Part shown: positions 1 to 57,662 of the stretch, in pieces
Layout of the letters: every line of letters begins with the position of its first letter
How positions within the stretch are numbered: position 1 is the first letter of the stretch
Source: Flavobacteriales bacterium
GTDB lineage: Bacteria > Bacteroidota > Bacteroidia > Flavobacteriales > Schleiferiaceae
Reading direction: 5' to 3'
DNA length: 57,662 bases
NCBI GenBank assembly: GCA_002737315.1
Contig: NSIH01000006.1
Location: 1-57,662, forward strand
Notes under the pieces: generated by a model
Told to the model about the DNA's origin: nothing
The model's database searches: none
The model's input: the letters and a program-made list of their open reading frames with translations, nothing else
Translations under genes and position numbers: made by a program

Positions 1-659
1 GCAGTTAGGCCCTCAAAAAGTGAAAGTTTCTCGCGAAGCTTCTGCGCTCGGCTGGCAAAACCCTCGTCGTGGGCGTCGCCTATTCCGGTGAAAATTCCGT
101 GCGTGGGCTTGAGCCAAGGGGTGAAGCGCGCCATGCCGCCAGCCTCCGAAATACCCACCTCAACGAGCCAAATCGATGCGTCTAAGGGGAACTGAAGTAC
201 CGATAAGGGTACGCCGAGCTTGGAATTATAACTGCGTGGGCTGCGTACTGCTCTGGGGTCCGCCATCAGGTGGGCAAGCTGTTCCTTGACGCTGGTCTTG
301 CCGTTGGAGCCGGTTATGGCCACGACGGTTCCGGTGAATGCGGCTCGATGGGCTGCCGCCAGCAGGTAGAGTGCCGTCCAAACGTCGTCGACCACCAAGA
401 CGTCGAGGCCGGCAACAGGATGGTCTGCCCATCCTTGCGTCGATACTACCGCGGCTAGGCAGCCGCGTTCCAAAGCTTCTTCGAGGTGCCGGTGCCCGTC
501 GCCCGAGGCGGTGGTTAGGGCCCAAAACAGTGCAGGCTCGGTCTGCATCGTTCTCGAATCGCTGGCCATTCTGCGAACGATCCGGTCGGGCTGGGTCGAA
601 TGCAGCTTGGCCCCAATCAGGGAGGCCAGTTGGGCTAGGGTCCATTGCGCCGGGGTCAT
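1..659 (-). CDS. MurF-type ligase, probably bifunctional MurF/alanine racemase (3' part cut by window edge)
   Basis: This adds D-Ala-D-Ala to the UDP-MurNAc-tripeptide in cytoplasmic peptidoglycan synthesis. The reading frame starts at ATG 659 and runs off the left edge, so only the first 219 residues are visible. They contain the Mur-ligase P-loop AITGSNGKTSVKEQL (about residue 112), then RSYNSKLGVPLSV and the stretch GIFTGIGDAHDEGF, which I know from the Bacteroidota fusion of MurF with alanine racemase. The racemase half would lie outside the window, so the fusion is inferred. The start is 4 bases after the tdk stop, so the two are probably co-transcribed, a familiar order in this phylum. 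Confidence 0.85.
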   Translation of the reverse strand, partial: MTPAQWTLAQLASLIGAKLHSTQPDRIVRRMASDSRTMQTEPALFWALTTASGDGHRHLEEALERGCLAAVVSTQGWADHPVAGLDVLVVDDVWTALYLLAAAHRAAFTGTVVAITGSNGKTSVKEQLAHLMADPRAVRSPRSYNSKLGVPLSVLQFPLDASIWLVEVGISEAGGMARFTPWLKPTHGIFTGIGDAHDEGFASRAQKLREKLSLFEGLT

Positions 660-663
660 GCTC

Positions 664-1236
664 CTACTTGGTGCTGCGTCGTTCGCGAACAAATTCCGCC
701 CTCGACAGGGGCTCGTAGGTTCGTCGGTCACCCAGCATAACCCGGTTGGGGTCGGCAGTGAGCCGGTGGGAGTAATTGGCCAGCTCTCCGCTTCGCACGC
801 AGACGGCATGCACCTTGGTAACAAACTCCGCCACGGCCATCAGGTTGGGCATTGGGCCGAAGGGCTCGCCGTGGTAATCCATGTCTAGACCAGCCAGAAC
901 CACGCGCTTGCCGGCATTGGCCAGCTCGTTGGCTACGGCCACGATGTCCATGTCAAAAAACTGGGCTTCATCAATTCCAACGACATCCGCCTCGCTCGCT
1001 AGGGCTATAATTTCTCGTGCGGATGCTACCGCAAGGGCATTCATGCGCGCCTGGTCATGGGTTACCACCTCGTTTTCGGCGAAGCGGTTGTCGGTTATTG
1101 GTTTAACAATCAGGACTTTTAGTTGCGCAATCTGGGCGCGTTTGAGCCGGCGAATGAGCTCCTCCGTCTTGCCTGAAAACATGGAGCCAGCGATTACCTC
1201 AATGTGCCCAAATCGGGGCGCGCGCTCTTGGAACAT
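664..1236 (-). CDS. tdk: Thymidine kinase (type II)
   Basis: Phosphorylates thymidine in pyrimidine salvage. The 190-residue protein has the P-loop GSMFSGKTEEL near residue 18, the DEAQFF Walker-B-like motif, and a C-terminal lasso region. The frame is open upstream to ATG 1284, but the start at 1236 (MFQERAPRFGHIEVI) fits the family length, does not overlap the divergent gene at 1277, and sits 20 bases after a TAGTTTTG promoter element. The zinc-site region reads AVCVRSGELANYSHR, so the second cysteine of the usual CxxC is a serine, as I recall for other Bacteroidota Tdk proteins. Co-transcribed with the MurF-type gene downstream. Confidence 0.93.
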   Translation of the reverse strand: MFQERAPRFGHIEVIAGSMFSGKTEELIRRLKRAQIAQLKVLIVKPITDNRFAENEVVTHDQARMNALAVASAREIIALASEADVVGIDEAQFFDMDIVAVANELANAGKRVVLAGLDMDYHGEPFGPMPNLMAVAEFVTKVHAVCVRSGELANYSHRLTADPNRVMLGDRRTYEPLSRAEFVRERRSTK

Positions 1237-1256
1237 TTCGTACTTTTCCACTTCTG

Positions 1257-1264
1257 CAAAACTA
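1257..1264 (-). promoter_or_regulatory. Candidate -7 element (TAGTTTTG) for tdk
   Basis: Matches the Bacteroidota TAnnTTTG element in the 40-base gap between divergent tdk and the gene at 1277. It predicts a transcript start near 1251, about 15 bases before the tdk ATG. No TTG was found at -33 spacing. Confidence 0.4.
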
Positions 1265-1276
1265 CGGCTTTCAACC

Positions 1277-2050
1277 ATGAGCATCGACCTAAATTCGGCC
1301 CTTTCTGGCCTTTCCCTTTCGCTTCAATCCGAGGTAGCCAGTGATGCGCAGTTGCGCGAACTAGAATCCCTTCTGTTGCTTGCTCATCAATCCAAACTGC
1401 GGGCTGCCCTTCAATCGATTCAGTCCGAGGCCGAGGTGCAGTTTGCCGCGGCCCACGCGGCCCTAGCCAAGGCTCAGGAGGAGGCTCAAGCCACAGCCAA
1501 GGCAGAATTTGCCCAGGCCCAGGCCGATGCCGAAGCTGCCCTGGCCGCTGCGGTGGCCCTGCGCGTTGAGGCCCTCGCCCAAGAGCCCGCGAGCCAAGAG
1601 TCCGCAAGCCAAGAGTCCGCAAGCCAAGAGCCCGCGAGCCAAGAGCCGTCCATGATGGAGGCTGTCTTGGAGCCCGTTGCCGATTCGGTGCAAGAGTCTC
1701 CCTACGAGCTCGAGCAGGAGTCCGCAACCCTATCAATGCAGACGCAGCCCGAACCACAGACCCCCTCTGCACCCGCAGCAAGCGAGCAGCCAAGGGGTCC
1801 GCAGCGGTCAGTGAATTCCAGCTACGCCTCTCTGAATGCGGGGCTAAACGACCGATTGGCCTTTGTCAAAAGTCTTTTTGGCGGAGACGACCACGACTAC
1901 CAGCGTGTTGTGGCCTACCTCTCGACCCTCGAGTCCAAATCGGAGTGCGAAACGTTCATTGTCGAAGCCCTGCAGCCCGAGTACGACTGGAGCGCCTGCC
2001 CCGACGTGGCAGAACGCTTCTTGAAACTGGTCTACGCCCGGTTTGACTAA
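1277..2050 (+). CDS. Conserved hypothetical protein with Ala/Glu-rich coiled coil and SQE repeats
   Basis: 257 residues, no signal peptide. Residues 1-45 and about 190-257 look globular; the C-terminal part (LNDRLAFVKSLFGGDDHDY ... CPDVAERFLKLVYARF) resembles a small conserved Bacteroidota domain of unknown function that I have seen next to rsmI. Between them are an Ala/Gln/Glu-rich helix likely to form a coiled coil and a Pro/Glu/Ser-rich linker with five five-residue repeats (SQESA, SQEPA). The frame is open upstream to 881 but that part is antisense to tdk, so ATG 1277 is chosen. The stop at 2050 touches the rsmI ATG, so it is coupled to rsmI. Function unknown. Confidence 0.8.
   Translation: MSIDLNSALSGLSLSLQSEVASDAQLRELESLLLLAHQSKLRAALQSIQSEAEVQFAAAHAALAKAQEEAQATAKAEFAQAQADAEAALAAAVALRVEALAQEPASQESASQESASQEPASQEPSMMEAVLEPVADSVQESPYELEQESATLSMQTQPEPQTPSAPAASEQPRGPQRSVNSSYASLNAGLNDRLAFVKSLFGGDDHDYQRVVAYLSTLESKSECETFIVEALQPEYDWSACPDVAERFLKLVYARFD
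1579..1648 (+). repeat. 15-base tandem repeat inside the coding region (4.7 copies)
   Basis: Units of the form CCAAGAGtCCGCaAG start at 1579, 1594, 1609, 1624 and (partial) 1639, with third-position changes between copies 2-3 and copies 1/4. In frame it encodes SQESA/SQEPA, so copy-number change would lengthen or shorten the linker by five residues without a frameshift. Confidence 0.9.
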
Positions 2051-2749
2051 ATGGGCAAACTAGTACTGGTGCCGACCCCCTTGGGCAACCTGGGGGATAT
2101 TACCGAGCGTGCCAAAGTGGCGCTGGTAGAGGCCGACTTGGTTCTTGCCGAAGACACCCGCACGACGGGCAAGCTTTTAAAACTGCTGGGCTTAGAGGCC
2201 AAGCTCCGTTCCTACCACATGCACAACGAGCACGCCCACACCGAGGCATTGGTCAAGCTGGTCGAGGCCAGCTCCAAGCACGTCGCCCTGGCCAGTGATG
2301 CGGGCACCCCAGGAATCAGCGATCCGGGTTTTTTGCTGGTTCGCGCCTGCATCCAAGCGGGGCTGGTTGTCGAGGCTTTGCCCGGCCCAACCGCACTTAT
2401 TCCTGCCCTGGTCGCCAGCGGATTCCCCTGCGACCGTTTTGTTTTTGAAGGTTTTGTTCCGCAAAAAAAAGGACGGCAAACGCGCATACAAACCTGGCGC
2501 GACGAGGCGCGGACCATCGTAGCCTATGAGTCTCCGCATCGCTTGCGCAAGCTCTTGGGTGAAGTGGTGGAATGGCTCGGAGCAGACCGCGGTATGTGCG
2601 TGGTGCGCGAACTCAGCAAGATTCATGAGACCTACCACCGCGGCAGCGCCGCAGAGCTGCAGGCCTACTTTAGCCTGACCGAACCGCGTGGCGAACTCGT
2701 GGTTATCATAGAGGGCGCCAAAGTGCCCTTAAAAACAGAAAACGAATGA
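2051..2749 (+). CDS. rsmI: 16S rRNA (cytidine-1402-2'-O)-methyltransferase RsmI
   Basis: Methylates the ribose of C1402 in the decoding centre of 16S rRNA using SAM. The 232-residue protein has the SpoU-unrelated tetrapyrrole-methylase fold signatures: VPTPLGNLGDIT at the N-terminus, AEDTRTTGKLL (about residue 35), LASDAGTPGISDPG (about 78-91) and LPGPTALIPAL. Length is normal for the short RsmI of this phylum. The start directly follows the upstream stop and the last bases overlap the next start as ATGA, so it belongs to one translationally coupled run. Confidence 0.95.
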   Translation: MGKLVLVPTPLGNLGDITERAKVALVEADLVLAEDTRTTGKLLKLLGLEAKLRSYHMHNEHAHTEALVKLVEASSKHVALASDAGTPGISDPGFLLVRACIQAGLVVEALPGPTALIPALVASGFPCDRFVFEGFVPQKKGRQTRIQTWRDEARTIVAYESPHRLRKLLGEVVEWLGADRGMCVVRELSKIHETYHRGSAAELQAYFSLTEPRGELVVIIEGAKVPLKTENE

Positions 2750-3855
2750 GTGCCGCTGCACGCCGCCAACGCCCCTTTGGCCATTGGAGTCCGCAAATTG
2801 GGGAGCCATGGGTTATAGCGGGGCCTTGCTCGGCCGAATCCTTGGAACAGGTGCTTGAAACGGCCCGTGCGCTCAAGGCAGACGGGCGCACCCTGCTTTT
2901 TAGGGCAGGAGTTTGGAAGCCGCGAACCCGCCCTGGAACCTTCGAAGGCGCAGGCTACAACGCCCTAGAGTGGCTGCAAATTATGCGTGCCGAGGTTGGC
3001 CTACCCTTTGTGGTGGAGGTCGGAAACCCCCAGCACGTGGAGCGCGCACTGGCAGCGAAGGCCGACGCCGTTTGGTTGGGCGCCCGCACCACCGTGAGCC
3101 CCTTTTATGTGCAAGAAATCGCCGAGGCCCTAAAAGGCGCTAATATTCCAGTGCTCGTTAAAAACCCTATTCATGCCGACCTGGGCCTATGGATTGGCGC
3201 ACTCGAACGGCTCGACAAACTCGGCTCAAGCGACTTGGCTGCCGTGCACCGAGGGTTCTTTACCGCCAATCCGGAACCCTACCGCAACGACCCGCGCTGG
3301 GAGCTAACCTTTGAACTGCGGCGGCATGCTCCAGACCTTCCCATTTTTTGCGATCCCAGCCATATTGCAGGCCAGCGCGACCTTGTGGAGTCCGTTGCAC
3401 AGATTGCCATGGACTTGGCCCTCGACGGGCTGATGATAGAAATTCACCCAAGCCCCGACGATGCCCTGAGCGACGCCGCGCAGCAGATTACCCCAGCTCG
3501 ACTGAGTGCCCTGCTCGACCGCCTCGCGAACTACCTCGAACGAGCCGATCCTGAGGCAATCCTGACTAGCCTGAGTGCCGACCGCGAGGGCCTGGACTTT
3601 ATTGATGCCCAACTCGTGGAGCTGCTTCAAAACCGGCAGCAAATCGTGGAGCGACTAGCGCAGCGCAAACTGGAGATCGGAGCCAGTGTATTTCAGATGG
3701 ATCGATGGATCAATATGCTCGAGCAGCGCGAGGCTCAGGCCAAGGATATCGGAATTGACCCCAAGTACGTGAGGGCCTTTTTTGAACTCGTGCACCGGTA
3801 CTCGGTGCAGCACCAGGCCGCAATCTATCAGGCGCAACGCCGCGAGGAGCCATGA
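2746..3855 (+). CDS. Bifunctional DAHP synthase / chorismate mutase (type II)
   Basis: Catalyses the first step of the shikimate pathway (PEP plus erythrose 4-phosphate to DAHP) and, with its second domain, chorismate to prephenate for Phe/Tyr. 369 residues: a DAHP synthase domain at about 1-260 with IAGPCSAES (25-32), FRAGVWKPRTRP, LGARTTVSPF and FCDPSHIAGQR, then a helical AroQ-type chorismate mutase at about 275-360 (REGLDFIDAQLVELLQNRQ). This fusion order is standard in Bacteroidota. It overlaps rsmI and recJ by four bases at each end. The mutase domain may serve as the allosteric sensor for prephenate; that is known for related fusions and not visible here. Confidence 0.93.
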   Translation: MSAAARRQRPFGHWSPQIGEPWVIAGPCSAESLEQVLETARALKADGRTLLFRAGVWKPRTRPGTFEGAGYNALEWLQIMRAEVGLPFVVEVGNPQHVERALAAKADAVWLGARTTVSPFYVQEIAEALKGANIPVLVKNPIHADLGLWIGALERLDKLGSSDLAAVHRGFFTANPEPYRNDPRWELTFELRRHAPDLPIFCDPSHIAGQRDLVESVAQIAMDLALDGLMIEIHPSPDDALSDAAQQITPARLSALLDRLANYLERADPEAILTSLSADREGLDFIDAQLVELLQNRQQIVERLAQRKLEIGASVFQMDRWINMLEQREAQAKDIGIDPKYVRAFFELVHRYSVQHQAAIYQAQRREEP

Positions 3856-5570
3856 GCTTAGACCGACGCAAGCGCTGGTCCCTGCCGCCAAAGCCCGAAG
3901 CAACGGCAGTAGGTGCACTAGAGGCCCACATGGACCGCCCCATGGCCGAACTTCTTGCCCTTCGGGGATTTAAGACCATTGAAGAGGTCCGTACATGGAC
4001 CCTGGGAACCGACACCCAGGAGGTGAACCCGCTCGAGATGGCGAGCATGCCCGAAGCGGCCGCACGCTTGGCCCTTGCCCGCGCTCAAGGCGAATTGGTG
4101 CTTCTCTTTGGCGACTACGACGTCGACGGAACCACCGCCGTTTCGCTCGGCACCATGGCCCTTCGCGCCGGAGGCTGGCTTATTGAGCCGTACATACCCG
4201 ACCGCTACCGAGAAGGCTACGGCCTCTCGAAGGCTGGGATTGACCGAGCGGCAGAACTTGGCGCTCGAGTTTTGGTTGCCTTAGACTGCGGCGTCAAAGC
4301 CTTTGACGAGGTTGACTACGCCGTCTCTCTCGGAATCGACGTTATTGTCGCCGACCACCACCAGCCCGAAGACCGTTTGCCCAATGCCCTTGCCGTGCTC
4401 GACCCGCTTCGCGCCGACTGCAATTTTGGTCATCACTACCTCTCCGGCTGCGGCGTGGGCTTCTTGCTCTGGCGCAGTGCCTACCAATCGGCAGGACTGG
4501 ATCCCTCGGAGCTCGACGTTCACCTTGATTTGCTTGCCTTGAGCGTAGCCGCCGACATGGTTCCGATGGTTGGTCTCAATCGCCGCTGGCTGATAGGGGG
4601 ATTGGAGCTGCTCAACAGCAAGCCCCGCCCCGCCCTGCAGGCCCTGCTTGGCGAGCGCCGAGGGCCCGTCAGCACCCGGGACCTTATCTTCAATATTGCC
4701 CCAAAAATCAATGCTGCAGGACGCATGGACCACGGGCTCCGGGCGGTAAACCTTTTAATCGCCACCGACCGCATCCCCATTGATCAGTACAGCCAGGATT
4801 TGCAGGACCTCAACACGACCCGGCGAAGCACAGAACGGCACATGGTTGACCAAGCCCTTGAAATGGCCGAAGAAATGACCCTGGATTTCGCCGACGATCT
4901 TGCCTTGGTGCTGTACCACCCCGACTGGCACAAGGGTATTGTGGGCCTGATTGCGCAGCGGGTTGCAGAACGCTTCTACCGACCCGTGGTGGCATTCACC
5001 CAGCACGAAGGAGTACTGTCGGGTAGTGCACGCAGTGCTCCTGGCCTGGACCTCTATGCCGCCCTCGAAGAAGCAAGCGGCCACCTCATACAGTTTGGGG
5101 GCCATAAAGCGGCCGCCGGCATGACCTGCAAGCCAGAGAACCTGGTAGCCTTTCGCAAGGCCATGAACCTCGCCGTGGAGGCCGGATGGCCCGAAGCCAT
5201 GCGCCACCCGCAAATTGAAATCGACGTAGTGCTGCGCATCGACGAAGTCAGCCCACGCCTGCTTCAGATGCAGGACCGGCTCGAACCCTTTGGCGTAGGC
5301 AACCCGGCTCCCGTCTGGGGCATAAAAGCCATTGAATTAGCCCACACTAAAAAGGTTGGAGCACAGGGCGAACACCTTCAGGTTGACCTCATGGACCCCT
5401 TTCGGCAACGCAGTTTGCGCGGAATCTACTTTCAATGGGGCGACGACCCCATCCCCGAGGGATTGGTTGACGTAGCCTTTCAGCTCACGTGGAACGAATT
5501 CCGCGGCGAACGCAACCTGCAAGCTCGCCTGCTTGACCTGCAACCAAGCTCAGAGCAGTCCTACCTTTGA
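3852..5570 (+). CDS. recJ: Single-stranded-DNA-specific exonuclease RecJ
   Basis: 5'-3' ssDNA exonuclease in recombinational and mismatch repair. 572 residues with the DHH phosphoesterase core: GDYDVDGTT (about 87-95), ALDCG, VADHHQPED, and the DHHA1 domain with SGSARSAPGLDLYAAL and QFGGHKAAAGM. The C-terminal OB-like domain follows. All metal-binding aspartates and histidines of motifs I-III that I can recognise are intact. Starts with an ATGA overlap on the previous stop. Its last codons TAC CTT TGA form a TACCTTTG promoter element for trmB. Confidence 0.95.
   Translation: MSLDRRKRWSLPPKPEATAVGALEAHMDRPMAELLALRGFKTIEEVRTWTLGTDTQEVNPLEMASMPEAAARLALARAQGELVLLFGDYDVDGTTAVSLGTMALRAGGWLIEPYIPDRYREGYGLSKAGIDRAAELGARVLVALDCGVKAFDEVDYAVSLGIDVIVADHHQPEDRLPNALAVLDPLRADCNFGHHYLSGCGVGFLLWRSAYQSAGLDPSELDVHLDLLALSVAADMVPMVGLNRRWLIGGLELLNSKPRPALQALLGERRGPVSTRDLIFNIAPKINAAGRMDHGLRAVNLLIATDRIPIDQYSQDLQDLNTTRRSTERHMVDQALEMAEEMTLDFADDLALVLYHPDWHKGIVGLIAQRVAERFYRPVVAFTQHEGVLSGSARSAPGLDLYAALEEASGHLIQFGGHKAAAGMTCKPENLVAFRKAMNLAVEAGWPEAMRHPQIEIDVVLRIDEVSPRLLQMQDRLEPFGVGNPAPVWGIKAIELAHTKKVGAQGEHLQVDLMDPFRQRSLRGIYFQWGDDPIPEGLVDVAFQLTWNEFRGERNLQARLLDLQPSSEQSYL
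5562..5569 (+). promoter_or_regulatory. Candidate -7 element (TACCTTTG) for trmB, inside the recJ stop
   Basis: A perfect TAnnTTTG that overlaps the last three codons of recJ and leaves 4 bases before the trmB ATG at 5574. If used, the trmB mRNA is leaderless. No TTG at -33 spacing was found. Confidence 0.4.
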
Positions 5571-5573
5571 AAA

Positions 5574-6248
5574 ATGGGTAAGGGCAAACTCGCCAAGTTT
5601 GCAAAGCTGGACGCAATGCCCCATGCGGTGCAGCCGAGCAAAGACGAAATATTAAACGGCCTGCCATTGCGCGGAGCATGGAAGACGGACTTCTTTAAAT
5701 CAGACCGCCCCTTGGTGGTAGAATTGGGCTGCGGACACGGCGAATACACCCTCGCTCTTGCGCGGCTCGAGCCCCACAAGAGCTACCTCGGCATCGACAT
5801 CAAAGGAGCGCGAATGTGCAAAGGCGCCGAAGAAGCCCAAAATTCTGGCCTAAAGCAGGTTGGATTTCTGCGCACCCGCATCGAATGGATTGAGCATGCC
5901 TTCGCTCCGGGCGAAATAGACGAACTCTGGATCACCTTCCCCGACCCGCAAATCAAGTACCAGCGCACCAAGCACCGCATGGTAAACCCGACGTTTCTTG
6001 AGCGATACCAGCGCCTTCTCAAGCCAGGCGGACTGCTTCACCTCAAGACCGACAGCGAATTTTTGCACGGATACCTTCTTGGAATTCTAGCCATACAGGG
6101 TCATGAAGTGCTCGAAAGCTGCCACGACGTTTACCTTCAGCTGCAGTCCGAGCCCCAGCACGCAGCCTTTGCCTGCCAAACCTACTACGAGCGCATATTT
6201 TTAAAAAAAGGTAAGCTCATTACCTACCTAAAGTTTCGCTTTAAATGA
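5574..6248 (+). CDS. trmB: tRNA (guanine-N7-)-methyltransferase TrmB
   Basis: Makes m7G46 in the tRNA variable loop with SAM. 224 residues, Rossmann-fold methyltransferase with motif I VVELGCGHGEYTLAL (about 48-62), GIDIKGARM at the acidic-loop position, and the family signature ITFPDPQIKYQRTKHRM. The N-terminal extension of about 40 residues is usual in Bacteroidota TrmB. It follows recJ by three bases and overlaps the next gene by four. Confidence 0.95.
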   Translation: MGKGKLAKFAKLDAMPHAVQPSKDEILNGLPLRGAWKTDFFKSDRPLVVELGCGHGEYTLALARLEPHKSYLGIDIKGARMCKGAEEAQNSGLKQVGFLRTRIEWIEHAFAPGEIDELWITFPDPQIKYQRTKHRMVNPTFLERYQRLLKPGGLLHLKTDSEFLHGYLLGILAIQGHEVLESCHDVYLQLQSEPQHAAFACQTYYERIFLKKGKLITYLKFRFK

Positions 6249-6583
6249 CCCTGGCCGCGCCCGAACTCGACTTCTTTCAGCGCGTCTACGCGGTGGTACT
6301 TCAGATTCCGCCCGGCCGCGTCACCAGCTACGGAGCCATCGCCCGATACTTGGGCAGTGCACAGAGCGCCCGCACCGTGGGCTATGCCATGAACGCCGCA
6401 CATAGCCTGCCCGAGGTACCCGCGCACCGTGTTGTCAATCGAGTCGGACTCCTCACGGGCAAGCATCATTTTGGCGGCTTCACCGCCATGCAGCAGCAGC
6501 TCGAGGCCGAGGGAATTGCTGTTGAAGACGACCAAATTCAAAACTTTAGTCAGCACTTTTGGGATCCAGTACACGAACTTTAG
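6245..6583 (+). CDS. Alkyltransferase-like (ATL) protein, MGMT family
   Basis: 112 residues covering the DNA-binding domain of O6-alkylguanine-DNA alkyltransferase: PPGRVTSYGAIARYLG (about 22-37) and RTVGYAMNAA. The active-site PCHR motif reads PAHR (59-62), so the acceptor cysteine is replaced by alanine at position 60. ATL proteins with Trp or Ala there bind O6-alkylguanine and hand it to nucleotide excision repair instead of removing the alkyl group; that role is inferred from the family. Overlaps the trmB stop as ATGA and is followed by the YjbR gene. Confidence 0.88.
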   Translation: MTLAAPELDFFQRVYAVVLQIPPGRVTSYGAIARYLGSAQSARTVGYAMNAAHSLPEVPAHRVVNRVGLLTGKHHFGGFTAMQQQLEAEGIAVEDDQIQNFSQHFWDPVHEL

Positions 6584-6587
6584 TGCC

Positions 6588-6947
6588 GTGACCCGAGACG
6601 AAGCCCTTTCCTACGCAGCCGAACTGCCCCAAGCAGAGGTCACCACTCCCTTTGGACCCGACCATCTTGTGCTCAAGGTAGCCGGGAAGATGTTTGCCAT
6701 CATTCCGCTGGACGAGCCCGAACCGGTGGGGATGGCCCTTAAGTTTCCACCAGAAGAACTCGACGACCTGCGGGCCGAGTATCCCTGCCTGGAACGTGCT
6801 TCTCACATGAGCCCGGTTCACTGGAGCGCCGTACGCCTTGACGGAAGCGCCCCGACGCGCACCCTTACCGCCTGGATTCGACAATCCTACAATTTGGTCC
6901 TGGCAGGCCTACCCAAAAAAATCCGTGCTAATTACCCCACCCTATGA
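6588..6947 (+). CDS. MmcQ/YjbR family protein
   Basis: 119 residues of the YjbR/CyaY-like fold: TPFGPDHLVLKVAGKMFAII (about residues 21-40), then KFPPEELDDLR and HMSPVHWSAVRLDG. Members bind DNA in structural studies but have no firm cellular role. I place the start at GTG 6588, four bases after the ATL stop, because this gives the normal length; the frame is open further upstream only as an antisense-like overlap of the ATL gene. Ends with an ATGA overlap on the DUF502 gene. Confidence 0.82.
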   Translation: MTRDEALSYAAELPQAEVTTPFGPDHLVLKVAGKMFAIIPLDEPEPVGMALKFPPEELDDLRAEYPCLERASHMSPVHWSAVRLDGSAPTRTLTAWIRQSYNLVLAGLPKKIRANYPTL

Positions 6948-7522
6948 AAAATCGACTCTTTAACTACTTTATTCAGGGCCTTTTGTTTACCACGCCTCTG
7001 GCGCTGACCGGCTACGTACTTTTTTGGGCACTGAGCACCTTGGACTCGATTTTACCCTTTGATTTTCCTGGGCTTGGGCTGATTACCCTGCTGGTCAGTA
7101 TTACGCTAATCGGATTTTTGGGCAATTTTGCCGTGAAGAATCCCCTGGTCAAGCTCTTGGACGGCCTGCTCGAAAAGCTACCCCTAGTCAAGCTCGTCTA
7201 CAGCTCAAGCAAAGACGTGATGAAGAGCCTCACCGGCAAAAAAAAGGGATTTGAATTTGCCGTGCTGGTGCGCATGTCGCCCAACAACGAAGTGCGCAAA
7301 GTCGGCTTTGTGACCGACGACACCCTTAAGGAGCTGGGCAACGCCCCCGAAGGCTTCGTCATGGTTTATGTTCCTCTTGCCCTGACTATAATGGGCGAAA
7401 TGTTCATTGTTCCGTCGAGCTATGTGGAGCCCCTGAGCGGCAAAACAGGCGACATCATGAAGTACATTATCGCGGGCGGAGTAGTTGGACAGTCTAACTC
7501 CGAGGGGCCCGAAGCAAATTAA
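6944..7522 (+). CDS. DUF502 membrane protein
   Basis: 192 residues. Two N-terminal membrane segments (about 11-32 and 42-63) are followed by a soluble domain containing NPLVKLLDGLLEKLPLVK, VYSSSKDVMKSL and FVMVYVPLALTIMGEMFIVP, which are hallmarks of DUF502. Family members are inner-membrane proteins of unknown function. Last gene of the plus-strand run; its TAA stop overlaps the TAA of the convergent gene by four bases (shared TTAA). Confidence 0.88.
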   Translation: MKNRLFNYFIQGLLFTTPLALTGYVLFWALSTLDSILPFDFPGLGLITLLVSITLIGFLGNFAVKNPLVKLLDGLLEKLPLVKLVYSSSKDVMKSLTGKKKGFEFAVLVRMSPNNEVRKVGFVTDDTLKELGNAPEGFVMVYVPLALTIMGEMFIVPSSYVEPLSGKTGDIMKYIIAGGVVGQSNSEGPEAN

Positions 7523-7905
7523 AAAGGTCGGCGGCGCGCGCGCATTACGCGCAGCATCCACTGGCCCTCTAGCAGGCTCGAAATAGTCGAGTAGAGCAGG
7601 CTGAATGCCATAGCCGACCAGAATCCGCCTACGCCGAATCCTTCGACCCAATCGCTGGCGAGCATGACCAACCCGGCATTGATGACCAGCAAAAAAAGTC
7701 CGAATGAAAAAACCGTCAGGGGAATGGTCAGTAGGATCAGCAGCGGCCTGAGGGTGCTGTTGAGTAGCGCAAGCAAGACCGCGAGCCAAATCGCAGTGGT
7801 AAACTGATCAAGGTCGACACTGGGCAAAATATAGGCGGTGCCGAAGGCGGCAAGGGTGCGGGCAATCAAGCGAATACCCCAAGAAGGGCGTGGCGGGATG
7901 TTCAT
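7519..7905 (-). CDS. Phage holin family IV / YvlD-like membrane protein
   Basis: 128 residues with four hydrophobic segments (about 12-27, 38-62, 66-88, 92-112) and the family pattern LLALLNSTLRPLLILLTIPLTVFSFGL. Such proteins are called 'phage holin family' in databases but are chromosomal membrane proteins in many bacteria; no phage genes are nearby. Its start overlaps the dnaG stop by four bases, so it is read with the primase. Function unknown. Confidence 0.85.
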   Translation of the reverse strand: MNIPPRPSWGIRLIARTLAAFGTAYILPSVDLDQFTTAIWLAVLLALLNSTLRPLLILLTIPLTVFSFGLFLLVINAGLVMLASDWVEGFGVGGFWSAMAFSLLYSTISSLLEGQWMLRVMRARRRPF

Positions 7906-9836
7906 ACGACTCGCTGAAGTTCGGCTCGAAGGCTGTTGCGAAGCGTTTGAATACGCATAAACTCAACCAATTTGGCGTCGCGTGCGTCCTCGTCGGTGAG
8001 GGTCGAGAGCTCCACCAGGGCGGTCTTAATGCGGTCCTCGAGGCGATATTCTTTAAAACGCAAGAGGCATTCGTACACGTGGAGGGAAAGTTGGTCCTCC
8101 AATTCTCCGATGTAGATGTTTTTGCGAGACCAATTAGCCAGCTGGTGCCGTTCGGTTAGGCACTCTGCGGCGGTTAAGGCCATGCTTGGATCCGCGTGGC
8201 GCACAAAGTGTTCTGGGCCCAGAATCCGCTCTTCGGACTGCCAAACGGCAAGCATTTCAGCGTACAGGGCCTGGAAGGGCAAATGGCTAAATTCAAGCTC
8301 GTCTGCGCTTAAATCATCTAAAATAAGGGCCGCCGAAGCGTCTTCCTGTTCCAGTCCGTCGGGGCCATTCCACTTCACGCGCGCGCTCCCAAACTGAAGC
8401 AGTACCCTGACCAAGGCCTCTTCTACCGCCAAGGGTCGGGGAGCCTGCGGCGGCTGCAGGACCATGCTGGGGGAATCGTTGGAGGAATCCTGGTCCCCGC
8501 GCCTTGGAGCGTTGTTGCGCAATTCTGCCCCTCGAATGCGATCCATCTCGGCGTAGAGGCTGCGCTCCTCCATTCCCAGTCTTTGGGCACTGTCGCGCAG
8601 ATATACTTCGCGCAGGATGGCATTGGGAATTTTAGCCACGGACTGCAGCACGTCGCGCACAATTTCTGCGCGCCGAATCGGGTCTTGGTCTGCGCCGTCT
8701 TCGGTCAAAGCCTCCACCTTAAAGCGCATAAAATCTACTTCATTTGCCGCCAAAAAGGTATTTAAGGACTCTGCGTCCATCGAGCGGGCAAGGGAGTCCG
8801 GGTCTTCGCCGGCAGGCAAGGGCACCGCGCGCACATACATGCCTTCTTCAAGGAGCAAATCGATTCCGCGAAACGACGCCTTGATGCCCGCCTTGTCGCC
8901 ATCGTAGAGCAGGGTCACGTGCTCGGTAAGGCGCTTCACCAGTCGGATTTGCTCGAGGGTGAGGGAGGTTCCGCTTGAGGAGACCACATTATGCACTCCC
9001 GCCTGGTGCATGCTGATTACGTCGGTGTAGCCCTCCACGAGGTATACCTTATTGGCCCTGCTGATGGCCTGCTTGGCCTGAAAGAGCCCATAAAGCACCT
9101 GAGACTTATGATAAACCTCTGATTCTGGGCTATTTAGATACTTCGCAGTTTTGGCATCGTTGCGAAGAACCCGGCCGCCAAAGCCCACAACCCGGCCGCT
9201 AAGCGAGTGAATCGGGAACATCGCTCGACCCCAAAACCGGTCGATTAAGTCGCCTGATTCACGCTTAATGCAAAGCCCGGTGGCCTCGACAAACTCCGGA
9301 AGAAAGCGCTCTTTCTCGGCACTTTTAGCAAAACTATTGCGCCCGTCAAGGTGAAATCCGAGTTCAAATTTTCGGATGGTTTCTTCGCTAAAGCCGCGCT
9401 CTTTGAAATAGGCAAGGCCCACGGCCCGACCCTGGTCGTCGTTCCACATCCATTCACTGAACTGCTTGAGCGCAAAGGCATTGACTGCAAACATGCTCTC
9501 GCGGCGGTCGCGAACGGCTTCCTGCTCAGGACTCGTCTCTTCTTCTTCGATTTCGATGCTGTACTTCTTGGCCAGCCAGCGAAGCGCGTCGGGGTAGGTA
9601 AGCTTCTCGTGCTCCATCAAAAAAGTAACTACTGAGCCGCCCTTACCCGACGAAAAACACTTAAAAATGCCCTTGGACGGAACCACATAAAACGACGGCG
9701 TCTTCTCTTGAGTAAAGGGACTAAGGCCCCTGAAGCTGCTGCCGCTGCGCTTGAGTGTAGCGAATTCCCCAACAACCTCCTCGATGCGCGCGGCGTCAAG
9801 AATGCGGTCAATAGTGGTAGGCGAAATCAATCCCAT
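7902..9836 (-). CDS. dnaG: DNA primase
   Basis: Synthesises RNA primers at the replication fork with DnaB. 644 residues: degenerate zinc-binding domain 1-100, catalytic Toprim core with VYLVEGYTDVISMHQAG and LLYDGDKAGIKA, and a C-terminal helicase-binding region. The usual CPFH...CFGC zinc ligands read SPFT...CFSS, leaving one of four ligands; flavobacterial DnaG proteins show a similar loss, so this is probably lineage-typical. In an apparent operon with the prenyl synthase upstream (20-base gap) and the holin-like gene downstream (overlap). Confidence 0.95.
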   Translation of the reverse strand: MGLISPTTIDRILDAARIEEVVGEFATLKRSGSSFRGLSPFTQEKTPSFYVVPSKGIFKCFSSGKGGSVVTFLMEHEKLTYPDALRWLAKKYSIEIEEEETSPEQEAVRDRRESMFAVNAFALKQFSEWMWNDDQGRAVGLAYFKERGFSEETIRKFELGFHLDGRNSFAKSAEKERFLPEFVEATGLCIKRESGDLIDRFWGRAMFPIHSLSGRVVGFGGRVLRNDAKTAKYLNSPESEVYHKSQVLYGLFQAKQAISRANKVYLVEGYTDVISMHQAGVHNVVSSSGTSLTLEQIRLVKRLTEHVTLLYDGDKAGIKASFRGIDLLLEEGMYVRAVPLPAGEDPDSLARSMDAESLNTFLAANEVDFMRFKVEALTEDGADQDPIRRAEIVRDVLQSVAKIPNAILREVYLRDSAQRLGMEERSLYAEMDRIRGAELRNNAPRRGDQDSSNDSPSMVLQPPQAPRPLAVEEALVRVLLQFGSARVKWNGPDGLEQEDASAALILDDLSADELEFSHLPFQALYAEMLAVWQSEERILGPEHFVRHADPSMALTAAECLTERHQLANWSRKNIYIGELEDQLSLHVYECLLRFKEYRLEDRIKTALVELSTLTDEDARDAKLVEFMRIQTLRNSLRAELQRVV

Positions 9837-9856
9837 AGGACGGATGAAGGTAGGAA

Positions 9857-10819
9857 TTATTTGGCCCGCTGGCCCACAAAATCGATCAAGGAATCGAGTG
9901 CAGTACGGGCATCGCTCTGGGCAAAATCCGACAGGATGGCTCTAGCTTGGTCGAGAAAGGCGTTTCTGCGTTCGCAAGCATAAGCCAGGCCACCCAGGCG
10001 ATCGACTTCGGTCATAAGAGTCCTGATGCTCTCCGGATCGTTGGACTTGCGCCGCACGATTCGCATTAGCTCGCGCTTGGTCTTGGGCTCTGCCTGCTGA
10101 AGGGCAAAAATCAGGGGGAGCGTCATTTTTTGCTCGCGAACGTCAATGCCCGCTGGCTTGCCGCTTGATCCATAAGCCTGGTAGTCCAGTAGGTCGTCTT
10201 GAATCTGAAATCCCATACCCAGCGCGTTGCCAAAGGCCTCAGCCCTCTGAATCAAGGCGTCGTTCGCACCCACCGATGCCGCGCCAACCCCGCAGCAGGA
10301 GGCCATGAGGGAGGCCGTCTTTTTTTGTATGATGTCGTAGTAGACCGACTCGTCAATGTCCAGACGCCGTGCCTTCTCGATTTGAAGAAGTTCGCCCTCG
10401 CTCATGGCCCGCACCGCAGTGCTCACCATGCGAAGAAGGTCGTAGTCGCCCGATTCCACCGCCCGCAGGAGCACCCGAGAGAGCATGTAGTCGCCAACCA
10501 AGACTGCAATCTTATTCTTCCAAAGGGCGTTGATTGAAAACATCGAGCGGCGAACGGCCGACTCATCAACCACGTCGTCGTGCACCAAGGTCGCCGTGTG
10601 CATGAGCTCCACCAAAGTAGCCCCGCGGTAGCTGCGCGCATCAACCTCGCCGTGGGCCTTAGCCATTAAAAAAACCAAAGACGGCCGAAGTTGTTTGCCC
10701 TTTTGCCGCACCACATAGCGCAGAATCAGGTCCAAAAGCGCCACATTAGACCGAAAGGCCTCCGGAAACTCACGATTAAATTGAGCCAGTTCGGCCCGTA
10801 TGGGTTCTCTAAAGTCCAT
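9857..10819 (-). CDS. Polyprenyl synthetase (trans-long-chain prenyl diphosphate synthase)
   Basis: Condenses isopentenyl diphosphate units onto allylic primers, probably for the menaquinone side chain. 320 residues with the first Asp-rich motif LVHDDVVD (78-85) followed by ESAVRR, and the second motif QIQDDLLDY. GKQLRPSLVF near residue 41 binds the diphosphate. Product chain length cannot be read with confidence. Starts two bases after the stop of the J-domain gene and precedes dnaG, in one minus-strand unit. Confidence 0.92.
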   Translation of the reverse strand: MDFREPIRAELAQFNREFPEAFRSNVALLDLILRYVVRQKGKQLRPSLVFLMAKAHGEVDARSYRGATLVELMHTATLVHDDVVDESAVRRSMFSINALWKNKIAVLVGDYMLSRVLLRAVESGDYDLLRMVSTAVRAMSEGELLQIEKARRLDIDESVYYDIIQKKTASLMASCCGVGAASVGANDALIQRAEAFGNALGMGFQIQDDLLDYQAYGSSGKPAGIDVREQKMTLPLIFALQQAEPKTKRELMRIVRRKSNDPESIRTLMTEVDRLGGLAYACERRNAFLDQARAILSDFAQSDARTALDSLIDFVGQRAK

Positions 10820-10821
10820 AC

Positions 10822-11550
10822 CTACTTAATGCCGCGGGCCTTGCAAAGTTCTTCGTAGGCAGACTGAATTTGCCTAAAACTTGCCTCGGCCTCTTTGACA
10901 ACGTCTTCACCCATGCCCTGCAGTGCGTCGGGATGGTACTTTTTTACCAGCCTTCGGTAGGCCGATTTTAGGTCGGAATCGCTAGCACTCGGGCTCAGTC
11001 CCAGCACCTCGTAGGGGTCAAGGCGTTGTTCAGCCGAACCGTGCAAGAGCTCCTGCCTTTGAAAGTCTGCCTGCCCGATTCCTAAATACTGGGCGATGCG
11101 GGCGATTACTTGGCGCTCAGAGGGCTGAATTGCCCCGTCGGCCTGGGCCAAGCCAAACAGGAAGCCCACGATTTGAATCCGACCTTGAAGGCTCATGTGG
11201 CGACGCACCTCCGCGCAGAGGGTCGTGAGGGCGGGCTGCTCCCGCACCACTTGCTTAAAAAAATTGAAGGCCTCATTGGCTCGGTCGGCACCAAACCACT
11301 GCCGAAACTGCTCCCGAACATAGCTGAGCTCGCGCTGGTCCACCTTGCCGTCTGCCTTGATTACCATCGAGGCCAGCACCAAAAGAGAAGCGTGAAAATC
11401 GCGCTCCGCCGAGGTTACGGCCGCGCCGCGGGGGTCTTTGGACCAAAAATCAGTGAGGGCATTGCCAAGGGCTGCCCCAAGTAGGGCCCCAACGGGCCCA
11501 CCAAGCGCCCATCCTAAGCCGCCTCCAAGCCACGTGGTCCAACGCTTCAT
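10822..11550 (-). CDS. TerB-like / DnaJ-domain protein (DjlA type)
   Basis: 242 residues: Gly/Ala-rich membrane-associating N-terminus (about 8-30), a TerB-like helical domain (about 50-165, SLLVLASMVIKADGKVDQRE) and a C-terminal J domain (about 175-242) with YEVLGLSPSASDSDLKSAYR and the HPD motif (KKYHPDAL). The architecture is that of DjlA, a membrane-anchored DnaK co-chaperone. A TACCTTCG element lies six bases before the ATG, suggesting that the operon starts here. Confidence 0.87.
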   Translation of the reverse strand: MKRWTTWLGGGLGWALGGPVGALLGAALGNALTDFWSKDPRGAAVTSAERDFHASLLVLASMVIKADGKVDQRELSYVREQFRQWFGADRANEAFNFFKQVVREQPALTTLCAEVRRHMSLQGRIQIVGFLFGLAQADGAIQPSERQVIARIAQYLGIGQADFQRQELLHGSAEQRLDPYEVLGLSPSASDSDLKSAYRRLVKKYHPDALQGMGEDVVKEAEASFRQIQSAYEELCKARGIK

Positions 11551-11556
11551 GCTCAG

Positions 11557-11564
11557 CGAAGGTA
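11557..11564 (-). promoter_or_regulatory. Candidate -7 element (TACCTTCG) for the DjlA-like operon
   Basis: One mismatch to TAnnTTTG, with six bases between it and the ATG at 11550. Predicts a leaderless or nearly leaderless transcript for the DjlA-like, prenyl synthase, dnaG and holin-like genes. Confidence 0.35.
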
Positions 11565-11575
11565 CGCCGTGGCAC

Positions 11576-11734
11576 TCAGTTGCTCAAGAAATAGGCTAGG
11601 GTTCCAACAATTCCGAGAATCAACACAAGCACCACCATAGAGGTGGTTTCTGCAGCCTTATTGTGCTTCTCCTCCTCTAAGCGATGCTTCTCGCGAATGT
11701 TCTCCTTGTCAAGCTTGTTTGGGTCAGTAGGCAT
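11576..11734 (-). CDS. Small single-span membrane protein (52 residues)
   Basis: A short gene in the space between nrdA and the DjlA-like gene. It encodes a charged N-terminus rich in Lys and Glu (DKENIREKHRLEEEKHNK), then one hydrophobic segment of about 19 residues (MVVLVLILGIVGTLAYFL) and stops. The amphipathic charged-then-hydrophobic layout, plain ATG and lack of overlap support a real protein. A weak TACCTTAG element at about 11758-11765 (minus strand) could drive it. I do not recognise a family. Confidence 0.6.
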   Translation of the reverse strand: MPTDPNKLDKENIREKHRLEEEKHNKAAETTSMVVLVLILGIVGTLAYFLSN

Positions 11735-11848
11735 AGGTGTCTCAATTTAGGATGTTCTAAGGTACACAAATTCCTCATAAACAATACCTAAGACAAAAAA
11801 AACCAAGGTCCAAATTATCCCGACAAGGCCGGCCAAAAACCTATTTCG

Positions 11849-14287
11849 CTAGGATCCGCAGGCCTCGCAGTTCTCCGGATCATCCAGAGAACAGGCGATG
11901 ACTTCTTCGGAACTGTAGGCCTTGACCTCAGGAAGTTCCATCGCGGCCAGTGCCTCTTGTGCTGCCTTAATGGACTCGACCTCGCTGAATGCCTCTAACT
12001 CAGGGGCAGATTGGCTTCGCTTCTTCACCGTGAACTTAATCGCTGCAGAGGCCGCCTTGGTACGCAGGTAGTACATACCCGTTTTAAGGCCTTTCTTCCA
12101 TGCATAGAAGTGCATCGAAGTGAGCTTTCCCATGTTGGGGGATTCCACAAACAAGTTGAGCGACTGCGACTGGTCAATAAAAATTCCTCGGTCTGCTGCC
12201 ATGTCAATGATGTCGCGCATCGAGAGCTCCCAAACCGTCTTGTAGAGCTCTTTGATGTTGTCGGGAATGCCGTCAATCGCCTGAACCGAGCCATTGTTGG
12301 CCATGATGGCGTTCTTTAGGTCATCGTTCCACAAACCAAGCTTGACCAAGTCGATCAGCAGATGCTTGTTTACCACGATGAATTCGCCCGAAAGCACTCG
12401 ACGCGTGTAGAGGTTGCTCGTGTAGGGCTCGAAGCACTCGTTGTTCCCTAAAATCTGCGAGGTTGATGCCGTAGGCATGGGTGCCACAAGCAGGGAATTT
12501 CGCACTCCGTGCTTGACCACTTCCTTTTGCAAGGCCTTCCAATCCCAGCGACCGCTGAGTTGGTCTTCGGTCACGCCCCACAAATTGAACTGAAAGAGGC
12601 CTTCGCTCATTGGCGAACCCTTAAACGTCTCATAGTGACCATGCTTTTTGGCCATGTCGCAAGACGCCGTCACCGCAGCAAAGTAAATGGTCTCAAAAAT
12701 GTCTTTGTTGAGCTGGCGCGCCTCGGGCGAAGTGAAGGGCAAGCGCAGCTTGATGAAGGCATCTGCCAAACCCTGCACTCCCAAGCCCACTGGGCGATGG
12801 CGCAAATTGGAATTGCGAGCCTCCGGAACCGGGTAGTAGTTTTGATCAATTACGTCGTTGAGGTTGTGCGTCACCTTGTACACGACATCGTAGAGCATTT
12901 GGTGGTCAAAGGCTCCGTTGTCTACATACTTCGGCAGGGCGATGGAGGCCAGGTTGCACACCGCGATTTCGTCGGGAGCGGTGTACTCCATGATCTCGGT
13001 GCAGAGGTTAGAAGAACGAATTACCCCTAGGTTCTTTTGGTTGGACTTGGCATTGGCTGCGTCCTTGTAGAGCATGTAGGGAGTTCCAGTCTCAATTTGG
13101 CTCTCGAGGATCTTGGTCCATAATTCACGGGCCTTGATGACCCGACGGCCCTTGCTGGCCTGTTCATAGGCTAGGTACTTGGCGTTAAAATCTTCGCCAT
13201 AGGTGTCATAGAGCCCTGGGCACTCGTTGGGGCACATTAGGGTCCAATCGCTGTCGGCCTCTACCCGCTCCATAAACAGGTCGGGAATCCACATGGCATA
13301 GAACAAGTCGCGGGCGCGCAGCTCCTCTTTGCCCGTGTTTTTCTTGAGGTCCAAAAAATCAAAAATATCGGCGTGCCAGGGCTCCAGGTAGACCGCAAAA
13401 GATCCTTTGCGCTTGCCTCCTCCTTGATCTACGTAGCGGGCGGTGTCGTTGAACACCCGAAGCAGGGGTATGAGTCCGTTTGAAGTGCCGTTGGTTCCGC
13501 GTATGTAGGATCCTGTCGCACGCACATTGTGGATGCTAAGACCAATTCCACCAGCGCTTTGGGAGATTTTGGCAGTCTGCTTGAGGGTATCATAAATGCC
13601 GTCGATGCTGTCGTCTGCCATTTGCAGCAAGAAGCAGCTCGACATCTGGGGCTTTGGCGTGCCTGCGTTAAACAGGGTCGGAGTGGCGTGCGTGTAGAGT
13701 CCGCGCGACATGCCGTCGTAGGTCTCGATTGCGGCTTGAATGTCTTCTTTGTGAATGCCTAGCGACACGCGAAGGAGCATCTGCTGCGGGCGTTCCGCGA
13801 TGCGGCCGTTCGTGCGAAGCAGGTAGGACCGCTCGAGGGTCTTGAAGCCAAAATAATCGTAGCTAAAGTCTCGGTCATAAATCACCAATGAGTCGAGTAA
13901 TTCGGCGTTTTTTTCAACGATTTCCATTACGTCGTCGGCGATGAGCGGAGCAGCCTGACCCGTCTTGGGGTTTACAAACTGGTGCATGGCCCGCATCGTC
14001 TCCGAGAAGGACTTGTTGGTGTTCTTGTGCAGGTTACTGACTGCAATCCGCGCAGCGAGCTGGGCGAAGTCGGGGTGGCGCACGGTCATTGACGCCGAGA
14101 TTTCGGCGGCAAGGCTGTCGAGCTCACTGGTGGTAACTCCGTCATAAAGACCCTCGATCACGCGGTGGGCTACTGCCACCGGGTCAACCAAAGGGCTTAG
14201 GCCGTAGCAAAGCTTCTGAACACGGGCCGTGATTTTGTCAAACTTTACGGCTTCCCTGCGTCCGTCACGCTTTAGAACATGCATCAT
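11849..14287 (-). CDS. nrdA: Ribonucleoside-diphosphate reductase alpha subunit (class I)
   Basis: Reduces ribonucleoside diphosphates to deoxyribonucleotides with the NrdB radical subunit. 812 residues: N-terminal ATP-cone (about 1-95, allosteric activity site), then the ten-stranded barrel with the active-site motifs [47 protein letters not shown] and the double tyrosine in [10 protein letters not shown] for radical transfer. The C-terminal CEACGS tail carries the redox-shuttle cysteine pair. Follows nrdB by 15 bases on the same strand. Confidence 0.96.
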
Positions 14288-14302
14288 GCTGGTGTAGGGG
14301 TA

Positions 14303-15295
14303 TTAGAAATCGGATTCAAAAGAAAAAGTGTTGGCATTGGTTTCGGCCTCTGCACCAACGCCAGCCTTGCGGTAGTCCGACACACGCTTCTCAAAGAAGT
14401 TCGTCTTGCCCTCAAGGGAAATCATGTCCATGAAGTCAAAGGGATTCTCCCTGTTGAACACGCGGTCACAACCCAGCTCGCCCAGAAGGCGATCCGTCAC
14501 AAACTCTAGGTACTGAACCATCAAGCGGCTGTTCATTCCAATCAAGTCAACGGGCAATGATTCGGTTATGAATTCGCGCTCAATGTCAAGAGCCTCTAGT
14601 AGGATTTGCTTAATGCGCTCCTTGGGAACCTTGTTCACCAAGTGCTGGTTGTGAAGGTGAACCGCAAAGTCGCAGTGCATGCCCTCGTCGCGACTAATCA
14701 ACTCGTTGGAGAAGGTCAATCCCGGCATCAAGCCGCGCTTCTTCATCCAAAAAATGGAGCAAAACGAACCGCTAAAGAAGATGCCTTCCACGGCGGCAAA
14801 GGCTACGAGACGCTCCGCAAAAGAGGGTGACTTAATCCAACGAAGGGCCCAGTCGGCCTTCTTTTTAATAGCCTCAAAATTGTCAATTGCATTGAAGAGC
14901 TGGTGGCGCTCAGCCGGATCCTTCACGTAGGTATCAATCAACAGGGAGTAGGTCTCGCTGTGAATGTTCTCCATCATAATTTGGAATCCGTAGAAGAATT
15001 TTGCCTCGGTATACTGAACCTCATTGACGAAGTTTTCGGCTAAATTCTCATTCACGATGCCGTCAGATGCGGCAAAAAACGCAAGAATGTGCTTGATGAA
15101 GTAGCGTTCTTCTTCGGTCAGCTTGTTTTCCCAATCGCTGGCGTCTTGGTGCAGGTCAATTTCTTCTGCAGTCCAAAAGCTGGCCTCTGCTTTTTTGTAG
15201 ATATCCCAGATGTCGTTGTGCTCAATAGGGAAGAGCACGAAGCGGTTGGGGTTCTCCCTGAGTATCGGCTCGTTAGCGTTGGTAGTATTGCTCAT
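14303..15295 (-). CDS. nrdB: Ribonucleoside-diphosphate reductase beta subunit (class I, tyrosyl radical)
   Basis: Small radical subunit. 330 residues. Metal ligands are visible: D78 (AASDG), E109 and H112 (ENIHSETY), E170 (VEGIF), E204 and H207 (DEGMH); Y116 sits at the radical-tyrosine position, so a classical diiron or dimanganese tyrosyl-radical enzyme is expected instead of the Tyr-less class Ic. The gene order nrdB then nrdA is common in Bacteroidota. A 163-base leader region upstream holds a 15-base palindrome at 15384-15398. Confidence 0.96.
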
Positions 15296-15383
15296 TGTCT
15301 ATTTATATTTTTGTATCTTACTGTCTTTCAACATATTGGTTTATTGCTTCGTCAAAGCCAGACCCCAGGGCCCATTTAGGAGA

Positions 15384-15398
15384 TTACAAAAGTTGTAA
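15384..15398. promoter_or_regulatory. Palindrome TTACAA-N3-TTGTAA in the gap upstream of nrdB
   Basis: Perfect six-base arms around AAG, in the longest intergenic gap (15296-15458). On the minus strand it overlaps a weak -7-like stretch (AACTTTTG) with a TTG about 20 bases further up. It does not match the NrdR box that I know. Candidate operator for nrdBA. Confidence 0.35.
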
Positions 15399-15458
15399 AC
15401 TCATCCCTCGTGGGCAAGACATAGATTTGAACATTACACCTTAGTTTTCAACAAAGCC

Positions 15459-16040
15459 CTAGGCCCTGCTTCGCTCCTGCTCCAAGGCCTCGTGCACCTG
15501 CTCTGCTTCTTCGTACCACTCTGTACCATAGGCTCTTATGAGCGAATTCTTCAAAAAACGAAAAACAGGAACGTTCAACGCTTTTCCGAGGCTGCACGCG
15601 GGTTCGCAGACCTTCCAATGGTCCACATTCAAGGCGTCGTAGGCCTTGTAGGAGGTCACCCTTATGGGGTACAAATGGCAAGACAATGGCTTGGGCCAGT
15701 CCACCACGCCGGCGCGATGGGCCGTCTCGATTCCGCAGAACGAGGTTCCGCCTTTAAAAACCACATAGGCGCATTCCTTGCCCGCCACCAAAGGAGTAAC
15801 CCACTCGCCGTCGCTATCGCGCACATAGTTGCCCTGCTCGGCAAGCGCTGCCAAACCCTCCGGGCGCAAAAAAGGCTCCAAGGCAGGCCGAATCCGGTCG
15901 AGCACCAAGAGCTCTTCTTCGCGCAAGGGAGCGCCCGCGTCACCCTCCACGCAGCATGCTCCTTGGCACTTGCCCAGGTCGCATACGAAGGCATGCGCAA
16001 AAACTTCTTCAGAACATAGGGTGCTACCAATCGCGATCAC
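15459..16040 (-). CDS. DUF3109 family cysteine-rich protein
   Basis: 193 residues, cytoplasmic. Conserved cysteines at VCDLGKCQGACCVEGDAGAPL (C20, C25, C29, C30), then GKECAYVVF, TSFCGIE, LSCHLYPIR and WKVCEPACSLG. DUF3109 is related to the YkgJ/CxxxCC group and is thought to bind a metal or Fe-S cluster; function is not known. The GTG start at 16040 matches the family N-terminus and lies five bases after a TACTTTTG promoter element. Divergent from the marC-like gene. Confidence 0.9.
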   Translation of the reverse strand: MIAIGSTLCSEEVFAHAFVCDLGKCQGACCVEGDAGAPLREEELLVLDRIRPALEPFLRPEGLAALAEQGNYVRDSDGEWVTPLVAGKECAYVVFKGGTSFCGIETAHRAGVVDWPKPLSCHLYPIRVTSYKAYDALNVDHWKVCEPACSLGKALNVPVFRFLKNSLIRAYGTEWYEEAEQVHEALEQERSRA

Positions 16041-16045
16041 AAGCG

Positions 16046-16053
16046 CAAAAGTA
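16046..16053 (-). promoter_or_regulatory. Candidate -7 element (TACTTTTG) for the DUF3109 gene
   Basis: Perfect TAnnTTTG on the minus strand, five bases before the GTG start. Predicts leaderless transcription. It lies only about 20 bases from the opposing element for the MarC gene. Confidence 0.45.
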
Positions 16054-16074
16054 GCCGCTCCGCCGGCAACGCAC

Positions 16075-16082
16075 TACCTTTG
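16075..16082 (+). promoter_or_regulatory. Candidate -7 element (TACCTTTG) for the MarC-like gene
   Basis: Perfect TAnnTTTG only one base before ATG 16084 and four bases before an in-frame GTG at 16087. Transcription from it would start at or after the ATG, so GTG 16087 may be the true start. Confidence 0.45.
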
Positions 16083-16083
16083 C

Positions 16084-16659
16084 ATGGTGGTTAATTTTTC
16101 TGAAATACTGAGCGTAACAATGGTCTTGTTTGCCGTGATTGACATCATCGGGAGCATTCCGGTCATCATTTCGCTGCGCAACCGGGTTGGCCACATTCAA
16201 AGCGAGAAGGCCACTCTCGCGGCAACGGTAATTATGATCTTGTTTTTGTTTGTGGGCGAGGGGATTCTCAAGCTTTTTGGAGTAGATGTGGCTTCGTTTG
16301 CGGTAGCCGGTTCTTTAGTGCTCTTTTTTTTGGCCCTAGAAATGATCCTTGGAGTGCGCATTTACAAAGACGCCGAAGCGGAATCCGCGAGCATCGTACC
16401 CATAGCATTCCCTTTGATTGCCGGCGCAGGAACGCTCACCACCCTCATTTCCATACGGTCTGAATACGCCATCGCAAACATTATTATCGGAATTCTCATC
16501 AATTCAGTCCTCGTCTTCGTGGTGCTTAAAAATACCCGGAGGCTGGAACAAATACTCGGTAAAAACGGAATCAATGTGCTTCGGAAGGTCTTTGGCATTA
16601 TTCTTTTAGCCATTTCTGTGAAGTTGTTTACCAGCAATTTGCCCACCCTATTATCCTAA
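16084..16659 (+). CDS. MarC family integral membrane protein
   Basis: 191 residues with six hydrophobic segments and the family motifs FAVIDIIGSIPVIISLRN (about 17-34) and PIAFPLIAGAGTLTTLISI. MarC/SNG1-like proteins are inner-membrane proteins once linked to multiple antibiotic resistance, a claim later withdrawn; the substrate is unknown. ATG 16084 is given here, but the promoter spacing favours GTG 16087 one codon later. The longer upstream frame is antisense to DUF3109 and was not used. glyS follows after six bases. Confidence 0.9.
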   Translation: MVVNFSEILSVTMVLFAVIDIIGSIPVIISLRNRVGHIQSEKATLAATVIMILFLFVGEGILKLFGVDVASFAVAGSLVLFFLALEMILGVRIYKDAEAESASIVPIAFPLIAGAGTLTTLISIRSEYAIANIIIGILINSVLVFVVLKNTRRLEQILGKNGINVLRKVFGIILLAISVKLFTSNLPTLLS

Positions 16660-16665
16660 ATCGCC

Positions 16666-18216
16666 ATGCCGATCCTGAGCCCCGAAGAAGCATTCAAACG
16701 AGTAATTGCCCACGCCAAAGAGTACGGTTTTATTTTTCAGTCGAGCGAACTCTATGGCGGACTCAGCGCCGTCTATGACTACGGTCAAAACGGTGTAATG
16801 CTCAAAAACAACCTGAGAACCTACTGGTGGAAGTCCATGGTGCAGGTGCAAGACAACGTCGTCGGACTGGATTCCGCAATTTTTATGCACCCAACGGTGT
16901 GGCGCGCCAGCGGACACATTGATGCCTTCAACGACCCATTAATCGACAACAAAGACAGCAAAAAACGCTACCGCGCTGACGTTTTGGTCGAGGAATATTC
17001 AGAGAAAATTCGCCAAAAGGCCGAGAAAGAGGTGGTGAAGGCCCGGGAGCGGTTTGGTGCCTCCTTTGATGAGGCGCTTTACCGAAGCACGAATCCGCGC
17101 GTAGTGGAGTACCTGGCCAAGGCCGATGAGACCCTGTCTCGATTCAATCGCGCCCTGGAGGCTGGCGACCTGGCGGAGGCACGCCAAGTAATCGTCGACG
17201 AGAAAATAACCTGCCCCGTCAGCGGAAGCGCCAACTGGACCGAGTTGCGGCAGTTCAACCTTATGTTTTCGACCAAAGTAGGCTCCGTGGCAGAAGACGC
17301 CAGTGAGCTTTACCTGCGCCCGGAGACCGCTCAGGGAATTTTTGTCAACTTCTTGAATATTCAAAAAACTGGCCGAATGAAGCTTCCCTTTGGCATCGCC
17401 CAAACGGGTAAGGCCTTTAGGAACGAGATTGTGGCACGGCAGTTTATTTTTAGAATGCGTGAATTCGAGCAAATGGAAATGCAGTACTTCGTGCGGCCAG
17501 GCAGCGAGATGCAGTGGTATGAGCATTGGAAGTCCGCGCGAATGCGCTGGCACCTTGCGCTTGGACTCGGCTCGGAACGCTACCGCTTTCACGACCACGA
17601 CAAACTGGCCCACTATGCGAACGCGGCTTCTGACATCGAGTTTGACTTTCCATTCGGATTCAAAGAACTCGAGGGTATTCACTCTCGCACGGACTTTGAT
17701 TTGAGCCGCCACGAAGAATTTTCGGGCCGCAAGGTGCAGTACTTTGACCCAGAGACCAACGAGTCCTACACTCCCTATGTGGTCGAAACCTCCTTGGGAT
17801 TGGATCGGCTCTTTTTGGCTGTGCTGGCTACTTCGCTAGACGAAGAGACCCTCGAAGACGGTTCGGTCCGCACGGTACTGCGGCTACCCTATGAGGTGGC
17901 ACCGACCCAGGTAGCCATTTTGCCCCTGCTTAAAAAAGACGGTTTGCCAGAATGCGCCCAGGAGGTTTACCAAGAGCTCCGTTGGATCGTTCAGGCGACC
18001 CTTGACGAGAAGGACGCCATTGGCAAGCGCTACCGCCGTCAGGATGCGGTTGGCACCCCCTTTTGCGTGACGATTGATCACCAAACTTTAGTCGATAAAA
18101 CGGTTACTTTGCGCGATAGAGACAGCATGAAGCAAGTTCGTTGCGCCATAAGCGAACTCGCAAATCGGCTCCAGTCCTCGGTCTCCATGATCACGCTATT
18201 AAAAAAATCGATTTAG
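16666..18216 (+). CDS. glyS: Glycine--tRNA ligase (single-chain, dimeric type)
   Basis: Charges tRNA-Gly. 516 residues of the class II alpha-2 type also found in eukaryotes and archaea, distinct from the E. coli alpha2beta2 enzyme. Motifs include GGLSAVYDYGQNGVMLKNN near the start, the motif-2 region LRPETAQGIFVNF ... GKAFRNEI, FRMREFEQMEMQYFV, motif 3 VVETSLGLDRLFLA, and the C-terminal anticodon-binding domain from about residue 405 (APTQVAILPLLKK). Probably co-transcribed with the MarC gene. Confidence 0.95.
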   Translation: MPILSPEEAFKRVIAHAKEYGFIFQSSELYGGLSAVYDYGQNGVMLKNNLRTYWWKSMVQVQDNVVGLDSAIFMHPTVWRASGHIDAFNDPLIDNKDSKKRYRADVLVEEYSEKIRQKAEKEVVKARERFGASFDEALYRSTNPRVVEYLAKADETLSRFNRALEAGDLAEARQVIVDEKITCPVSGSANWTELRQFNLMFSTKVGSVAEDASELYLRPETAQGIFVNFLNIQKTGRMKLPFGIAQTGKAFRNEIVARQFIFRMREFEQMEMQYFVRPGSEMQWYEHWKSARMRWHLALGLGSERYRFHDHDKLAHYANAASDIEFDFPFGFKELEGIHSRTDFDLSRHEEFSGRKVQYFDPETNESYTPYVVETSLGLDRLFLAVLATSLDEETLEDGSVRTVLRLPYEVAPTQVAILPLLKKDGLPECAQEVYQELRWIVQATLDEKDAIGKRYRRQDAVGTPFCVTIDHQTLVDKTVTLRDRDSMKQVRCAISELANRLQSSVSMITLLKKSI

Positions 18217-18226
18217 TGGAATCAAT

Positions 18227-18256
18227 TTGCGCGAGTAAAAAATTGCCTTACCTTTG
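18227..18256 (+). promoter_or_regulatory. Promoter with both elements (TTG, 19-base spacer, TACCTTTG)
   Basis: TTG at 18227-18229 and TACCTTTG at 18249-18256, close to the published Bacteroidota sigma-ABfr consensus. Predicts a start near 18262 and a leader of about 40 bases for the small lipoprotein. One of the best promoter matches in the window. Confidence 0.65.
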
Positions 18257-18301
18257 TATCGGATTTCGAAGTCCTAAACAATTAAAAAACAAAGACCCAA
18301 A

Positions 18302-18496
18302 ATGAAAAAAGTGACCTTTTTTCTGAGCGCCCTGGCCCTCGTTGCCTTCGCCGCCTGTAGCAACGCCGCTGAAGAAGCAGTAGTTGAAGAGACGATGGAT
18401 ACAACAATGGTTGAAGAGCCTGTTACTGAAGACACCACTGCTGCTGCTGCTACCGAAGAGGTTGCTGCTGAAGGCGCGGAGGCGACTGCTGAGTAA
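18302..18496 (+). CDS. Small acidic lipoprotein (64 residues)
   Basis: Signal peptide 1-18 (MKKVTFFLSALALVAFAA) followed by C19, a plausible lipidation site. The mature part is almost only Glu, Ala, Thr and Val (EEAVVEETMDTT...), strongly acidic and low in complexity, without recognisable fold. It has its own strong promoter and a strong terminator, so it is a monocistronic, probably well-expressed gene. Short acidic lipoproteins of this kind occur in Bacteroidota, but I know no function. Confidence 0.75.
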   Translation: MKKVTFFLSALALVAFAACSNAAEEAVVEETMDTTMVEEPVTEDTTAAAATEEVAAEGAEATAE

Positions 18497-18500
18497 TTTT

Positions 18501-18518
18501 CTTTTAGAGCTCTAAAAG
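18501..18518. other. Perfect 18-base palindrome (CTTTTAGAG / CTCTAAAAG)
   Basis: Lies between the lipoprotein stop and its terminator, with no loop. It could pair as a second small structure in the 3' end of the mRNA or act as a protein site; nothing in the sequence decides. Confidence 0.4.
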
Positions 18519-18520
18519 AG

Positions 18521-18549
18521 AAGCTATCCGATAGGATAGCTTTTTTTTT
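18521..18549 (+). terminator. Rho-independent terminator of the small lipoprotein gene
   Basis: Perfect nine-base stem AAGCTATCC / GGATAGCTT with a GATA loop, followed by a run of T to 18549. It is one of the clearest terminators in the window and keeps the lipoprotein transcript apart from the convergent dCMP deaminase gene. Confidence 0.9.
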
Positions 18550-18604
18550 GGAATCAACTTTTGGGCGATGCACGACGGCGCACCAAAAAAAGCTGGGTCA
18601 GCGA

Positions 18605-19033
18605 TTAGCCTGGCAAGGGCGACAGGACCAACGCTACTCCCGCTTTGCGCAGAAAGTCAAGCCCTGAAGGGTCCTTGTACTCCGAGGCATAGACCACGCG
18701 GCGAATTCCGGCCTGGTGTATCAGCTTGCTGCATTCCCTGCAGGGTGACATGGTAAGGTAGAGGGTTGCCCCTTCGCAGGATTGGGTGGTAGAGGCCACT
18801 TTGAGTATAGCGTTCGCTTCTGCGTGCAGCACATACCACTTGGTGTACCCTTGCTCGTCTTCGCAAAAGTTTTCGAAACCGCTTGGCGTTCCGTTGTACC
18901 CGTCGGAGATGATGCTTCTTCCCTTTACGATTAAGGCTCCAACCTGGCGGCGCTTGCATTGAGAGAGCTTAGACCACTCGGCCGCCATACGCAGGTAGGC
19001 TGCGTCGTATTTCTCGGTTTTTAAATCAGCCAT
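18605..19033 (-). CDS. Deoxycytidylate (dCMP) deaminase
   Basis: Converts dCMP to dUMP for dTMP synthesis. 142 residues of the zinc-dependent cytidine/deoxycytidylate deaminase family: catalytic HAEANAI (H at about 71, E proton shuttle) and zinc cysteines in SPCRECSKLIHQAG. The extra early motif CKRRQVGALIV and GYNGTPSGFENFCED match dCMP deaminases of the ComEB type. Lies directly after tRNA-Leu on the same strand. Thematically joins tdk and nrdAB in nucleotide supply, though not in one operon. Confidence 0.92.
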   Translation of the reverse strand: MADLKTEKYDAAYLRMAAEWSKLSQCKRRQVGALIVKGRSIISDGYNGTPSGFENFCEDEQGYTKWYVLHAEANAILKVASTTQSCEGATLYLTMSPCRECSKLIHQAGIRRVVYASEYKDPSGLDFLRKAGVALVLSPLPG

Positions 19034-19049
19034 TTGTCTAAAATCCTTG

Positions 19050-19130
19050 TGCCCAGAGCGGGAATCGAACCCGCACTCCAGAGGAACACGAGTTTGAGTC
19101 GTGCGCGTCTACCAATTCCGCCATCTGGGC
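19050..19130 (-). tRNA. tRNA-Leu (anticodon CAA)
   Basis: 81 bases including discriminator A. Acceptor stem GCCCAGA / TCTGGGC, D-arm with GGTAGAC, anticodon stem CACGA / TCGTG with loop CTCAAAC giving anticodon CAA (decodes UUG), a 12-base variable region and T-arm GCGGG-TTCGATT-CCCGC. The 3' CCA is not encoded. Located between dCMP deaminase and prs, which it faces divergently. Confidence 0.95.
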
Positions 19131-19160
19131 AAGGGAAGGCCAAATTACGCATTAAATTCG

Positions 19161-19168
19161 TACATTTG
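19161..19168 (+). promoter_or_regulatory. Candidate -7 element (TACATTTG) for prs
   Basis: Perfect TAnnTTTG 18 bases before the prs ATG at 19187, giving a leader of about 13 bases. Supports this start over the longer open frame that runs through the tRNA. Confidence 0.5.
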
Positions 19169-19186
19169 CACCCCCTGAAGAAAACT

Positions 19187-20122
19187 ATGATGCAACCTGT
19201 CGCTAAACTCTTCGCCGGAACGGCCACCGCCTCGCTCGCTAGTGCGATTGCGAAGGAGTACGGTACGCCTATGGGTAGGGTGGGCATGCAGCCTTTTAGC
19301 GACGGTGAGTACGTTCTTTGGTTCGAAGAAAGCGTGCGGGGAAGTCGAGTTTTTTTGATTCAAAGCACGATGCCTTCGGCCGAAAATCTCTTTGAACTTC
19401 TTCAGATGATTGACGCGGCTAAAAGAGCCTCCGCCCGTCACATTACGGCGGTGATTCCCTATTTTGGTTACGCACGCCAGGACCGCAAAGACAAGCCGCG
19501 AGTACCCATCACTAGCAAGCTAGTGGCCAAGCTTCTCGAGGCGGCCGGAGCAACCCGAGTAATGACCATGGATCTTCATGCCGACCAAATTCAAGGCTTT
19601 TTTGAAGTGCCAGTAGACCACCTTTTTAGCAGCAGTGTCTTTATTCCTGACATTCAGGCCAAAAACCTCGACAACCTAACCATAGCCACGCCCGACGTAG
19701 GAGGATCCAAGCGAGCCTCTGCCTACGGCAACCAGCTCGATGCGGAGGTAGTCATTTGCTACAAACAGCGCAAAAAAGCCAATATTGTCGATAAGATGAC
19801 GGTAATTGGCGACGTAAAAGGCCGCAACGTTATTCTGGTTGACGACATGATTGACACGGCCGGCACGCTAACTAAGGCCGCCGACATGCTCATGCAAGAA
19901 GGCGCCAAATCAGTGAGTGCTTACTGCACCCACGGAGTGCTGTCGGGCGATGCCATTGCGCGCATTGAGGCCTCGGCACTGCAAGAAGTCGTAATTACTG
20001 ACACCATACCCCTGAAGCGGACCAGCGACAAAATCCGCGTCCTCAGTGTAGCACCTCTTTTTGCCGCGGTGATGCGCAAGGTTCAATCCAATGAGTCCAT
20101 CAGCGGCCACTTTCTGTTCTAA
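19187..20122 (+). CDS. prs: Ribose-phosphate pyrophosphokinase (PRPP synthase)
   Basis: Makes PRPP from ribose 5-phosphate and ATP for purine, pyrimidine, His and Trp synthesis. 311 residues: PFSDGEYVLWFEESVRG, PYFGYARQDRKD (ATP-binding flexible loop), MTMDLHADQIQGFF, and the PRPP-binding loop VILVDDMIDTAGTL. Length is standard for class I enzymes. The frame is open upstream through tRNA-Leu, but the start at ATG 19187 fits both family and promoter. Followed by rplY and pth on the same strand. Confidence 0.95.
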   Translation: MMQPVAKLFAGTATASLASAIAKEYGTPMGRVGMQPFSDGEYVLWFEESVRGSRVFLIQSTMPSAENLFELLQMIDAAKRASARHITAVIPYFGYARQDRKDKPRVPITSKLVAKLLEAAGATRVMTMDLHADQIQGFFEVPVDHLFSSSVFIPDIQAKNLDNLTIATPDVGGSKRASAYGNQLDAEVVICYKQRKKANIVDKMTVIGDVKGRNVILVDDMIDTAGTLTKAADMLMQEGAKSVSAYCTHGVLSGDAIARIEASALQEVVITDTIPLKRTSDKIRVLSVAPLFAAVMRKVQSNESISGHFLF

Positions 20123-20140
20123 TCCTCGATCTATTTAGTT

Positions 20141-20758
20141 ATGCAATCCGTAACCCTACAAGGCACCGTCCGCACCGAATTAGGCACCAAGTATGCCAAG
20201 CAACTCCGCGACCAGGGCCACGTTCCCTGCGTCATTTACGGCGGTGACGCGCCCATTCACTTTTATGCTCCAATGCTCGCGTTTCGCGGTCTAGTGTACA
20301 CCGCTGAGGCCCGCATGGCCTCCATTGAGTTGGACGGCAAGACCTACAACGCTGTAATTCAAGACATGCAATTTCATGTACTCAACGACTCCTTGACCCA
20401 CGTAGACTTCATCGAAGTTATTGACGGCAAGGCTGTTACCATCTTAGTTCCCATTGTTTTGACGGGTAATTCACGGGGAGTACGCAGCGGCGGCAGGCTC
20501 AAGTCGGCCCTCCGCAACCTAAAGGTTAAGGGTCTTATTGACGCGCTGCCTTCGGCCATCGAGCACGACATTACCGAACTGCGCATTGGCCAGTCCATTC
20601 GTGTTTCTGACATTAAAGTCGGCAAACTCTACGAGATCCTGAATTCCGACAATGCAGTGGTTGTTTCTATCGCCTCGTCGCGTACGTCAGTAGCCGAAAC
20701 CGGCGGCGACGAAACAGCTGTTGAAGAAGCTCCTGCTGCAGAGGCAAGTGCGGAATAA
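20141..20758 (+). CDS. rplY: 50S ribosomal protein L25 (Ctc form)
   Basis: Binds 5S rRNA. 205 residues in the long CTC/TL5 form: N-terminal L25 domain (about 1-90, RTELGTKYAKQLRDQGHVPCVIYGG; HVDFIEVIDGKAV) plus a C-terminal beta domain, ending in an acidic Ala/Glu tail (about 185-205). Cluster prs-rplY-pth is widely conserved in bacteria. The stop is adjacent to the pth ATG. Confidence 0.94.
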   Translation: MQSVTLQGTVRTELGTKYAKQLRDQGHVPCVIYGGDAPIHFYAPMLAFRGLVYTAEARMASIELDGKTYNAVIQDMQFHVLNDSLTHVDFIEVIDGKAVTILVPIVLTGNSRGVRSGGRLKSALRNLKVKGLIDALPSAIEHDITELRIGQSIRVSDIKVGKLYEILNSDNAVVVSIASSRTSVAETGGDETAVEEAPAAEASAE

Positions 20759-21322
20759 ATGAAAAAGTTCCTAGTGGTGGGGCTGGGGAATCCGGGCATT
20801 GAATACGCCCGTACTCGCCACAACATTGGGTTTGATCTTTTAGATGCATGGGCAGCAGGTCATTCTGCATCCTTTGCGGTGTCGCGCTATGGCGATCGTG
20901 CTCAGTTCAGCATCAAAGGGCGGACTATTGTAGCCATTAAACCCAGCACGTTCATGAATTTGAGCGGGAAGGCCGTGCGGTATTGGCTCGAAGAAGAAAA
21001 AGTTCCTTTAGAGAAATTGATAGTCGTTGTAGACGAACTTGCCCTACCAGTGGGCCATGTGAGGCTCAAGCTCAAGGGCTCCGACGGCGGGCATAACGGC
21101 CTTAGGGACATTCAGGAGGTGCTTGGCAGCGCGGATTATGCTCGACAACGCATCGGAATCGGCCAGCACTTTCCCAAAGGACAGCAGGTTGATTTTGTGC
21201 TCGGACGCTGGACCCCCGAGGAGATGGAATTTCTCAGGCCGGGAATGGAACGGGCCATAGCACAGCTGGAGTCCTATATTTTAGCCGGCCCGGCCTTTGC
21301 CATGACGCAGTACAACCAGTAG
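20759..21322 (+). CDS. pth: Peptidyl-tRNA hydrolase
   Basis: Releases tRNA from drop-off peptidyl-tRNA. 187 residues with VVGLGNPGIEYARTRHNIGFDLLD (catalytic His at 21), KPSTFMNLSGKAVRYW, the DELALPVGHVRLKLKGSDGGHNGLRDI segment, and RIGIGQHFPKGQQVDFVLG. Usual length. The usual DDLDLP reads DELALP, a mild variation. Starts immediately after rplY. Confidence 0.95.
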   Translation: MKKFLVVGLGNPGIEYARTRHNIGFDLLDAWAAGHSASFAVSRYGDRAQFSIKGRTIVAIKPSTFMNLSGKAVRYWLEEEKVPLEKLIVVVDELALPVGHVRLKLKGSDGGHNGLRDIQEVLGSADYARQRIGIGQHFPKGQQVDFVLGRWTPEEMEFLRPGMERAIAQLESYILAGPAFAMTQYNQ

Positions 21323-21403
21323 GGTCAACACCGTACTCCAGGCAGCCCAACCAATAGGGGCAAAACACAACGTTTACGGGTATTATGAAGGCTGATAGTC
21401 GCT

Positions 21404-21411
21404 TAAATTCG
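21404..21411 (+). promoter_or_regulatory. Candidate -7 element (TAAATTCG) for the TonB receptor at 21416
   Basis: One mismatch to TAnnTTTG and exactly four bases before the ATG, the same spacing seen before several other genes here. Confidence 0.35.
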
Positions 21412-21415
21412 CGGA

Positions 21416-23803
21416 ATGAAATTTTCGATTTGGGCATTTTTGCTTTTTAGCACCAGTTTATTGCTCCCCGGGCAGGCCGTTTTTAAAGGACAGGTTGTGT
21501 TTGCGGGCGGAGCAAGCGTAGCAGCGGGTTGGCAGGTTCTGCTTACCACGAGCCCGACCATACAAGAATTTCGCACCACGACCGATGCCAACGGCCGCTT
21601 TGTCTTGGAGAACCTTCCGTCGGGTTTGGCCAATCTCCGGATTGCCGATGAAGGCGGTCAGTACGTTAACACAATTCACGAGCTGTGGATTAACGCGGTG
21701 AAGCCCAATGAAATCCTCATCGAAGTGGAGCAGAGCCAAACGCTAGGCGAGGCCGTAGTAGTTGCCGACGCGTTCCGAAGCAGCAACGAGTCGCCGTTGA
21801 GCATAAAATCCATAGGATGGGCTGAAATGCAGCGTATGCCTGGCGCCGTGCTCGACCTGTCTAAGGTGATTCAGTCCTTCCCGGGGATTTTGCCCAAACC
21901 CAGTTTTGGCTACGCCATTTCGCTCCGCGGAGGATCACCTGCTGAGAACGGCTACCGATTTGATGGAATCGATATTCCTACCATTAACCACTTCTCCATT
22001 CAGGGGGCTAGCGGGGGAGCCGTTAGTTTAATTAACCTAGACCACGTTCAAAGCGCTGCGCTTCAGACTGGAGCCTTTGCAAGCAACTTTGGCAATGTGC
22101 TGAGCGGAACCTTGAGCCTCGAAGGCCGCAACGGACGGTCCGACCGACTGGGCATGCGCATTTCACTGGGTCAAACCGACTACGGAGCTACGGTTGAGGG
22201 TCCGCTCGGCAAAAAGACCCGCTTCACCGCAAGTGCCCGCAACTCTTTTAGCCAGTACTACTTTAGGCTCTTTAAGATTCCTGTTCTGCCCGCCTACCAG
22301 GATGCCCAGGTGCGCGTGGTGCATCAAATTGACAGCAAACGCGACTTGACCCTGATTGCCATTGGCGGCTGGGACCGGTATTCCCTTTATCCGGCCGACT
22401 CCAATGCCTCCGATGCCCTACTATACAACGTGGGCTACATTCCCGAGGGCGACCAACGCACCCTGGTTGGCGGCATAAGGTTTCGAAGCTTTGACGACCG
22501 GGGACAGTGGACGGTAGTGGCCAGTCAGGACCAAATTACCAACCGCGCCGCAAAATTTGCCGGGAACAGCTCCCTCGAAGAAGACCGCCAGCTTCGCTAC
22601 GACGCCGGCGAAACCAACACGCGACTCCGCGCGGAACGCCGTCAAAACAGCCGAGTTTCGGGAGGCAGCCTGAGCTACGGCGCTAGCCTCGAGCATCGTG
22701 CCTACCGCCTCGATATGTGGAGCAAGCGCTGGCAAGGGCAGTCCATTGATACTGTGCAGCTCGCCGATACCGCTTCTTTTGCGGCTGGGGCAGTCTTTGC
22801 CGCCTGGGAGCAAGCCTTGGGACGACGGTTGGTAGCCACAGCCGGAATACGTGCAGATGCCGCGGGTTTGTCGGCCTCTACAACTAATCCGCTCCAAAAT
22901 TTATCGCCCAGGCTGGCCTTGCGCTACCAGTTAGGCAGTCACTGGACCGCGAACGCCAATTTAGGCCAGTACAGCCAGCTGCCTCCGGCCATTATTCAGG
23001 CGGCCAACACCTCCCAGGGCCGAAGGCAAGACCTTGCTAGCGCCCTGGTGCGCCAAGCTGCAGCGGGTGTTGAATACCAAAACGGGCAAACCTACCGCGT
23101 CAGTATCGAGGGCTACTACAAGGGCTATAGTCGATACCCCTTTTTGCTTGAAGACCAAATTAGCTATGCCAACGCCATCGGAGCCTATGTGGCCGTGGGA
23201 GACCAGGCATCAAGTCCCCTGGGCTTGGGGCGGAGCTACGGCCTCGAAGTCTTTTTGCAGCAAAAGCTCAAGGGCAAGTACTGGTGGATGGCCTCCTACC
23301 ACCTCGGCAAGGCGGAATTTCAAACCGCCACGAGCGAATGGGCCCCCTCGGTTTGGGACAGCCGCCACAGCGGCTCCGTGACGGCAGGGCGAGTCTGGGG
23401 AAAGGGCTGGCAGGCCGGAATCAAGGCGCGCTACTCCACCGGCACCCCCTTCACGCCCTTTGACGAGTCAATCTCTTCAATACGAAGCAATTGGGATGCC
23501 CTCCAGCGCGGAATCTTCGACTACGCCAACGTCAACAGCAGCCGCCTAGCGGGTTTTGGCCAAATCGACTTTCGCATTGATAAGGTGGTTTCGCGCAAAA
23601 ATCACAGCATAACCTGGTACCTCGACCTGCAAAATTTGGGGTCCAGCAGCTACCCTCTAATGCCCTACCTCACCGTAGTTCGCGATGCGGCCAGCAAGCA
23701 AGCCATAGTGGATCCCAACGACAGCTCGCGCTACCTGATGCAGTTGCTGCGCAGCGATACCGGGCGGACTCTGCCCACGATCGGGTTTATTCTCGAATTC
23801 TAA
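21416..23803 (+). CDS. TonB-dependent receptor with carboxypeptidase-regulatory-like domain
   Basis: Outer-membrane receptor or channel, 795 residues. Signal peptide 1-20; a CarboxypepD_reg-like beta-sandwich at about 23-105 (TTDANGRFVLENLPSGLANL); plug at about 110-230 with SFPGILPKPSFGYAISLRGGSPAENGYRFDGIDI split over two motifs; then a long barrel ending in the aromatic C-terminus TIGFILEF. No adjacent SusD-like lipoprotein, so it is not a polysaccharide SusCD pair. The substrate cannot be inferred. Its stop overlaps the convergent acyltransferase stop by four bases. Confidence 0.9.
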   Translation: MKFSIWAFLLFSTSLLLPGQAVFKGQVVFAGGASVAAGWQVLLTTSPTIQEFRTTTDANGRFVLENLPSGLANLRIADEGGQYVNTIHELWINAVKPNEILIEVEQSQTLGEAVVVADAFRSSNESPLSIKSIGWAEMQRMPGAVLDLSKVIQSFPGILPKPSFGYAISLRGGSPAENGYRFDGIDIPTINHFSIQGASGGAVSLINLDHVQSAALQTGAFASNFGNVLSGTLSLEGRNGRSDRLGMRISLGQTDYGATVEGPLGKKTRFTASARNSFSQYYFRLFKIPVLPAYQDAQVRVVHQIDSKRDLTLIAIGGWDRYSLYPADSNASDALLYNVGYIPEGDQRTLVGGIRFRSFDDRGQWTVVASQDQITNRAAKFAGNSSLEEDRQLRYDAGETNTRLRAERRQNSRVSGGSLSYGASLEHRAYRLDMWSKRWQGQSIDTVQLADTASFAAGAVFAAWEQALGRRLVATAGIRADAAGLSASTTNPLQNLSPRLALRYQLGSHWTANANLGQYSQLPPAIIQAANTSQGRRQDLASALVRQAAAGVEYQNGQTYRVSIEGYYKGYSRYPFLLEDQISYANAIGAYVAVGDQASSPLGLGRSYGLEVFLQQKLKGKYWWMASYHLGKAEFQTATSEWAPSVWDSRHSGSVTAGRVWGKGWQAGIKARYSTGTPFTPFDESISSIRSNWDALQRGIFDYANVNSSRLAGFGQIDFRIDKVVSRKNHSITWYLDLQNLGSSSYPLMPYLTVVRDAASKQAIVDPNDSSRYLMQLLRSDTGRTLPTIGFILEF

Positions 23804-24801
23804 GCCCCGCGAAAGGGCGCGCGAACTTCGTAGCTCGGCAGCCGGTGAAACCATCCCAGGTAGGCCGAGACCAGCCAGCGCATCCAAGAAGAATTGGCAA
23901 TAAAAACGTAGCTGTTCTCCAGCGGTTTTGCGCCTAGGCTGCTCTTGATTTCGGTTGCGGTTCGCCCCATGTTTACCCTGGTCGCTCGAAGCCTAATGCC
24001 AAGATCGACTACATCCATCATGCTGCGCTGGTAGAAATGAGCTTCGCGAGCAAACTCAGGCTCAAAGCCCATGTGCATGGCAAAAAGGCAGTCGCCCTCA
24101 TGGAGCGCGGTGATGAATCCAACCCATTGACCCTTGCTTTGGTACCCGAGCACATGAAAGTCTGCCCCATAGACTCGCTTGAACGTAGCCAAGAGACCGC
24201 GAAGGTCGTCGGGCAAGGCAACCGCCTTGTCGGCTAGGGTTTTGCCCAAGAGCTCACCGGCCCAATCCAACCAGTCTGCGTCGGGCCAGTCGGTGCATTC
24301 CGAGAGGCTGCAGTGGGCCGAAAGGATCTGCACCCGCCTCGCCCTGGTTCGGTACTTGGTCTTCATCGCAGCGAGGTAGTCCTCAATGGTTTGCCATGCC
24401 GGGTCCAAGTCAAGCAGCATAAAAGGCTCGGCGGGAACCGTTACCGCTTCACGAATCGAGGGATGGCCAAGCACATTCACCGCAACCGCTGAATATCCCT
24501 TGGGCCAAATGGGAATTTGTGCGGCTCCACGGTCTGCATCAAGCAGGGGGAGCGTCATTCCAGGAGCACCCGGATGACCTACCGTGCGGACTCCACCCCG
24601 GTCGAGCAGGACCGACGCAATCTTGAGAAGGGCACGGTGCACGTACTTGCCCGTGGGTCGATTCAATGAAACGTAGGCGTGCGGTAGCGTTTGGCCGTTG
24701 AGCCTTATCATGCCCGCGTAGCCCGGGAGCTGCTGCATAAGTTGGTCGCGACGCGAGGCAGGCTTCGACGAAGACCCGCCAGAACCGGCCGCTACCTCCA
24801 T
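23800..24801 (-). CDS. GNAT/FemAB-like acyltransferase
   Basis: 333 residues, cytoplasmic. Signatures of the peptidoglycan/BioF2-like branch of the acyl-CoA transferase fold: a substrate-recognition half, MKTKYRTRARRVQI (about 137-150), then GYQSKGQWVGFITAL and NMGRTATEIKSSLGAKP near the C-terminus. Such enzymes attach acyl or aminoacyl groups to cell-wall, lipid or glycan acceptors; the acceptor here is unknown. The ATG lies inside the last codons of the upstream sulfotransferase (10-base overlap), so the two are translationally coupled. Confidence 0.72.
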   Translation of the reverse strand: MEVAAGSGGSSSKPASRRDQLMQQLPGYAGMIRLNGQTLPHAYVSLNRPTGKYVHRALLKIASVLLDRGGVRTVGHPGAPGMTLPLLDADRGAAQIPIWPKGYSAVAVNVLGHPSIREAVTVPAEPFMLLDLDPAWQTIEDYLAAMKTKYRTRARRVQILSAHCSLSECTDWPDADWLDWAGELLGKTLADKAVALPDDLRGLLATFKRVYGADFHVLGYQSKGQWVGFITALHEGDCLFAMHMGFEPEFAREAHFYQRSMMDVVDLGIRLRATRVNMGRTATEIKSSLGAKPLENSYVFIANSSWMRWLVSAYLGWFHRLPSYEVRAPFRGA

Positions 24802-25637
24802 AAATCAAGGTTAATTGCAGTCGGAAACAGTGCAGCCAAAGACTTATTGGACTCCGCAAATTGGAGTTTTAATGCGGCCGTTTCTGCCTTCAAAGCAGCA
24901 TCTGCCTTGGGCCGGCCGGCGCCATTAATTTTTAGGTAAAGGGGCAAAAGTGCATCCTGAACCGCAAGGGGAATCAAGGACTGGATTCTTAGGCCGAGCT
25001 TGTGCAGTTTTTTGCTGCGAATCGATAGGGTCTCGTTGCGCACGGCGAAGTCAAAATGCTCATAAAATATGGGGTCAATTCCCAGACGCTCGGCGAGTTC
25101 TTGCATCGCCTGACGCGGATTTTTCATAACCCACTCAAACTGCCAAACTATCATATTCTCGGCCCCCAGGGCGGACTTCCATTGCTCGAGGTAGCGCACA
25201 TAATGCCCGTGATCCAAAATATGGGGTTCTTGGATGTAGTCCTGAAAGGTTCCCTTAACGCGGCCGGTACGGTGGGTTTCAAACAAAAACTGGCTTTGGG
25301 TGCGCGCAGCGGGTTCGCGCAAAATAAAAAGCACCAAGGGCTTGGGGTCGAGGGCAGCAAGTCCCTCCCAGGCCTCCCGGTAGTAGAGGTAGGGCGCTGT
25401 CGCTTCAAAGCGAAGCTTGCAGCCCGCCGTATGGTCAAATAGCCGCGAATAGGCCTGAGAACCATGCTCTTGAACGTTGCATTTCGCGTTGAACCGGTTG
25501 ACTTCGGGAGCCCAGAAAAAAGTTTCTTTTTCTCGGCTAGAGGCTGCCTCAGGGTGTGCTGCGAGCCAAAAAAAGAGGCTGCTGGTACCGCACTTCGGCG
25601 CTCCTGCGACGACAAGATTTGGATACACATTAAGCAC
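24792..25637 (-). CDS. Sulfotransferase domain protein
   Basis: Transfers sulfate from PAPS to an unknown acceptor. The 5'-phosphosulfate loop reads AGAPKCGTSSLFFWLAAHP near the N-terminus and the 3'-phosphate site is FILREPAARTQSQFLFE, as in heparan-type sulfotransferases. Length 281 residues from GTG 25637. The frame is open upstream to ATG 25655 and 25697, but a full promoter (TTTG, 18 bases, TACCTTTG) lies at 25642-25671, so transcripts would start near 25637; GTG 25628 is also possible. Coupled to the acyltransferase. Together they suggest sulfation and acylation of an envelope molecule, which is inference. Confidence 0.85.
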   Translation of the reverse strand: MLNVYPNLVVAGAPKCGTSSLFFWLAAHPEAASSREKETFFWAPEVNRFNAKCNVQEHGSQAYSRLFDHTAGCKLRFEATAPYLYYREAWEGLAALDPKPLVLFILREPAARTQSQFLFETHRTGRVKGTFQDYIQEPHILDHGHYVRYLEQWKSALGAENMIVWQFEWVMKNPRQAMQELAERLGIDPIFYEHFDFAVRNETLSIRSKKLHKLGLRIQSLIPLAVQDALLPLYLKINGAGRPKADAALKAETAALKLQFAESNKSLAALFPTAINLDLWR

Positions 25638-25641
25638 AGCG

Positions 25642-25671
25642 CAAAGGTACTCCATTGCCAAGCGAGGCAAA
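25642..25671 (-). promoter_or_regulatory. Promoter with both elements for the sulfotransferase gene
   Basis: Minus strand TTTG at 25671-25668, 18-base spacer, TACCTTTG at 25649-25642, then four bases to GTG 25637. This decides the gene start in favour of a downstream codon. Confidence 0.55.
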
Positions 25672-25727
25672 CCGTTTGGGCGCAAAACTCCCTGCAACCT
25701 TTGCTCTAAAAACCGTTTCTTTAGGGT

Positions 25728-26315
25728 ATGAACAAGACCCTCAGCATCGTCGCGCTTCTCGCGGCCACCACCCTATCTGCCCAAATGCGTTGGGACTACG
25801 AACTCGGAATCCGCACTCCGCCACCTCAGGGCGGAATGTTTGGCGGCACCTACTATAACTACCAGGTACTCGTTAAGGCAAGTCCGCGCAAGGCCCTTGG
25901 CGAGAAGGGATCGGGCCGATACGCCCTTAGGTTCCGCACCGGGCCCAACTCAATCAGCTACTACCAGAATGAGCCAAACAGCAATTTCTCACTCAATACC
26001 ACCAGCATGTTTGGTTTTGAGCGAATGAGTCGTCCTAAACGAAATCTGTCGTCCTACTGGGGCGCAGAACTTGGCGGCGGCTTGAGCAGCTACACCCGTA
26101 CTCCCCCTGCAAACAGCTATTTCAGTGCTGGTCCCTCCGTTGCCCTCCTTTATGGCATCCGATACCGCGTCAAGCCCCGCTGGACCCTAGCCCTTGAACT
26201 GGCCCCTACCGGAATGATTTGGTACAGTAAATCCAACGGATCATGGAGCGCACCTTCTGCACAAATTAGCCTTGACGGGCAGTCGGTAGGGCTGAGCGGA
26301 GTCTATAGGCTCTAA
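25728..26315 (+). CDS. Secreted beta-barrel-like protein of unknown function
   Basis: 195 residues. Signal peptide 1-18 (MNKTLSIVALLAATTLSA); the mature part is rich in alternating Tyr, Gly, Ser and hydrophobic residues (GRYALRFRTGP, AELGGGLSSYTR, GPSVALLYGIRYRV, WTLALELAPTG) and ends in SGVYRL, typical of small outer-membrane barrels. AACCTTTG and TTTCTTTA elements lie upstream (about 25695 and 25714). No family recognised beyond the outer-membrane-barrel pattern. Confidence 0.72.
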   Translation: MNKTLSIVALLAATTLSAQMRWDYELGIRTPPPQGGMFGGTYYNYQVLVKASPRKALGEKGSGRYALRFRTGPNSISYYQNEPNSNFSLNTTSMFGFERMSRPKRNLSSYWGAELGGGLSSYTRTPPANSYFSAGPSVALLYGIRYRVKPRWTLALELAPTGMIWYSKSNGSWSAPSAQISLDGQSVGLSGVYRL

Positions 26316-26329
26316 GCGAATAAGGCGGA

Positions 26330-28168
26330 TTACTCCACGGTCACGCTCTTCGCGAGGTTCCTGGGCTGGTCCACATTGCAGCCGCGCAGCACCGCCACGT
26401 GGTAGCTCAGCAACTGCAGGGGAACGGTGGTGAGCAAGGGCGTCAAGGCCTCGTCGGTAGAGGGAATGGCAATGAGCTCGTCGCTCACCGCGGCAATGGC
26501 GTCGCTGCCATCGCCGGTGATGGCGTAGATGCGCCCTTTGCGGGCTTTTACCTCTTGCACGTTGCTCACAAGCTTGTCATAAAGCTCTCCAAAAGGAGCG
26601 ATAACGATTACGGGCATGTGCTCGTCAATCAGGGCAATGGGGCCGTGCTTCATTTCGGCAGCCGGGTAGCCCTCTGCGTGGATGTAGCTGATTTCTTTAA
26701 GCTTTAAGGCGCCCTCTAAAGCAACCGGAAAATTATATCCGCGGCCCAAAAAGAGCGCGTTGCTGCAGCCAACCATGGTCTTGGCAATTTCTCGAATTTG
26801 GCCGTCCAGCTGGAGCATGCTTTGAATCTTCGCCGGAATCAGCTGCAGTTCACGCGCCAATTCCGCAGAACGCGCTGCGCTCAGTTGGCCCTTTTGCTGC
26901 CCGAGCCACATGGCAATCATGGTGAGCACCGCAACCTGGGCAGTGAAGGCCTTGGTCGAGGCAACGCCGATTTCGGGGCCGGCGTGGGTGTAGGCTCCGG
27001 CGTGGGTTTCGCGCGCAATCGAAGAACCGACCACATTGCAAATTCCAAAAACCGTGGCACCCCTGGCCTTGGCCATCTTGATGGCAGCAAGCGTGTCGGC
27101 GGTTTCGCCCGATTGAGAAACCGAAATAACCACGTCGAGGGGTCCGACTACGGGGTTGCGGTAGCGAAACTCGCTGGCGTACTCTACCTCTACCGGAATT
27201 CGGGCCAAGTCCTCAATGAGGTACTCCCCCACCAGACCTGCATGCCAAGAGGTTCCGCAGCCAATAACAAGAATGCGCTGCGCACCCAGGAGCTTGTCGC
27301 TGATGGCGTCGAGACCGGCCATTTTGACCTCGCCCGTCTTGAAATTCAAGCGTCCGCGCACGGTATCGAGAATGGACTTGGGCTGTTCAAAGATTTCTTT
27401 AATCATGAAGTGATCAAATCCGCCCTTCTCAATGGCCGCTAGATCGAGCTGAAGCTTGTGGATGACGTTGTCAACCGGCAGGTCGCTGGCAATTTTGCGC
27501 ACGACGACTCCGCTGCGCTGAATCACGGCCATTTCACCGTCTTCGAGGTAGATGACCTTCTTGGTAGAATCGATAAAGGGGGTGGCGTCGCTGCCCACAA
27601 AGAACTCGTTGTCTCCAAGACCGAGCAAAAGAGGAGAACCCAGGCGGCCAACCACCATCTGGTCAGGCTCGTCGGTGCTCATTACCACAATGGCATAGGC
27701 ACCCACCACCTCGTTGAGGGCGAGGCGCACGGCCTGCTGAAGATTAACCTTCTCTTGGTCTTGAATGTACTCGATGAAGTTCACAAGAACCTCGGTGTCG
27801 GTATCGCTCGAGAAGGTATAGCCTTTCCCTACGAGGAGCTCCTTGAGCTGGGCGTAGTTCTCAATGATTCCGTTGTGCACAATAACCAGTCGGCCGGAAT
27901 TCGACGAATGCGGGTGTGCGTTGCGGTCGCTTGGCTCGCCGTGGGTCGCCCAGCGAGTGTGACCGATTCCGAGGGTCGCCTGAGGGCGCTCCGAGTCGGC
28001 CAAAGACTCCAGGGCCGAAACCTTGCCCATTTTTTTATAAATATCCAAGCGTCCGTTGGAGAGAGCAACTCCGGCGGAATCGTATCCGCGGTACTCTAAA
28101 CGTTTAAGACCCTGAATTAGGATTGGGTAGGCCTCGCGAGGCCCGATGTAGCCGACAATGCCGCACAT
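26330..28168 (-). CDS. glmS: Glutamine--fructose-6-phosphate aminotransferase (isomerizing)
   Basis: First step to UDP-GlcNAc for peptidoglycan and LPS. 612 residues: N-terminal glutaminase domain with catalytic cysteine directly after Met (MCGIVGYIG), GHTRWATHGEPSDRNAHPH; two SIS sugar-isomerase domains with SVSQSGETADTLAA and AEMKHGPIALI; canonical C-terminus PRNLAKSVTVE. Seven bases after the DUF4270 gene. I see no glmS ribozyme-like sequence, as the upstream space is coding. Confidence 0.96.
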   Translation of the reverse strand: MCGIVGYIGPREAYPILIQGLKRLEYRGYDSAGVALSNGRLDIYKKMGKVSALESLADSERPQATLGIGHTRWATHGEPSDRNAHPHSSNSGRLVIVHNGIIENYAQLKELLVGKGYTFSSDTDTEVLVNFIEYIQDQEKVNLQQAVRLALNEVVGAYAIVVMSTDEPDQMVVGRLGSPLLLGLGDNEFFVGSDATPFIDSTKKVIYLEDGEMAVIQRSGVVVRKIASDLPVDNVIHKLQLDLAAIEKGGFDHFMIKEIFEQPKSILDTVRGRLNFKTGEVKMAGLDAISDKLLGAQRILVIGCGTSWHAGLVGEYLIEDLARIPVEVEYASEFRYRNPVVGPLDVVISVSQSGETADTLAAIKMAKARGATVFGICNVVGSSIARETHAGAYTHAGPEIGVASTKAFTAQVAVLTMIAMWLGQQKGQLSAARSAELARELQLIPAKIQSMLQLDGQIREIAKTMVGCSNALFLGRGYNFPVALEGALKLKEISYIHAEGYPAAEMKHGPIALIDEHMPVIVIAPFGELYDKLVSNVQEVKARKGRIYAITGDGSDAIAAVSDELIAIPSTDEALTPLLTTVPLQLLSYHVAVLRGCNVDQPRNLAKSVTVE

Positions 28169-28175
28169 AAGCTTT

Positions 28176-29507
28176 CTAGTTTGGTTTGGTGTACCACAAA
28201 TTTAAGGACATTGGCTCCACAGCATCGGCACTTCCATGCAACACGGCTCGAGCGGCCGACGACGCCATGCGCTCCGGGACCAGCATCATCTTAAAACTCG
28301 CAGTATCTCCATTTCGCAGCAAATCCTGAACATGCCTTGTGACCACAAAGCGGTAAGCCCCCTTGCGCAGCACTCCAGTCGCCGTGAAGTTCCCCCCGAT
28401 GTTGCCTCGGGCGTAATCGCGAATCAGGGTTCTGGAGTAGCCGTCGACCTGCAAAATATTCAGGGAGGCCGGGGCTGCATAGCGCAGATTTGATCCCTCC
28501 CTCACGGGAACGACGAGCTCGGCATAGTTCACCACATAGCCGCTGTCTGCAATGGCCTTCAGCCCGTCCAGGCGAAGCATGGTCACCGCACCGCCTAAGC
28601 CCTGCACGTAGGTCGTCGTCTCTCCGAGGATTGAATCCTGGTCGGCAAGATCAAACTCGGCCGACGCTCGATCGAATTCAATGTGGTTAAAACTCTGAAC
28701 TCCTGACGAGAAGGCAAGTTCATAGAGCCCAAAATCCTTGCCTGCGGCTGAGGTATCGCTCCGAATGCTGTCGTTGGTATAAAACAGGCGGATTTTAGCC
28801 GACGGGTCGCCCGGATTAAACTGGTACACTGCCTGGTTGCCGGGGCCACCCGAAACCACGAGTCCGCGGAAGTATTCTATAAACAACTGGTTGGTCGAGA
28901 AATTTATGGGCCTAGCCTGCGCCTCATCAATAATCCACTGTTCCAGGCGTGCCGGGTCAAGGCGAAGGGCAAGGGCTGCCTTGCCAACACGCGTACCCGA
29001 CTTCAGCGTTTTAAGCACGGCATCGGGGCTAAACGTGGTATCGCACAAGAGAAAACCAGGACTCAGAGCGCTGAATCCGTAGTAAATAGAGTCGGTTAAG
29101 GGAGCGGCACTCCGGTTGACTCGCACCGTGAAAGCGGCGGTAGTGTCGCCATACCAGCCGGAGTAGGGCAGTATCATGATGGCCGAATCCAGGGTGGCAT
29201 TTAGGCCAAACTTCGGGGCCACCGAGCGCAATATTATCTGAGCACCAAAAGAGACGCTTGGCCTGCCAAAGACGGGGTCGTCGTAGCTGCCAACCATAAG
29301 GGCGTTGGGCATTAGGGTGATAAGAGAGTCAAAGTCCTCGGTCCAAGAGGCTATAGAAACCGCCTTGAGGCTCCCAAAAGAAAGCTGCGAATCGTCGGCA
29401 AAATCAATACCTATGGTTCCGCTGGACTTCTCGCAAGAAGTCAGGCCGACCAATGCAGCAGCAAGAGCAAAAACCCCAAAGAAGGACTTAGGCAAAAAGC
29501 GACTCAT
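28176..29507 (-). CDS. DUF4270 domain lipoprotein
   Basis: 443 residues from ATG 29507 (MSRFLPKSFFGVFALAAALVG...). A signal peptide ends at LVGLTSC, the lipidation cysteine, so it is anchored in a membrane, probably facing the periplasm or surface. The body has the DUF4270 pattern: TIGIDFADDSQLSFG, repeated beta-rich jelly-roll-like halves, and MSLNLWYTKPN at the end. Conserved Bacteroidota synteny places this family between the half starch synthase and glmS, as here. It overlaps the upstream gene by 20 bases. Function unknown. Confidence 0.85.
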   Translation of the reverse strand: MSRFLPKSFFGVFALAAALVGLTSCEKSSGTIGIDFADDSQLSFGSLKAVSIASWTEDFDSLITLMPNALMVGSYDDPVFGRPSVSFGAQIILRSVAPKFGLNATLDSAIMILPYSGWYGDTTAAFTVRVNRSAAPLTDSIYYGFSALSPGFLLCDTTFSPDAVLKTLKSGTRVGKAALALRLDPARLEQWIIDEAQARPINFSTNQLFIEYFRGLVVSGGPGNQAVYQFNPGDPSAKIRLFYTNDSIRSDTSAAGKDFGLYELAFSSGVQSFNHIEFDRASAEFDLADQDSILGETTTYVQGLGGAVTMLRLDGLKAIADSGYVVNYAELVVPVREGSNLRYAAPASLNILQVDGYSRTLIRDYARGNIGGNFTATGVLRKGAYRFVVTRHVQDLLRNGDTASFKMMLVPERMASSAARAVLHGSADAVEPMSLNLWYTKPN

Positions 29508-30288
29508 AAAAGGCATCGAGCAGGGCGGGCTGCTCCATAAATGGCCTCCCGTCGTGCACCGGCACGCCGGCCTCTTTGGCGGCAGCAATGGCTGCAGCTG
29601 GGGCCAAATCAGACATTTCAAGAACTGCATCTACGCTGCGAAGGGCCTGGCAATACAGCGAATCCGCCGTAGGCTGGTTGAACAATTCAGAATTTTTAAC
29701 CCCGTCGAAGGCCATGCCTTTTTCGAGTCCGTCGTCTAGGCAGCCCTTGAATCCGTTCTCAAAAAGACTATAAACCAACTTAGTGCCAGCAAAATGAGGA
29801 TCCTCAGCGTGGAACTGACGCAGGTATACAGGCAGAGGCGCCGACATCCATCCCATGATGTGAATCACGTCAGGCTGCCACCCAAGTTTCTTGATGGTCT
29901 CAATAATCGACTTGCTAAAAAACAACGAGCGCGCTCCATTGTCTTCATAAAAAACGCCCTTGTCGTCTTCCCAGCTGCCCTTGCGCTTAAAGTAATCTTC
30001 GTTATCAATAAAGTAAACCTGAATGCGGGCTCCTGGTACCGAGGCCACCTTAATAACCAAGGGCTGGTCGTAGTCATTGATGACTACATTGATCCCGCTC
30101 AGCCGAATTACCTCGTGAAGCTGGTGGCGCCGCTCGTTAATTAGACCGAAACGAGGCATAAAGGCCCTTATTTCGTGGCCAAGCTCGTTCATTTTTTTAG
30201 GGAAGGCCAAGGCCATTGAAGCCATCTCTCCCTCTGGAAAATAGGGCTTTATCTCGTGAGAAACATATAATATCCGCCTCTTTGTCAT
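29488..30288 (-). CDS. Half-length glycogen/starch synthase (GT5 N-terminal domain only)
   Basis: 266 residues with the N-terminal GT5 catalytic subdomain (SHEIKPYFPEGEMASMALAF near residue 10, LGWQPDVIHIMGWMSAPLPVYLR), but ending before the second Rossmann domain that holds the nucleotide-sugar site in full GlgA (about 470 residues). The ADP-glucose-binding KxGG lysine motif is replaced by PEGEMASM. The same short form is common in flavobacteria, so it is not a recent truncation; glycogen synthesis by this protein alone is doubtful. A TACCTTTG element at 30322-30329 precedes it. Confidence 0.85.
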   Translation of the reverse strand: MTKRRILYVSHEIKPYFPEGEMASMALAFPKKMNELGHEIRAFMPRFGLINERRHQLHEVIRLSGINVVINDYDQPLVIKVASVPGARIQVYFIDNEDYFKRKGSWEDDKGVFYEDNGARSLFFSKSIIETIKKLGWQPDVIHIMGWMSAPLPVYLRQFHAEDPHFAGTKLVYSLFENGFKGCLDDGLEKGMAFDGVKNSELFNQPTADSLYCQALRSVDAVLEMSDLAPAAAIAAAKEAGVPVHDGRPFMEQPALLDAFYESLFA

Positions 30289-30321
30289 AATCTAATCTCG
30301 TACTGCCCCTAAAATGGCCTA

Positions 30322-30329
30322 CAAAGGTA
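30322..30329 (-). promoter_or_regulatory. Candidate -7 element (TACCTTTG) for the starch-synthase-like, DUF4270, glmS operon
   Basis: Perfect TAnnTTTG on the minus strand with 33 bases to the ATG at 30288. Shares the 77-base divergent gap with the panC element. Confidence 0.5.
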
Positions 30330-30350
30330 CGGAATTCTATTCAGGCACTT

Positions 30351-30358
30351 TAGATTTG
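30351..30358 (+). promoter_or_regulatory. Candidate -7 element (TAGATTTG) for panC
   Basis: Perfect TAnnTTTG, seven bases before the GTG start at 30366. Predicts a leaderless panC mRNA. Confidence 0.45.
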
Positions 30359-30365
30359 GGCTATC

Positions 30366-31244
30366 GTGCCGCAATCATTAAAGGTTTTAAAAACCACTGC
30401 CGAACTCCAATCCTGGCGCGCGGACCAGAATCGCCTTGCCCTAGTCCCTACCATGGGCGCTTTGCACGCCGGGCACCTTGCCTTGATCGATCGTGCCAAG
30501 ACGGACCAGTGCAGCGTTTTGGTCACTATCTACGTGAACCCGACGCAGTTCAATCGCCCCGAAGACCTGTCGGCCTACCCCCAGGACCACGAGGGCGACC
30601 TTGCCCTGCTGCGGACCTCTGCCGCCGACGCGGTGTGGTTCCCCCAGAGCGAAGACCTCTACCCCAACGGAGTACTCAGCGAGGAATTTGACCTCGATGG
30701 CCTCGACCTGCGCCTCGAAGGGGCGCTCCGCCCCGGACATTTTCAGGGCGTTGCCACGGTGGTGAACCTACTTTTTGATTGGAGCCGTGCCGACCGCGCG
30801 TACTTTGGCCTCAAGGACTTTCAGCAGGTCGCCGTCGTCAAGAAGCTAGCGGCCCTTCGGGGCGGAATTCCCGAAATTGTAGCCTGCCCCACGCAACGCA
30901 ACGCAGACGGACTGGCCCTTAGCTCGCGCAACCGACTCCTGACTCCCGCGATGAGAGCCTCCGCGCCCTTCATTTACCGCGCGCTCAGGTGGGCGGCCCA
31001 AGAGGTTGCCGAGTTCCCGGTACCCGCTCGAGGACTCAAGCGCGAACTCCGTTCCGAAATCGAACGATGGCCTGGCCTCAAGGTCGAGTCCATCGAATTC
31101 GTTTTTGCCGATACCCTAGAGCCCCTGAGCGAACTGGAGCGCCCCGTCGACCGATACGGCCGCGACGTGCAGGTTTTGGTGTCGGTATATGCAGGCGAGG
31201 TCCGCCTTATCGACAACAGCCCGTTGTACCTTTACAGGGCATGA
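30366..31244 (+). CDS. panC: Pantothenate synthetase
   Basis: Joins pantoate and beta-alanine using ATP in coenzyme A synthesis. 292 residues from GTG 30366; motifs [16 protein letters not shown] (HIGH-like ATP site), [29 protein letters not shown] and the KMSKS-like [11 protein letters not shown]. The start codon GTG is supported by the family N-terminus and promoter. Overlaps panD as ATGA. Confidence 0.95.
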
Positions 31245-31594
31245 CCATTGAGGTACTTTACAGCAAAATCCACCGGGTTCGGGTCACCGGAGCGGAGCTC
31301 CACTACATCGGCAGCATCACCCTAGACAGCGAGCTCATTGACTCCGCCCGCCTAATTGAAGGCCAAAAGGTTACCATTGTAAACATCAACAACGGCGAGC
31401 GCTTCGATACCTACGTAATTCGCGGAAGCAAGGGCAGCGGCGAGGTTACCCTGAACGGCCCGGCAGCCCGGCGCGTGCACAAGGGCGACATGATCATTAT
31501 CATCGCCTACGCTTCCATGAGCCCTGAAGAGGCCCGCAGTTTTAAGCCTACCCTGCTCTTTCCTGACGAGCTAACCAACCGGCTAGGATCCTGA
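31241..31594 (+). CDS. panD: Aspartate 1-decarboxylase proenzyme
   Basis: Makes beta-alanine, the second substrate of PanC, using a self-generated pyruvoyl group. 117 residues; the self-cleavage site is G24-S25 in [11 protein letters not shown], with K9 and Y58-region [10 protein letters not shown] conserved. The open frame extends further upstream over panC, but ATG 31241 matches the family. Cotranscribed with panC through a four-base overlap. Confidence 0.95.
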
Positions 31595-31596
31595 TT

Positions 31597-32574
31597 GTGA
31601 AGAGCCTTAAAATTCCCAGCTGGCTTAAAACCCTGCTTTTTGCCTCCATAGGCCTTTCGCTGCTCTACTTTGCCTTCAAGGGCGTAGACCTCAAGGCCGT
31701 AGGTAAAGAAATGGGCAGCGCCAAGCTCGAGTGGATTGGCCTGAGCATGCTCGTGGGCCTGGGCGCTGTAATCTCGCGTGGAATGCGGTGGAAGCTCGTG
31801 TTGGATTCCATGGGCTACCGAAGTACCTCGTGGCGAACCTCTTATGCCATTGGAATCGGCTACCTAATCAACATGATCTTCCCGCGGGCAGGCGAAGTCG
31901 CGCGGGCCACAGCCCTTCGGCGAAGCGACAAAATCCCGGTAGATGTGTTGCTCGGAACCATCATTGTGGAGCGCCTCATCGACCTCATTATCGTCTCTAT
32001 TCTGCTGGGCCTCACCTTGATTTTGACCTACCCTGAGCTGCAAAAGCTCTTGGCCAGCACCCAAGGCAGTGAGTCGGCGGCGAATGAGGGCGGAATTCCC
32101 TGGCTCTGGATTGCACTCGCCCTGGGGCTGCTTGCGGCTTGGCTCCTTCGCAAGCGCTTTTTTGAAACCGCGATCGGCCAAAGGGTTCAGTCGTTTTTGC
32201 GCGGACTCTCCCAAGGGTTTACGAGCATTGTCCGCCTTGACAAGCCCTGGACCTACCTAGGCCATACCGTCTTTATTTGGGCTTCGTATTTTATGATGAT
32301 TTACGTCTGCTTTTTTGCCATGCCTGCCACCGAAAACATTCAAATCGATCAAAGCCTTTTTGTGATGATGGCGGCAAGCATGGGCATTGTGGTTCCGGTC
32401 CCAGGCGGAGTGGGTGCCTACCACTACTTGGTAGCCAAGGCCTTGGAGGTTTTGGCGGTTCCCTACCCCGAAGGCCTAGCCTTTGCCACCCTGGTGCACG
32501 CGTCGCAGACCATAATGCTGATGTCCACGGGCGTCATCGGATTTATCGGTCTTAGCCGTTTTAAAAACGACTGA
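31597..32574 (+). CDS. Lysylphosphatidylglycerol synthase TM region / UPF0104 flippase-like membrane protein
   Basis: 325 residues with about eight membrane segments. The family signature occurs at SRGMRWKLVLDSMGYRS (about 60-77), INMIFPRAGEVARATALRR, and VPVPGGVGAYHYLVAKAL late in the chain. It lacks the cytosolic aminoacyltransferase domain of MprF, so it is a stand-alone lipid- or glycan-flippase-like domain. Starts with GTG two bases after the panD stop. The order panC, panD, this gene, radA is conserved in flavobacteria. Confidence 0.87.
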   Translation: MKSLKIPSWLKTLLFASIGLSLLYFAFKGVDLKAVGKEMGSAKLEWIGLSMLVGLGAVISRGMRWKLVLDSMGYRSTSWRTSYAIGIGYLINMIFPRAGEVARATALRRSDKIPVDVLLGTIIVERLIDLIIVSILLGLTLILTYPELQKLLASTQGSESAANEGGIPWLWIALALGLLAAWLLRKRFFETAIGQRVQSFLRGLSQGFTSIVRLDKPWTYLGHTVFIWASYFMMIYVCFFAMPATENIQIDQSLFVMMAASMGIVVPVPGGVGAYHYLVAKALEVLAVPYPEGLAFATLVHASQTIMLMSTGVIGFIGLSRFKND

Positions 32575-32605
32575 GCCAATCGGGTTGCGTACCTTGGTCG
32601 CAGCC

Positions 32606-33952
32606 ATGGCCAAGATAAAAAAAGCTTTTGTTTGCCAGTCCTGCGGGGCGAATTACCCCCAGTGGAGCGGTCAGTGCCGCGCCTGCGAGCAGTGGAACAG
32701 CATTGTAGAAGAAGTGGTGGAGCGCGCTCCCTCAGAGCAGGTCTGGATGGCACCTGGTCAAAGCCGGATGCTCACGCTCGACCAAGTGGACCGCAGCGCC
32801 GAGCGCCGAATTTCTACCGGAGACAGCGAGCTCGACCGCGTTCTCGGGGGCGGATGGGTTCCCGGTTCACTCAGTCTCCTGGGGGGTGAGCCCGGCATCG
32901 GCAAGTCTACCCTAATGCTTCAGGTCGCCCTCAATGCAGGGGCCAAGGCGCTCTACGCCAGCGGAGAGGAGAGTGCCGAGCAAATTCGGATGCGGGCCGA
33001 GCGCATCGGCTTTGACGGGCCCGGATGCCACGTTCTCGCCGAGGTTTCTACTTCAAAAATTCTACAGGCTGCCGAGCAGCTCAAGCCATCGCTCTTGGTT
33101 ATTGATTCCATCCAAACGGCCTACAACCCCCAGTTGGATTCTGCCGCCGGCAGCGTGGGTCAGATACGCGAGTCTGCAGCAGAGTTTCTTCGCTACGCCA
33201 AGGCAAGGCATGTGCCCGTGGCTCTCATTGGGCATATTACCAAAGAAGGCAGCCTCGCCGGACCCAAGGTGCTCGAGCACATGGTCGACGTGGTGCTTCA
33301 GTTTGAGGGCGACAAGCACCATTTGGTTCGAACCCTGCGCGCACTCAAAAATCGCTTCGGATCCACCCAAGAGCTTGGCTTGTATGAGATGGCCGAGCGC
33401 GGACTTCAGTCGATTGCGAACCCCTCTGCGTGGCTGCTGGGCCAGCGCGGCGAAGGCCTCAGCGGTTCGGCAATTGGAATTACTGCCGAGGGTCTTAGGC
33501 CGCTTTTGGTCGAGGTCCAGGCCCTGGTTTCAACCGCCGTCTACGGCACGCCCCAGCGCAGCTGCACGGGCTTTGACACGCGCCGCCTGAATATGCTGCT
33601 CGCCGTTCTTGAAAAACGCTGCGGATTTCACCTGGCCAGCAAAGACGTTTTTCTCAATGTTACTGGTGGTTTGCGTGTGGACGACCCTGCCCTAGACCTC
33701 GCCGTATGCGCCGCAATTCTGTCGAGTCAAGAAGACCGCCCGATTCCGCATGGCGTGGCCTTCGCCGGCGAGGTGGGCCTCGGTGGAGAACTGCGCCCCG
33801 TAGCCCGCATGGATGCCCGAATTCTTGAGGCAGGCCAGCTCGGTTTTGACTATGTCTGGGGAGCCAAAACTCCGGGACTTCCCAAAAAAATCCATGGGCT
33901 TAACTACGTGGCTTTGGATCGAATAAGCCAAGTCATCGACAACCTTTTTTAA
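32606..33952 (+). CDS. radA: DNA repair protein RadA
   Basis: Branch-migration helicase in recombination. 448 residues: N-terminal zinc finger CQSCG...CRAC (about 10-31), Walker A GGEPGIGKSTL, the RadA-specific KNRFGS motif (LKNRFGSTQELG), and a Lon-like C-terminal domain. ATG 32606 (MAKIKKAFVCQSCG) matches the family; the frame also has a TTG seven codons earlier, and TACCTTGG sits at 32589-32596 just before the ATG. Last gene of the pan-radA run. Confidence 0.95.
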   Translation: MAKIKKAFVCQSCGANYPQWSGQCRACEQWNSIVEEVVERAPSEQVWMAPGQSRMLTLDQVDRSAERRISTGDSELDRVLGGGWVPGSLSLLGGEPGIGKSTLMLQVALNAGAKALYASGEESAEQIRMRAERIGFDGPGCHVLAEVSTSKILQAAEQLKPSLLVIDSIQTAYNPQLDSAAGSVGQIRESAAEFLRYAKARHVPVALIGHITKEGSLAGPKVLEHMVDVVLQFEGDKHHLVRTLRALKNRFGSTQELGLYEMAERGLQSIANPSAWLLGQRGEGLSGSAIGITAEGLRPLLVEVQALVSTAVYGTPQRSCTGFDTRRLNMLLAVLEKRCGFHLASKDVFLNVTGGLRVDDPALDLAVCAAILSSQEDRPIPHGVAFAGEVGLGGELRPVARMDARILEAGQLGFDYVWGAKTPGLPKKIHGLNYVALDRISQVIDNLF

Positions 33953-33955
33953 AGC

Positions 33956-33981
33956 AAAAAGCCAGATCTTAAAGACCTGGC
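33956..33981 (-). terminator. Terminator of the OmpA-family gene
   Basis: Minus-strand hairpin GCCAG-g-TCT-TTA-AGA-t-CTGGC (33961-33981) followed by TTTTT (33956-33960). Flanking AGCAAA / TTTGCT can extend the stem. It lies between the convergent radA and OmpA genes and may stop both, though only the minus strand has a T run. Confidence 0.65.
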
Positions 33982-34021
33982 CTGCTTTGCTTGAGCCCAA
34001 AAGGGCGAGAAGTGTTCTTAA

Positions 34022-34996
34022 TTAGCCCTGAATCAAATCAGCCAGCTCTCCCAAATTGGGTGTTATGATAATCTCGGTGCGGCGGTTTTTAGCCTTGCCG
34101 TCGGGGTAGTCATTGGGCGCCACCGGCAGGTGCTCTCCGCGCCCAGCAGCCTGCACGCGCTGTGGCTTTACGCCCTGCTTCACCAAAATTTTAACAACGC
34201 TTGTGGCGCGCATAACCGAGAGGTCCCAGTTGTCTTTGACGGCGGTCTTTCCATTGAATTCGTCGGAGTCCGTGTGGCCCTCTACCGCTATTTTGAGGTC
34301 CTTGTTTTCATTGAGCACCTTGGCAAGCTCCATCAAAGCACTCGAGCCGTCGGGCTGCACCTCCCATGAGCCGCTTGCAAACATGAGTCGGTTGTCCAGC
34401 GAAACATAAACTTGACCGTTGCGCATCGATACGGTGAGGCCCCTGTCTTTGAAGCCCAAAAGGGCGTCGGCAAGGCGCTGGCGCAGGTAGGCAGCTGCGC
34501 TGTCCTTGCGGCTAATTAGGCTTTGGAGCTCTGCCACGCGCTGCTCCCGAAGCTTGAGGGCCTCCTCAAGGCCTGTTAAGCGGTCTTGCTCGCGCTTGAG
34601 CGAGTCTTCTTTGGCTGCCAGGCGGATGGCTAGGCCCTCCATGCGCTCCAGCATCGTCTTGTTCTCGGTCAAATTCTGCTGCACTAAGCGGCCGTTGTTC
34701 TGAAGGGCATACTCGTAGTTGGAATTCAAGTCCCGGTAAGCTCGCTGCATTTTGCGCGACTCAACCCCGAGCGCTGTGGTGTCCTTAATGGCCAAATCCA
34801 GAGCCGCAAGGGCCTTAATTTTTTGGGCATCGCTCTCGCTGGCAGCAATCCGCGCCCGCTCGGCCTCGACCTTAAGCGCCTCTGCGCGTTGGACCGAGGT
34901 GTCAAAGGATGACTGCAGTTCGCTATACTTTTTGGGAGAAACGCAGGCGCTGAGCAGCGCAATTGCGGCCAGGGCCGCGGCAGTGTGAATACGCAT
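34022..34996 (-). CDS. OmpA-family lipoprotein
   Basis: 324 residues. Signal peptide ending at LLSAC, lipidation cysteine about residue 18; a long coiled coil at about 25-190 (Ala/Glu/Arg/Leu heptads); then a C-terminal OmpA/MotB peptidoglycan-binding domain (about 215-324) with FASGSWEVQPDGSSALMEL, VEGHTDSDEF and NRRTEIIITPN. Tethers the outer membrane to the cell wall. ATG 34996 is chosen because upstream codons overlap xth and lack a signal peptide; a TACCTTCG element is four bases upstream. Confidence 0.9.
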   Translation of the reverse strand: MRIHTAAALAAIALLSACVSPKKYSELQSSFDTSVQRAEALKVEAERARIAASESDAQKIKALAALDLAIKDTTALGVESRKMQRAYRDLNSNYEYALQNNGRLVQQNLTENKTMLERMEGLAIRLAAKEDSLKREQDRLTGLEEALKLREQRVAELQSLISRKDSAAAYLRQRLADALLGFKDRGLTVSMRNGQVYVSLDNRLMFASGSWEVQPDGSSALMELAKVLNENKDLKIAVEGHTDSDEFNGKTAVKDNWDLSVMRATSVVKILVKQGVKPQRVQAAGRGEHLPVAPNDYPDGKAKNRRTEIIITPNLGELADLIQG

Positions 34997-35000
34997 AATA

Positions 35001-35008
35001 CGAAGGTA
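35001..35008 (-). promoter_or_regulatory. Candidate -7 element (TACCTTCG) for the OmpA gene
   Basis: One mismatch to TAnnTTTG, four bases before the ATG at 34996, just past the exonuclease III stop. Confidence 0.35.
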
Positions 35009-35009
35009 G

Positions 35010-35753
35010 TTAACTCCAACGGAGTCGCAGAGCTGCATGATCCGAAAATCGAGCCAAACCATCGTAGGAGGCATCCACAACCCGTTCAGGGGCATTGGTT
35101 ATCCAGTGGTCAATGCGCCAGCCCTTGTTGCGGTCCCGTGACCCAGAGCGCGGACTCCACCAGCTGTAGACCTCCCGCTCGCCCCGACGACCCAGGCGAA
35201 AGGCGTCGTGCCAACCCTTTGAAGCAATGCGATCAAACCATGCGCGCTCCTCGGGGCTAAAGCCGGGCTTGCCGTCCAGGCGCAGGGGGTCGTGCACGTC
35301 GATGGCCTCCGGCGCTAAATTCAGGTCTCCGCCAAGCACCACGGGGCCCGTCTGGCGCTCAAGCCATAGCCCGAGATGGGCTAATGCTTGAAGTTTAAGT
35401 TCTTGACGCGCTGGTCCGGCGCTGCCCGAGGGGAGGTATGCATTAAGCCAGATTTGGCCATTTACGTTGATGGCAGCGTAGCGCCCTTCGCCAATAAGGC
35501 CCTCAGGCAGGCTAGGTACCTCGGCCTCGGGCCATTCAGACCGACTTAAAATAGCCACCCCGCTGTAGCCAGGCCGGTCGGCCAAAGAGGCCTTTACCGT
35601 CCAGCCTTCAAGGGCTGATTCTATGGCCGCGAGGTCGTTCCATTGGAGTTCCTGCAAAAAAACAAGGTCCGGATTCTCGGCATCAAGCCAAGCACCCAGA
35701 CCCTTGCGCAATGAGGCCCGAAGCCCATTGGCATTTAGGCTAATCGCCTGCAC
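35010..35753 (-). CDS. xth: Exodeoxyribonuclease III / AP endonuclease
   Basis: Repairs abasic sites and 3' blocks. 247 residues of the endonuclease/exonuclease/phosphatase fold: SLNANGLRASLRKG, the metal Glu in FLQELQW, GDLNLAPEAIDVHDP, and the catalytic region near YSWWSPRSGSRDRNKGWRIDHW and SDHAALRLRW. Follows the coiled-coil gene by three bases, so they share a transcript. Confidence 0.92.
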   Translation of the reverse strand: MQAISLNANGLRASLRKGLGAWLDAENPDLVFLQELQWNDLAAIESALEGWTVKASLADRPGYSGVAILSRSEWPEAEVPSLPEGLIGEGRYAAINVNGQIWLNAYLPSGSAGPARQELKLQALAHLGLWLERQTGPVVLGGDLNLAPEAIDVHDPLRLDGKPGFSPEERAWFDRIASKGWHDAFRLGRRGEREVYSWWSPRSGSRDRNKGWRIDHWITNAPERVVDASYDGLARFSDHAALRLRWS

Positions 35754-35756
35754 TCC

Positions 35757-36635
35757 TTAGTTCAGCACCAAGGTTGAGGTACCAATCTTGGCGTTATCGC
35801 TGAATACCTCGACCGTGTAGGTGCCCGGCTTGAGCGTCGAAGTCAAATCAAAGGCGGCGCAGCTTTGAACCTGCCTTCCCTCGTAGGTGATGTCGGTCTT
35901 GGACGAGAAGTAGATGGTCTCCGTACCCACCTTCATGGAGCGCTCCTCGCTTTGGCTGGGCAAAACCCGACCGTCTGGAGTGTTAATGCGCATGTACACC
36001 GTGCGCTTTGAGGTTTCTGCAATGGCATTCTGGGCCACCGTGAAGCAGGCCTTGATGCGGTTCGCCTTTCCGGCTGATGCTGTGGGCTTCTCTACCCCCT
36101 TAGCATTAAGCGACACGGCATTGGCCTCGAGCGCCGACAATTGAAGCTTGAGGGCGGTGGTAACCTTGCCGCTGAGGTTGGTGTTCTGCGTATTCAACTC
36201 GGCATTCTTGACTTGCTCGCTGCCCAACTCATTGTCTACAAGGCGCTTTGCTTCACCCAAGACGGCATAGGCCTTGTTGACGGAGTCCACCTGGCTTGTT
36301 AGGCGGGCCACCGACTTGCGCAGGTCGTTCACCTGGCTGCGGTACTTGGCCAACTCCGATTGCGAAGCATTCTTCAGGCTGGTAATTTCTTCAATCGTGG
36401 CGTTGAGGCGAGAGGTCTCGGCGATGATGTAGCTGTTCATGCTGTCGTTTGCAGCAACCTGACCAATCAAATCGCGCTTGTACTCCTCAAGCTCGCTTAC
36501 CAGGATGGATTTTTCTTCTTCAAGGTCTTGCACTGCCGTGTTGCGGTTCAGGGCAAAAAAACCAATAGCCAAAATCACGGCGATTAGAAGGCCGATAACT
36601 GTTTTTTGTCGTTTAGAGGACGGATCGTTGCTCAT
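35757..36635 (-). CDS. Membrane-anchored coiled-coil protein of unknown function
   Basis: 292 residues: cytoplasmic N-terminus, one membrane segment at about 13-30 (VIGLLIAVILAIGFFAL), a coiled coil of about 120 residues (35-150), and a C-terminal beta-sandwich-like domain (about 185-292) with ACFTVAQNAIAETSKRTVYMRI and TSTLKPGTYTVEVF. ATG 36635 is chosen because a TACATTTG element lies 17 bases upstream, at 36653-36660; a longer frame would overlap comF. Similar architecture is seen in Bacteroidota proteins without assigned function. Co-transcribed with xth. Confidence 0.78.
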   Translation of the reverse strand: MSNDPSSKRQKTVIGLLIAVILAIGFFALNRNTAVQDLEEEKSILVSELEEYKRDLIGQVAANDSMNSYIIAETSRLNATIEEITSLKNASQSELAKYRSQVNDLRKSVARLTSQVDSVNKAYAVLGEAKRLVDNELGSEQVKNAELNTQNTNLSGKVTTALKLQLSALEANAVSLNAKGVEKPTASAGKANRIKACFTVAQNAIAETSKRTVYMRINTPDGRVLPSQSEERSMKVGTETIYFSSKTDITYEGRQVQSCAAFDLTSTLKPGTYTVEVFSDNAKIGTSTLVLN

Positions 36636-36652
36636 TGTAGTTAGAATTTGCA

Positions 36653-36660
36653 CAAATGTA
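36653..36660 (-). promoter_or_regulatory. Candidate -7 element (TACATTTG) for the coiled-coil gene, overlapping the comF start
   Basis: Perfect TAnnTTTG on the minus strand. It contains the complement of the comF ATG (36656), so transcription of the two divergent genes may be mutually exclusive. Confidence 0.45.
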
Positions 36661-37330
36661 CCACATTCTAAGAAGCGCGCTAAGTGCCTCACTACCGCTC
36701 CCCTGCGCAGCATGCGGCCAGTTGGTTCTGCAGAGCAGCGCTCCCCTCTGTGCGGCCTGCTGGGCGGGCATCTACCTCGGCGGCCATCCCAAACCCGTGA
36801 GTCTGTCGTTCAGTCAATGGGGCTGGTCTTGGCTCCCTTTTGAACTTAGCGTAGTCAGGCAGAGTATGGCAGCCCTAAAGTTCAGGGGCCGGGCGGACCT
36901 TGGCCTGCTCTTGGGGGCCGCAATGGCAAAGAACCTCGAGCGTCCCGAGGTTGACCTGCTCGCCCCCATTCCCTTGACCATGCAGCGGCGCTATGCCCGG
37001 GGCTACAACCAAGCGGAGCGGATTGCCCAGGGCCTTGGCAGGGCCTGGGGCTTGCCCGTCTCAGAAGATCTTTTGTCGCGGCCGTCCAAGTGGAATACGC
37101 TGCTGGTGCCCAAGCAATCATCGCTGAGCAGAGCCAAGCGAGGCCGCATCTACGGCGCCTACGACGTTGCCGAGCCCGACCGATGGCGAGGGCTCCGAAT
37201 TGCCCTGGTCGACGACACCCTGACTACCGGGAGCACCCTGAATGCTGCGGCCGAGGTCTGTATTAAAAAAGCCAGAGTAGCGGCAATTATACCGCTAACC
37301 CTGGCTTATGCTTCACGCCGGGCAACCTAA
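36656..37330 (+). CDS. ComF family phosphoribosyltransferase-like protein
   Basis: 224 residues: N-terminal zinc-ribbon cysteines (PCAACG ... PLCAACW), the ALKFRGRADLG segment, RRYARGYNQAE, and a phosphoribosyltransferase loop ALVDDTLTTGSTL near the end. ComF homologues help natural transformation by handling incoming ssDNA; a role in DNA uptake is inferred only. The last 20 codons contain a terminator for the opposite strand. Confidence 0.88.
   Translation: MYHILRSALSASLPLPCAACGQLVLQSSAPLCAACWAGIYLGGHPKPVSLSFSQWGWSWLPFELSVVRQSMAALKFRGRADLGLLLGAAMAKNLERPEVDLLAPIPLTMQRRYARGYNQAERIAQGLGRAWGLPVSEDLLSRPSKWNTLLVPKQSSLSRAKRGRIYGAYDVAEPDRWRGLRIALVDDTLTTGSTLNAAAEVCIKKARVAAIIPLTLAYASRRAT
37265..37305 (-). 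terminator. Terminator of the type IX secreted protein gene, inside comF
   Basis: Minus-strand hairpin with stem blocks GCCAG/CTGGC and TAGCGG/CCGCTA (37271-37305) followed by TTTTTT (37265-37270). It sits 42 bases past the stop of the 37347-41591 gene and within the comF coding sequence. Confidence 0.7.
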
Positions 37331-37346
37331 GTACCCTTCGCTTTAT

Positions 37347-40300
37347 CTAGCGCTCGATCATCACGCGCTGCACTCCAATTGCTTCCTCGGTTTGCACCTC
37401 AAGCAGGTAGATGCCCGAGGCGAGTCCGCGCAGGTCAAGGTCAATGGTCGATGTCCCGGCATTGAACTGACCCTTGGTCCAAGACAGCTGCGCTCCAGTT
37501 AGTGAAAGCACACGTACCTCTGCAGTTCCTGCAGACGGCATGGGGAACTCGACGCGAACCAAGCCGCTTGTAGGATTAGGGAAGATGCGCATGCTGCTCA
37601 AGAAGTTGTCGCTAAGCCCGACACTAAAGTTCAGCGTTGTATTCGCCGACCCACAATCATTAGTCGCCGTAACGACTGCCGAGGCGGGACCGTTGGTTCC
37701 AAAGGTCTGAACGGTGCTCGCTCCGGTTGCGGTGCCTCCGTTGCTGAATACCCAACTCACTGCAGTGGCATTAGCTACCGTTGCATTAAACTGAATCGTT
37801 ACCGGGTTCAATGAAAGGACGGAATAGCTCGCACTTACCGTGGGCAAGGGGGCGCTAGCGGTCGTTACCGACGCGGGCGAAGACCATGGGCTGGTTCCGC
37901 TGCTGCAGAGCGACTGCACATAAACCTGATAGGCCGTATTCGACAGCAGTCCCGTCAAAACAGTGGATCCGCCCGCAATGGCCGAGACCAGAGTACCAGA
38001 GCCTGGAGTGAAACCGGCAAGGCCATACTCTAGGTTGCTGCTGACCGCTGAACTGGCTGGGGTCCAGGTCACCGTGGTGCTGGTGCAGGTGGTGCTGCCC
38101 GCTGCATTGACCCCAACCGGAACGGCGCAGGGTGAGCATTGAGCCACAAAGCTATTCCAGGTGCTGCCAGAAATCAAGGTCGAGTTAAAGGGCATGGTCG
38201 AGAGGGTATCGCCAAAGGGTCCTACCAAATCAAAGCCCATTTCTCCAGGATAGGATCCCGCATTAGTAATCACAATCCGCACGGAGTCGCCTGCACAGAA
38301 CTGCACGGTCTGGGTGGAGGCAAAACCGGTCGCAAAGGTGAAGTATTTGACGCTAACCCAAGATCCCGATATCTTTTGCTGGGCTGTGATTAGCCCTCCG
38401 TTCCAACCGTCACCCCACGAGTCCTTCATGTACATCGTTGACGTACACTGGTTTGCTGGCGGACAAAGGGCCGTGGTAACCGTGTAGGGACCCGCCCAGC
38501 TCGACTTGTCGTTGGCCGAACAGCTGTCTCTGATGTACATATCGTAGGTCGTGCCCGCGGCCAACCCCGTAATAGTGTAGGGACTGCTCACATTCCAGGC
38601 CGTGGTGCCGTTGGCTCCGGTACCGGTGCCCGTCCAGAATCCTGCAGGGCCCCACTTTACGTTGGATCCGGCTGGGGTTCCCGAAACGGCAGACCAAGCC
38701 ATCCCCACCGACGTCGTAGAAACTGTTCCCGAAACAACGGCTCCGAGGGGCTCAGGGCAGGTCGGAATCGCTTCTACCACCAAGTTGTCAAAGAAGACGT
38801 CAGGACCAAAGCCAGAATTGGCCACAAAGCGGAAGATTGCTTGAGACCCAACCCAAGAAGTAGGCAGGTAGACGGTGGTATCCACGAAGGTTCCGGGGGT
38901 TGTCGTGCCCGCGCCCGTCGAATTAAATGACGGACCCGATAGCTTAACTAGGGTATCCCACGAGGCGGCGGTAAGGGATTTTCCGAGAAGGTACAGGCGG
39001 TCGTTGGGGTAAAACGACATGTATTGGTGCGACCACTCGAAGGTTGCTTGCGCCGCAGCCGAAATCGTTATGGGACGCGAAGAAATGGTCGCGTAGTTGC
39101 CGTCAGTCCACGACCAGAAGTTTCCGCGCATTGCTTGACCAGTAGGCATCGCGTACTGCATCATCGTTTTGGTACCCGCGCTGGTCCAGCACTGCAGTGG
39201 ACTCAAATCAAAGTTGTCGGTGTAGGGCATGGCAACGCCAAGGCAGCTGGTGGTGAAGTTAATCGGACCATGCCAGGGTGCACGGGTCGTAGCCCCGCAA
39301 GAGTCAGCGATCCATGCCGTATAAACCGTATTCGGAGTCAAGCCGGTTATGGTGTAGGTCGTTCCAAGAGTGTTGGCTACGTTAGCCACTGCTCCGGTGC
39401 CGGGGTTAAATCCTGAAGGACCCCAGGCAATGGTGGCTCCAGGCGTATTGACTCCGCCATGAGTCCAAGAAATCAACGCAGACGTTGCTGCCGCAGAAGC
39501 GCTGCCCGAGGTCGCTGGCAAGCATGCCGGCTGGGCCTCATAAATTACATTGTCAAGGTAGGCTGTGTTCCAAGCCGTCGTGGTGCGAACCGACACATGC
39601 TTAAATCCAGCCGGAACCACCGGGAATGGAACCGTGTACTCATCCCAGTTGTCGGTGAGCACAATAGTAGCCACCGGAACAAAGGAACTGGGGTTGGACG
39701 GTGTAGAAAGCACCCCAACCACAAGGCTCGTTGTGGACCAGGTATAGGCCTTTTTGGCGCGGAACCGAATCTGACCGGTCCCATTGGCCAAATCGCTAAA
39801 CATGGGCGAAATAATGCCTGCGCCAACGGTGGATCCCGTACTAAACTCCCCGTAATTGGGCGTAGAATAGGCCGCATTGGTTCCTGTCGACACCTCAAAG
39901 GTGGCGCCGTTGTTGACAAACCAGCAGTCTGGCAGGTCGTTGACAACCAGGTTATCAAAGTTTTGGCTGTAACCACTCGTCAGAGTGAAGCCAGCGCAAA
40001 GGGTTGAAAACGTGTAGGGCCCGGACCAGACGGAGTTTCCTGCGGTTCCGCAGAGGGCCATTACATAAAAGTCGTAGTCCGTTTGAGGCGTTAAGCCCAG
40101 GGCCACAAGCGAGGTAGTAGAAACCGTGTCGCCGCTGCCGGTGCCAATGTTGAAACCAGCAGGACCCCATTGTACCGCAAAACTGCTCGCGCCACTCTGC
40201 CAGTTTAGGTTGGCCGAAACATCGGTAACCGTGGGGGTGCCCAACTGTAGAGGCTCCGGGCAGGCTGGTTGCGCCTCAATGGTTACAAAGTCGACAAAGA

Positions 40301-41591
40301 GATCTGGACCATAGTCCGACCAGCCAAAGAGCTGCACTACCACAGTGCTTCCTACCATGGAGGCGGGGAAGTAAGCTACAGTATGAGAAAACACCGAAGC
40401 GGGCGAGAAAATTGAGGCGCCCGGAGTATTAAAATTGCTTCCTTTGAGCGTGAAAATGTTGGTCCACGTGGTTCCGTTCACGTTGCGAACTCGGAGCGTC
40501 AAACTATCGTCGGGGTAAGAACTTAACGACTGGTGCGACCAGTCCACTACTGCGCGCGCTGGAACAGTAAGTGCGATAGGCGCAGACTGCAGAATGTAGG
40601 AGTCGTCGTTATTGGAGAAAAAGTCCGCCCGAGCATAGGATACCCCGCCCGTGCTGTAGCCCTGCCAAGGCACCGTACCGGTATTGTGGGACCAGCAGTT
40701 TGGCGGGAAGGTCCCGAAGGTCTCCGTAGTTGGCAGCGTTAGGGTTGCGCACGAAGTACAAAAGGCAATTGGCCCGGCCCAACCCGAAGTGCCACTGGCT
40801 GTTGATGCACAGTTTCGACGAACATAAACGTCATAACAGGTATTCGCCGTTAAACCCGTAATCTGCTTGCTCAGCGAGGTGCTCGTTACGGTGGTTCCGG
40901 ATCCTACGGTGAATCCGGGCGCTCCGTATTGAATATCAAATGCCGTACCGGCAGATAGGTAGTTTATGGTAGCCTGGGTTGCAGAAATACCGGTCAAACT
41001 TAGGCTCCCAGGAATCGGGCAGGCCGGCGGAGTATTGGTTACCCGAACCGTGTAGTCGTGAACAGAACCCCATAGGTAAGAGGCGCAGGGAGTCGCAGTC
41101 GCTGAAGCGCCGCCTTCATAGAGCATCACGCGCAAGCGAGTTCGCCCCAAGGGAGCATTCAAGGGAACCGTGAAGGCAAAGGCAGCGTTGAGCGTGGTGG
41201 AGGCCAGGGGCGCGGTCAACGAAGATCCCCAGGTGCCAAGTTCTTCGCCGGCATCGGTAAAATCGCCGTCTGCGTTGTAGTCCAACCATACGCGGCCAAA
41301 AGAATTAAAATTGCCCCCACAGGTTCCCATCAGGGCCTCTAGAGTGTAGGACGTGCCACGGCTTACGTCGGCAGAATCAATGAGCGTAAAATTGCGAACT
41401 CCCAAAACGGCAGGACAGGTCGTGGGATTGCTGATTCCGTAGTTGTCTCCCTGCAAAAAAACATTGCGAATCTCGGTATCGGCCAAAGAAGTGGGTCCGC
41501 CGGTCATGCAGTAGCTTTGGGCTCCGGCGCCGAGGGATGCGCTCAGCAAAAGGATGCCAAAAAGGGATTTTAAAAGTGTAGGTTTGTGCAT
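37347..41591 (-). CDS. Large secreted multidomain protein with type IX secretion sorting domain
   Basis: 1414 residues. Signal peptide 1-24; GEVED-type domain at about 85-185 (RVWLDYNADGDFTDAGEE); then five fibronectin-III-like repeats, each with a WGPAGF-like motif and a closing Cys, alternating with three MAM/jelly-roll-like domains (WSHQSLSSYPDDSLTL; WSHQYMSFYPNDRLYL); a DSWGDGWNGG domain at about 1045-1150; a PKD-like domain; and a type A sorting domain from about 1335 (FPNPTSGLVRVEF ... LASGIYLLEV). Probably surface-attached or released, for adhesion or binding; no catalytic motif seen. Confidence 0.9.
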   Translation of the reverse strand: MHKPTLLKSLFGILLLSASLGAGAQSYCMTGGPTSLADTEIRNVFLQGDNYGISNPTTCPAVLGVRNFTLIDSADVSRGTSYTLEALMGTCGGNFNSFGRVWLDYNADGDFTDAGEELGTWGSSLTAPLASTTLNAAFAFTVPLNAPLGRTRLRVMLYEGGASATATPCASYLWGSVHDYTVRVTNTPPACPIPGSLSLTGISATQATINYLSAGTAFDIQYGAPGFTVGSGTTVTSTSLSKQITGLTANTCYDVYVRRNCASTASGTSGWAGPIAFCTSCATLTLPTTETFGTFPPNCWSHNTGTVPWQGYSTGGVSYARADFFSNNDDSYILQSAPIALTVPARAVVDWSHQSLSSYPDDSLTLRVRNVNGTTWTNIFTLKGSNFNTPGASIFSPASVFSHTVAYFPASMVGSTVVVQLFGWSDYGPDLFVDFVTIEAQPACPEPLQLGTPTVTDVSANLNWQSGASSFAVQWGPAGFNIGTGSGDTVSTTSLVALGLTPQTDYDFYVMALCGTAGNSVWSGPYTFSTLCAGFTLTSGYSQNFDNLVVNDLPDCWFVNNGATFEVSTGTNAAYSTPNYGEFSTGSTVGAGIISPMFSDLANGTGQIRFRAKKAYTWSTTSLVVGVLSTPSNPSSFVPVATIVLTDNWDEYTVPFPVVPAGFKHVSVRTTTAWNTAYLDNVIYEAQPACLPATSGSASAAATSALISWTHGGVNTPGATIAWGPSGFNPGTGAVANVANTLGTTYTITGLTPNTVYTAWIADSCGATTRAPWHGPINFTTSCLGVAMPYTDNFDLSPLQCWTSAGTKTMMQYAMPTGQAMRGNFWSWTDGNYATISSRPITISAAAQATFEWSHQYMSFYPNDRLYLLGKSLTAASWDTLVKLSGPSFNSTGAGTTTPGTFVDTTVYLPTSWVGSQAIFRFVANSGFGPDVFFDNLVVEAIPTCPEPLGAVVSGTVSTTSVGMAWSAVSGTPAGSNVKWGPAGFWTGTGTGANGTTAWNVSSPYTITGLAAGTTYDMYIRDSCSANDKSSWAGPYTVTTALCPPANQCTSTMYMKDSWGDGWNGGLITAQQKISGSWVSVKYFTFATGFASTQTVQFCAGDSVRIVITNAGSYPGEMGFDLVGPFGDTLSTMPFNSTLISGSTWNSFVAQCSPCAVPVGVNAAGSTTCTSTTVTWTPASSAVSSNLEYGLAGFTPGSGTLVSAIAGGSTVLTGLLSNTAYQVYVQSLCSSGTSPWSSPASVTTASAPLPTVSASYSVLSLNPVTIQFNATVANATAVSWVFSNGGTATGASTVQTFGTNGPASAVVTATNDCGSANTTLNFSVGLSDNFLSSMRIFPNPTSGLVRVEFPMPSAGTAEVRVLSLTGAQLSWTKGQFNAGTSTIDLDLRGLASGIYLLEVQTEEAIGVQRVMIER

Positions 41592-41614
41592 GACGCGAGG
41601 TTTAAGGAAAAATT

Positions 41615-41631
41615 CGATACTTCAAATATCG
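41615..41631. promoter_or_regulatory. Imperfect 17-base palindrome between divergent genes
   Basis: Arms CGATA / TATCG with partly symmetric centre (TT...AA). It lies between the start of the type IX protein (41591) and the lipoprotein (41647) and could be a shared operator. Confidence 0.3.
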
Positions 41632-41646
41632 CTCTTTAATAGAACA

Positions 41647-42795
41647 ATGCGAATACTCGTTAACTCATTGCATCTGAGCCTTGCCGCAATGGCACTTGCA
41701 GCAGGCTGCGCTTTGCCCGCACCACCCGACGGAGGACCCCGCGATTCCGCAGGTCCTAAGGTGGTGGAATCCAACCTGGCCTTGGGCGCGACCTCTTCGA
41801 ACCCAGCGTTCTTGTCTTGGACCTTTGACGAGTACGTGGTGCTGAACAATCCGAGTGCGAGCATACGCTGCTCCCCTCCTTTACCGGGCCAACCGAGCTA
41901 TAGCCTTCAGGGTAAAACCCTTAAAATTAAATGGGACGGCGCCCTTCTGCCCGACCGTACCTACCTGATTCAATTCGGGAACGGAGTGCGCGACCTGCAC
42001 GAGAACAACCCGATGAGCGAGCCCTACTGGGTCTTTGCCACGGGTGCGAAAATTGATTCCGGCCAAATCCGAGGAGTGGTGCTCAACCCCTTAACTGGCA
42101 AGCCTTGGGACAACCAAGCCGTGGTGCTGCATGCGGCAGGCGCTCCTGATTCCGCAGTTTTTACGCCCCCAGTGTACGGCTCGCGCAGCGGCAAGGACGG
42201 TGGCTTCACCCTGCCCTACCTGGCCGACGGCCGCTACCAAATCTTCGCGTTCAGTGACCCTGACGGCAATCTTCAGCTCGGAACCGGCGAGAAATCGCCG
42301 GTAGCTTGGTACCCTAAGCCCTTGGCAGCCGGAGACAGCCTTGTACTGTGGCTTGCGGACCCCGTGGCGAAGCAGGACAGTGTAGCTTTTTTTCGACAGC
42401 TTCCCGCGGACTCGTCCGGGGTCTTCAAGCTGACCGTAGCCCCAGCCACCGAAGGACCCTGGGTGCACCAACTGCGGCGCGACGGGATCGTTGTATGGCA
42501 AGGTTCCGGTGCGAATTCATGGACGCTCGAAGGGCTAAAGCCCGGCAAGTACCAGCTTCAGAGTTTCTTGGACGGGAACCAGAACGATCGGCTTGACGCG
42601 CCCAACTGGTGGACCCGCACCGAAGCCGAACTCCCCCTGGCCGACCCGGAAGCGATCGAGGTTACAGTTGGCTGGACGGTAGAGCGCCAGTGGCTTCCGG
42701 GGGCATCCCCAGCACCGCAAACGGGTCCTGGTCCGCCAGAAAAGGGAAGCGCTTCCGAACCGCCGCAAGGTGAATCGAGTCCCAAACTGCGGTAA
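41647..42795 (+). CDS. Ig-like domain lipoprotein
   Basis: 382 residues from ATG 41647. Signal peptide with lipobox LAAGC (C21) and PPDGGPRDSAGPKV after it, typical of a Bacteroidota family annotated as Ig-like (Big_5) proteins. A first Ig-like domain (about 30-125, WTFDEYVVLNN ... WVFATGAKIDSG) precedes carboxypeptidase-regulatory-like beta domains (GGFTLPYLADGRYQIFAF; GLKPGKYQLQSFLDGNQNDRLD). Residues after about 350 are Pro/Gly/Ser-rich and antisense to the nitrilase gene, a 134-base tail overlap that looks like an extension by stop loss. Confidence 0.83.
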   Translation: MRILVNSLHLSLAAMALAAGCALPAPPDGGPRDSAGPKVVESNLALGATSSNPAFLSWTFDEYVVLNNPSASIRCSPPLPGQPSYSLQGKTLKIKWDGALLPDRTYLIQFGNGVRDLHENNPMSEPYWVFATGAKIDSGQIRGVVLNPLTGKPWDNQAVVLHAAGAPDSAVFTPPVYGSRSGKDGGFTLPYLADGRYQIFAFSDPDGNLQLGTGEKSPVAWYPKPLAAGDSLVLWLADPVAKQDSVAFFRQLPADSSGVFKLTVAPATEGPWVHQLRRDGIVVWQGSGANSWTLEGLKPGKYQLQSFLDGNQNDRLDAPNWWTRTEAELPLADPEAIEVTVGWTVERQWLPGASPAPQTGPGPPEKGSASEPPQGESSPKLR

Positions 42796-43513
42796 TTAGG
42801 GCGGGTTCGTGCAGTGCGGCGGCGGCCAAAAGGTCGCCCCATGGTCCGATAATTCGGCTTGCGCCGCTGTGGTCTACTCCAAATCCGTCTATGCCAATAC
42901 GGTTGACTCCGGCGACGTAGCATTGGTTTTCCATAGCACGGGCGGCGAGCAGCGTAGTCCAAGCGGTCTCACGGGCTTCGGGCCAATTGGCCAAAACTAG
43001 CAAGCCGTCGTAGGCCGGACTCCCGTCGGAATCCAGCGTGTTGCGCAACCAAACCGGGAAGCGCAAGTCAAAGCAAACGGCCAGGCGCAAGCGCCATCCG
43101 CGCCAGGTAACCACCACAGCGTCTTCGCCGCGGCTAAAGTCTTGGTGCTCGCCTGCTACTGCAAAAAGGTGGCGCTTGTCTGCGGTGCTGGTGCGTCCGT
43201 CGGGCTCCACCCAAAAAAAGCGGTTGGCCACTTTGCCCGACTGGTGCGGAGCAAAGACCGAAGCCCCCACGGCGCAGTCAAGTTCCGCGGCAAGAGCAGC
43301 CAAAAACTCCACTGCCACAGCGCTCTTGGCTGCAACTTCTCGGGCGTTTTGCGTGGCAAATCCCGTAGCGTATGCCTCAGGCAAAAGCAGGACGTCCACC
43401 TCGCCGCGCTTGGGCAAAAGGGACCGAATTAGGGTAAAATTGGCTTGAGGGTCGCACCAGGCAATGCCGTACTGCAGCAGGGCGATTCTCAGGGGTTGGG
43501 CGCTACTTGGCAT
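42662..43513 (-). CDS. Nitrilase superfamily hydrolase (omega-amidase-like)
   Basis: 283 residues with the catalytic triad E46 (LLPEAYATGF), K113 (ADKRHLF) and C147 (LAVCFDLRFPVW). The last part AAVRKRFPFLADQDPF is the usual C-terminus of omega-amidases, which hydrolyse alpha-ketoglutaramate and similar omega-amides; about 18 residues follow. The start overlaps the SCO stop by 11 bases, so the two are coupled. Overlaps the convergent lipoprotein gene by 134 bases at the 3' end. Confidence 0.9.
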   Translation of the reverse strand: MPSSAQPLRIALLQYGIAWCDPQANFTLIRSLLPKRGEVDVLLLPEAYATGFATQNAREVAAKSAVAVEFLAALAAELDCAVGASVFAPHQSGKVANRFFWVEPDGRTSTADKRHLFAVAGEHQDFSRGEDAVVVTWRGWRLRLAVCFDLRFPVWLRNTLDSDGSPAYDGLLVLANWPEARETAWTTLLAARAMENQCYVAGVNRIGIDGFGVDHSGASRIIGPWGDLLAAAALHEPALITAVWDSIHLAAVRKRFPFLADQDPFAVLGMPPEATGALPSSQL

Positions 43514-44195
43514 CGGGCAAAAGTAGGGGAATGTCTTTGATCAGCTGGTCCACGGCCTTGGGGTCGGTGCCGTCGTAGTAGCCGCGCAGGCGGCCCTTGG
43601 CGTCAATCAAGACGAGGTTCTCGGTGTGAATGAAGGAGTGCTCGTCCCAGCCTTGACCCTCCTCAAGAACCGCAAAATAACTGGTGCGCGCAAGGCGATT
43701 CAGCTCGGCCGCATCGCCGGTCAGCAGCCACCATTGCTGGGGATCGCAGCCGTTTAGGGATGCGTAGTCCGCCAAAATTGGAACGCTGTCGTAGTCGGGC
43801 ATGGCCGTATGCGACAAAATTCTAAGCCTACCGTCTGCTGCAAAGGCGTCCTGAACGCGGCGCAAGGAGGCAGCCATGTCCATACAAATACTCGGACAGG
43901 TGGTGAAAAAGTAGCTCACTACGCGGACTTTTCCCTCGACGTCGGCAGCGCTGCGGCGCGTTCCGCTTTGGTCCAGGAGTTCAAAGTCCGCCACGACATG
44001 GTTCATGCCCACGGACTCCATGCTGTCGGCCACAATAGCGGGGTTTAGGTCGGAGGGATTGAGAATCGGGAGCTGCCGTTCTGGGCTCATTATTCGAAAC
44101 GCCACTGCCACGCCCACCGCAAAAATGCTTAGCAAAATAAGAATTTTGGCTAGCTCTGGCTTGGTAAGTCCTAGGTGCTTTTTTGGCTCAATCAT
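43503..44195 (-). CDS. SCO family copper chaperone/thiol-disulfide protein
   Basis: 230 residues: one N-terminal membrane anchor (about 17-35), then a periplasmic thioredoxin-fold domain. The copper site is complete: C100 and C104 in TTCPSICMDM and H190 in SFIHTENLVLID. SCO/SenC proteins insert CuA copper into cytochrome oxidase or reduce its cysteines. It is divergent from the MbnP operon with a 33-base gap, which points to shared copper regulation. A GAACTTTG element lies five bases upstream. Confidence 0.93.
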   Translation of the reverse strand: MIEPKKHLGLTKPELAKILILLSIFAVGVAVAFRIMSPERQLPILNPSDLNPAIVADSMESVGMNHVVADFELLDQSGTRRSAADVEGKVRVVSYFFTTCPSICMDMAASLRRVQDAFAADGRLRILSHTAMPDYDSVPILADYASLNGCDPQQWWLLTGDAAELNRLARTSYFAVLEEGQGWDEHSFIHTENLVLIDAKGRLRGYYDGTDPKAVDQLIKDIPLLLPDAK

Positions 44196-44200
44196 TGCTC

Positions 44201-44208
44201 CAAAGTTC
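44201..44208 (-). promoter_or_regulatory. Candidate -7 element (GAACTTTG) for the SCO gene
   Basis: One mismatch to TAnnTTTG on the minus strand, five bases before the SCO ATG at 44195. It overlaps the spacer of the MbnP promoter. Confidence 0.4.
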
Positions 44209-44217
44209 GTGAACCTT
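44202..44217. promoter_or_regulatory. Near-palindrome AAAGTTC-GT-GAACCTT in the SCO-MbnP gap
   Basis: Seven-base arms with one mismatch, placed between the two -7 elements of the divergent genes. Candidate operator; it resembles no copper-regulator box that I can name. Confidence 0.35.
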
Positions 44218-44228
44218 ATCTTTAAGCC

Positions 44229-44984
44229 ATGGTAAAAAATCTTTTAATTGCAGGAATCCTCCTTTTGGCAGCGGCCTGCTCTCCAGAAGGCAACGAGGTG
44301 ATGCTCGAAGTATCCGTTCAGCCAAAATGGAACGGCCAGGATTTGACCTACCAAAACCTTGGCTTGGTTCACCCCCAGACGGGCGACACTTTTCGCTTTG
44401 ACCGCAGCGACATGCTGCTCTCTGAAATTTCGCTAATTAAGGAAGATGGCAGCCTTCTGCCCCTAGTCACACAGGATGGAGAGCCCCTTTTTGCTTTTTT
44501 TACCAAGGGTAAACCCTGGACGATTGACGCACCAGACAACATTCCCAAGGGTCACTACCGGGGAATCAGCTTTAAGGTTGGCCTGGACTCTGCCATTAAT
44601 TTCGGAGATCCTTCAGTTTGGAAGGTGGGACATCCCCTCAACCCAACGGTGAACAGCCTTCACTGGGGCTGGCAAGGGGGCTATGTTTTCATGGCACTCG
44701 AAGGCTTTTACAAGGAATTGGGTGAGCAAAAGCCCTTTTTGTACCACATCGCCAAACTCGAAAACCGTATGCCGGTCGTAATTGAGGGAGACCTCCACCT
44801 GAGCGGATCCCGCAAGCTGATCCTAAACTGGAACGCCGACCGACTCTTTTATGGCGCGCACGAAATTCGCCCCGAAGAAGACGGTTCCTTCTCGCACAGC
44901 ACCTTTGACGGAGGCCTTGCCAATCGGATTTCTCAAAACGCAGGCCTTTCGTTTGAATGGGTTGCACTAGAAAACAAAAAATGA
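44229..44984 (+). CDS. MbnP family copper-binding lipoprotein
   Basis: 251 residues, lipobox LAAAC (C17). The family fits in length and pattern: LEVSVQPKWNG near the start, LLSEISLIKEDGS, KGHYRGISFKVGLD, NPTVNSLHWGWQGGYVFM (about 139-155), EGDLHLSGS. In MbnP and MopE/CorA proteins a tryptophan is oxidised to kynurenine and helps bind Cu(I). The candidate here is W146 or W148 in H145-W-G-W148; this is inference. It is followed directly by its likely modifying enzyme (ATGA overlap), and diverges from an SCO gene, which supports a periplasmic copper role. Confidence 0.87.
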   Translation: MVKNLLIAGILLLAAACSPEGNEVMLEVSVQPKWNGQDLTYQNLGLVHPQTGDTFRFDRSDMLLSEISLIKEDGSLLPLVTQDGEPLFAFFTKGKPWTIDAPDNIPKGHYRGISFKVGLDSAINFGDPSVWKVGHPLNPTVNSLHWGWQGGYVFMALEGFYKELGEQKPFLYHIAKLENRMPVVIEGDLHLSGSRKLILNWNADRLFYGAHEIRPEEDGSFSHSTFDGGLANRISQNAGLSFEWVALENKK

Positions 44985-46039
44985 GGTTTTTTGCAATCTT
45001 CGCCATAGCGGTTGCTGCAGCATCCTGCGCAGACGAGGTTCCAACCACGACTCCTTTTGCTCTGGTGGTTCCGCAGGGATTCTCTCCCCCGCCCTTGCCG
45101 GCAGACAATCCGCTCACTGTAGAGGGCGTGCTCTTGGGCCGCCGCCTTTTTTATGACCCCATTTTGTCGCGCGACTCCACCCAAAGCTGCGGCAGCTGCC
45201 ACAATACGGGCTTTTCAATGACCGACAACGGGCAGCGTTTCTCTGTCGGAATTAACAATGCCGTCGGCGATAGAAACAGCATGCCGCTGCACAATTTAGC
45301 CTACCATTCCGCCTTTTTTTGGGACGGACGCAGCCCCACATTGCGCGAGCTTACGTTGGTTCCGATTCAGGATTCGCGCGAAATGGACAATACCATTCAG
45401 GCGGTTTTGACCTCGCTCAATGCCAGCCCAACCTACCGCGATCTTTTTTGGAAGGCCTTTGGGGTTAAAACCATTAGCGCCGAAGAATTGGGCCTAGCTG
45501 CCGAGCAATTTATGCTGACCATCATGAGCGGGAACAGCAAATTTGACCGCCACCTGCGCGGAATGGAGAGCCTCAACGCCCAAGAACTCGAAGGGCTTCG
45601 CCTTTTTAATGGAGAAGCAAACCCCAACGCTCCCATGCGAGGAGCTGACTGCTTTCATTGCCACGGCGGGACCTTATTTACCAACAATAAGTTCAGGAAC
45701 AACGGTCTTGACTCCGTTACTACCGACCCCGGCCTGGGTGCTGTAACGGGTGACCAAAACGACCTGGGTAAATTTAAAACGCCATCCCTTCGCAACATTG
45801 CCTATACTGCGCCCTACATGCACGACGGTCGCTTTCAAACGCTTATGCAGGTGATCAATTTCTACAACAATGGAGCGCATGCAAACTCCCCCAACATTGA
45901 CCCGTCGATGGGCGACATTACACGGCCTGGCGGCTTGGGCTTAAGCCTCCAGGATCGCATGGCTTTGCTTGCCTTCTTGAACACTTTGAGCGACTCTTCC
46001 ATAGAAACCGATACCCTCTTTCAAAATCCCTTTAACTGA
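44981..46039 (+). CDS. MbnH-type diheme cytochrome c peroxidase family protein
   Basis: 352 residues from ATG 44981. Signal peptide with cysteine at 16 (AAASC), then two c-type heme sites: C70-C73-H74 (CGSCH) and C224-C227-H228 (CFHCH), and late SLRNIAYTAPYMHDGRF. This is the CCP/MauG superfamily. Next to an MbnP gene such proteins (MbnH) oxidise a Trp of MbnP to kynurenine; the pairing here supports that over a general peroxidase. The stop overlaps the next start as TGATG. Confidence 0.88.
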   Translation: MRFFAIFAIAVAAASCADEVPTTTPFALVVPQGFSPPPLPADNPLTVEGVLLGRRLFYDPILSRDSTQSCGSCHNTGFSMTDNGQRFSVGINNAVGDRNSMPLHNLAYHSAFFWDGRSPTLRELTLVPIQDSREMDNTIQAVLTSLNASPTYRDLFWKAFGVKTISAEELGLAAEQFMLTIMSGNSKFDRHLRGMESLNAQELEGLRLFNGEANPNAPMRGADCFHCHGGTLFTNNKFRNNGLDSVTTDPGLGAVTGDQNDLGKFKTPSLRNIAYTAPYMHDGRFQTLMQVINFYNNGAHANSPNIDPSMGDITRPGGLGLSLQDRMALLAFLNTLSDSSIETDTLFQNPFN

Positions 46040-46371
46040 TGAAAAAATTAGCCCTCCTAGCCCTTTTAATCGCCTCCAATTTTGCCTTTGCTCAGCAAAA
46101 AGAAACCACCTTTTGGGTTGACGGCGTGTGCGGGATGTGCGAGAAGCGAATTGAGTCCGCCTTGATTAACAGCCCCGGGGTAAAGTTTGCCGACTGGGAC
46201 AAAGAAACCCTCCAGGTAAAGGTGGCCTACAATTCCAAAAAAATCACCGAGCAAAAACTTCACGAAATCCTTGCCGGAGTGGGCCACGATACCCAAAAAG
46301 TTCGCGCTATTGACGGGGACTACGCCAAACTGCCCGGCTGCTGCAAGTACCGAACCCTTGACAAGCATTGA
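46039..46371 (+). CDS. Secreted heavy-metal-associated (HMA) domain protein
   Basis: 110 residues. Signal peptide 1-18 (MKKLALLALLIASNFAFA), then a ferredoxin-like HMA fold with VDGVCGMCEKRIE (C31, C34), the copper-chaperone CxxC site, and a second cysteine pair C101-C102 near the end (PGCCKYRT). Being exported, it should carry Cu(I) in the periplasm, passing it between receptor and MbnP or onward; direction is inferred. Overlaps both neighbours by one base. Confidence 0.88.
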   Translation: MKKLALLALLIASNFAFAQQKETTFWVDGVCGMCEKRIESALINSPGVKFADWDKETLQVKVAYNSKKITEQKLHEILAGVGHDTQKVRAIDGDYAKLPGCCKYRTLDKH

Positions 46372-48425
46372 TGGTTAGAGGCTTCTGGCTCCTGGCCCTT
46401 GGGCCCTGGGTGGCTCAGGCTCAAGTGCGCGACACCGTAACCCGAATCGGGCAAGTCGAGGTGCGTGCCTCCACCCCCGATGCCGTGGTTCAGGCGCGGT
46501 CCACCACACTTACCACTTCTATTGGACGCGGAGAACTCAAAAAAGCGGCATGCTGTAACCTGTCGGAGAGCTTTGAAACCAACCCCTCTATCGACGCGGC
46601 GTTTACCGATGCGATTACTGGGACCCGTCAAATTCAGCTGCTCGGGCTCGACGGTAAGTACGCTCAGATTCAAACCGAAATGACGCCCCTGGTGCGCGGA
46701 CTTTTGGCCAACAGCGGGCTTCAATTTGTGCCCGGAAGCTGGGTGGAGGGTATTCAGCTCACCAAGGGAATCGGTGCGGTGACCAATGGTTTTGAGAGCA
46801 TCACCGGTCAGGTCAATGTGGAATTGATCAAGCCCGACGAGGGAATTAGTCGTGAAAACCCAAGAAAAGCAAAGGCCAATGCCTACCTAGCCAACGCCGG
46901 AAGAATGGAGGTAAACGGAGAATTTGCCCAACGATTGAGCGACAAGTGGACGATTGGCAGCCTCCTGCACGCCAACCAAACCCGATGGTTCCGCGACATG
47001 AACAACGACGGCTTTGCCGATAATCCGCTGGGCGGCCAGCTCAACGGCATGATCAGGGCGCGATACTGGGGTCAAAATGGTTGGGAGGGGATTTTTACCC
47101 TGCACGGCCTGCAGGACCAGCGCGACGGAGGTCAACTCGGCGAGGACCGTCCTGCGCTCTCCTGGACCTCGTCAGTGGTTCAAAAGCGTAGTGCCTTTAC
47201 CTCCAAAACCGGTTGGGTCAATCCCGACGACCCCGAAATGAGCGTGGGCATTATTGTGCACGGCTACAAGCAGTCGCTGAACGCCGACCTTGGGCCAAGG
47301 GCGCTGCAAAGCAGCCTGTATTTAGAAGGAACCCAACGAGGGGGGCTGGTACAATTTCTGGCGCGCGATGGCGGCATGGGCTGGTACCAAACCTCGGGAT
47401 TGAGCTGGTCCCTAGACCGATACGTCATGGACTTGCATCACCCCGGAATGGCCCACGACGATGCCTGGACGGAGTCCGCGCCAGGAGCCTTTAGCGAATG
47501 GACCTTCGAGCCCTCAACCAAGGTGACCTTGGTGTTGGGAAGCCGACTGGACTGGCATTCTTTGGCGGGATTGCAGCTTAGCCCGCGCGCTCATTTGCGC
47601 TATGCTCCAAGCAGCAAATTGACCTTCAGGGGAGGACTTGGTCGCGGATTCCGCATGGCCATGCCCGCAGTGGAGTCCATTGGTCGCTTTGCAAGTGCCC
47701 GGTCTGTCAACCACGCAGTTACTCCTTGGGGGGATGCCCAGAATCTGGAGATGGGTTGGACCTACAGCGCCTCGGCCGTTTGGAATTATACCGCGAACTA
47801 CTACCCGGGCAGTGTCGTGGTCGACGTGCAGGCAAGCAACCTCAGCAAGGCCCTGCTGCTCGACTTCTACCAATCGGGCAATGAGGTTATGCTGTATTCT
47901 AGTGCCATGCAGTCCCGGAGTGCAAGCCTGCAATGGGAGCACCAATTTTCTAAGAATTGGAAGGGGCGAGTCGCCTACCGCCTTCAGGACGTGCGCGGAC
48001 GCTACCTCGGAATTTGGGACCACGTTCCCTATGTGGCTCCCCGACGAATTATGCTGCACGCAGAGTACCAGTTTCGCAAAAAGTGGTTTACCAACGCGAC
48101 CTGGCAGCACTACGCGGGCATGCCCTTGCCCCCGGGACCCGGCGGAGTTCTGCGCGAAACTAGTCCTGCTTTTGCCATGCTCCACGGGCAAATTCGCAGG
48201 GTAACCAAGTGGGGAGACGCCTATTTGGGAGTAGAAAATGCATTCAACGTGCGCCAAATGATGCCGGTGCTCGGCGTGGTAGACCACCTTGACAACCACC
48301 GCTTTATTGGGGCCGACGAATATGCTTTTCAAGCGTCATTTGATGCAACCCGCGTCTGGGGGCCCATTTTTGGCCGCATGTTCTACCTTGGCATCAACCT
48401 TGCTTTGATTGGCAGTGATGAATGA
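46371..48425 (+). CDS. TonB-dependent receptor with N-terminal Cys-Cys motif (probable copper receptor)
   Basis: 684 residues from ATG 46371 (a TTG codon just before it is in frame). Signal peptide 1-18, no carboxypeptidase-like domain; plug begins at about 25 and carries ELKKAACCNLSESFETNPS (C61, C62), then TGTRQIQLLGLDGKYAQIQ; barrel to the C-terminus. The Cys pair at the start of the plug is a feature of a Bacteroidota receptor group found with copper genes. Its place in the MbnP operon points to copper or a copper complex as substrate. Eight-base overlap with the ABC ATPase gene. Confidence 0.88.
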   Translation: MVRGFWLLALGPWVAQAQVRDTVTRIGQVEVRASTPDAVVQARSTTLTTSIGRGELKKAACCNLSESFETNPSIDAAFTDAITGTRQIQLLGLDGKYAQIQTEMTPLVRGLLANSGLQFVPGSWVEGIQLTKGIGAVTNGFESITGQVNVELIKPDEGISRENPRKAKANAYLANAGRMEVNGEFAQRLSDKWTIGSLLHANQTRWFRDMNNDGFADNPLGGQLNGMIRARYWGQNGWEGIFTLHGLQDQRDGGQLGEDRPALSWTSSVVQKRSAFTSKTGWVNPDDPEMSVGIIVHGYKQSLNADLGPRALQSSLYLEGTQRGGLVQFLARDGGMGWYQTSGLSWSLDRYVMDLHHPGMAHDDAWTESAPGAFSEWTFEPSTKVTLVLGSRLDWHSLAGLQLSPRAHLRYAPSSKLTFRGGLGRGFRMAMPAVESIGRFASARSVNHAVTPWGDAQNLEMGWTYSASAVWNYTANYYPGSVVVDVQASNLSKALLLDFYQSGNEVMLYSSAMQSRSASLQWEHQFSKNWKGRVAYRLQDVRGRYLGIWDHVPYVAPRRIMLHAEYQFRKKWFTNATWQHYAGMPLPPGPGGVLRETSPAFAMLHGQIRRVTKWGDAYLGVENAFNVRQMMPVLGVVDHLDNHRFIGADEYAFQASFDATRVWGPIFGRMFYLGINLALIGSDE

Positions 48426-49104
48426 GTCGGTAATACACCTCCGCGATATTACGCGCGATTTTAAGTTGGGAGGACAGACGGTCCACGTACTCAAGGGCAT
48501 CGACCTCGACATAAAACGCGGCGAATATGTGGCGCTCATGGGGCCTTCGGGGTCGGGCAAGTCTACGCTTATGAATTTGCTCGGCTGCCTCGATACGCCC
48601 ACCTCAGGCACCTATGTGCTGGCAGACCGTGACGTGAGCCGCATGGCCGAGCAAGAGCTCGCCGAGGTACGAAACCAAGAAATAGGATTTGTCTTTCAAA
48701 CGTTTAATCTGATTCCGCGCCAGACCGCACTCGATAACGTCGCTCTGCCCCTGGTTTATGCGGGCATCGGCAAAGAAGAACGGCTAGAACGGGCGGCCGA
48801 GGTGCTGCGCTCTGTGGGCTTAGGCGACCGGATGCACCATCAACCCAACCAACTCTCGGGCGGACAACGCCAACGCGTGGCAATCGCCAGGGCCTTGGTA
48901 AACAAGCCCTCGCTCATTCTGGCCGACGAGCCCACCGGAAACCTGGACTCCACAACTTCTGACGAAATTTTGAAGCTGTTTGACGAGATCCACGCGGCCG
49001 GAAACACGCTGGTAGTAGTTACCCACGAAGAAGAAGTTGCCCGGCATGCCAAGAGGGTGATTCGCCTGCGCGACGGAATTATTGCCGACGCAGGCAGCCA
49101 TTAA
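48418..49104 (+). CDS. ABC transporter ATP-binding protein (LolD/MacB type)
   Basis: 228 residues from ATG 48418. Walker A GPSGSGKST (42-50), Q-loop VFQTFNL, signature LSGGQRQRVAIARAL, Walker B LILADEPTGNLDS, H-loop VVTHEEEV. Sequence places it with LolD, MacB and FtsE ATPases. No permease gene lies next to it, so the partner must be encoded elsewhere. The coupling to the receptor gene by overlap puts it in the same transcript; whether it serves metal transport or lipoprotein sorting is open. Confidence 0.92.
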   Translation: MNESVIHLRDITRDFKLGGQTVHVLKGIDLDIKRGEYVALMGPSGSGKSTLMNLLGCLDTPTSGTYVLADRDVSRMAEQELAEVRNQEIGFVFQTFNLIPRQTALDNVALPLVYAGIGKEERLERAAEVLRSVGLGDRMHHQPNQLSGGQRQRVAIARALVNKPSLILADEPTGNLDSTTSDEILKLFDEIHAAGNTLVVVTHEEEVARHAKRVIRLRDGIIADAGSH

Positions 49105-49118
49105 GTTCCCTGAGCATT

Positions 49119-50516
49119 ATGACCAACCCAACTTTTGAGGCGGAGTTTCAGGCCCTTCAGGGAGCCGCTCCGCGCATTGCCCTGCTGCCGCTGAGCCACC
49201 GTCGTGATCGATTAAAAGCCCTGCGAGCCGAGCTGATAAAGCGTCGCCCAGAACTCCACGCTGCGCTGCGGGCCGACCTCAACCGCCCCGAGGTGGACTG
49301 CGACCTCAACGAGCTATTGCCTGTTAAGGTGAGCATTGACCATGTACTGTCCAACCTGCGAACCTGGACCCAGACGGACCGTTTGCCGCTGCCGCTCACG
49401 CTGATTCCGGGCCGGGCAGAGGTGCACCAAGAGCCCAAAGGCGTCGCACTCATTGTTTCTCCCTGGAACTTCCCGGTGAATTTGTGTCTGGTGCCCCTGG
49501 TCTATGCTATTGCCGCAGGAAACACGGTTTGCCTTAAACCAAGCGAACTGGCGCCAGCCTCAGCCGCCTTTATTGCCTCCTTAGTGGCGGCAGTTTTTCC
49601 GCCAGACGAAGTCTGCGTAGTGCAGGGAGATGCCAACGTCGCCATTGCACTGTTAGAGCAACCCTGGAACCACATCTTCTTTACCGGGTCACCGGTCGTC
49701 GGCAGCAAGGTAATGGCGGCTGCCTCGCGGTACCTAGCCTCGGTTACCCTAGAGTTGGGCGGTAAGTCTCCCGTGTTCGTTCACGAGAGCTACGGAGCAG
49801 AGGCTGCCGGTGCACGGGTGGCCTGGGCCAAAGGCCTCAATGCGGGTCAGGTCTGCATTGCCCCCGACTACGTGCTGGTACCAACCGCACTTCGCGACGA
49901 CTTCTTGAAGGGCTTCAAGGCAGGCGTAGAACGTCACTACGGCTCGCAGCCCTCGACGAATCCCGATTGGGTTCGCATCATTGGCGCCCGGCACTGGGAT
50001 CGCCTCAAGGAATGGCTCGATGAGGCCGTGGAATCGGGGGCCCAAGTTTGGCAGCCCGACGCGCCCGATCGCGACCGGCTTTACTTTCCTCCCACCTTAA
50101 TTTGGGACGCCCCGGAACACATTCAGGTAAGCTGCAGCGAGATTTTTGGACCGATCCTACCCGTATTTGCCTATGCGAGCATTGAAGACGCCTTGGCCCG
50201 GGTAAATGCCGGCCCAAAGCCCTTGGTTTTGACCGTTATGAGCCATGCTAAATCGTGGACCGACCGCATTTTGCGCGAAACACGCGCAGGCGGAACCGTG
50301 GTCAACGAGTTTTTCTTGCACTACATGCACCCCGACCTTCCCTTTGGCGGAGTCAATAACTCCGGCATCGGCAAGTCTCATGGAATTTGGGGATTTCGCG
50401 AATTCAGCAATGCCCGTGGAGTGTACCGCCGCGGAAGGTTTGCGCCGACCATGCTGCTCGCCCCTCCCTACAAGGACTGGGCTAAGAAGGTTGTGGCCTG
50501 GCTGGTGAGCTGGTAG
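49119..50516 (+). CDS. Aldehyde dehydrogenase (class 3-like)
   Basis: 465 residues. NAD(P)-dependent oxidation of aldehydes to acids. Motifs: IVSPWNFPVNLCLVP (about 112), FFTGSPVVGSKVM, catalytic Glu E212 in LELGGKSP and catalytic Cys C246 in NAGQVCIAPD, and FLHYMHPDLPFGGVNNSGIG. Closest in pattern to fatty-aldehyde/coniferyl-type ALDHs. A hydrophobic C-terminal end (KKVVAWLVSW) may touch the membrane. Fourteen bases after the ABC gene, so perhaps part of that transcript, though its link with copper is unclear. Confidence 0.93.
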   Translation: MTNPTFEAEFQALQGAAPRIALLPLSHRRDRLKALRAELIKRRPELHAALRADLNRPEVDCDLNELLPVKVSIDHVLSNLRTWTQTDRLPLPLTLIPGRAEVHQEPKGVALIVSPWNFPVNLCLVPLVYAIAAGNTVCLKPSELAPASAAFIASLVAAVFPPDEVCVVQGDANVAIALLEQPWNHIFFTGSPVVGSKVMAAASRYLASVTLELGGKSPVFVHESYGAEAAGARVAWAKGLNAGQVCIAPDYVLVPTALRDDFLKGFKAGVERHYGSQPSTNPDWVRIIGARHWDRLKEWLDEAVESGAQVWQPDAPDRDRLYFPPTLIWDAPEHIQVSCSEIFGPILPVFAYASIEDALARVNAGPKPLVLTVMSHAKSWTDRILRETRAGGTVVNEFFLHYMHPDLPFGGVNNSGIGKSHGIWGFREFSNARGVYRRGRFAPTMLLAPPYKDWAKKVVAWLVSW

Positions 50517-50535
50517 CCTCGAACCGAGAGCGGTC

Positions 50536-53382
50536 CTACAGCTCGCGCTGTACTTCAACTTCCTTAAAGCCTTCGACGATGTCGCCGACCTTAATATCGT
50601 TGTAGTTGTTGATGTTTAGTCCGCAATCGAGGCCTTTCTTGACTTCGCGTACGTCGTCTTTAAAGCGCTTGAGCGAACCAAGCTCTCCGGTGTACTGAAC
50701 CACTCCGTCGCGGACCACGCGTACGCGGGTGCTTCGAGTGATGATTCCGTCCATGACCATACAGCCAGCGATGGTACCCACCTTACTGATTTTGAAGGTC
50801 TCGCGAACCTCAATGGTGCAGGTGATCTCTTCTTTGACGTCGGGCGACAGAAGTCCAGACATGGCGTCTCGGATGTCGTTGATGGCGTCGTAGATGATGC
50901 TGTAAAGGCGGATTTCGGTGTCTTCCTTCTCGGCAAGTTTGCGCGCAGTAGCGGCAGGACGCACCTGGAATCCTACGATAATCGCACCCGATGCAGAGGC
51001 CAAAAGCACGTCGGAATCGGTGATTCCACCCACGGCTTTGTGGATGATATTGACCTGAATTTCTTCGGTACTCAAGCGCTGTAGCGAGTCTGCAAGGGCT
51101 TCGATGGAACCATCCACGTCGCCCTTTAGGACGATGTTGAGCTCCTTAAAGTCTCCTACTGCAAGGCGTCGACCGATTTCTTCGAGGGTGAGGTTCTTCT
51201 GAGAACGCACGCTTTGTTCGCGGGCGAGCTGCTGGCGGCGGGTAGCAATTTGCTTTGCCTCGCGCTCGTCTTCAAAGACGGTAAAGGTGTCTCCGGCCGT
51301 GGGGGCTCCGTCGAGTCCGAGGATGGAAACCGGCACTGACGGTCCAGCAAGATCAATTTTTTGACCGCGCTCGTCCATCATTGCGCGAACCTTCCCGCTA
51401 TGCTGGCCAACCAGAATGAAGTCGCCTACGCGAAGCGAACCAGCCTGCACGAGGATGGTGGTCACGTATCCGCGGCCCTTATCAAGGGTTGCCTCGATTA
51501 CCGTACCCTTGGCCAATCGGTTGGGGTTGGCTTTGAGGTCAAGGATCTCCGCCTCGAGCAGCACCTTTTCAAGAAGCTTGTCTACGTTGAGTCCCTGCTT
51601 GGCCGAGATGTCTTGAGACTGGATTTTACCGCCCCAATCTTCCACGAGCAGGTTCAAGCCGGCAAGCTGTTCCTTGATGCGCTCGGGGTTGGCGTCGGGG
51701 CGATCGATCTTGTTGATGGCAAAAACGATGGGTACGTTGGCCGCCTGAGCGTGGCTAATGGCCTCCTTAGTCTGGGGCATCACTGAATCGTCGGCAGAAA
51801 CCACAATAATGGCGATGTCGGTAACCTGGGCACCACGGGCTCGCATGGCCGTAAAGGCTTCGTGACCGGGGGTATCTAAGAAGGTAATATTTTGATTGTC
51901 GTTGAGTTTCACGCTGTAGGCACCGATGTGCTGGGTGATTCCACCCGCCTCTCCAGCAATGACGTTAGCCTTTCGGATGTAGTCCAGAAGCGACGTCTTA
52001 CCGTGGTCTACGTGGCCCATAACCGTTACGATGGGCGACCGCGAAACGAGGTTGATTTCTTCTTCTTGCTCGATTGCGAGCTCGTCCTCCATCTCTTCGT
52101 CGACAAAAATTACGTCAAACCCAAATTCGTCGGCGACGATGGTCAAAATCTCCTTGTCGAGTCGTTGGTTGAGCGAGGCCATTATACCCAAGGACATGCA
52201 GGTAGATATTACCTCTGTTGGGGCAACCTTCATCATGTTTGATACCTCAAGGAGCGTTACGTACTCGGTGAGTTTTAGAACTTTTTCTCCCTCTTGACGC
52301 TCGATTTCTGCCAAATCACGGGCTTCTGCTCGTTCTGCACGCTTGTCGCGGCGAATCTTGGATCCTTTGGACTTGCGGCCTCCGCCGAGCTTCTCGAGCG
52401 TTTCTTTGATTTTTCGCTGAATGTCTTCTTGGCTAACTGGACGCTGTGGCCCGCCTGCCTGTGGGGCACCCGGACCGCGCTGGCCTGGACCGCGCTGGCC
52501 TGGACCACGCTGACCGCCAGGGCCGCCTGGACCGCGCTGACCGCCTGGCCCGCCTGGACCGCGCTGACCAAATCCGCCCTGTCCTGGACCGCCGACACTC
52601 GCTGCGCCGGTTGTGGTGCGCCCTCCGCCTGAAGCAGGCTTTTGAAGACCCTCTGTTTTGATTCGCTTTCGCTGGCCCAGCGAAGGCTTTTTGGCAAACT
52701 GCGCCAAATCAATAACCTGTCCGGTGATTTTTGGACCGTCCAGCTTTTGGTACTGCGTTTCGTGGTGCGCTAATTCATCGGACTTGGCAGCATCGGTGCC
52801 TTCAGGAGCTGCGGAATCAGGCGCGATTGACACGGATTCGGCAGCCGAAGAAGGGGCAACAGGTGAAGCGGACTCACTGGGACTTTCTGATAAACTCTTG
52901 CTGACTTCTTCTGCCTTTTTTGGCTTGGTTGTCTTGGGTGACTCTTTGACGGGGGCACTGACCTCAGCTACTACAACCGCTGCAGCCATAACCTCTGAGG
53001 GCGCAGGCACGGCCTTGAGTGCTGCCGCCTTGGCGGGAGCAGGCACTTGATCTCCACGCATGTTGGGCGCCAGATCAATCTTGCCGGCAAATTTGAGTCC
53101 GCTAATGGTTGCAGTGGCCCGAATAACCTCGGGCTTGTTCAGTTCTCGTTCTGCCTGAATAGCCTCTTTCTCTTCTCGCTTTTGCTGAATCAGTGTTTCT
53201 GCCTTGTCTTTTGAAGACTTATCGGTGGCAAATTGCTGCGTCAGCATCTGGTACTGAGACTGATCGATCTTGGCGTTGCGGTTGTGCTCCACCTCTTGCT
53301 TTTGGCTCGCCAAAAAATCAATGGCGGTGTCCAAGCCAATATTTAGCTCACTAAGTACTTTACTGATGCGGATGGTGCTCAT
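50536..53382 (-). CDS. infB: Translation initiation factor IF-2
   Basis: 948 residues. Long low-complexity N-terminal region (about 60-320, Pro/Ala/Glu then Gly/Pro/Arg-rich repeats), then the conserved IF2-N (about 375-430), the G domain with [23 protein letters not shown] and NKIDRP, and C-terminal domains II-IV. GTPase that places initiator tRNA. Sixty bases after nusA on the same strand, in the classical rimP-nusA-infB order. Confidence 0.96.
52460..52590 (-). repeat. Gly/Pro/Gln/Arg-rich tandem repeat in infB
   Basis: Imperfect 9- to 18-base units encode RGPGGPGGQ and RGPGQ blocks in the flexible linker of IF-2. Such linkers vary in length between Bacteroidota strains. Confidence 0.8.
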
Positions 53383-53442
53383 AGGCTATGAAAAGGTCGA
53401 GGCTAATTTAGAAATCTGGGTTTGAACGATGCGATACAGGCC

Positions 53443-54687
53443 TTATTCGGTCTCGAATTCTTTTTTGAGAATATCGCGGACTTCTTGAACCGTTTCCAAT
53501 TCAAGGTCAGCACGACGAGCAATGTCTTCAACATCCGCACGCAGTACCGACTTGGCCGTGTCGTAGCCTCCGTTGCGAAGCTGGTCGATGACCCATGGCT
53601 CGATTTCGTCGCGGAATTCCAATAGTTCCACGTCTTCTTCTTGAGCCACGTCTTCGCGGAAGACATCAATCTCGTAGTCGTTGAGTTTGCTGGCCAATCG
53701 AATGTTGGTTCCGCCCCGTCCAATGGCCAAAGAAACCTGGTCCGCAGGCAGATAGACGTTAGCGTGGCGACGCTCCTCGTCAAGTACCATATTGGTAATT
53801 TTTGCCGGAGAAAGTGCACGCTGAATCATGAGCTGCAAATTGCTGGTATAGTTTATCACGTCGATGTTCTCGCCGCGCAGTTCCCGCACAATGCTGTGAA
53901 TGCGCGATCCCTTCATGCCCACGCAGGCGCCCACTGGGTCGATGCGGTCGTCGTAGGATTCCACGGCCACCTTGGCCTTCTCGCCCGGAATCCGAACGAC
54001 ATTTTTTACGGTAATGATTCCGTCAAAAACCTCAGGAATTTCGGCCTCAAAAAGCTTGGCCAAAAAGGCCTCCGAGGTGCGGCTAAGCAAAATAAACGGC
54101 TTGACTCCGCGCACTTCCACAAGCTTTACTATCGCACGAACGGTATCGCCTTTGCGGTAAAAATCCTTCTCGGGTATCATGTCTTCGCGACGAAGAATGA
54201 GTTCGTTTTGCTGGTCGTCATAAATAATCATCTCGCGGTGGCGTACGTGGTGCACTTCGCCGCTGATAATCTCGCCTTCCATGGTCTTGTAGCGCTTGAA
54301 CAGCTCGCCCGAATCATGCTCCTGAACCTTCTGCACCAGGGTTTGGCGAAAGGCCAAAATGAAGCGACGGCCCAGATCTATGATTTTGATTTCTTCAGAA
54401 ACCTCTTCACCGACTTCAAAGTCAGGTTCGATCTTAATGGCATCGGCCAGCGCGATCTCAAGGTTCTCGTCTTCTACCGCTCCGTCGGCCACGATGGTGC
54501 GGTTGCGCCAAATCTCAAGGTCGCCCTTGTCGGGGTTAACGATGACGTCAAAGTTGTCGTCGGTTAGGTATTTTTTGCGAATTTGAACGCGAAAGGCCTC
54601 CTCGATGAAGGTCATGAGGGTTACGCGGTCAATGCTCTTTTCGTCTTTGAACTCGCCGAATGATTCGATGATGGCTAAATTTTCCAT
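53443..54687 (-). CDS. nusA: Transcription termination/antitermination protein NusA
   Basis: Binds RNA polymerase and nascent RNA, affecting pausing, termination and antitermination. 414 residues: N-terminal RNAP-binding domain (1-130), S1 domain (GEVHHVRHREMIIYD region), then two KH domains (VGMKGSRIHSIVREL; IGRGGTNIRLASKL) and a short C-terminal helical region with KSVLRADVEDIARR. There is no acidic repeat extension as in E. coli (495 residues). Twenty bases after rimP. Confidence 0.96.
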   Translation of the reverse strand: MENLAIIESFGEFKDEKSIDRVTLMTFIEEAFRVQIRKKYLTDDNFDVIVNPDKGDLEIWRNRTIVADGAVEDENLEIALADAIKIEPDFEVGEEVSEEIKIIDLGRRFILAFRQTLVQKVQEHDSGELFKRYKTMEGEIISGEVHHVRHREMIIYDDQQNELILRREDMIPEKDFYRKGDTVRAIVKLVEVRGVKPFILLSRTSEAFLAKLFEAEIPEVFDGIITVKNVVRIPGEKAKVAVESYDDRIDPVGACVGMKGSRIHSIVRELRGENIDVINYTSNLQLMIQRALSPAKITNMVLDEERRHANVYLPADQVSLAIGRGGTNIRLASKLNDYEIDVFREDVAQEEDVELLEFRDEIEPWVIDQLRNGGYDTAKSVLRADVEDIARRADLELETVQEVRDILKKEFETE

Positions 54688-54708
54688 GGTCGTTTTAAGA
54701 TGAGAAAC

Positions 54709-55173
54709 TTAAAATTTGAAGTCAAGGGTAATGCTGGATAATTCCTCCAGCGGGATTTTGGTTTGAACGATTTGGTCCACTTTGCCTTTTCCGACGAGCT
54801 TGGCAACTCGCTCGGTCCGTTCCAGGGTAAGTACTTGGCTGTCGCATGCCGTCATTTTGCCATTGGCTTTGAGGCCGTCCTTAAGCTTTATAACTACCTC
54901 GCGACCAACGTTTTTGCGAAACTGTGCCTCCACTTTAAAAGGGCTAAACATTCCGGGAGAAGAAACTTCAATGGCGTAGTCTTCGCTCTGTTCGCCCAAG
55001 GCAGAGGCGATGGCACGGCTAATGGTTTTAGTCTGAGCTATGGTTATGTGTCCTTCAAACAAGTCAGCAAGAACCTTGATGTCGTTTGACGCGCTTAAAC
55101 TAACTTCAACAGCAAAGCCCTCCATGCCCTCAAGGGTGGAGTCTACAAGCTTTTGAAGTTCACTTTGATTCAT
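54709..55173 (-). CDS. rimP: Ribosome maturation factor RimP
   Basis: Assists 30S subunit assembly. 154 residues from ATG 55173 (MNQSELQKLVDSTL...), containing EVSSPGMFSPFKVEAQFRKN, the family hallmark, and a C-terminal Sm-like domain (KDGLKANGKMTACDSQVLTLE). The frame is open a little further to TTG 55197, but those codons form the T run of the hairpin upstream and would not fit the family. First gene of rimP-nusA-infB. Confidence 0.94.
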   Translation of the reverse strand: MNQSELQKLVDSTLEGMEGFAVEVSLSASNDIKVLADLFEGHITIAQTKTISRAIASALGEQSEDYAIEVSSPGMFSPFKVEAQFRKNVGREVVIKLKDGLKANGKMTACDSQVLTLERTERVAKLVGKGKVDQIVQTKIPLEELSSITLDFKF

Positions 55174-55189
55174 CAGTACGGACCCTATT

Positions 55190-55222
55190 AAAAACAAGCG
55201 AGGGGACTTTTAGGTCCCCTCG
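55190..55222 (-). terminator. Intrinsic terminator hairpin in the rimP leader / after the receptor gene
   Basis: Nine-base perfect stem CGAGGGGAC / GTCCCCTCG with a six-base loop (55199-55222), followed on the minus strand by CTTG and TTTTT. It ends the upstream receptor gene, and also lies downstream of the rimP promoter, so it should act in the rimP leader as well. Confidence 0.75.
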
Positions 55223-55246
55223 GTAGTTTGGATTTATAAAGCTCGG

Positions 55247-55278
55247 CAAAGATACACTATGTTTTTTTACCACGCAAA
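55247..55278 (-). promoter_or_regulatory. Promoter of rimP-nusA-infB (TTTG, 20-base spacer, TATCTTTG)
   Basis: Minus strand TTTG at 55278-55275 (inside the end of the receptor gene) and TATCTTTG at 55254-55247, an excellent match to the Bacteroidota consensus. Predicts a start near 55242 and a leader of about 69 bases that contains the terminator hairpin. Confidence 0.6.
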
Positions 55279-57192
55279 CCTCAAGCTTGCCCTGATCTGG
55301 CGGCCTGCTTCGAACACTCCGACGGCACGAGCCAGCGAGAGGTGGTGGGCAAAAGCGGTGTTGGTTGCGTTCAAAACTTCTACGTTCCATGAAGCCCCTT
55401 CGCGGATGCGACCCGTTAGGCTTGCCGACCAAAGGCCGTATGCCGGGGTGGCTCCATCCAAAAAGAGAATTTCGGTGGGCGACAGCCTATTTTGGGGAAG
55501 ATAGCGGTCGTAGTGGATCTCGGCATGCAAGCGCTGCTTGGGCAGCAAATCGTAGGCAAAGTGTGCACCCCATCGGCCTGGAGCCATGAAGGGCAACGCA
55601 TTGCCCATGGCGTCTTCACCAATGCTTAGGGCCGCCTGAGCATGGACGTGGAACCGCTCGATTGGGTGCCAATGGGCTCGGGCTTCGGCTCCATAGACTC
55701 GGGCATCGCCCTGCACGTGGTAGAAGCGCCAGGATCCGCTGCTGTCGTTGGGGGTAACGTAGATGAAGTCTTGATAGGCCTGGTAAAACGCGGTGAACTG
55801 GGCGTCAAAACGCTCGATCTCAAAATTGATCCCAAGGTCTGCATTCCAAAGTTGTTCGGTGCGCAAATTGGGGTCACCCACTTCAAAGCGGCCTGCACCG
55901 ATGTGTGATCCAAAGGCAAAGCGCTCCTCAAGTTGGGGGCCGCGAGTACCTCGAGAAATCCGCGCCTGAAGACTTAGTGGGCGGCTTATGGCATAGGCGT
56001 AGCGGAGCATGGCGGCGTAGCCCGCAAAGGCTCCAACCTCCGCTCGAAGCCCGGCAGACCGAGTGTGGCGGCCTTTTTCGTAGGCATAATGCGCAAAAAG
56101 GGCCGACTGAAATTGTTCTGCATTGGGGTAAATCTCCTCTTCAGCGTGGATATCGTTCCGCAGCACGCGAAGTTGTTGATGAGCCCCCAAGGTTAGTTGT
56201 CCAGCGCCGATGCGGCGATCCAAGGTAGTCGTCTGAGAGGCCGTGTGCAGGTTGAATGCAATGTGTGCTTCATGCTCATCGCCGGGTTCGGGATCATCCC
56301 CCGCGGCCTCTTCGAACTCTGCCCGCAACGAGGACTGAAGGCCCGTCACGGCGCGGAGCGTCCACGGTCCAAGGTTGCGCTCTGCTTCCCAGGCAAGATG
56401 ACCTGCTTGGACGAACTGATCGCCGTGCTCCTCGGGCTCCTCCCCGGGCAAGGGTTCCTGCTCCGGGAGTCCGAACCGACGCCGTACCCCAGTCAGTTTG
56501 ATGCGGTGCTGGGTTTGGCCCTTTTGCCACGAGCCAAGGGCGCGAATTGCAAGGGTCTGAGATTGGGTTCCGTGCACCGTATCGCCATTGCCGTCGAGGT
56601 ACTCTGGGTTGAATCCGCCGTAGGCTCCGACATAGTATAAACCAGGGCCACTGCGGTGCAGGCTGAACTGCCCGCTTAGGGGCATGCCGTTGGTTCCGCC
56701 GTTCAGCACCAAGGCCTGTTCGCGGCCCGAAGTGCGGGGGCGAACGTCAGAAAAGTAGAGTACACCAGCCATTGCGTCAGTTCCGAGCGCAAGGGAGTTT
56801 GGGCCAAGCATGACCTCGACATGGTCCACTCCCAGCAGGGGAAAGTCAAGGCCGTGGTCGGCTCCACCCTGCATGTTGTCGTAGCGCCATCCTTGGTAGG
56901 CGGTCACCACGCGGTAGCCTCCGAGGCCGCGCAAGATGGGTTTGACGGTGTGCCCGCCGACGCTCGCGAGCTGTAGGGCCGGCGCCTGTCGGCTCAGTTG
57001 AAGCATGGCCGAGGGGCCCTGATCGGCAAGAGTCCGCACGGGAATGGCCCATACTTGAGTGGATAGTGCGGCAGGATTGTCGCGTTGAACTTCGACCGAA
57101 GCCTCGCCCAATTCAATGACCATAGAAGTGTCGCGCTGGCCCCAAAGCATGAGGGGCAGGGCTGCGCAAAGCCCAAAAATAAATCGATACAT
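55267..57192 (-). CDS. TonB-dependent receptor, ZnuD-like (probable zinc receptor)
   Basis: 641 residues. Signal peptide 1-18 (MYRFIFGLCAALPLMLWG), plug at about 30-160 (LQLASVGGHTVKPILRGLGGYRV; GADHGLDFPLLGVDHVEVMLGP split in two motifs), barrel after that. Predicted outside loops are rich in His, Glu and Asp: PGEEPEEHGDQ, DDPEPGDEHEAH and HAEEEIYPN, as in the zinc receptor ZnuD. The gene downstream of a small His-rich exported protein (54-base gap) fits metal uptake. Zinc is inferred; nickel or copper cannot be excluded. Confidence 0.87.
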   Translation of the reverse strand: MYRFIFGLCAALPLMLWGQRDTSMVIELGEASVEVQRDNPAALSTQVWAIPVRTLADQGPSAMLQLSRQAPALQLASVGGHTVKPILRGLGGYRVVTAYQGWRYDNMQGGADHGLDFPLLGVDHVEVMLGPNSLALGTDAMAGVLYFSDVRPRTSGREQALVLNGGTNGMPLSGQFSLHRSGPGLYYVGAYGGFNPEYLDGNGDTVHGTQSQTLAIRALGSWQKGQTQHRIKLTGVRRRFGLPEQEPLPGEEPEEHGDQFVQAGHLAWEAERNLGPWTLRAVTGLQSSLRAEFEEAAGDDPEPGDEHEAHIAFNLHTASQTTTLDRRIGAGQLTLGAHQQLRVLRNDIHAEEEIYPNAEQFQSALFAHYAYEKGRHTRSAGLRAEVGAFAGYAAMLRYAYAISRPLSLQARISRGTRGPQLEERFAFGSHIGAGRFEVGDPNLRTEQLWNADLGINFEIERFDAQFTAFYQAYQDFIYVTPNDSSGSWRFYHVQGDARVYGAEARAHWHPIERFHVHAQAALSIGEDAMGNALPFMAPGRWGAHFAYDLLPKQRLHAEIHYDRYLPQNRLSPTEILFLDGATPAYGLWSASLTGRIREGASWNVEVLNATNTAFAHHLSLARAVGVFEAGRQIRASLRFAW

Positions 57193-57246
57193 AGTAAATA
57201 CAGTTAGCGTTAAAAACCAAAAGAACTGCGCCCAAGGCGCTGGTAA

Positions 57247-57549
57247 TTAAGCTACTGGGGGTCCCCGAACCGGGGTTTGCGCACATTCAAAGCTATAGCC
57301 ATCGCTTGCGAGGTGGCTTATGAACCGAGTACTGGGTTGAAAGGCTAGACCTAGTGTGCTGCCGAACTCTGGGAGGTATGACTGAAGGGTCGCAGGATCA
57401 GACCATTGGCAGCGATCCTCAGCCTCGTGGAGGTGAACTCCTTGCTCGTGGCAGTGTACATGGTGGTCGTGGGCCAGGCTGTGCACCAAAGGGTCTGCCA
57501 ATCGGCCGAGCCACATCAGAGCAAAAGTGTATAGAAAAAGCTTGCGCAC
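57247..57549 (-). CDS. Small exported His-rich protein
   Basis: 100 residues from GTG 57549 (VRKLFLYTFALMWLGRLADP..., a signal-peptide-like start). A His cluster follows at about 27-47: HSLAHDHHVHCHEQGVHLHE, ending in a Cys; then a plain C-terminal part. The frame is open to GTG 57567, but a TATCTTTA element at 57556-57563 lies within it. It precedes the ZnuD-like receptor and probably binds zinc or another divalent metal in the periplasm. I do not recognise a named family. Confidence 0.72.
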   Translation of the reverse strand: MRKLFLYTFALMWLGRLADPLVHSLAHDHHVHCHEQGVHLHEAEDRCQWSDPATLQSYLPEFGSTLGLAFQPSTRFISHLASDGYSFECAQTPVRGPPVA

Positions 57550-57555
57550 GCAGCT

Positions 57556-57563
57556 TAAAGATA
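57556..57563 (-). promoter_or_regulatory. Candidate -7 element (TATCTTTA) for the His-rich protein and receptor
   Basis: Same octamer, followed by AGC, as in front of the MbnP operon (44217). Six bases before GTG 57549. Confidence 0.4.
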
Positions 57564-57567
57564 CCAC

Positions 57568-57662
57568 TTAGCGGTTAAGGAACATTCGTCGTCGTTGGTT
57601 CAATCCCAACGGACTTTTCTCGGTGCGCTTGGCATTGCATGCATTTTGTGCGGAACTTTGCC
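57568..57662. other. Right-edge intergenic sequence
   Basis: No open gene visible in these 95 bases. There is a six-base-stem hairpin CGTTGG/CCAACG at 57593-57611, a TGCATGCA palindrome at 57636-57643, and a GAACTTTG element on the plus strand at 57653-57660 that may be the -7 box of a gene starting just past the window. Confidence 0.4.

Follow-up and report, generated by a model that had tools for sequence, protein, structure and literature searches.

Pairs of genes encoding MbnP and the diheme enzyme MbnH were described near TonB-dependent receptors outside methanobactin operons in 2013, and in Methylosinus such pairs lie near receptors resembling MbnT; the role of the pairs outside methanobactin operons was left open (PMC3621798). 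In MopE/SACCP and CorA/CorB of methanotrophs a copper protein with a kynurenine and two histidines is encoded beside a diheme enzyme. The part of the source that describes these systems places MopE and SACCP on the cell surface and includes no receptor (PMC3912023). Copper operons headed by DUF2946 (CruR), mostly from Proteobacteria, were reported in 2022 to include, taken as a class, genes for TonB receptors, Sco and PCuAC as well as MbnPH-like genes; the relevant section does not state if receptor, Sco and MbnPH occur in the same operon, and an HMA protein is not named (PMC9426467). CrtA of Bordetella pertussis is a TonB receptor that brings in copper for heme-copper oxidases (PMC12914433). 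In Bacteroidia, finally, there is a module consisting of an HYC_CC_PP protein, which comes first, an HMA protein and a receptor with a Cys-Cys motif.

The locus considered here lies in a window of 57,662 nucleotides (the whole stretch of DNA that was analysed), from a draft genome of 1.36 Mb and 84% completeness. Its gene content, order, strands, overlaps of 4, 1, 1 and 8 bases between the five successive genes from MbnP to the ABC ATPase, and divergent SCO gene were confirmed from the coordinates and a Pfam scan, just as they had been reported in the first-pass annotation (Table 1). The receptor gene starts with ATG, with a TTG 3 bases upstream, and the ATPase gene also starts with ATG, with a TTG at 48409.

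Table 1. Features of the cluster, with window coordinates and the evidence for each assignment.
Feature	Position	Strand	Evidence
SCO1/SenC copper chaperone	43503..44195	-	Pfam SCO1-SenC 76.9 bits; N-terminal membrane anchor; CPSIC
SCO-MbnP divergent intergenic gap, 33 bases	44196..44228	.	
MbnP-family lipoprotein, LHWGW subtype	44229..44984	+	Pfam MbnP 84.4 bits
MbnH/MauG-like diheme enzyme, lipoprotein	44981..46039	+	Pfam CCP_MauG 170.2 bits
Exported HMA protein, CGMC and C-terminal CCKYR	46039..46371	+	Pfam HMA 34.6 bits
TonB-dependent receptor, CCNLSESFETN at plug start	46371..48425	+	Pfam TonB barrel 39.7 bits
LolD/MacB-like ABC ATPase	48418..49104	+	Pfam ABC_tran 125.6 bits

Comparison with the Methylosinus trichosporium pair reveals the same two-gene arrangement, the MbnP fold, a MauG-type diheme enzyme, a WxW motif and a conserved His. 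However, the four-Cys motif that figures in the name of structure 7l6g is missing from the window MbnP, which has only its lipobox Cys; both proteins are lipid-anchored, there is an extra His in LHWGW, the partners are HMA and SCO proteins, and no MbnB was found in the genus. The likeness to MopE/SACCP and CorA/CorB lies in the predicted kynurenine and two-histidine copper protein beside a diheme enzyme, but no MopE or CorA structure appears among the 50 Foldseek matches shown for the window MbnP, which has WxW where CorA has Kyn-x-His. CrtA differs in having no conserved Cys, a PepSY_TM partner and a distribution mostly in beta- and gamma-Proteobacteria. The Bacteroidia module has related receptor and HMA proteins but lacks MbnPH, and its leading protein, HYC_CC_PP (model NF047658), was found in 0/22 genomes of our genus. 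The novelty of the locus is limited: the setting of MbnPH without methanobactin, which the first-pass annotation had emphasized, including proximity to receptors, is already in print (PMC3621798), and MbnPH-like genes are among those given for copper operons in the relevant part of PMC9426467. Literature searches with the family names of these genes, and with HMA domain, TonB, copper and Bacteroides combined, returned no paper.

The assignment of MbnP rests on both family models and structure. The protein exceeds the Pfam PF20243 cut-off of 27 but is below that of the NCBIfam equivalog TIGR04052 (WxW), with 37.9 of 140 bits, and by these sequence models it is a member of the Pfam family that falls outside the equivalog. 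MbnH likewise scores under the TIGR04039 cut-off (220.8 of 362.85 bits), although this is still its top NCBIfam model, and the two proteins are therefore regarded as divergent members. Searched as a single sequence, MbnP had no match among PDB sequences; a 17-row profile gave E 0.62 and a 47-row profile E 3.4e-5. Its AlphaFold model (pLDDT 93.3) was submitted to Foldseek, where the only matches with E <= 0.001 were the six chains of 7l6g, M. trichosporium MbnP (best E 1.2e-9, probability 1.00; TM 0.53-0.59 by query, rmsd 5.2-6.4, identity 14-16% in the structural alignment). The modelled protein thus has the M. trichosporium MbnP fold, in agreement with the identity first proposed for it. G118, W146, Y152 and H173 are invariant in alignment A5, which holds 47 related sequences out of 102 MbnP candidates listed. 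Conservation of LHWGW in the set of loci is circular, as it served there as a search pattern.

In Bacteroidota, an acidic residue near the lipobox Cys can signal export to the surface. Such a residue occurs within 3 positions of this Cys in 17/17 MbnP rows, as against 13/38 other lipoprotein-like ORFs, and it is also frequent in paralogues (29/35 for MbnP, 20/33 for MbnH). Because MbnH is also a lipoprotein and both carry this possible surface-export pattern, MbnP may act ahead of the receptor, and the original proposal that it holds imported copper was overstated.

MbnH has two CxxCH sites, at residues 70 and 224, and its best PDB match is 6e1c, which we take to be MbnH of M. trichosporium. 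In MauG, W93 is the inter-heme Trp and Y294 the axial Tyr; these align with W114 and Y295 of MbnH, which are invariant in 15/15 rows of alignment A2, as is the lipobox residue C16. (One truncated MbnH, L064, is omitted from A2.) The designation as a diheme enzyme of the MbnH type is upheld by these residues. In a tree of 60 MbnH rows picked by lineage, the lineages with the linked genes and six Bacteroidota rows from another setting form an unresolved group with a support of 91.

The HMA protein contains the expected CGMC. A second Cys pair near its C terminus, CC[KR]YR, was absent from the first-pass annotation and is present in 13/13 rows of alignment A4. The Cys-Cys motif reported for the receptor plug is at residues 61-62, and C61 and C62 are invariant in 11/11 rows of A3, which omits four truncated receptors (L066, L067, L071, L074), and in 14/14 rows of A6. 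An attempt to place this pair in space was abandoned, as residues 1-96 and most of the plug are below pLDDT 50 in the model. The receptor was found in 142/198 sampled genomes of the class Bacteroidia, and an HMA protein adjoins it in 28/29 of the best-scoring class loci and in 13/13 loci from other genera of its own family. The pair is thus widespread in the class, usually with no MbnPH and in many cases with a small HYC_CC_PP protein in front of it, and it looks like the older unit. Among 30 receptor loci with longer flanks (13 from the same family, 17 from elsewhere, with L274 and L275 set apart), none had MbnPH beside the receptor; the HMA protein was not recognised in 7 of the 17 non-family loci.

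We turn now to the arrangement of these genes in relatives. MbnP, MbnH, HMA and receptor genes occur together in all 18 of the loci with contigs long enough, from 21 in our own genus (g1) and a neighbouring one (g125). Four further receptor contigs of our genus, L254, L255, L256 and L259, were left uncounted; their sequence runs out at the HMA gene or the receptor or shortly after it, and part of MbnH is still visible in L254. In family f55 the same four parts recur in another order, with MbnH in 20/20 loci and, where there is room, HMA in 18/18 and the receptor in 18/18. These counts bear out the linkage that the original proposal anticipated. The arrangement persists in relatives with MbnP identities of 35 to 96% and so reflects more than chance. 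Locus L319 (genus g78), kept out of the f55 count, has the order HYC-MbnP-MbnH-HMA with no recognised receptor, and in G156 (L275) MbnH lies beside HMA and receptor genes, with no MbnP recognised there. Of 61 further loci of the same family that carry MbnP, none has the HMA-CC receptor module within the stretch read, and MbnPH therefore works in other settings too. Among the matches listed, our genome and G063 are the only ones with MbnP a few kb or less from the receptor. The 80 regions inspected comprise the listed own-genus matches, among which G236 and G242 do not figure, part of g138 and, for most of the remaining genera, the listed matches of 1-3 genomes; 20 further regions are the best new matches among those listed, excluding G063, which had been taken before, and the second match of G300, which lies in a region already taken.

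The receptor tree (67 rows picked by lineage) places the two linked lineages apart on starred branches. However, by an AU test (p 0.136) a single clade uniting the receptors of both lineages is still compatible with the data, and two independent joinings are therefore not proved. What the survey does establish is that MbnP-MbnH is tied to a receptor-HMA pair in two lineages and in two gene orders, which makes copper for respiration a candidate client pathway for such pairs outside methanobactin operons.

The SCO gene diverges from MbnP in 19/19 loci of g1 and g125 with room upstream, and in genus g135 (L261) SCO diverges from HMA and receptor genes without MbnPH. The protein is well above the Pfam cut-off of 22.8 bits, with the CxxxC motif present as CPSIC. 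In a comparison of 14 loci, 32 to 82 bases separate the SCO and MbnP genes; a scan of these gaps for inverted repeats gave one weak match, in L063, and nothing in the other 13, and a conserved palindromic operator was rejected. MbnB (PF05114) was found in 0/22 genomes of the genus, our 84% complete genome included; 11 of these genomes reach a completeness of at least 90% with a contamination of at most 5%, and the same search was positive in 2/14 control genomes. A heme-copper oxidase gene (COX1) is present in 22/22. Both the failure to find MbnB and the existence of an oxidase for SCO to serve agree with what was first proposed.

On balance we think it reasonably probable that the cluster serves to acquire copper without a self-made chalkophore and extends a receptor-HMA core. 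The receptor would carry free or weakly chelated copper into the periplasm, and Cu(I) would be relayed by the Cys pair of the plug and by the CxxC and the C-terminal CC of the HMA protein. In our lineage MbnP-MbnH would have been added to this pair. Lipid-anchored MbnH is predicted to make a kynurenine from W146 (or W148) of MbnP and thereby complete a high-affinity copper site to which H173, and perhaps also H145 or H135, would contribute. MbnP would then capture the metal, most probably beside the receptor at the outer membrane, and SCO would load the CuA site of cytochrome c oxidase. The earlier interpretation is thus sustained in part: linkage in two families, the MauG-type residues, the MbnP fold, the lack of an MbnB match and the oxidase gene speak for it, whereas the inclusion of the ABC ATPase, the holding role of MbnP and the novelty are unsupported or overstated.

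SusD-like and BtuG proteins sit on their receptors, and by analogy MbnP and MbnH may be surface lipoproteins on the CC-plug receptor that replace a secreted chalkophore, while HYC_CC_PP would be a copper-sensing, CruR-like leader elsewhere in Bacteroidia. An extracellular diheme enzyme would then make the kynurenine site in MbnP, MbnP would pass copper to the receptor, and the leader peptide would govern the same receptor operon across the wider Bacteroidia. As a joint proposal this is speculative, and we hold it only tentatively.

The genes might instead serve periplasmic copper storage or detoxification, with MbnP and HMA buffering excess copper that came in by another way and the receptor importing something else or sensing. 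HMA proteins are frequent in resistance, and at L110 MbnPH lies beside an ORF resembling a copper P-type ATPase (746 aa, with an HMA match). However, TonB receptors import, and two lineages link this one with MbnPH; the Pfam scan shows no efflux ATPase or RND pump among the six proteins, and SCO is an assembly factor. This explanation seems unlikely. If the receptor imported copper on a foreign small molecule, MbnP and MbnH might strip or hold the metal. This would accord with the import of chelated copper by CrtA without an identified chalkophore of Bordetella's own (PMC12914433) and with the MbnT-like receptors near MbnPH in Methylosinus (PMC3621798), but the CC motif is not shared with CrtA, and we regard uptake of a foreign metallophore as quite improbable.

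It is harder still to believe in another metal or a redox role, in which the HMA protein and Cys pairs would handle zinc or mercury or take part in disulfide exchange and MbnH would be a cytochrome c peroxidase of the ordinary kind. The HMA protein does score against the MerP model (27.6 bits, cut-off 92.55) and MbnH does fall short of its curated cut-off, but the invariant MauG-type Tyr and Trp, the MbnP fold and the constant SCO partner argue otherwise. A chance neighbourhood in a streamlined, tightly packed genome can hardly be credited: the draft genome is small and genes behind the receptor also keep their position in several relatives, but the same four parts are joined again, in another order, in f55.

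The ABC ATPase had been counted in the copper system, and this was rejected. With NCBIfam models it scores 243.6 bits of 307.75 for LolD and 269.6 of 966 for MacB. It follows the receptor in 10/10 g1 relatives with room, while in g125 (L260) another ABC protein comes first behind the receptor. Because it is LolD/MacB-like and a different ABC protein follows the receptor in g125, it can hardly be part of the copper system and is probably a housekeeping gene that happens to run in the same direction. Together with an ORF of ~465 aa behind it, presumably an aldehyde dehydrogenase, it also stays in place in several relatives.

We establish here the gene content, order, conservation and fold of a real, conserved and divergent operon that joins the MbnP-MbnH pair to a TonB receptor with a Cys-Cys motif in its plug (the CC receptor). 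The gene overlaps claimed by the first-pass annotation are confirmed by the coordinates in the table. Two features are absent from that annotation: a second Cys pair, CC[KR]YR, lies at the C-terminal end of the HMA protein in 13/13 alignment rows, and MbnH is also a lipoprotein, with C16 invariant in 15 alignment rows. At 1.36 Mb and 84% complete, the draft assembly is small and contains a single MbnP match. The closest named relatives among the matches listed are MAGs labelled Cryomorphaceae, Schleiferiaceae, Flavobacteriales, Bacteroidetes and Owenweeksia, and the MbnP of a Cryomorphaceae MAG is 96% identical to that of the window.

Genes of the operon and its divergent neighbour in the window
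Gene	Position	Strand	Basis
SCO	43503-44195	minus	family match; divergent from MbnP across 33 bases
MbnP	44229-44984	+	family match
MbnH	44981-46039	+	family match
Exported HMA protein	46039-46371	+	family match
TonB receptor	46371-48425	+	family match
LolD-like ABC ATPase	48418-49104	+	family match

The window MbnP scores above the cut-off of the Pfam MbnP family (84.4 bits, cut-off 27) and below that of the NCBI MbnP equivalog (37.9 of 140 bits). A PDB search matched no chain with the sequence alone and gave no significant match with a 17-row profile; a 47-row profile reaches 7l6g (E 3.4e-5). The AlphaFold model has a mean pLDDT of 93.3, and a fold search with it returned, at E <= 0.001, only the six chains of 7l6g, the MbnP of M. 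trichosporium (TM 0.53-0.59 by query). G118, W146, Y152 and H173 are invariant in 47/47 rows, and W148 is almost invariant. The PDB structure closest to MbnH is 6e1c, which we take to be the di-heme enzyme MbnH of M. trichosporium. W114 and Y295 of MbnH, invariant in 15/15 rows, align with W93 and Y294 of MauG, residues that are important for MauG chemistry. The copper site of CorA consists of Kyn62, H64 and H114 (PMC3912023).

The first-pass annotation had grouped MbnP with the HMA protein and CC receptor (these last two together, the module), and a neighbourhood survey finds this linkage kept in the genus of the window and a neighbouring genus and, reordered, in a second family (f55). The two genera provide 21 loci with a window-type MbnP, the window counted; wherever the contig extends far enough, MbnH (19/19), HMA (18/18) and receptor (18/18) lie downstream and SCO diverges (19/19). 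Two more MbnP loci of the window's genus, L075 and L078, carry a different subtype and no module. MbnP itself is widespread, occurring in 141/198 genomes of the class Bacteroidia and 84/88 Schleiferiaceae genomes. Among 61 further MbnP-bearing loci of the family, including a second MbnP of G204 from the neighbouring genus, MbnH lies within 5 kb in 42, and none shows a CC receptor module within the sequence read. Two were flagged as exceptions, one for a low-scoring receptor fragment (28 bits), the other for an ORF resembling a copper P-type ATPase. Such an ORF adjoins MbnP-MbnH in L110:4949-11477 (G227), with a HYC-like protein close by.

The f55 sample, picked as best matches, comprises 20 loci from 19 genomes of genera g61, g140 and g142. 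Here the receptor comes first, followed by an ORF with CxxC (14/20), MbnP, MbnH (20/20) and HMA; HMA and receptor are each present in 18/18 loci with room. As this order differs from that of the two genera, the same set of parts has been joined in two orders. In the receptor tree the two linked lineages lie apart on starred branches, the two genera among others of their own family; an AU test does not reject a single clade of both (p 0.136). In L274:7721-8467 (f55) the ORF with CxxC between receptor and MbnP has an HMA domain fused to MauE (PF07291), a candidate inner-membrane step. A further set, MbnP-MbnH-MbnH plus a separate HYC-like protein, lies immediately upstream of the receptor operon in L314 and L318.

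The receptor occurs in 142/198 class genomes, mostly as one match each, and in 83/88 of the family. HMA adjoins it in 28 of the 29 best-scoring class loci besides the window (L223-L251, flanks 1.5 kb), where a small HYC- or HFC-bearing protein lies immediately 5' of the HMA gene 21 times. Farther down the list, 17 additional class loci with longer flanks (L284 being from the same genome as L237) have HMA next to the receptor in 10 and none recognised in 7. All 13 loci from other genera of the family have HMA adjacent, 11 in the order HYC_CC_PP-HMA-receptor; L262 has a Cys-rich small protein in the HYC_CC_PP position, and in L261 SCO diverges directly from HMA-receptor. MbnP-MbnH was next to the receptor in none of these 30 longer loci. 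For one of the small proteins the NF047658 model (HYC_CC_PP) gives 48.2 bits, above its cut-off of 28; this model has no match in any of 22 genomes of the window's genus. Because the receptor-HMA pair is widespread, MbnP-MbnH does not adjoin the receptor in the 30 loci, and HYC_CC_PP has no match in these 22 genomes, it looks as if MbnP-MbnH was added to a pre-existing pair at the position that HYC_CC_PP holds elsewhere in the family. L275:29-4883 (G156) encodes a HYC_CC_PP-like protein, a Por-secretion-tail protein, MbnH, HMA and receptor, with no MbnP recognised.

The HYC_CC_PP-like proteins that head modules (L223:4265-4648, L228:357-776, L267, L270 and others) mostly have PP within their last 45 residues; such a PP occurs in 43/48 module-adjacent copies against 488/2645 control ORFs and 1/111 HMA proteins, a count that is partly circular, as the family name itself rests on PP. 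A Pfam scan of three of these proteins gave no match at E 0.01. Their PP resembles the C-terminal RAPP of CruR, which, according to PMC9426467, stalls ribosomes until copper is sensed.

The copper reading of the operon is, on balance, probably the best one. Copper would be the metal handled, given the SCO partner, the HMA protein and the kinship of MbnP; the receptor would import it, the Cys pairs would relay it onward, and SCO would serve cytochrome c oxidase, since COX1 is present in 22/22 genomes of the genus. The absence of MbnB noted in the first pass holds across the same genomes (0/22), which suggests that the host makes no methanobactin. CrtA, according to PMC12914433, brings in copper for heme-copper oxidases.

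An acidic residue (Asp or Glu) is found no more than three positions from the lipobox Cys in 17/17 MbnP and 12/14 MbnH rows, the script having picked an earlier Cys in the remaining two, and in 13/38 other lipoprotein-like ORFs; the paralogues of MbnP and MbnH share the feature in 29/35 and 20/33. In Bacteroidota, Asp/Glu near this Cys can serve to direct lipoproteins to the surface. Because the rows are related, the pattern is only a hint that MbnP and MbnH may be on the surface. MopE and SACCP, the diheme protein that partners it, are both found on the cell surface (PMC3912023), and copper capture outside the cell would therefore be a fair model.

Kenney and Rosenzweig 2013 (PMC3621798) describe MbnP-MbnH pairs conserved well beyond methanobactin producers and, in Methylosinus, isolated pairs close to MbnT-like receptors. 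According to PMC9426467, the contents of DUF2946-headed operons, mainly of Proteobacteria, include genes for TonB receptors, Sco and PCuAC as well as MbnPH-like genes. Our search found no literature on MbnP-MbnH with the HMA-CC receptor pair in Bacteroidota, which is weak evidence of novelty because subscription literature lay outside it. The window operon would be a new, Bacteroidota variant of a proximity to receptors already known elsewhere.

MbnP and MbnH match within one ORF in 47/80 of the matched loci (L160:9953-20394 and 46 more), mostly from Verrucomicrobiota groups, with one Sphaerotilus. Downstream in 16/47 is an ORF of >400 aa with CxxCH; in 14 of these loci its length falls between 1566 and 2979 aa. 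The only one scanned, of 2892 aa in L160, has galactose-oxidase-like, Kelch and CCP_MauG domains, which suggests a copper oxidase as client. No HMA or receptor was recognised near the MbnP-MbnH of L188, L190, L195, L207 and L209, whose MbnP is of the LHWGW subtype; there the pair lies downstream of an ORF that reads as a putative M1-type peptidase, ~640-650 aa long and in L209 truncated where the contig stops.
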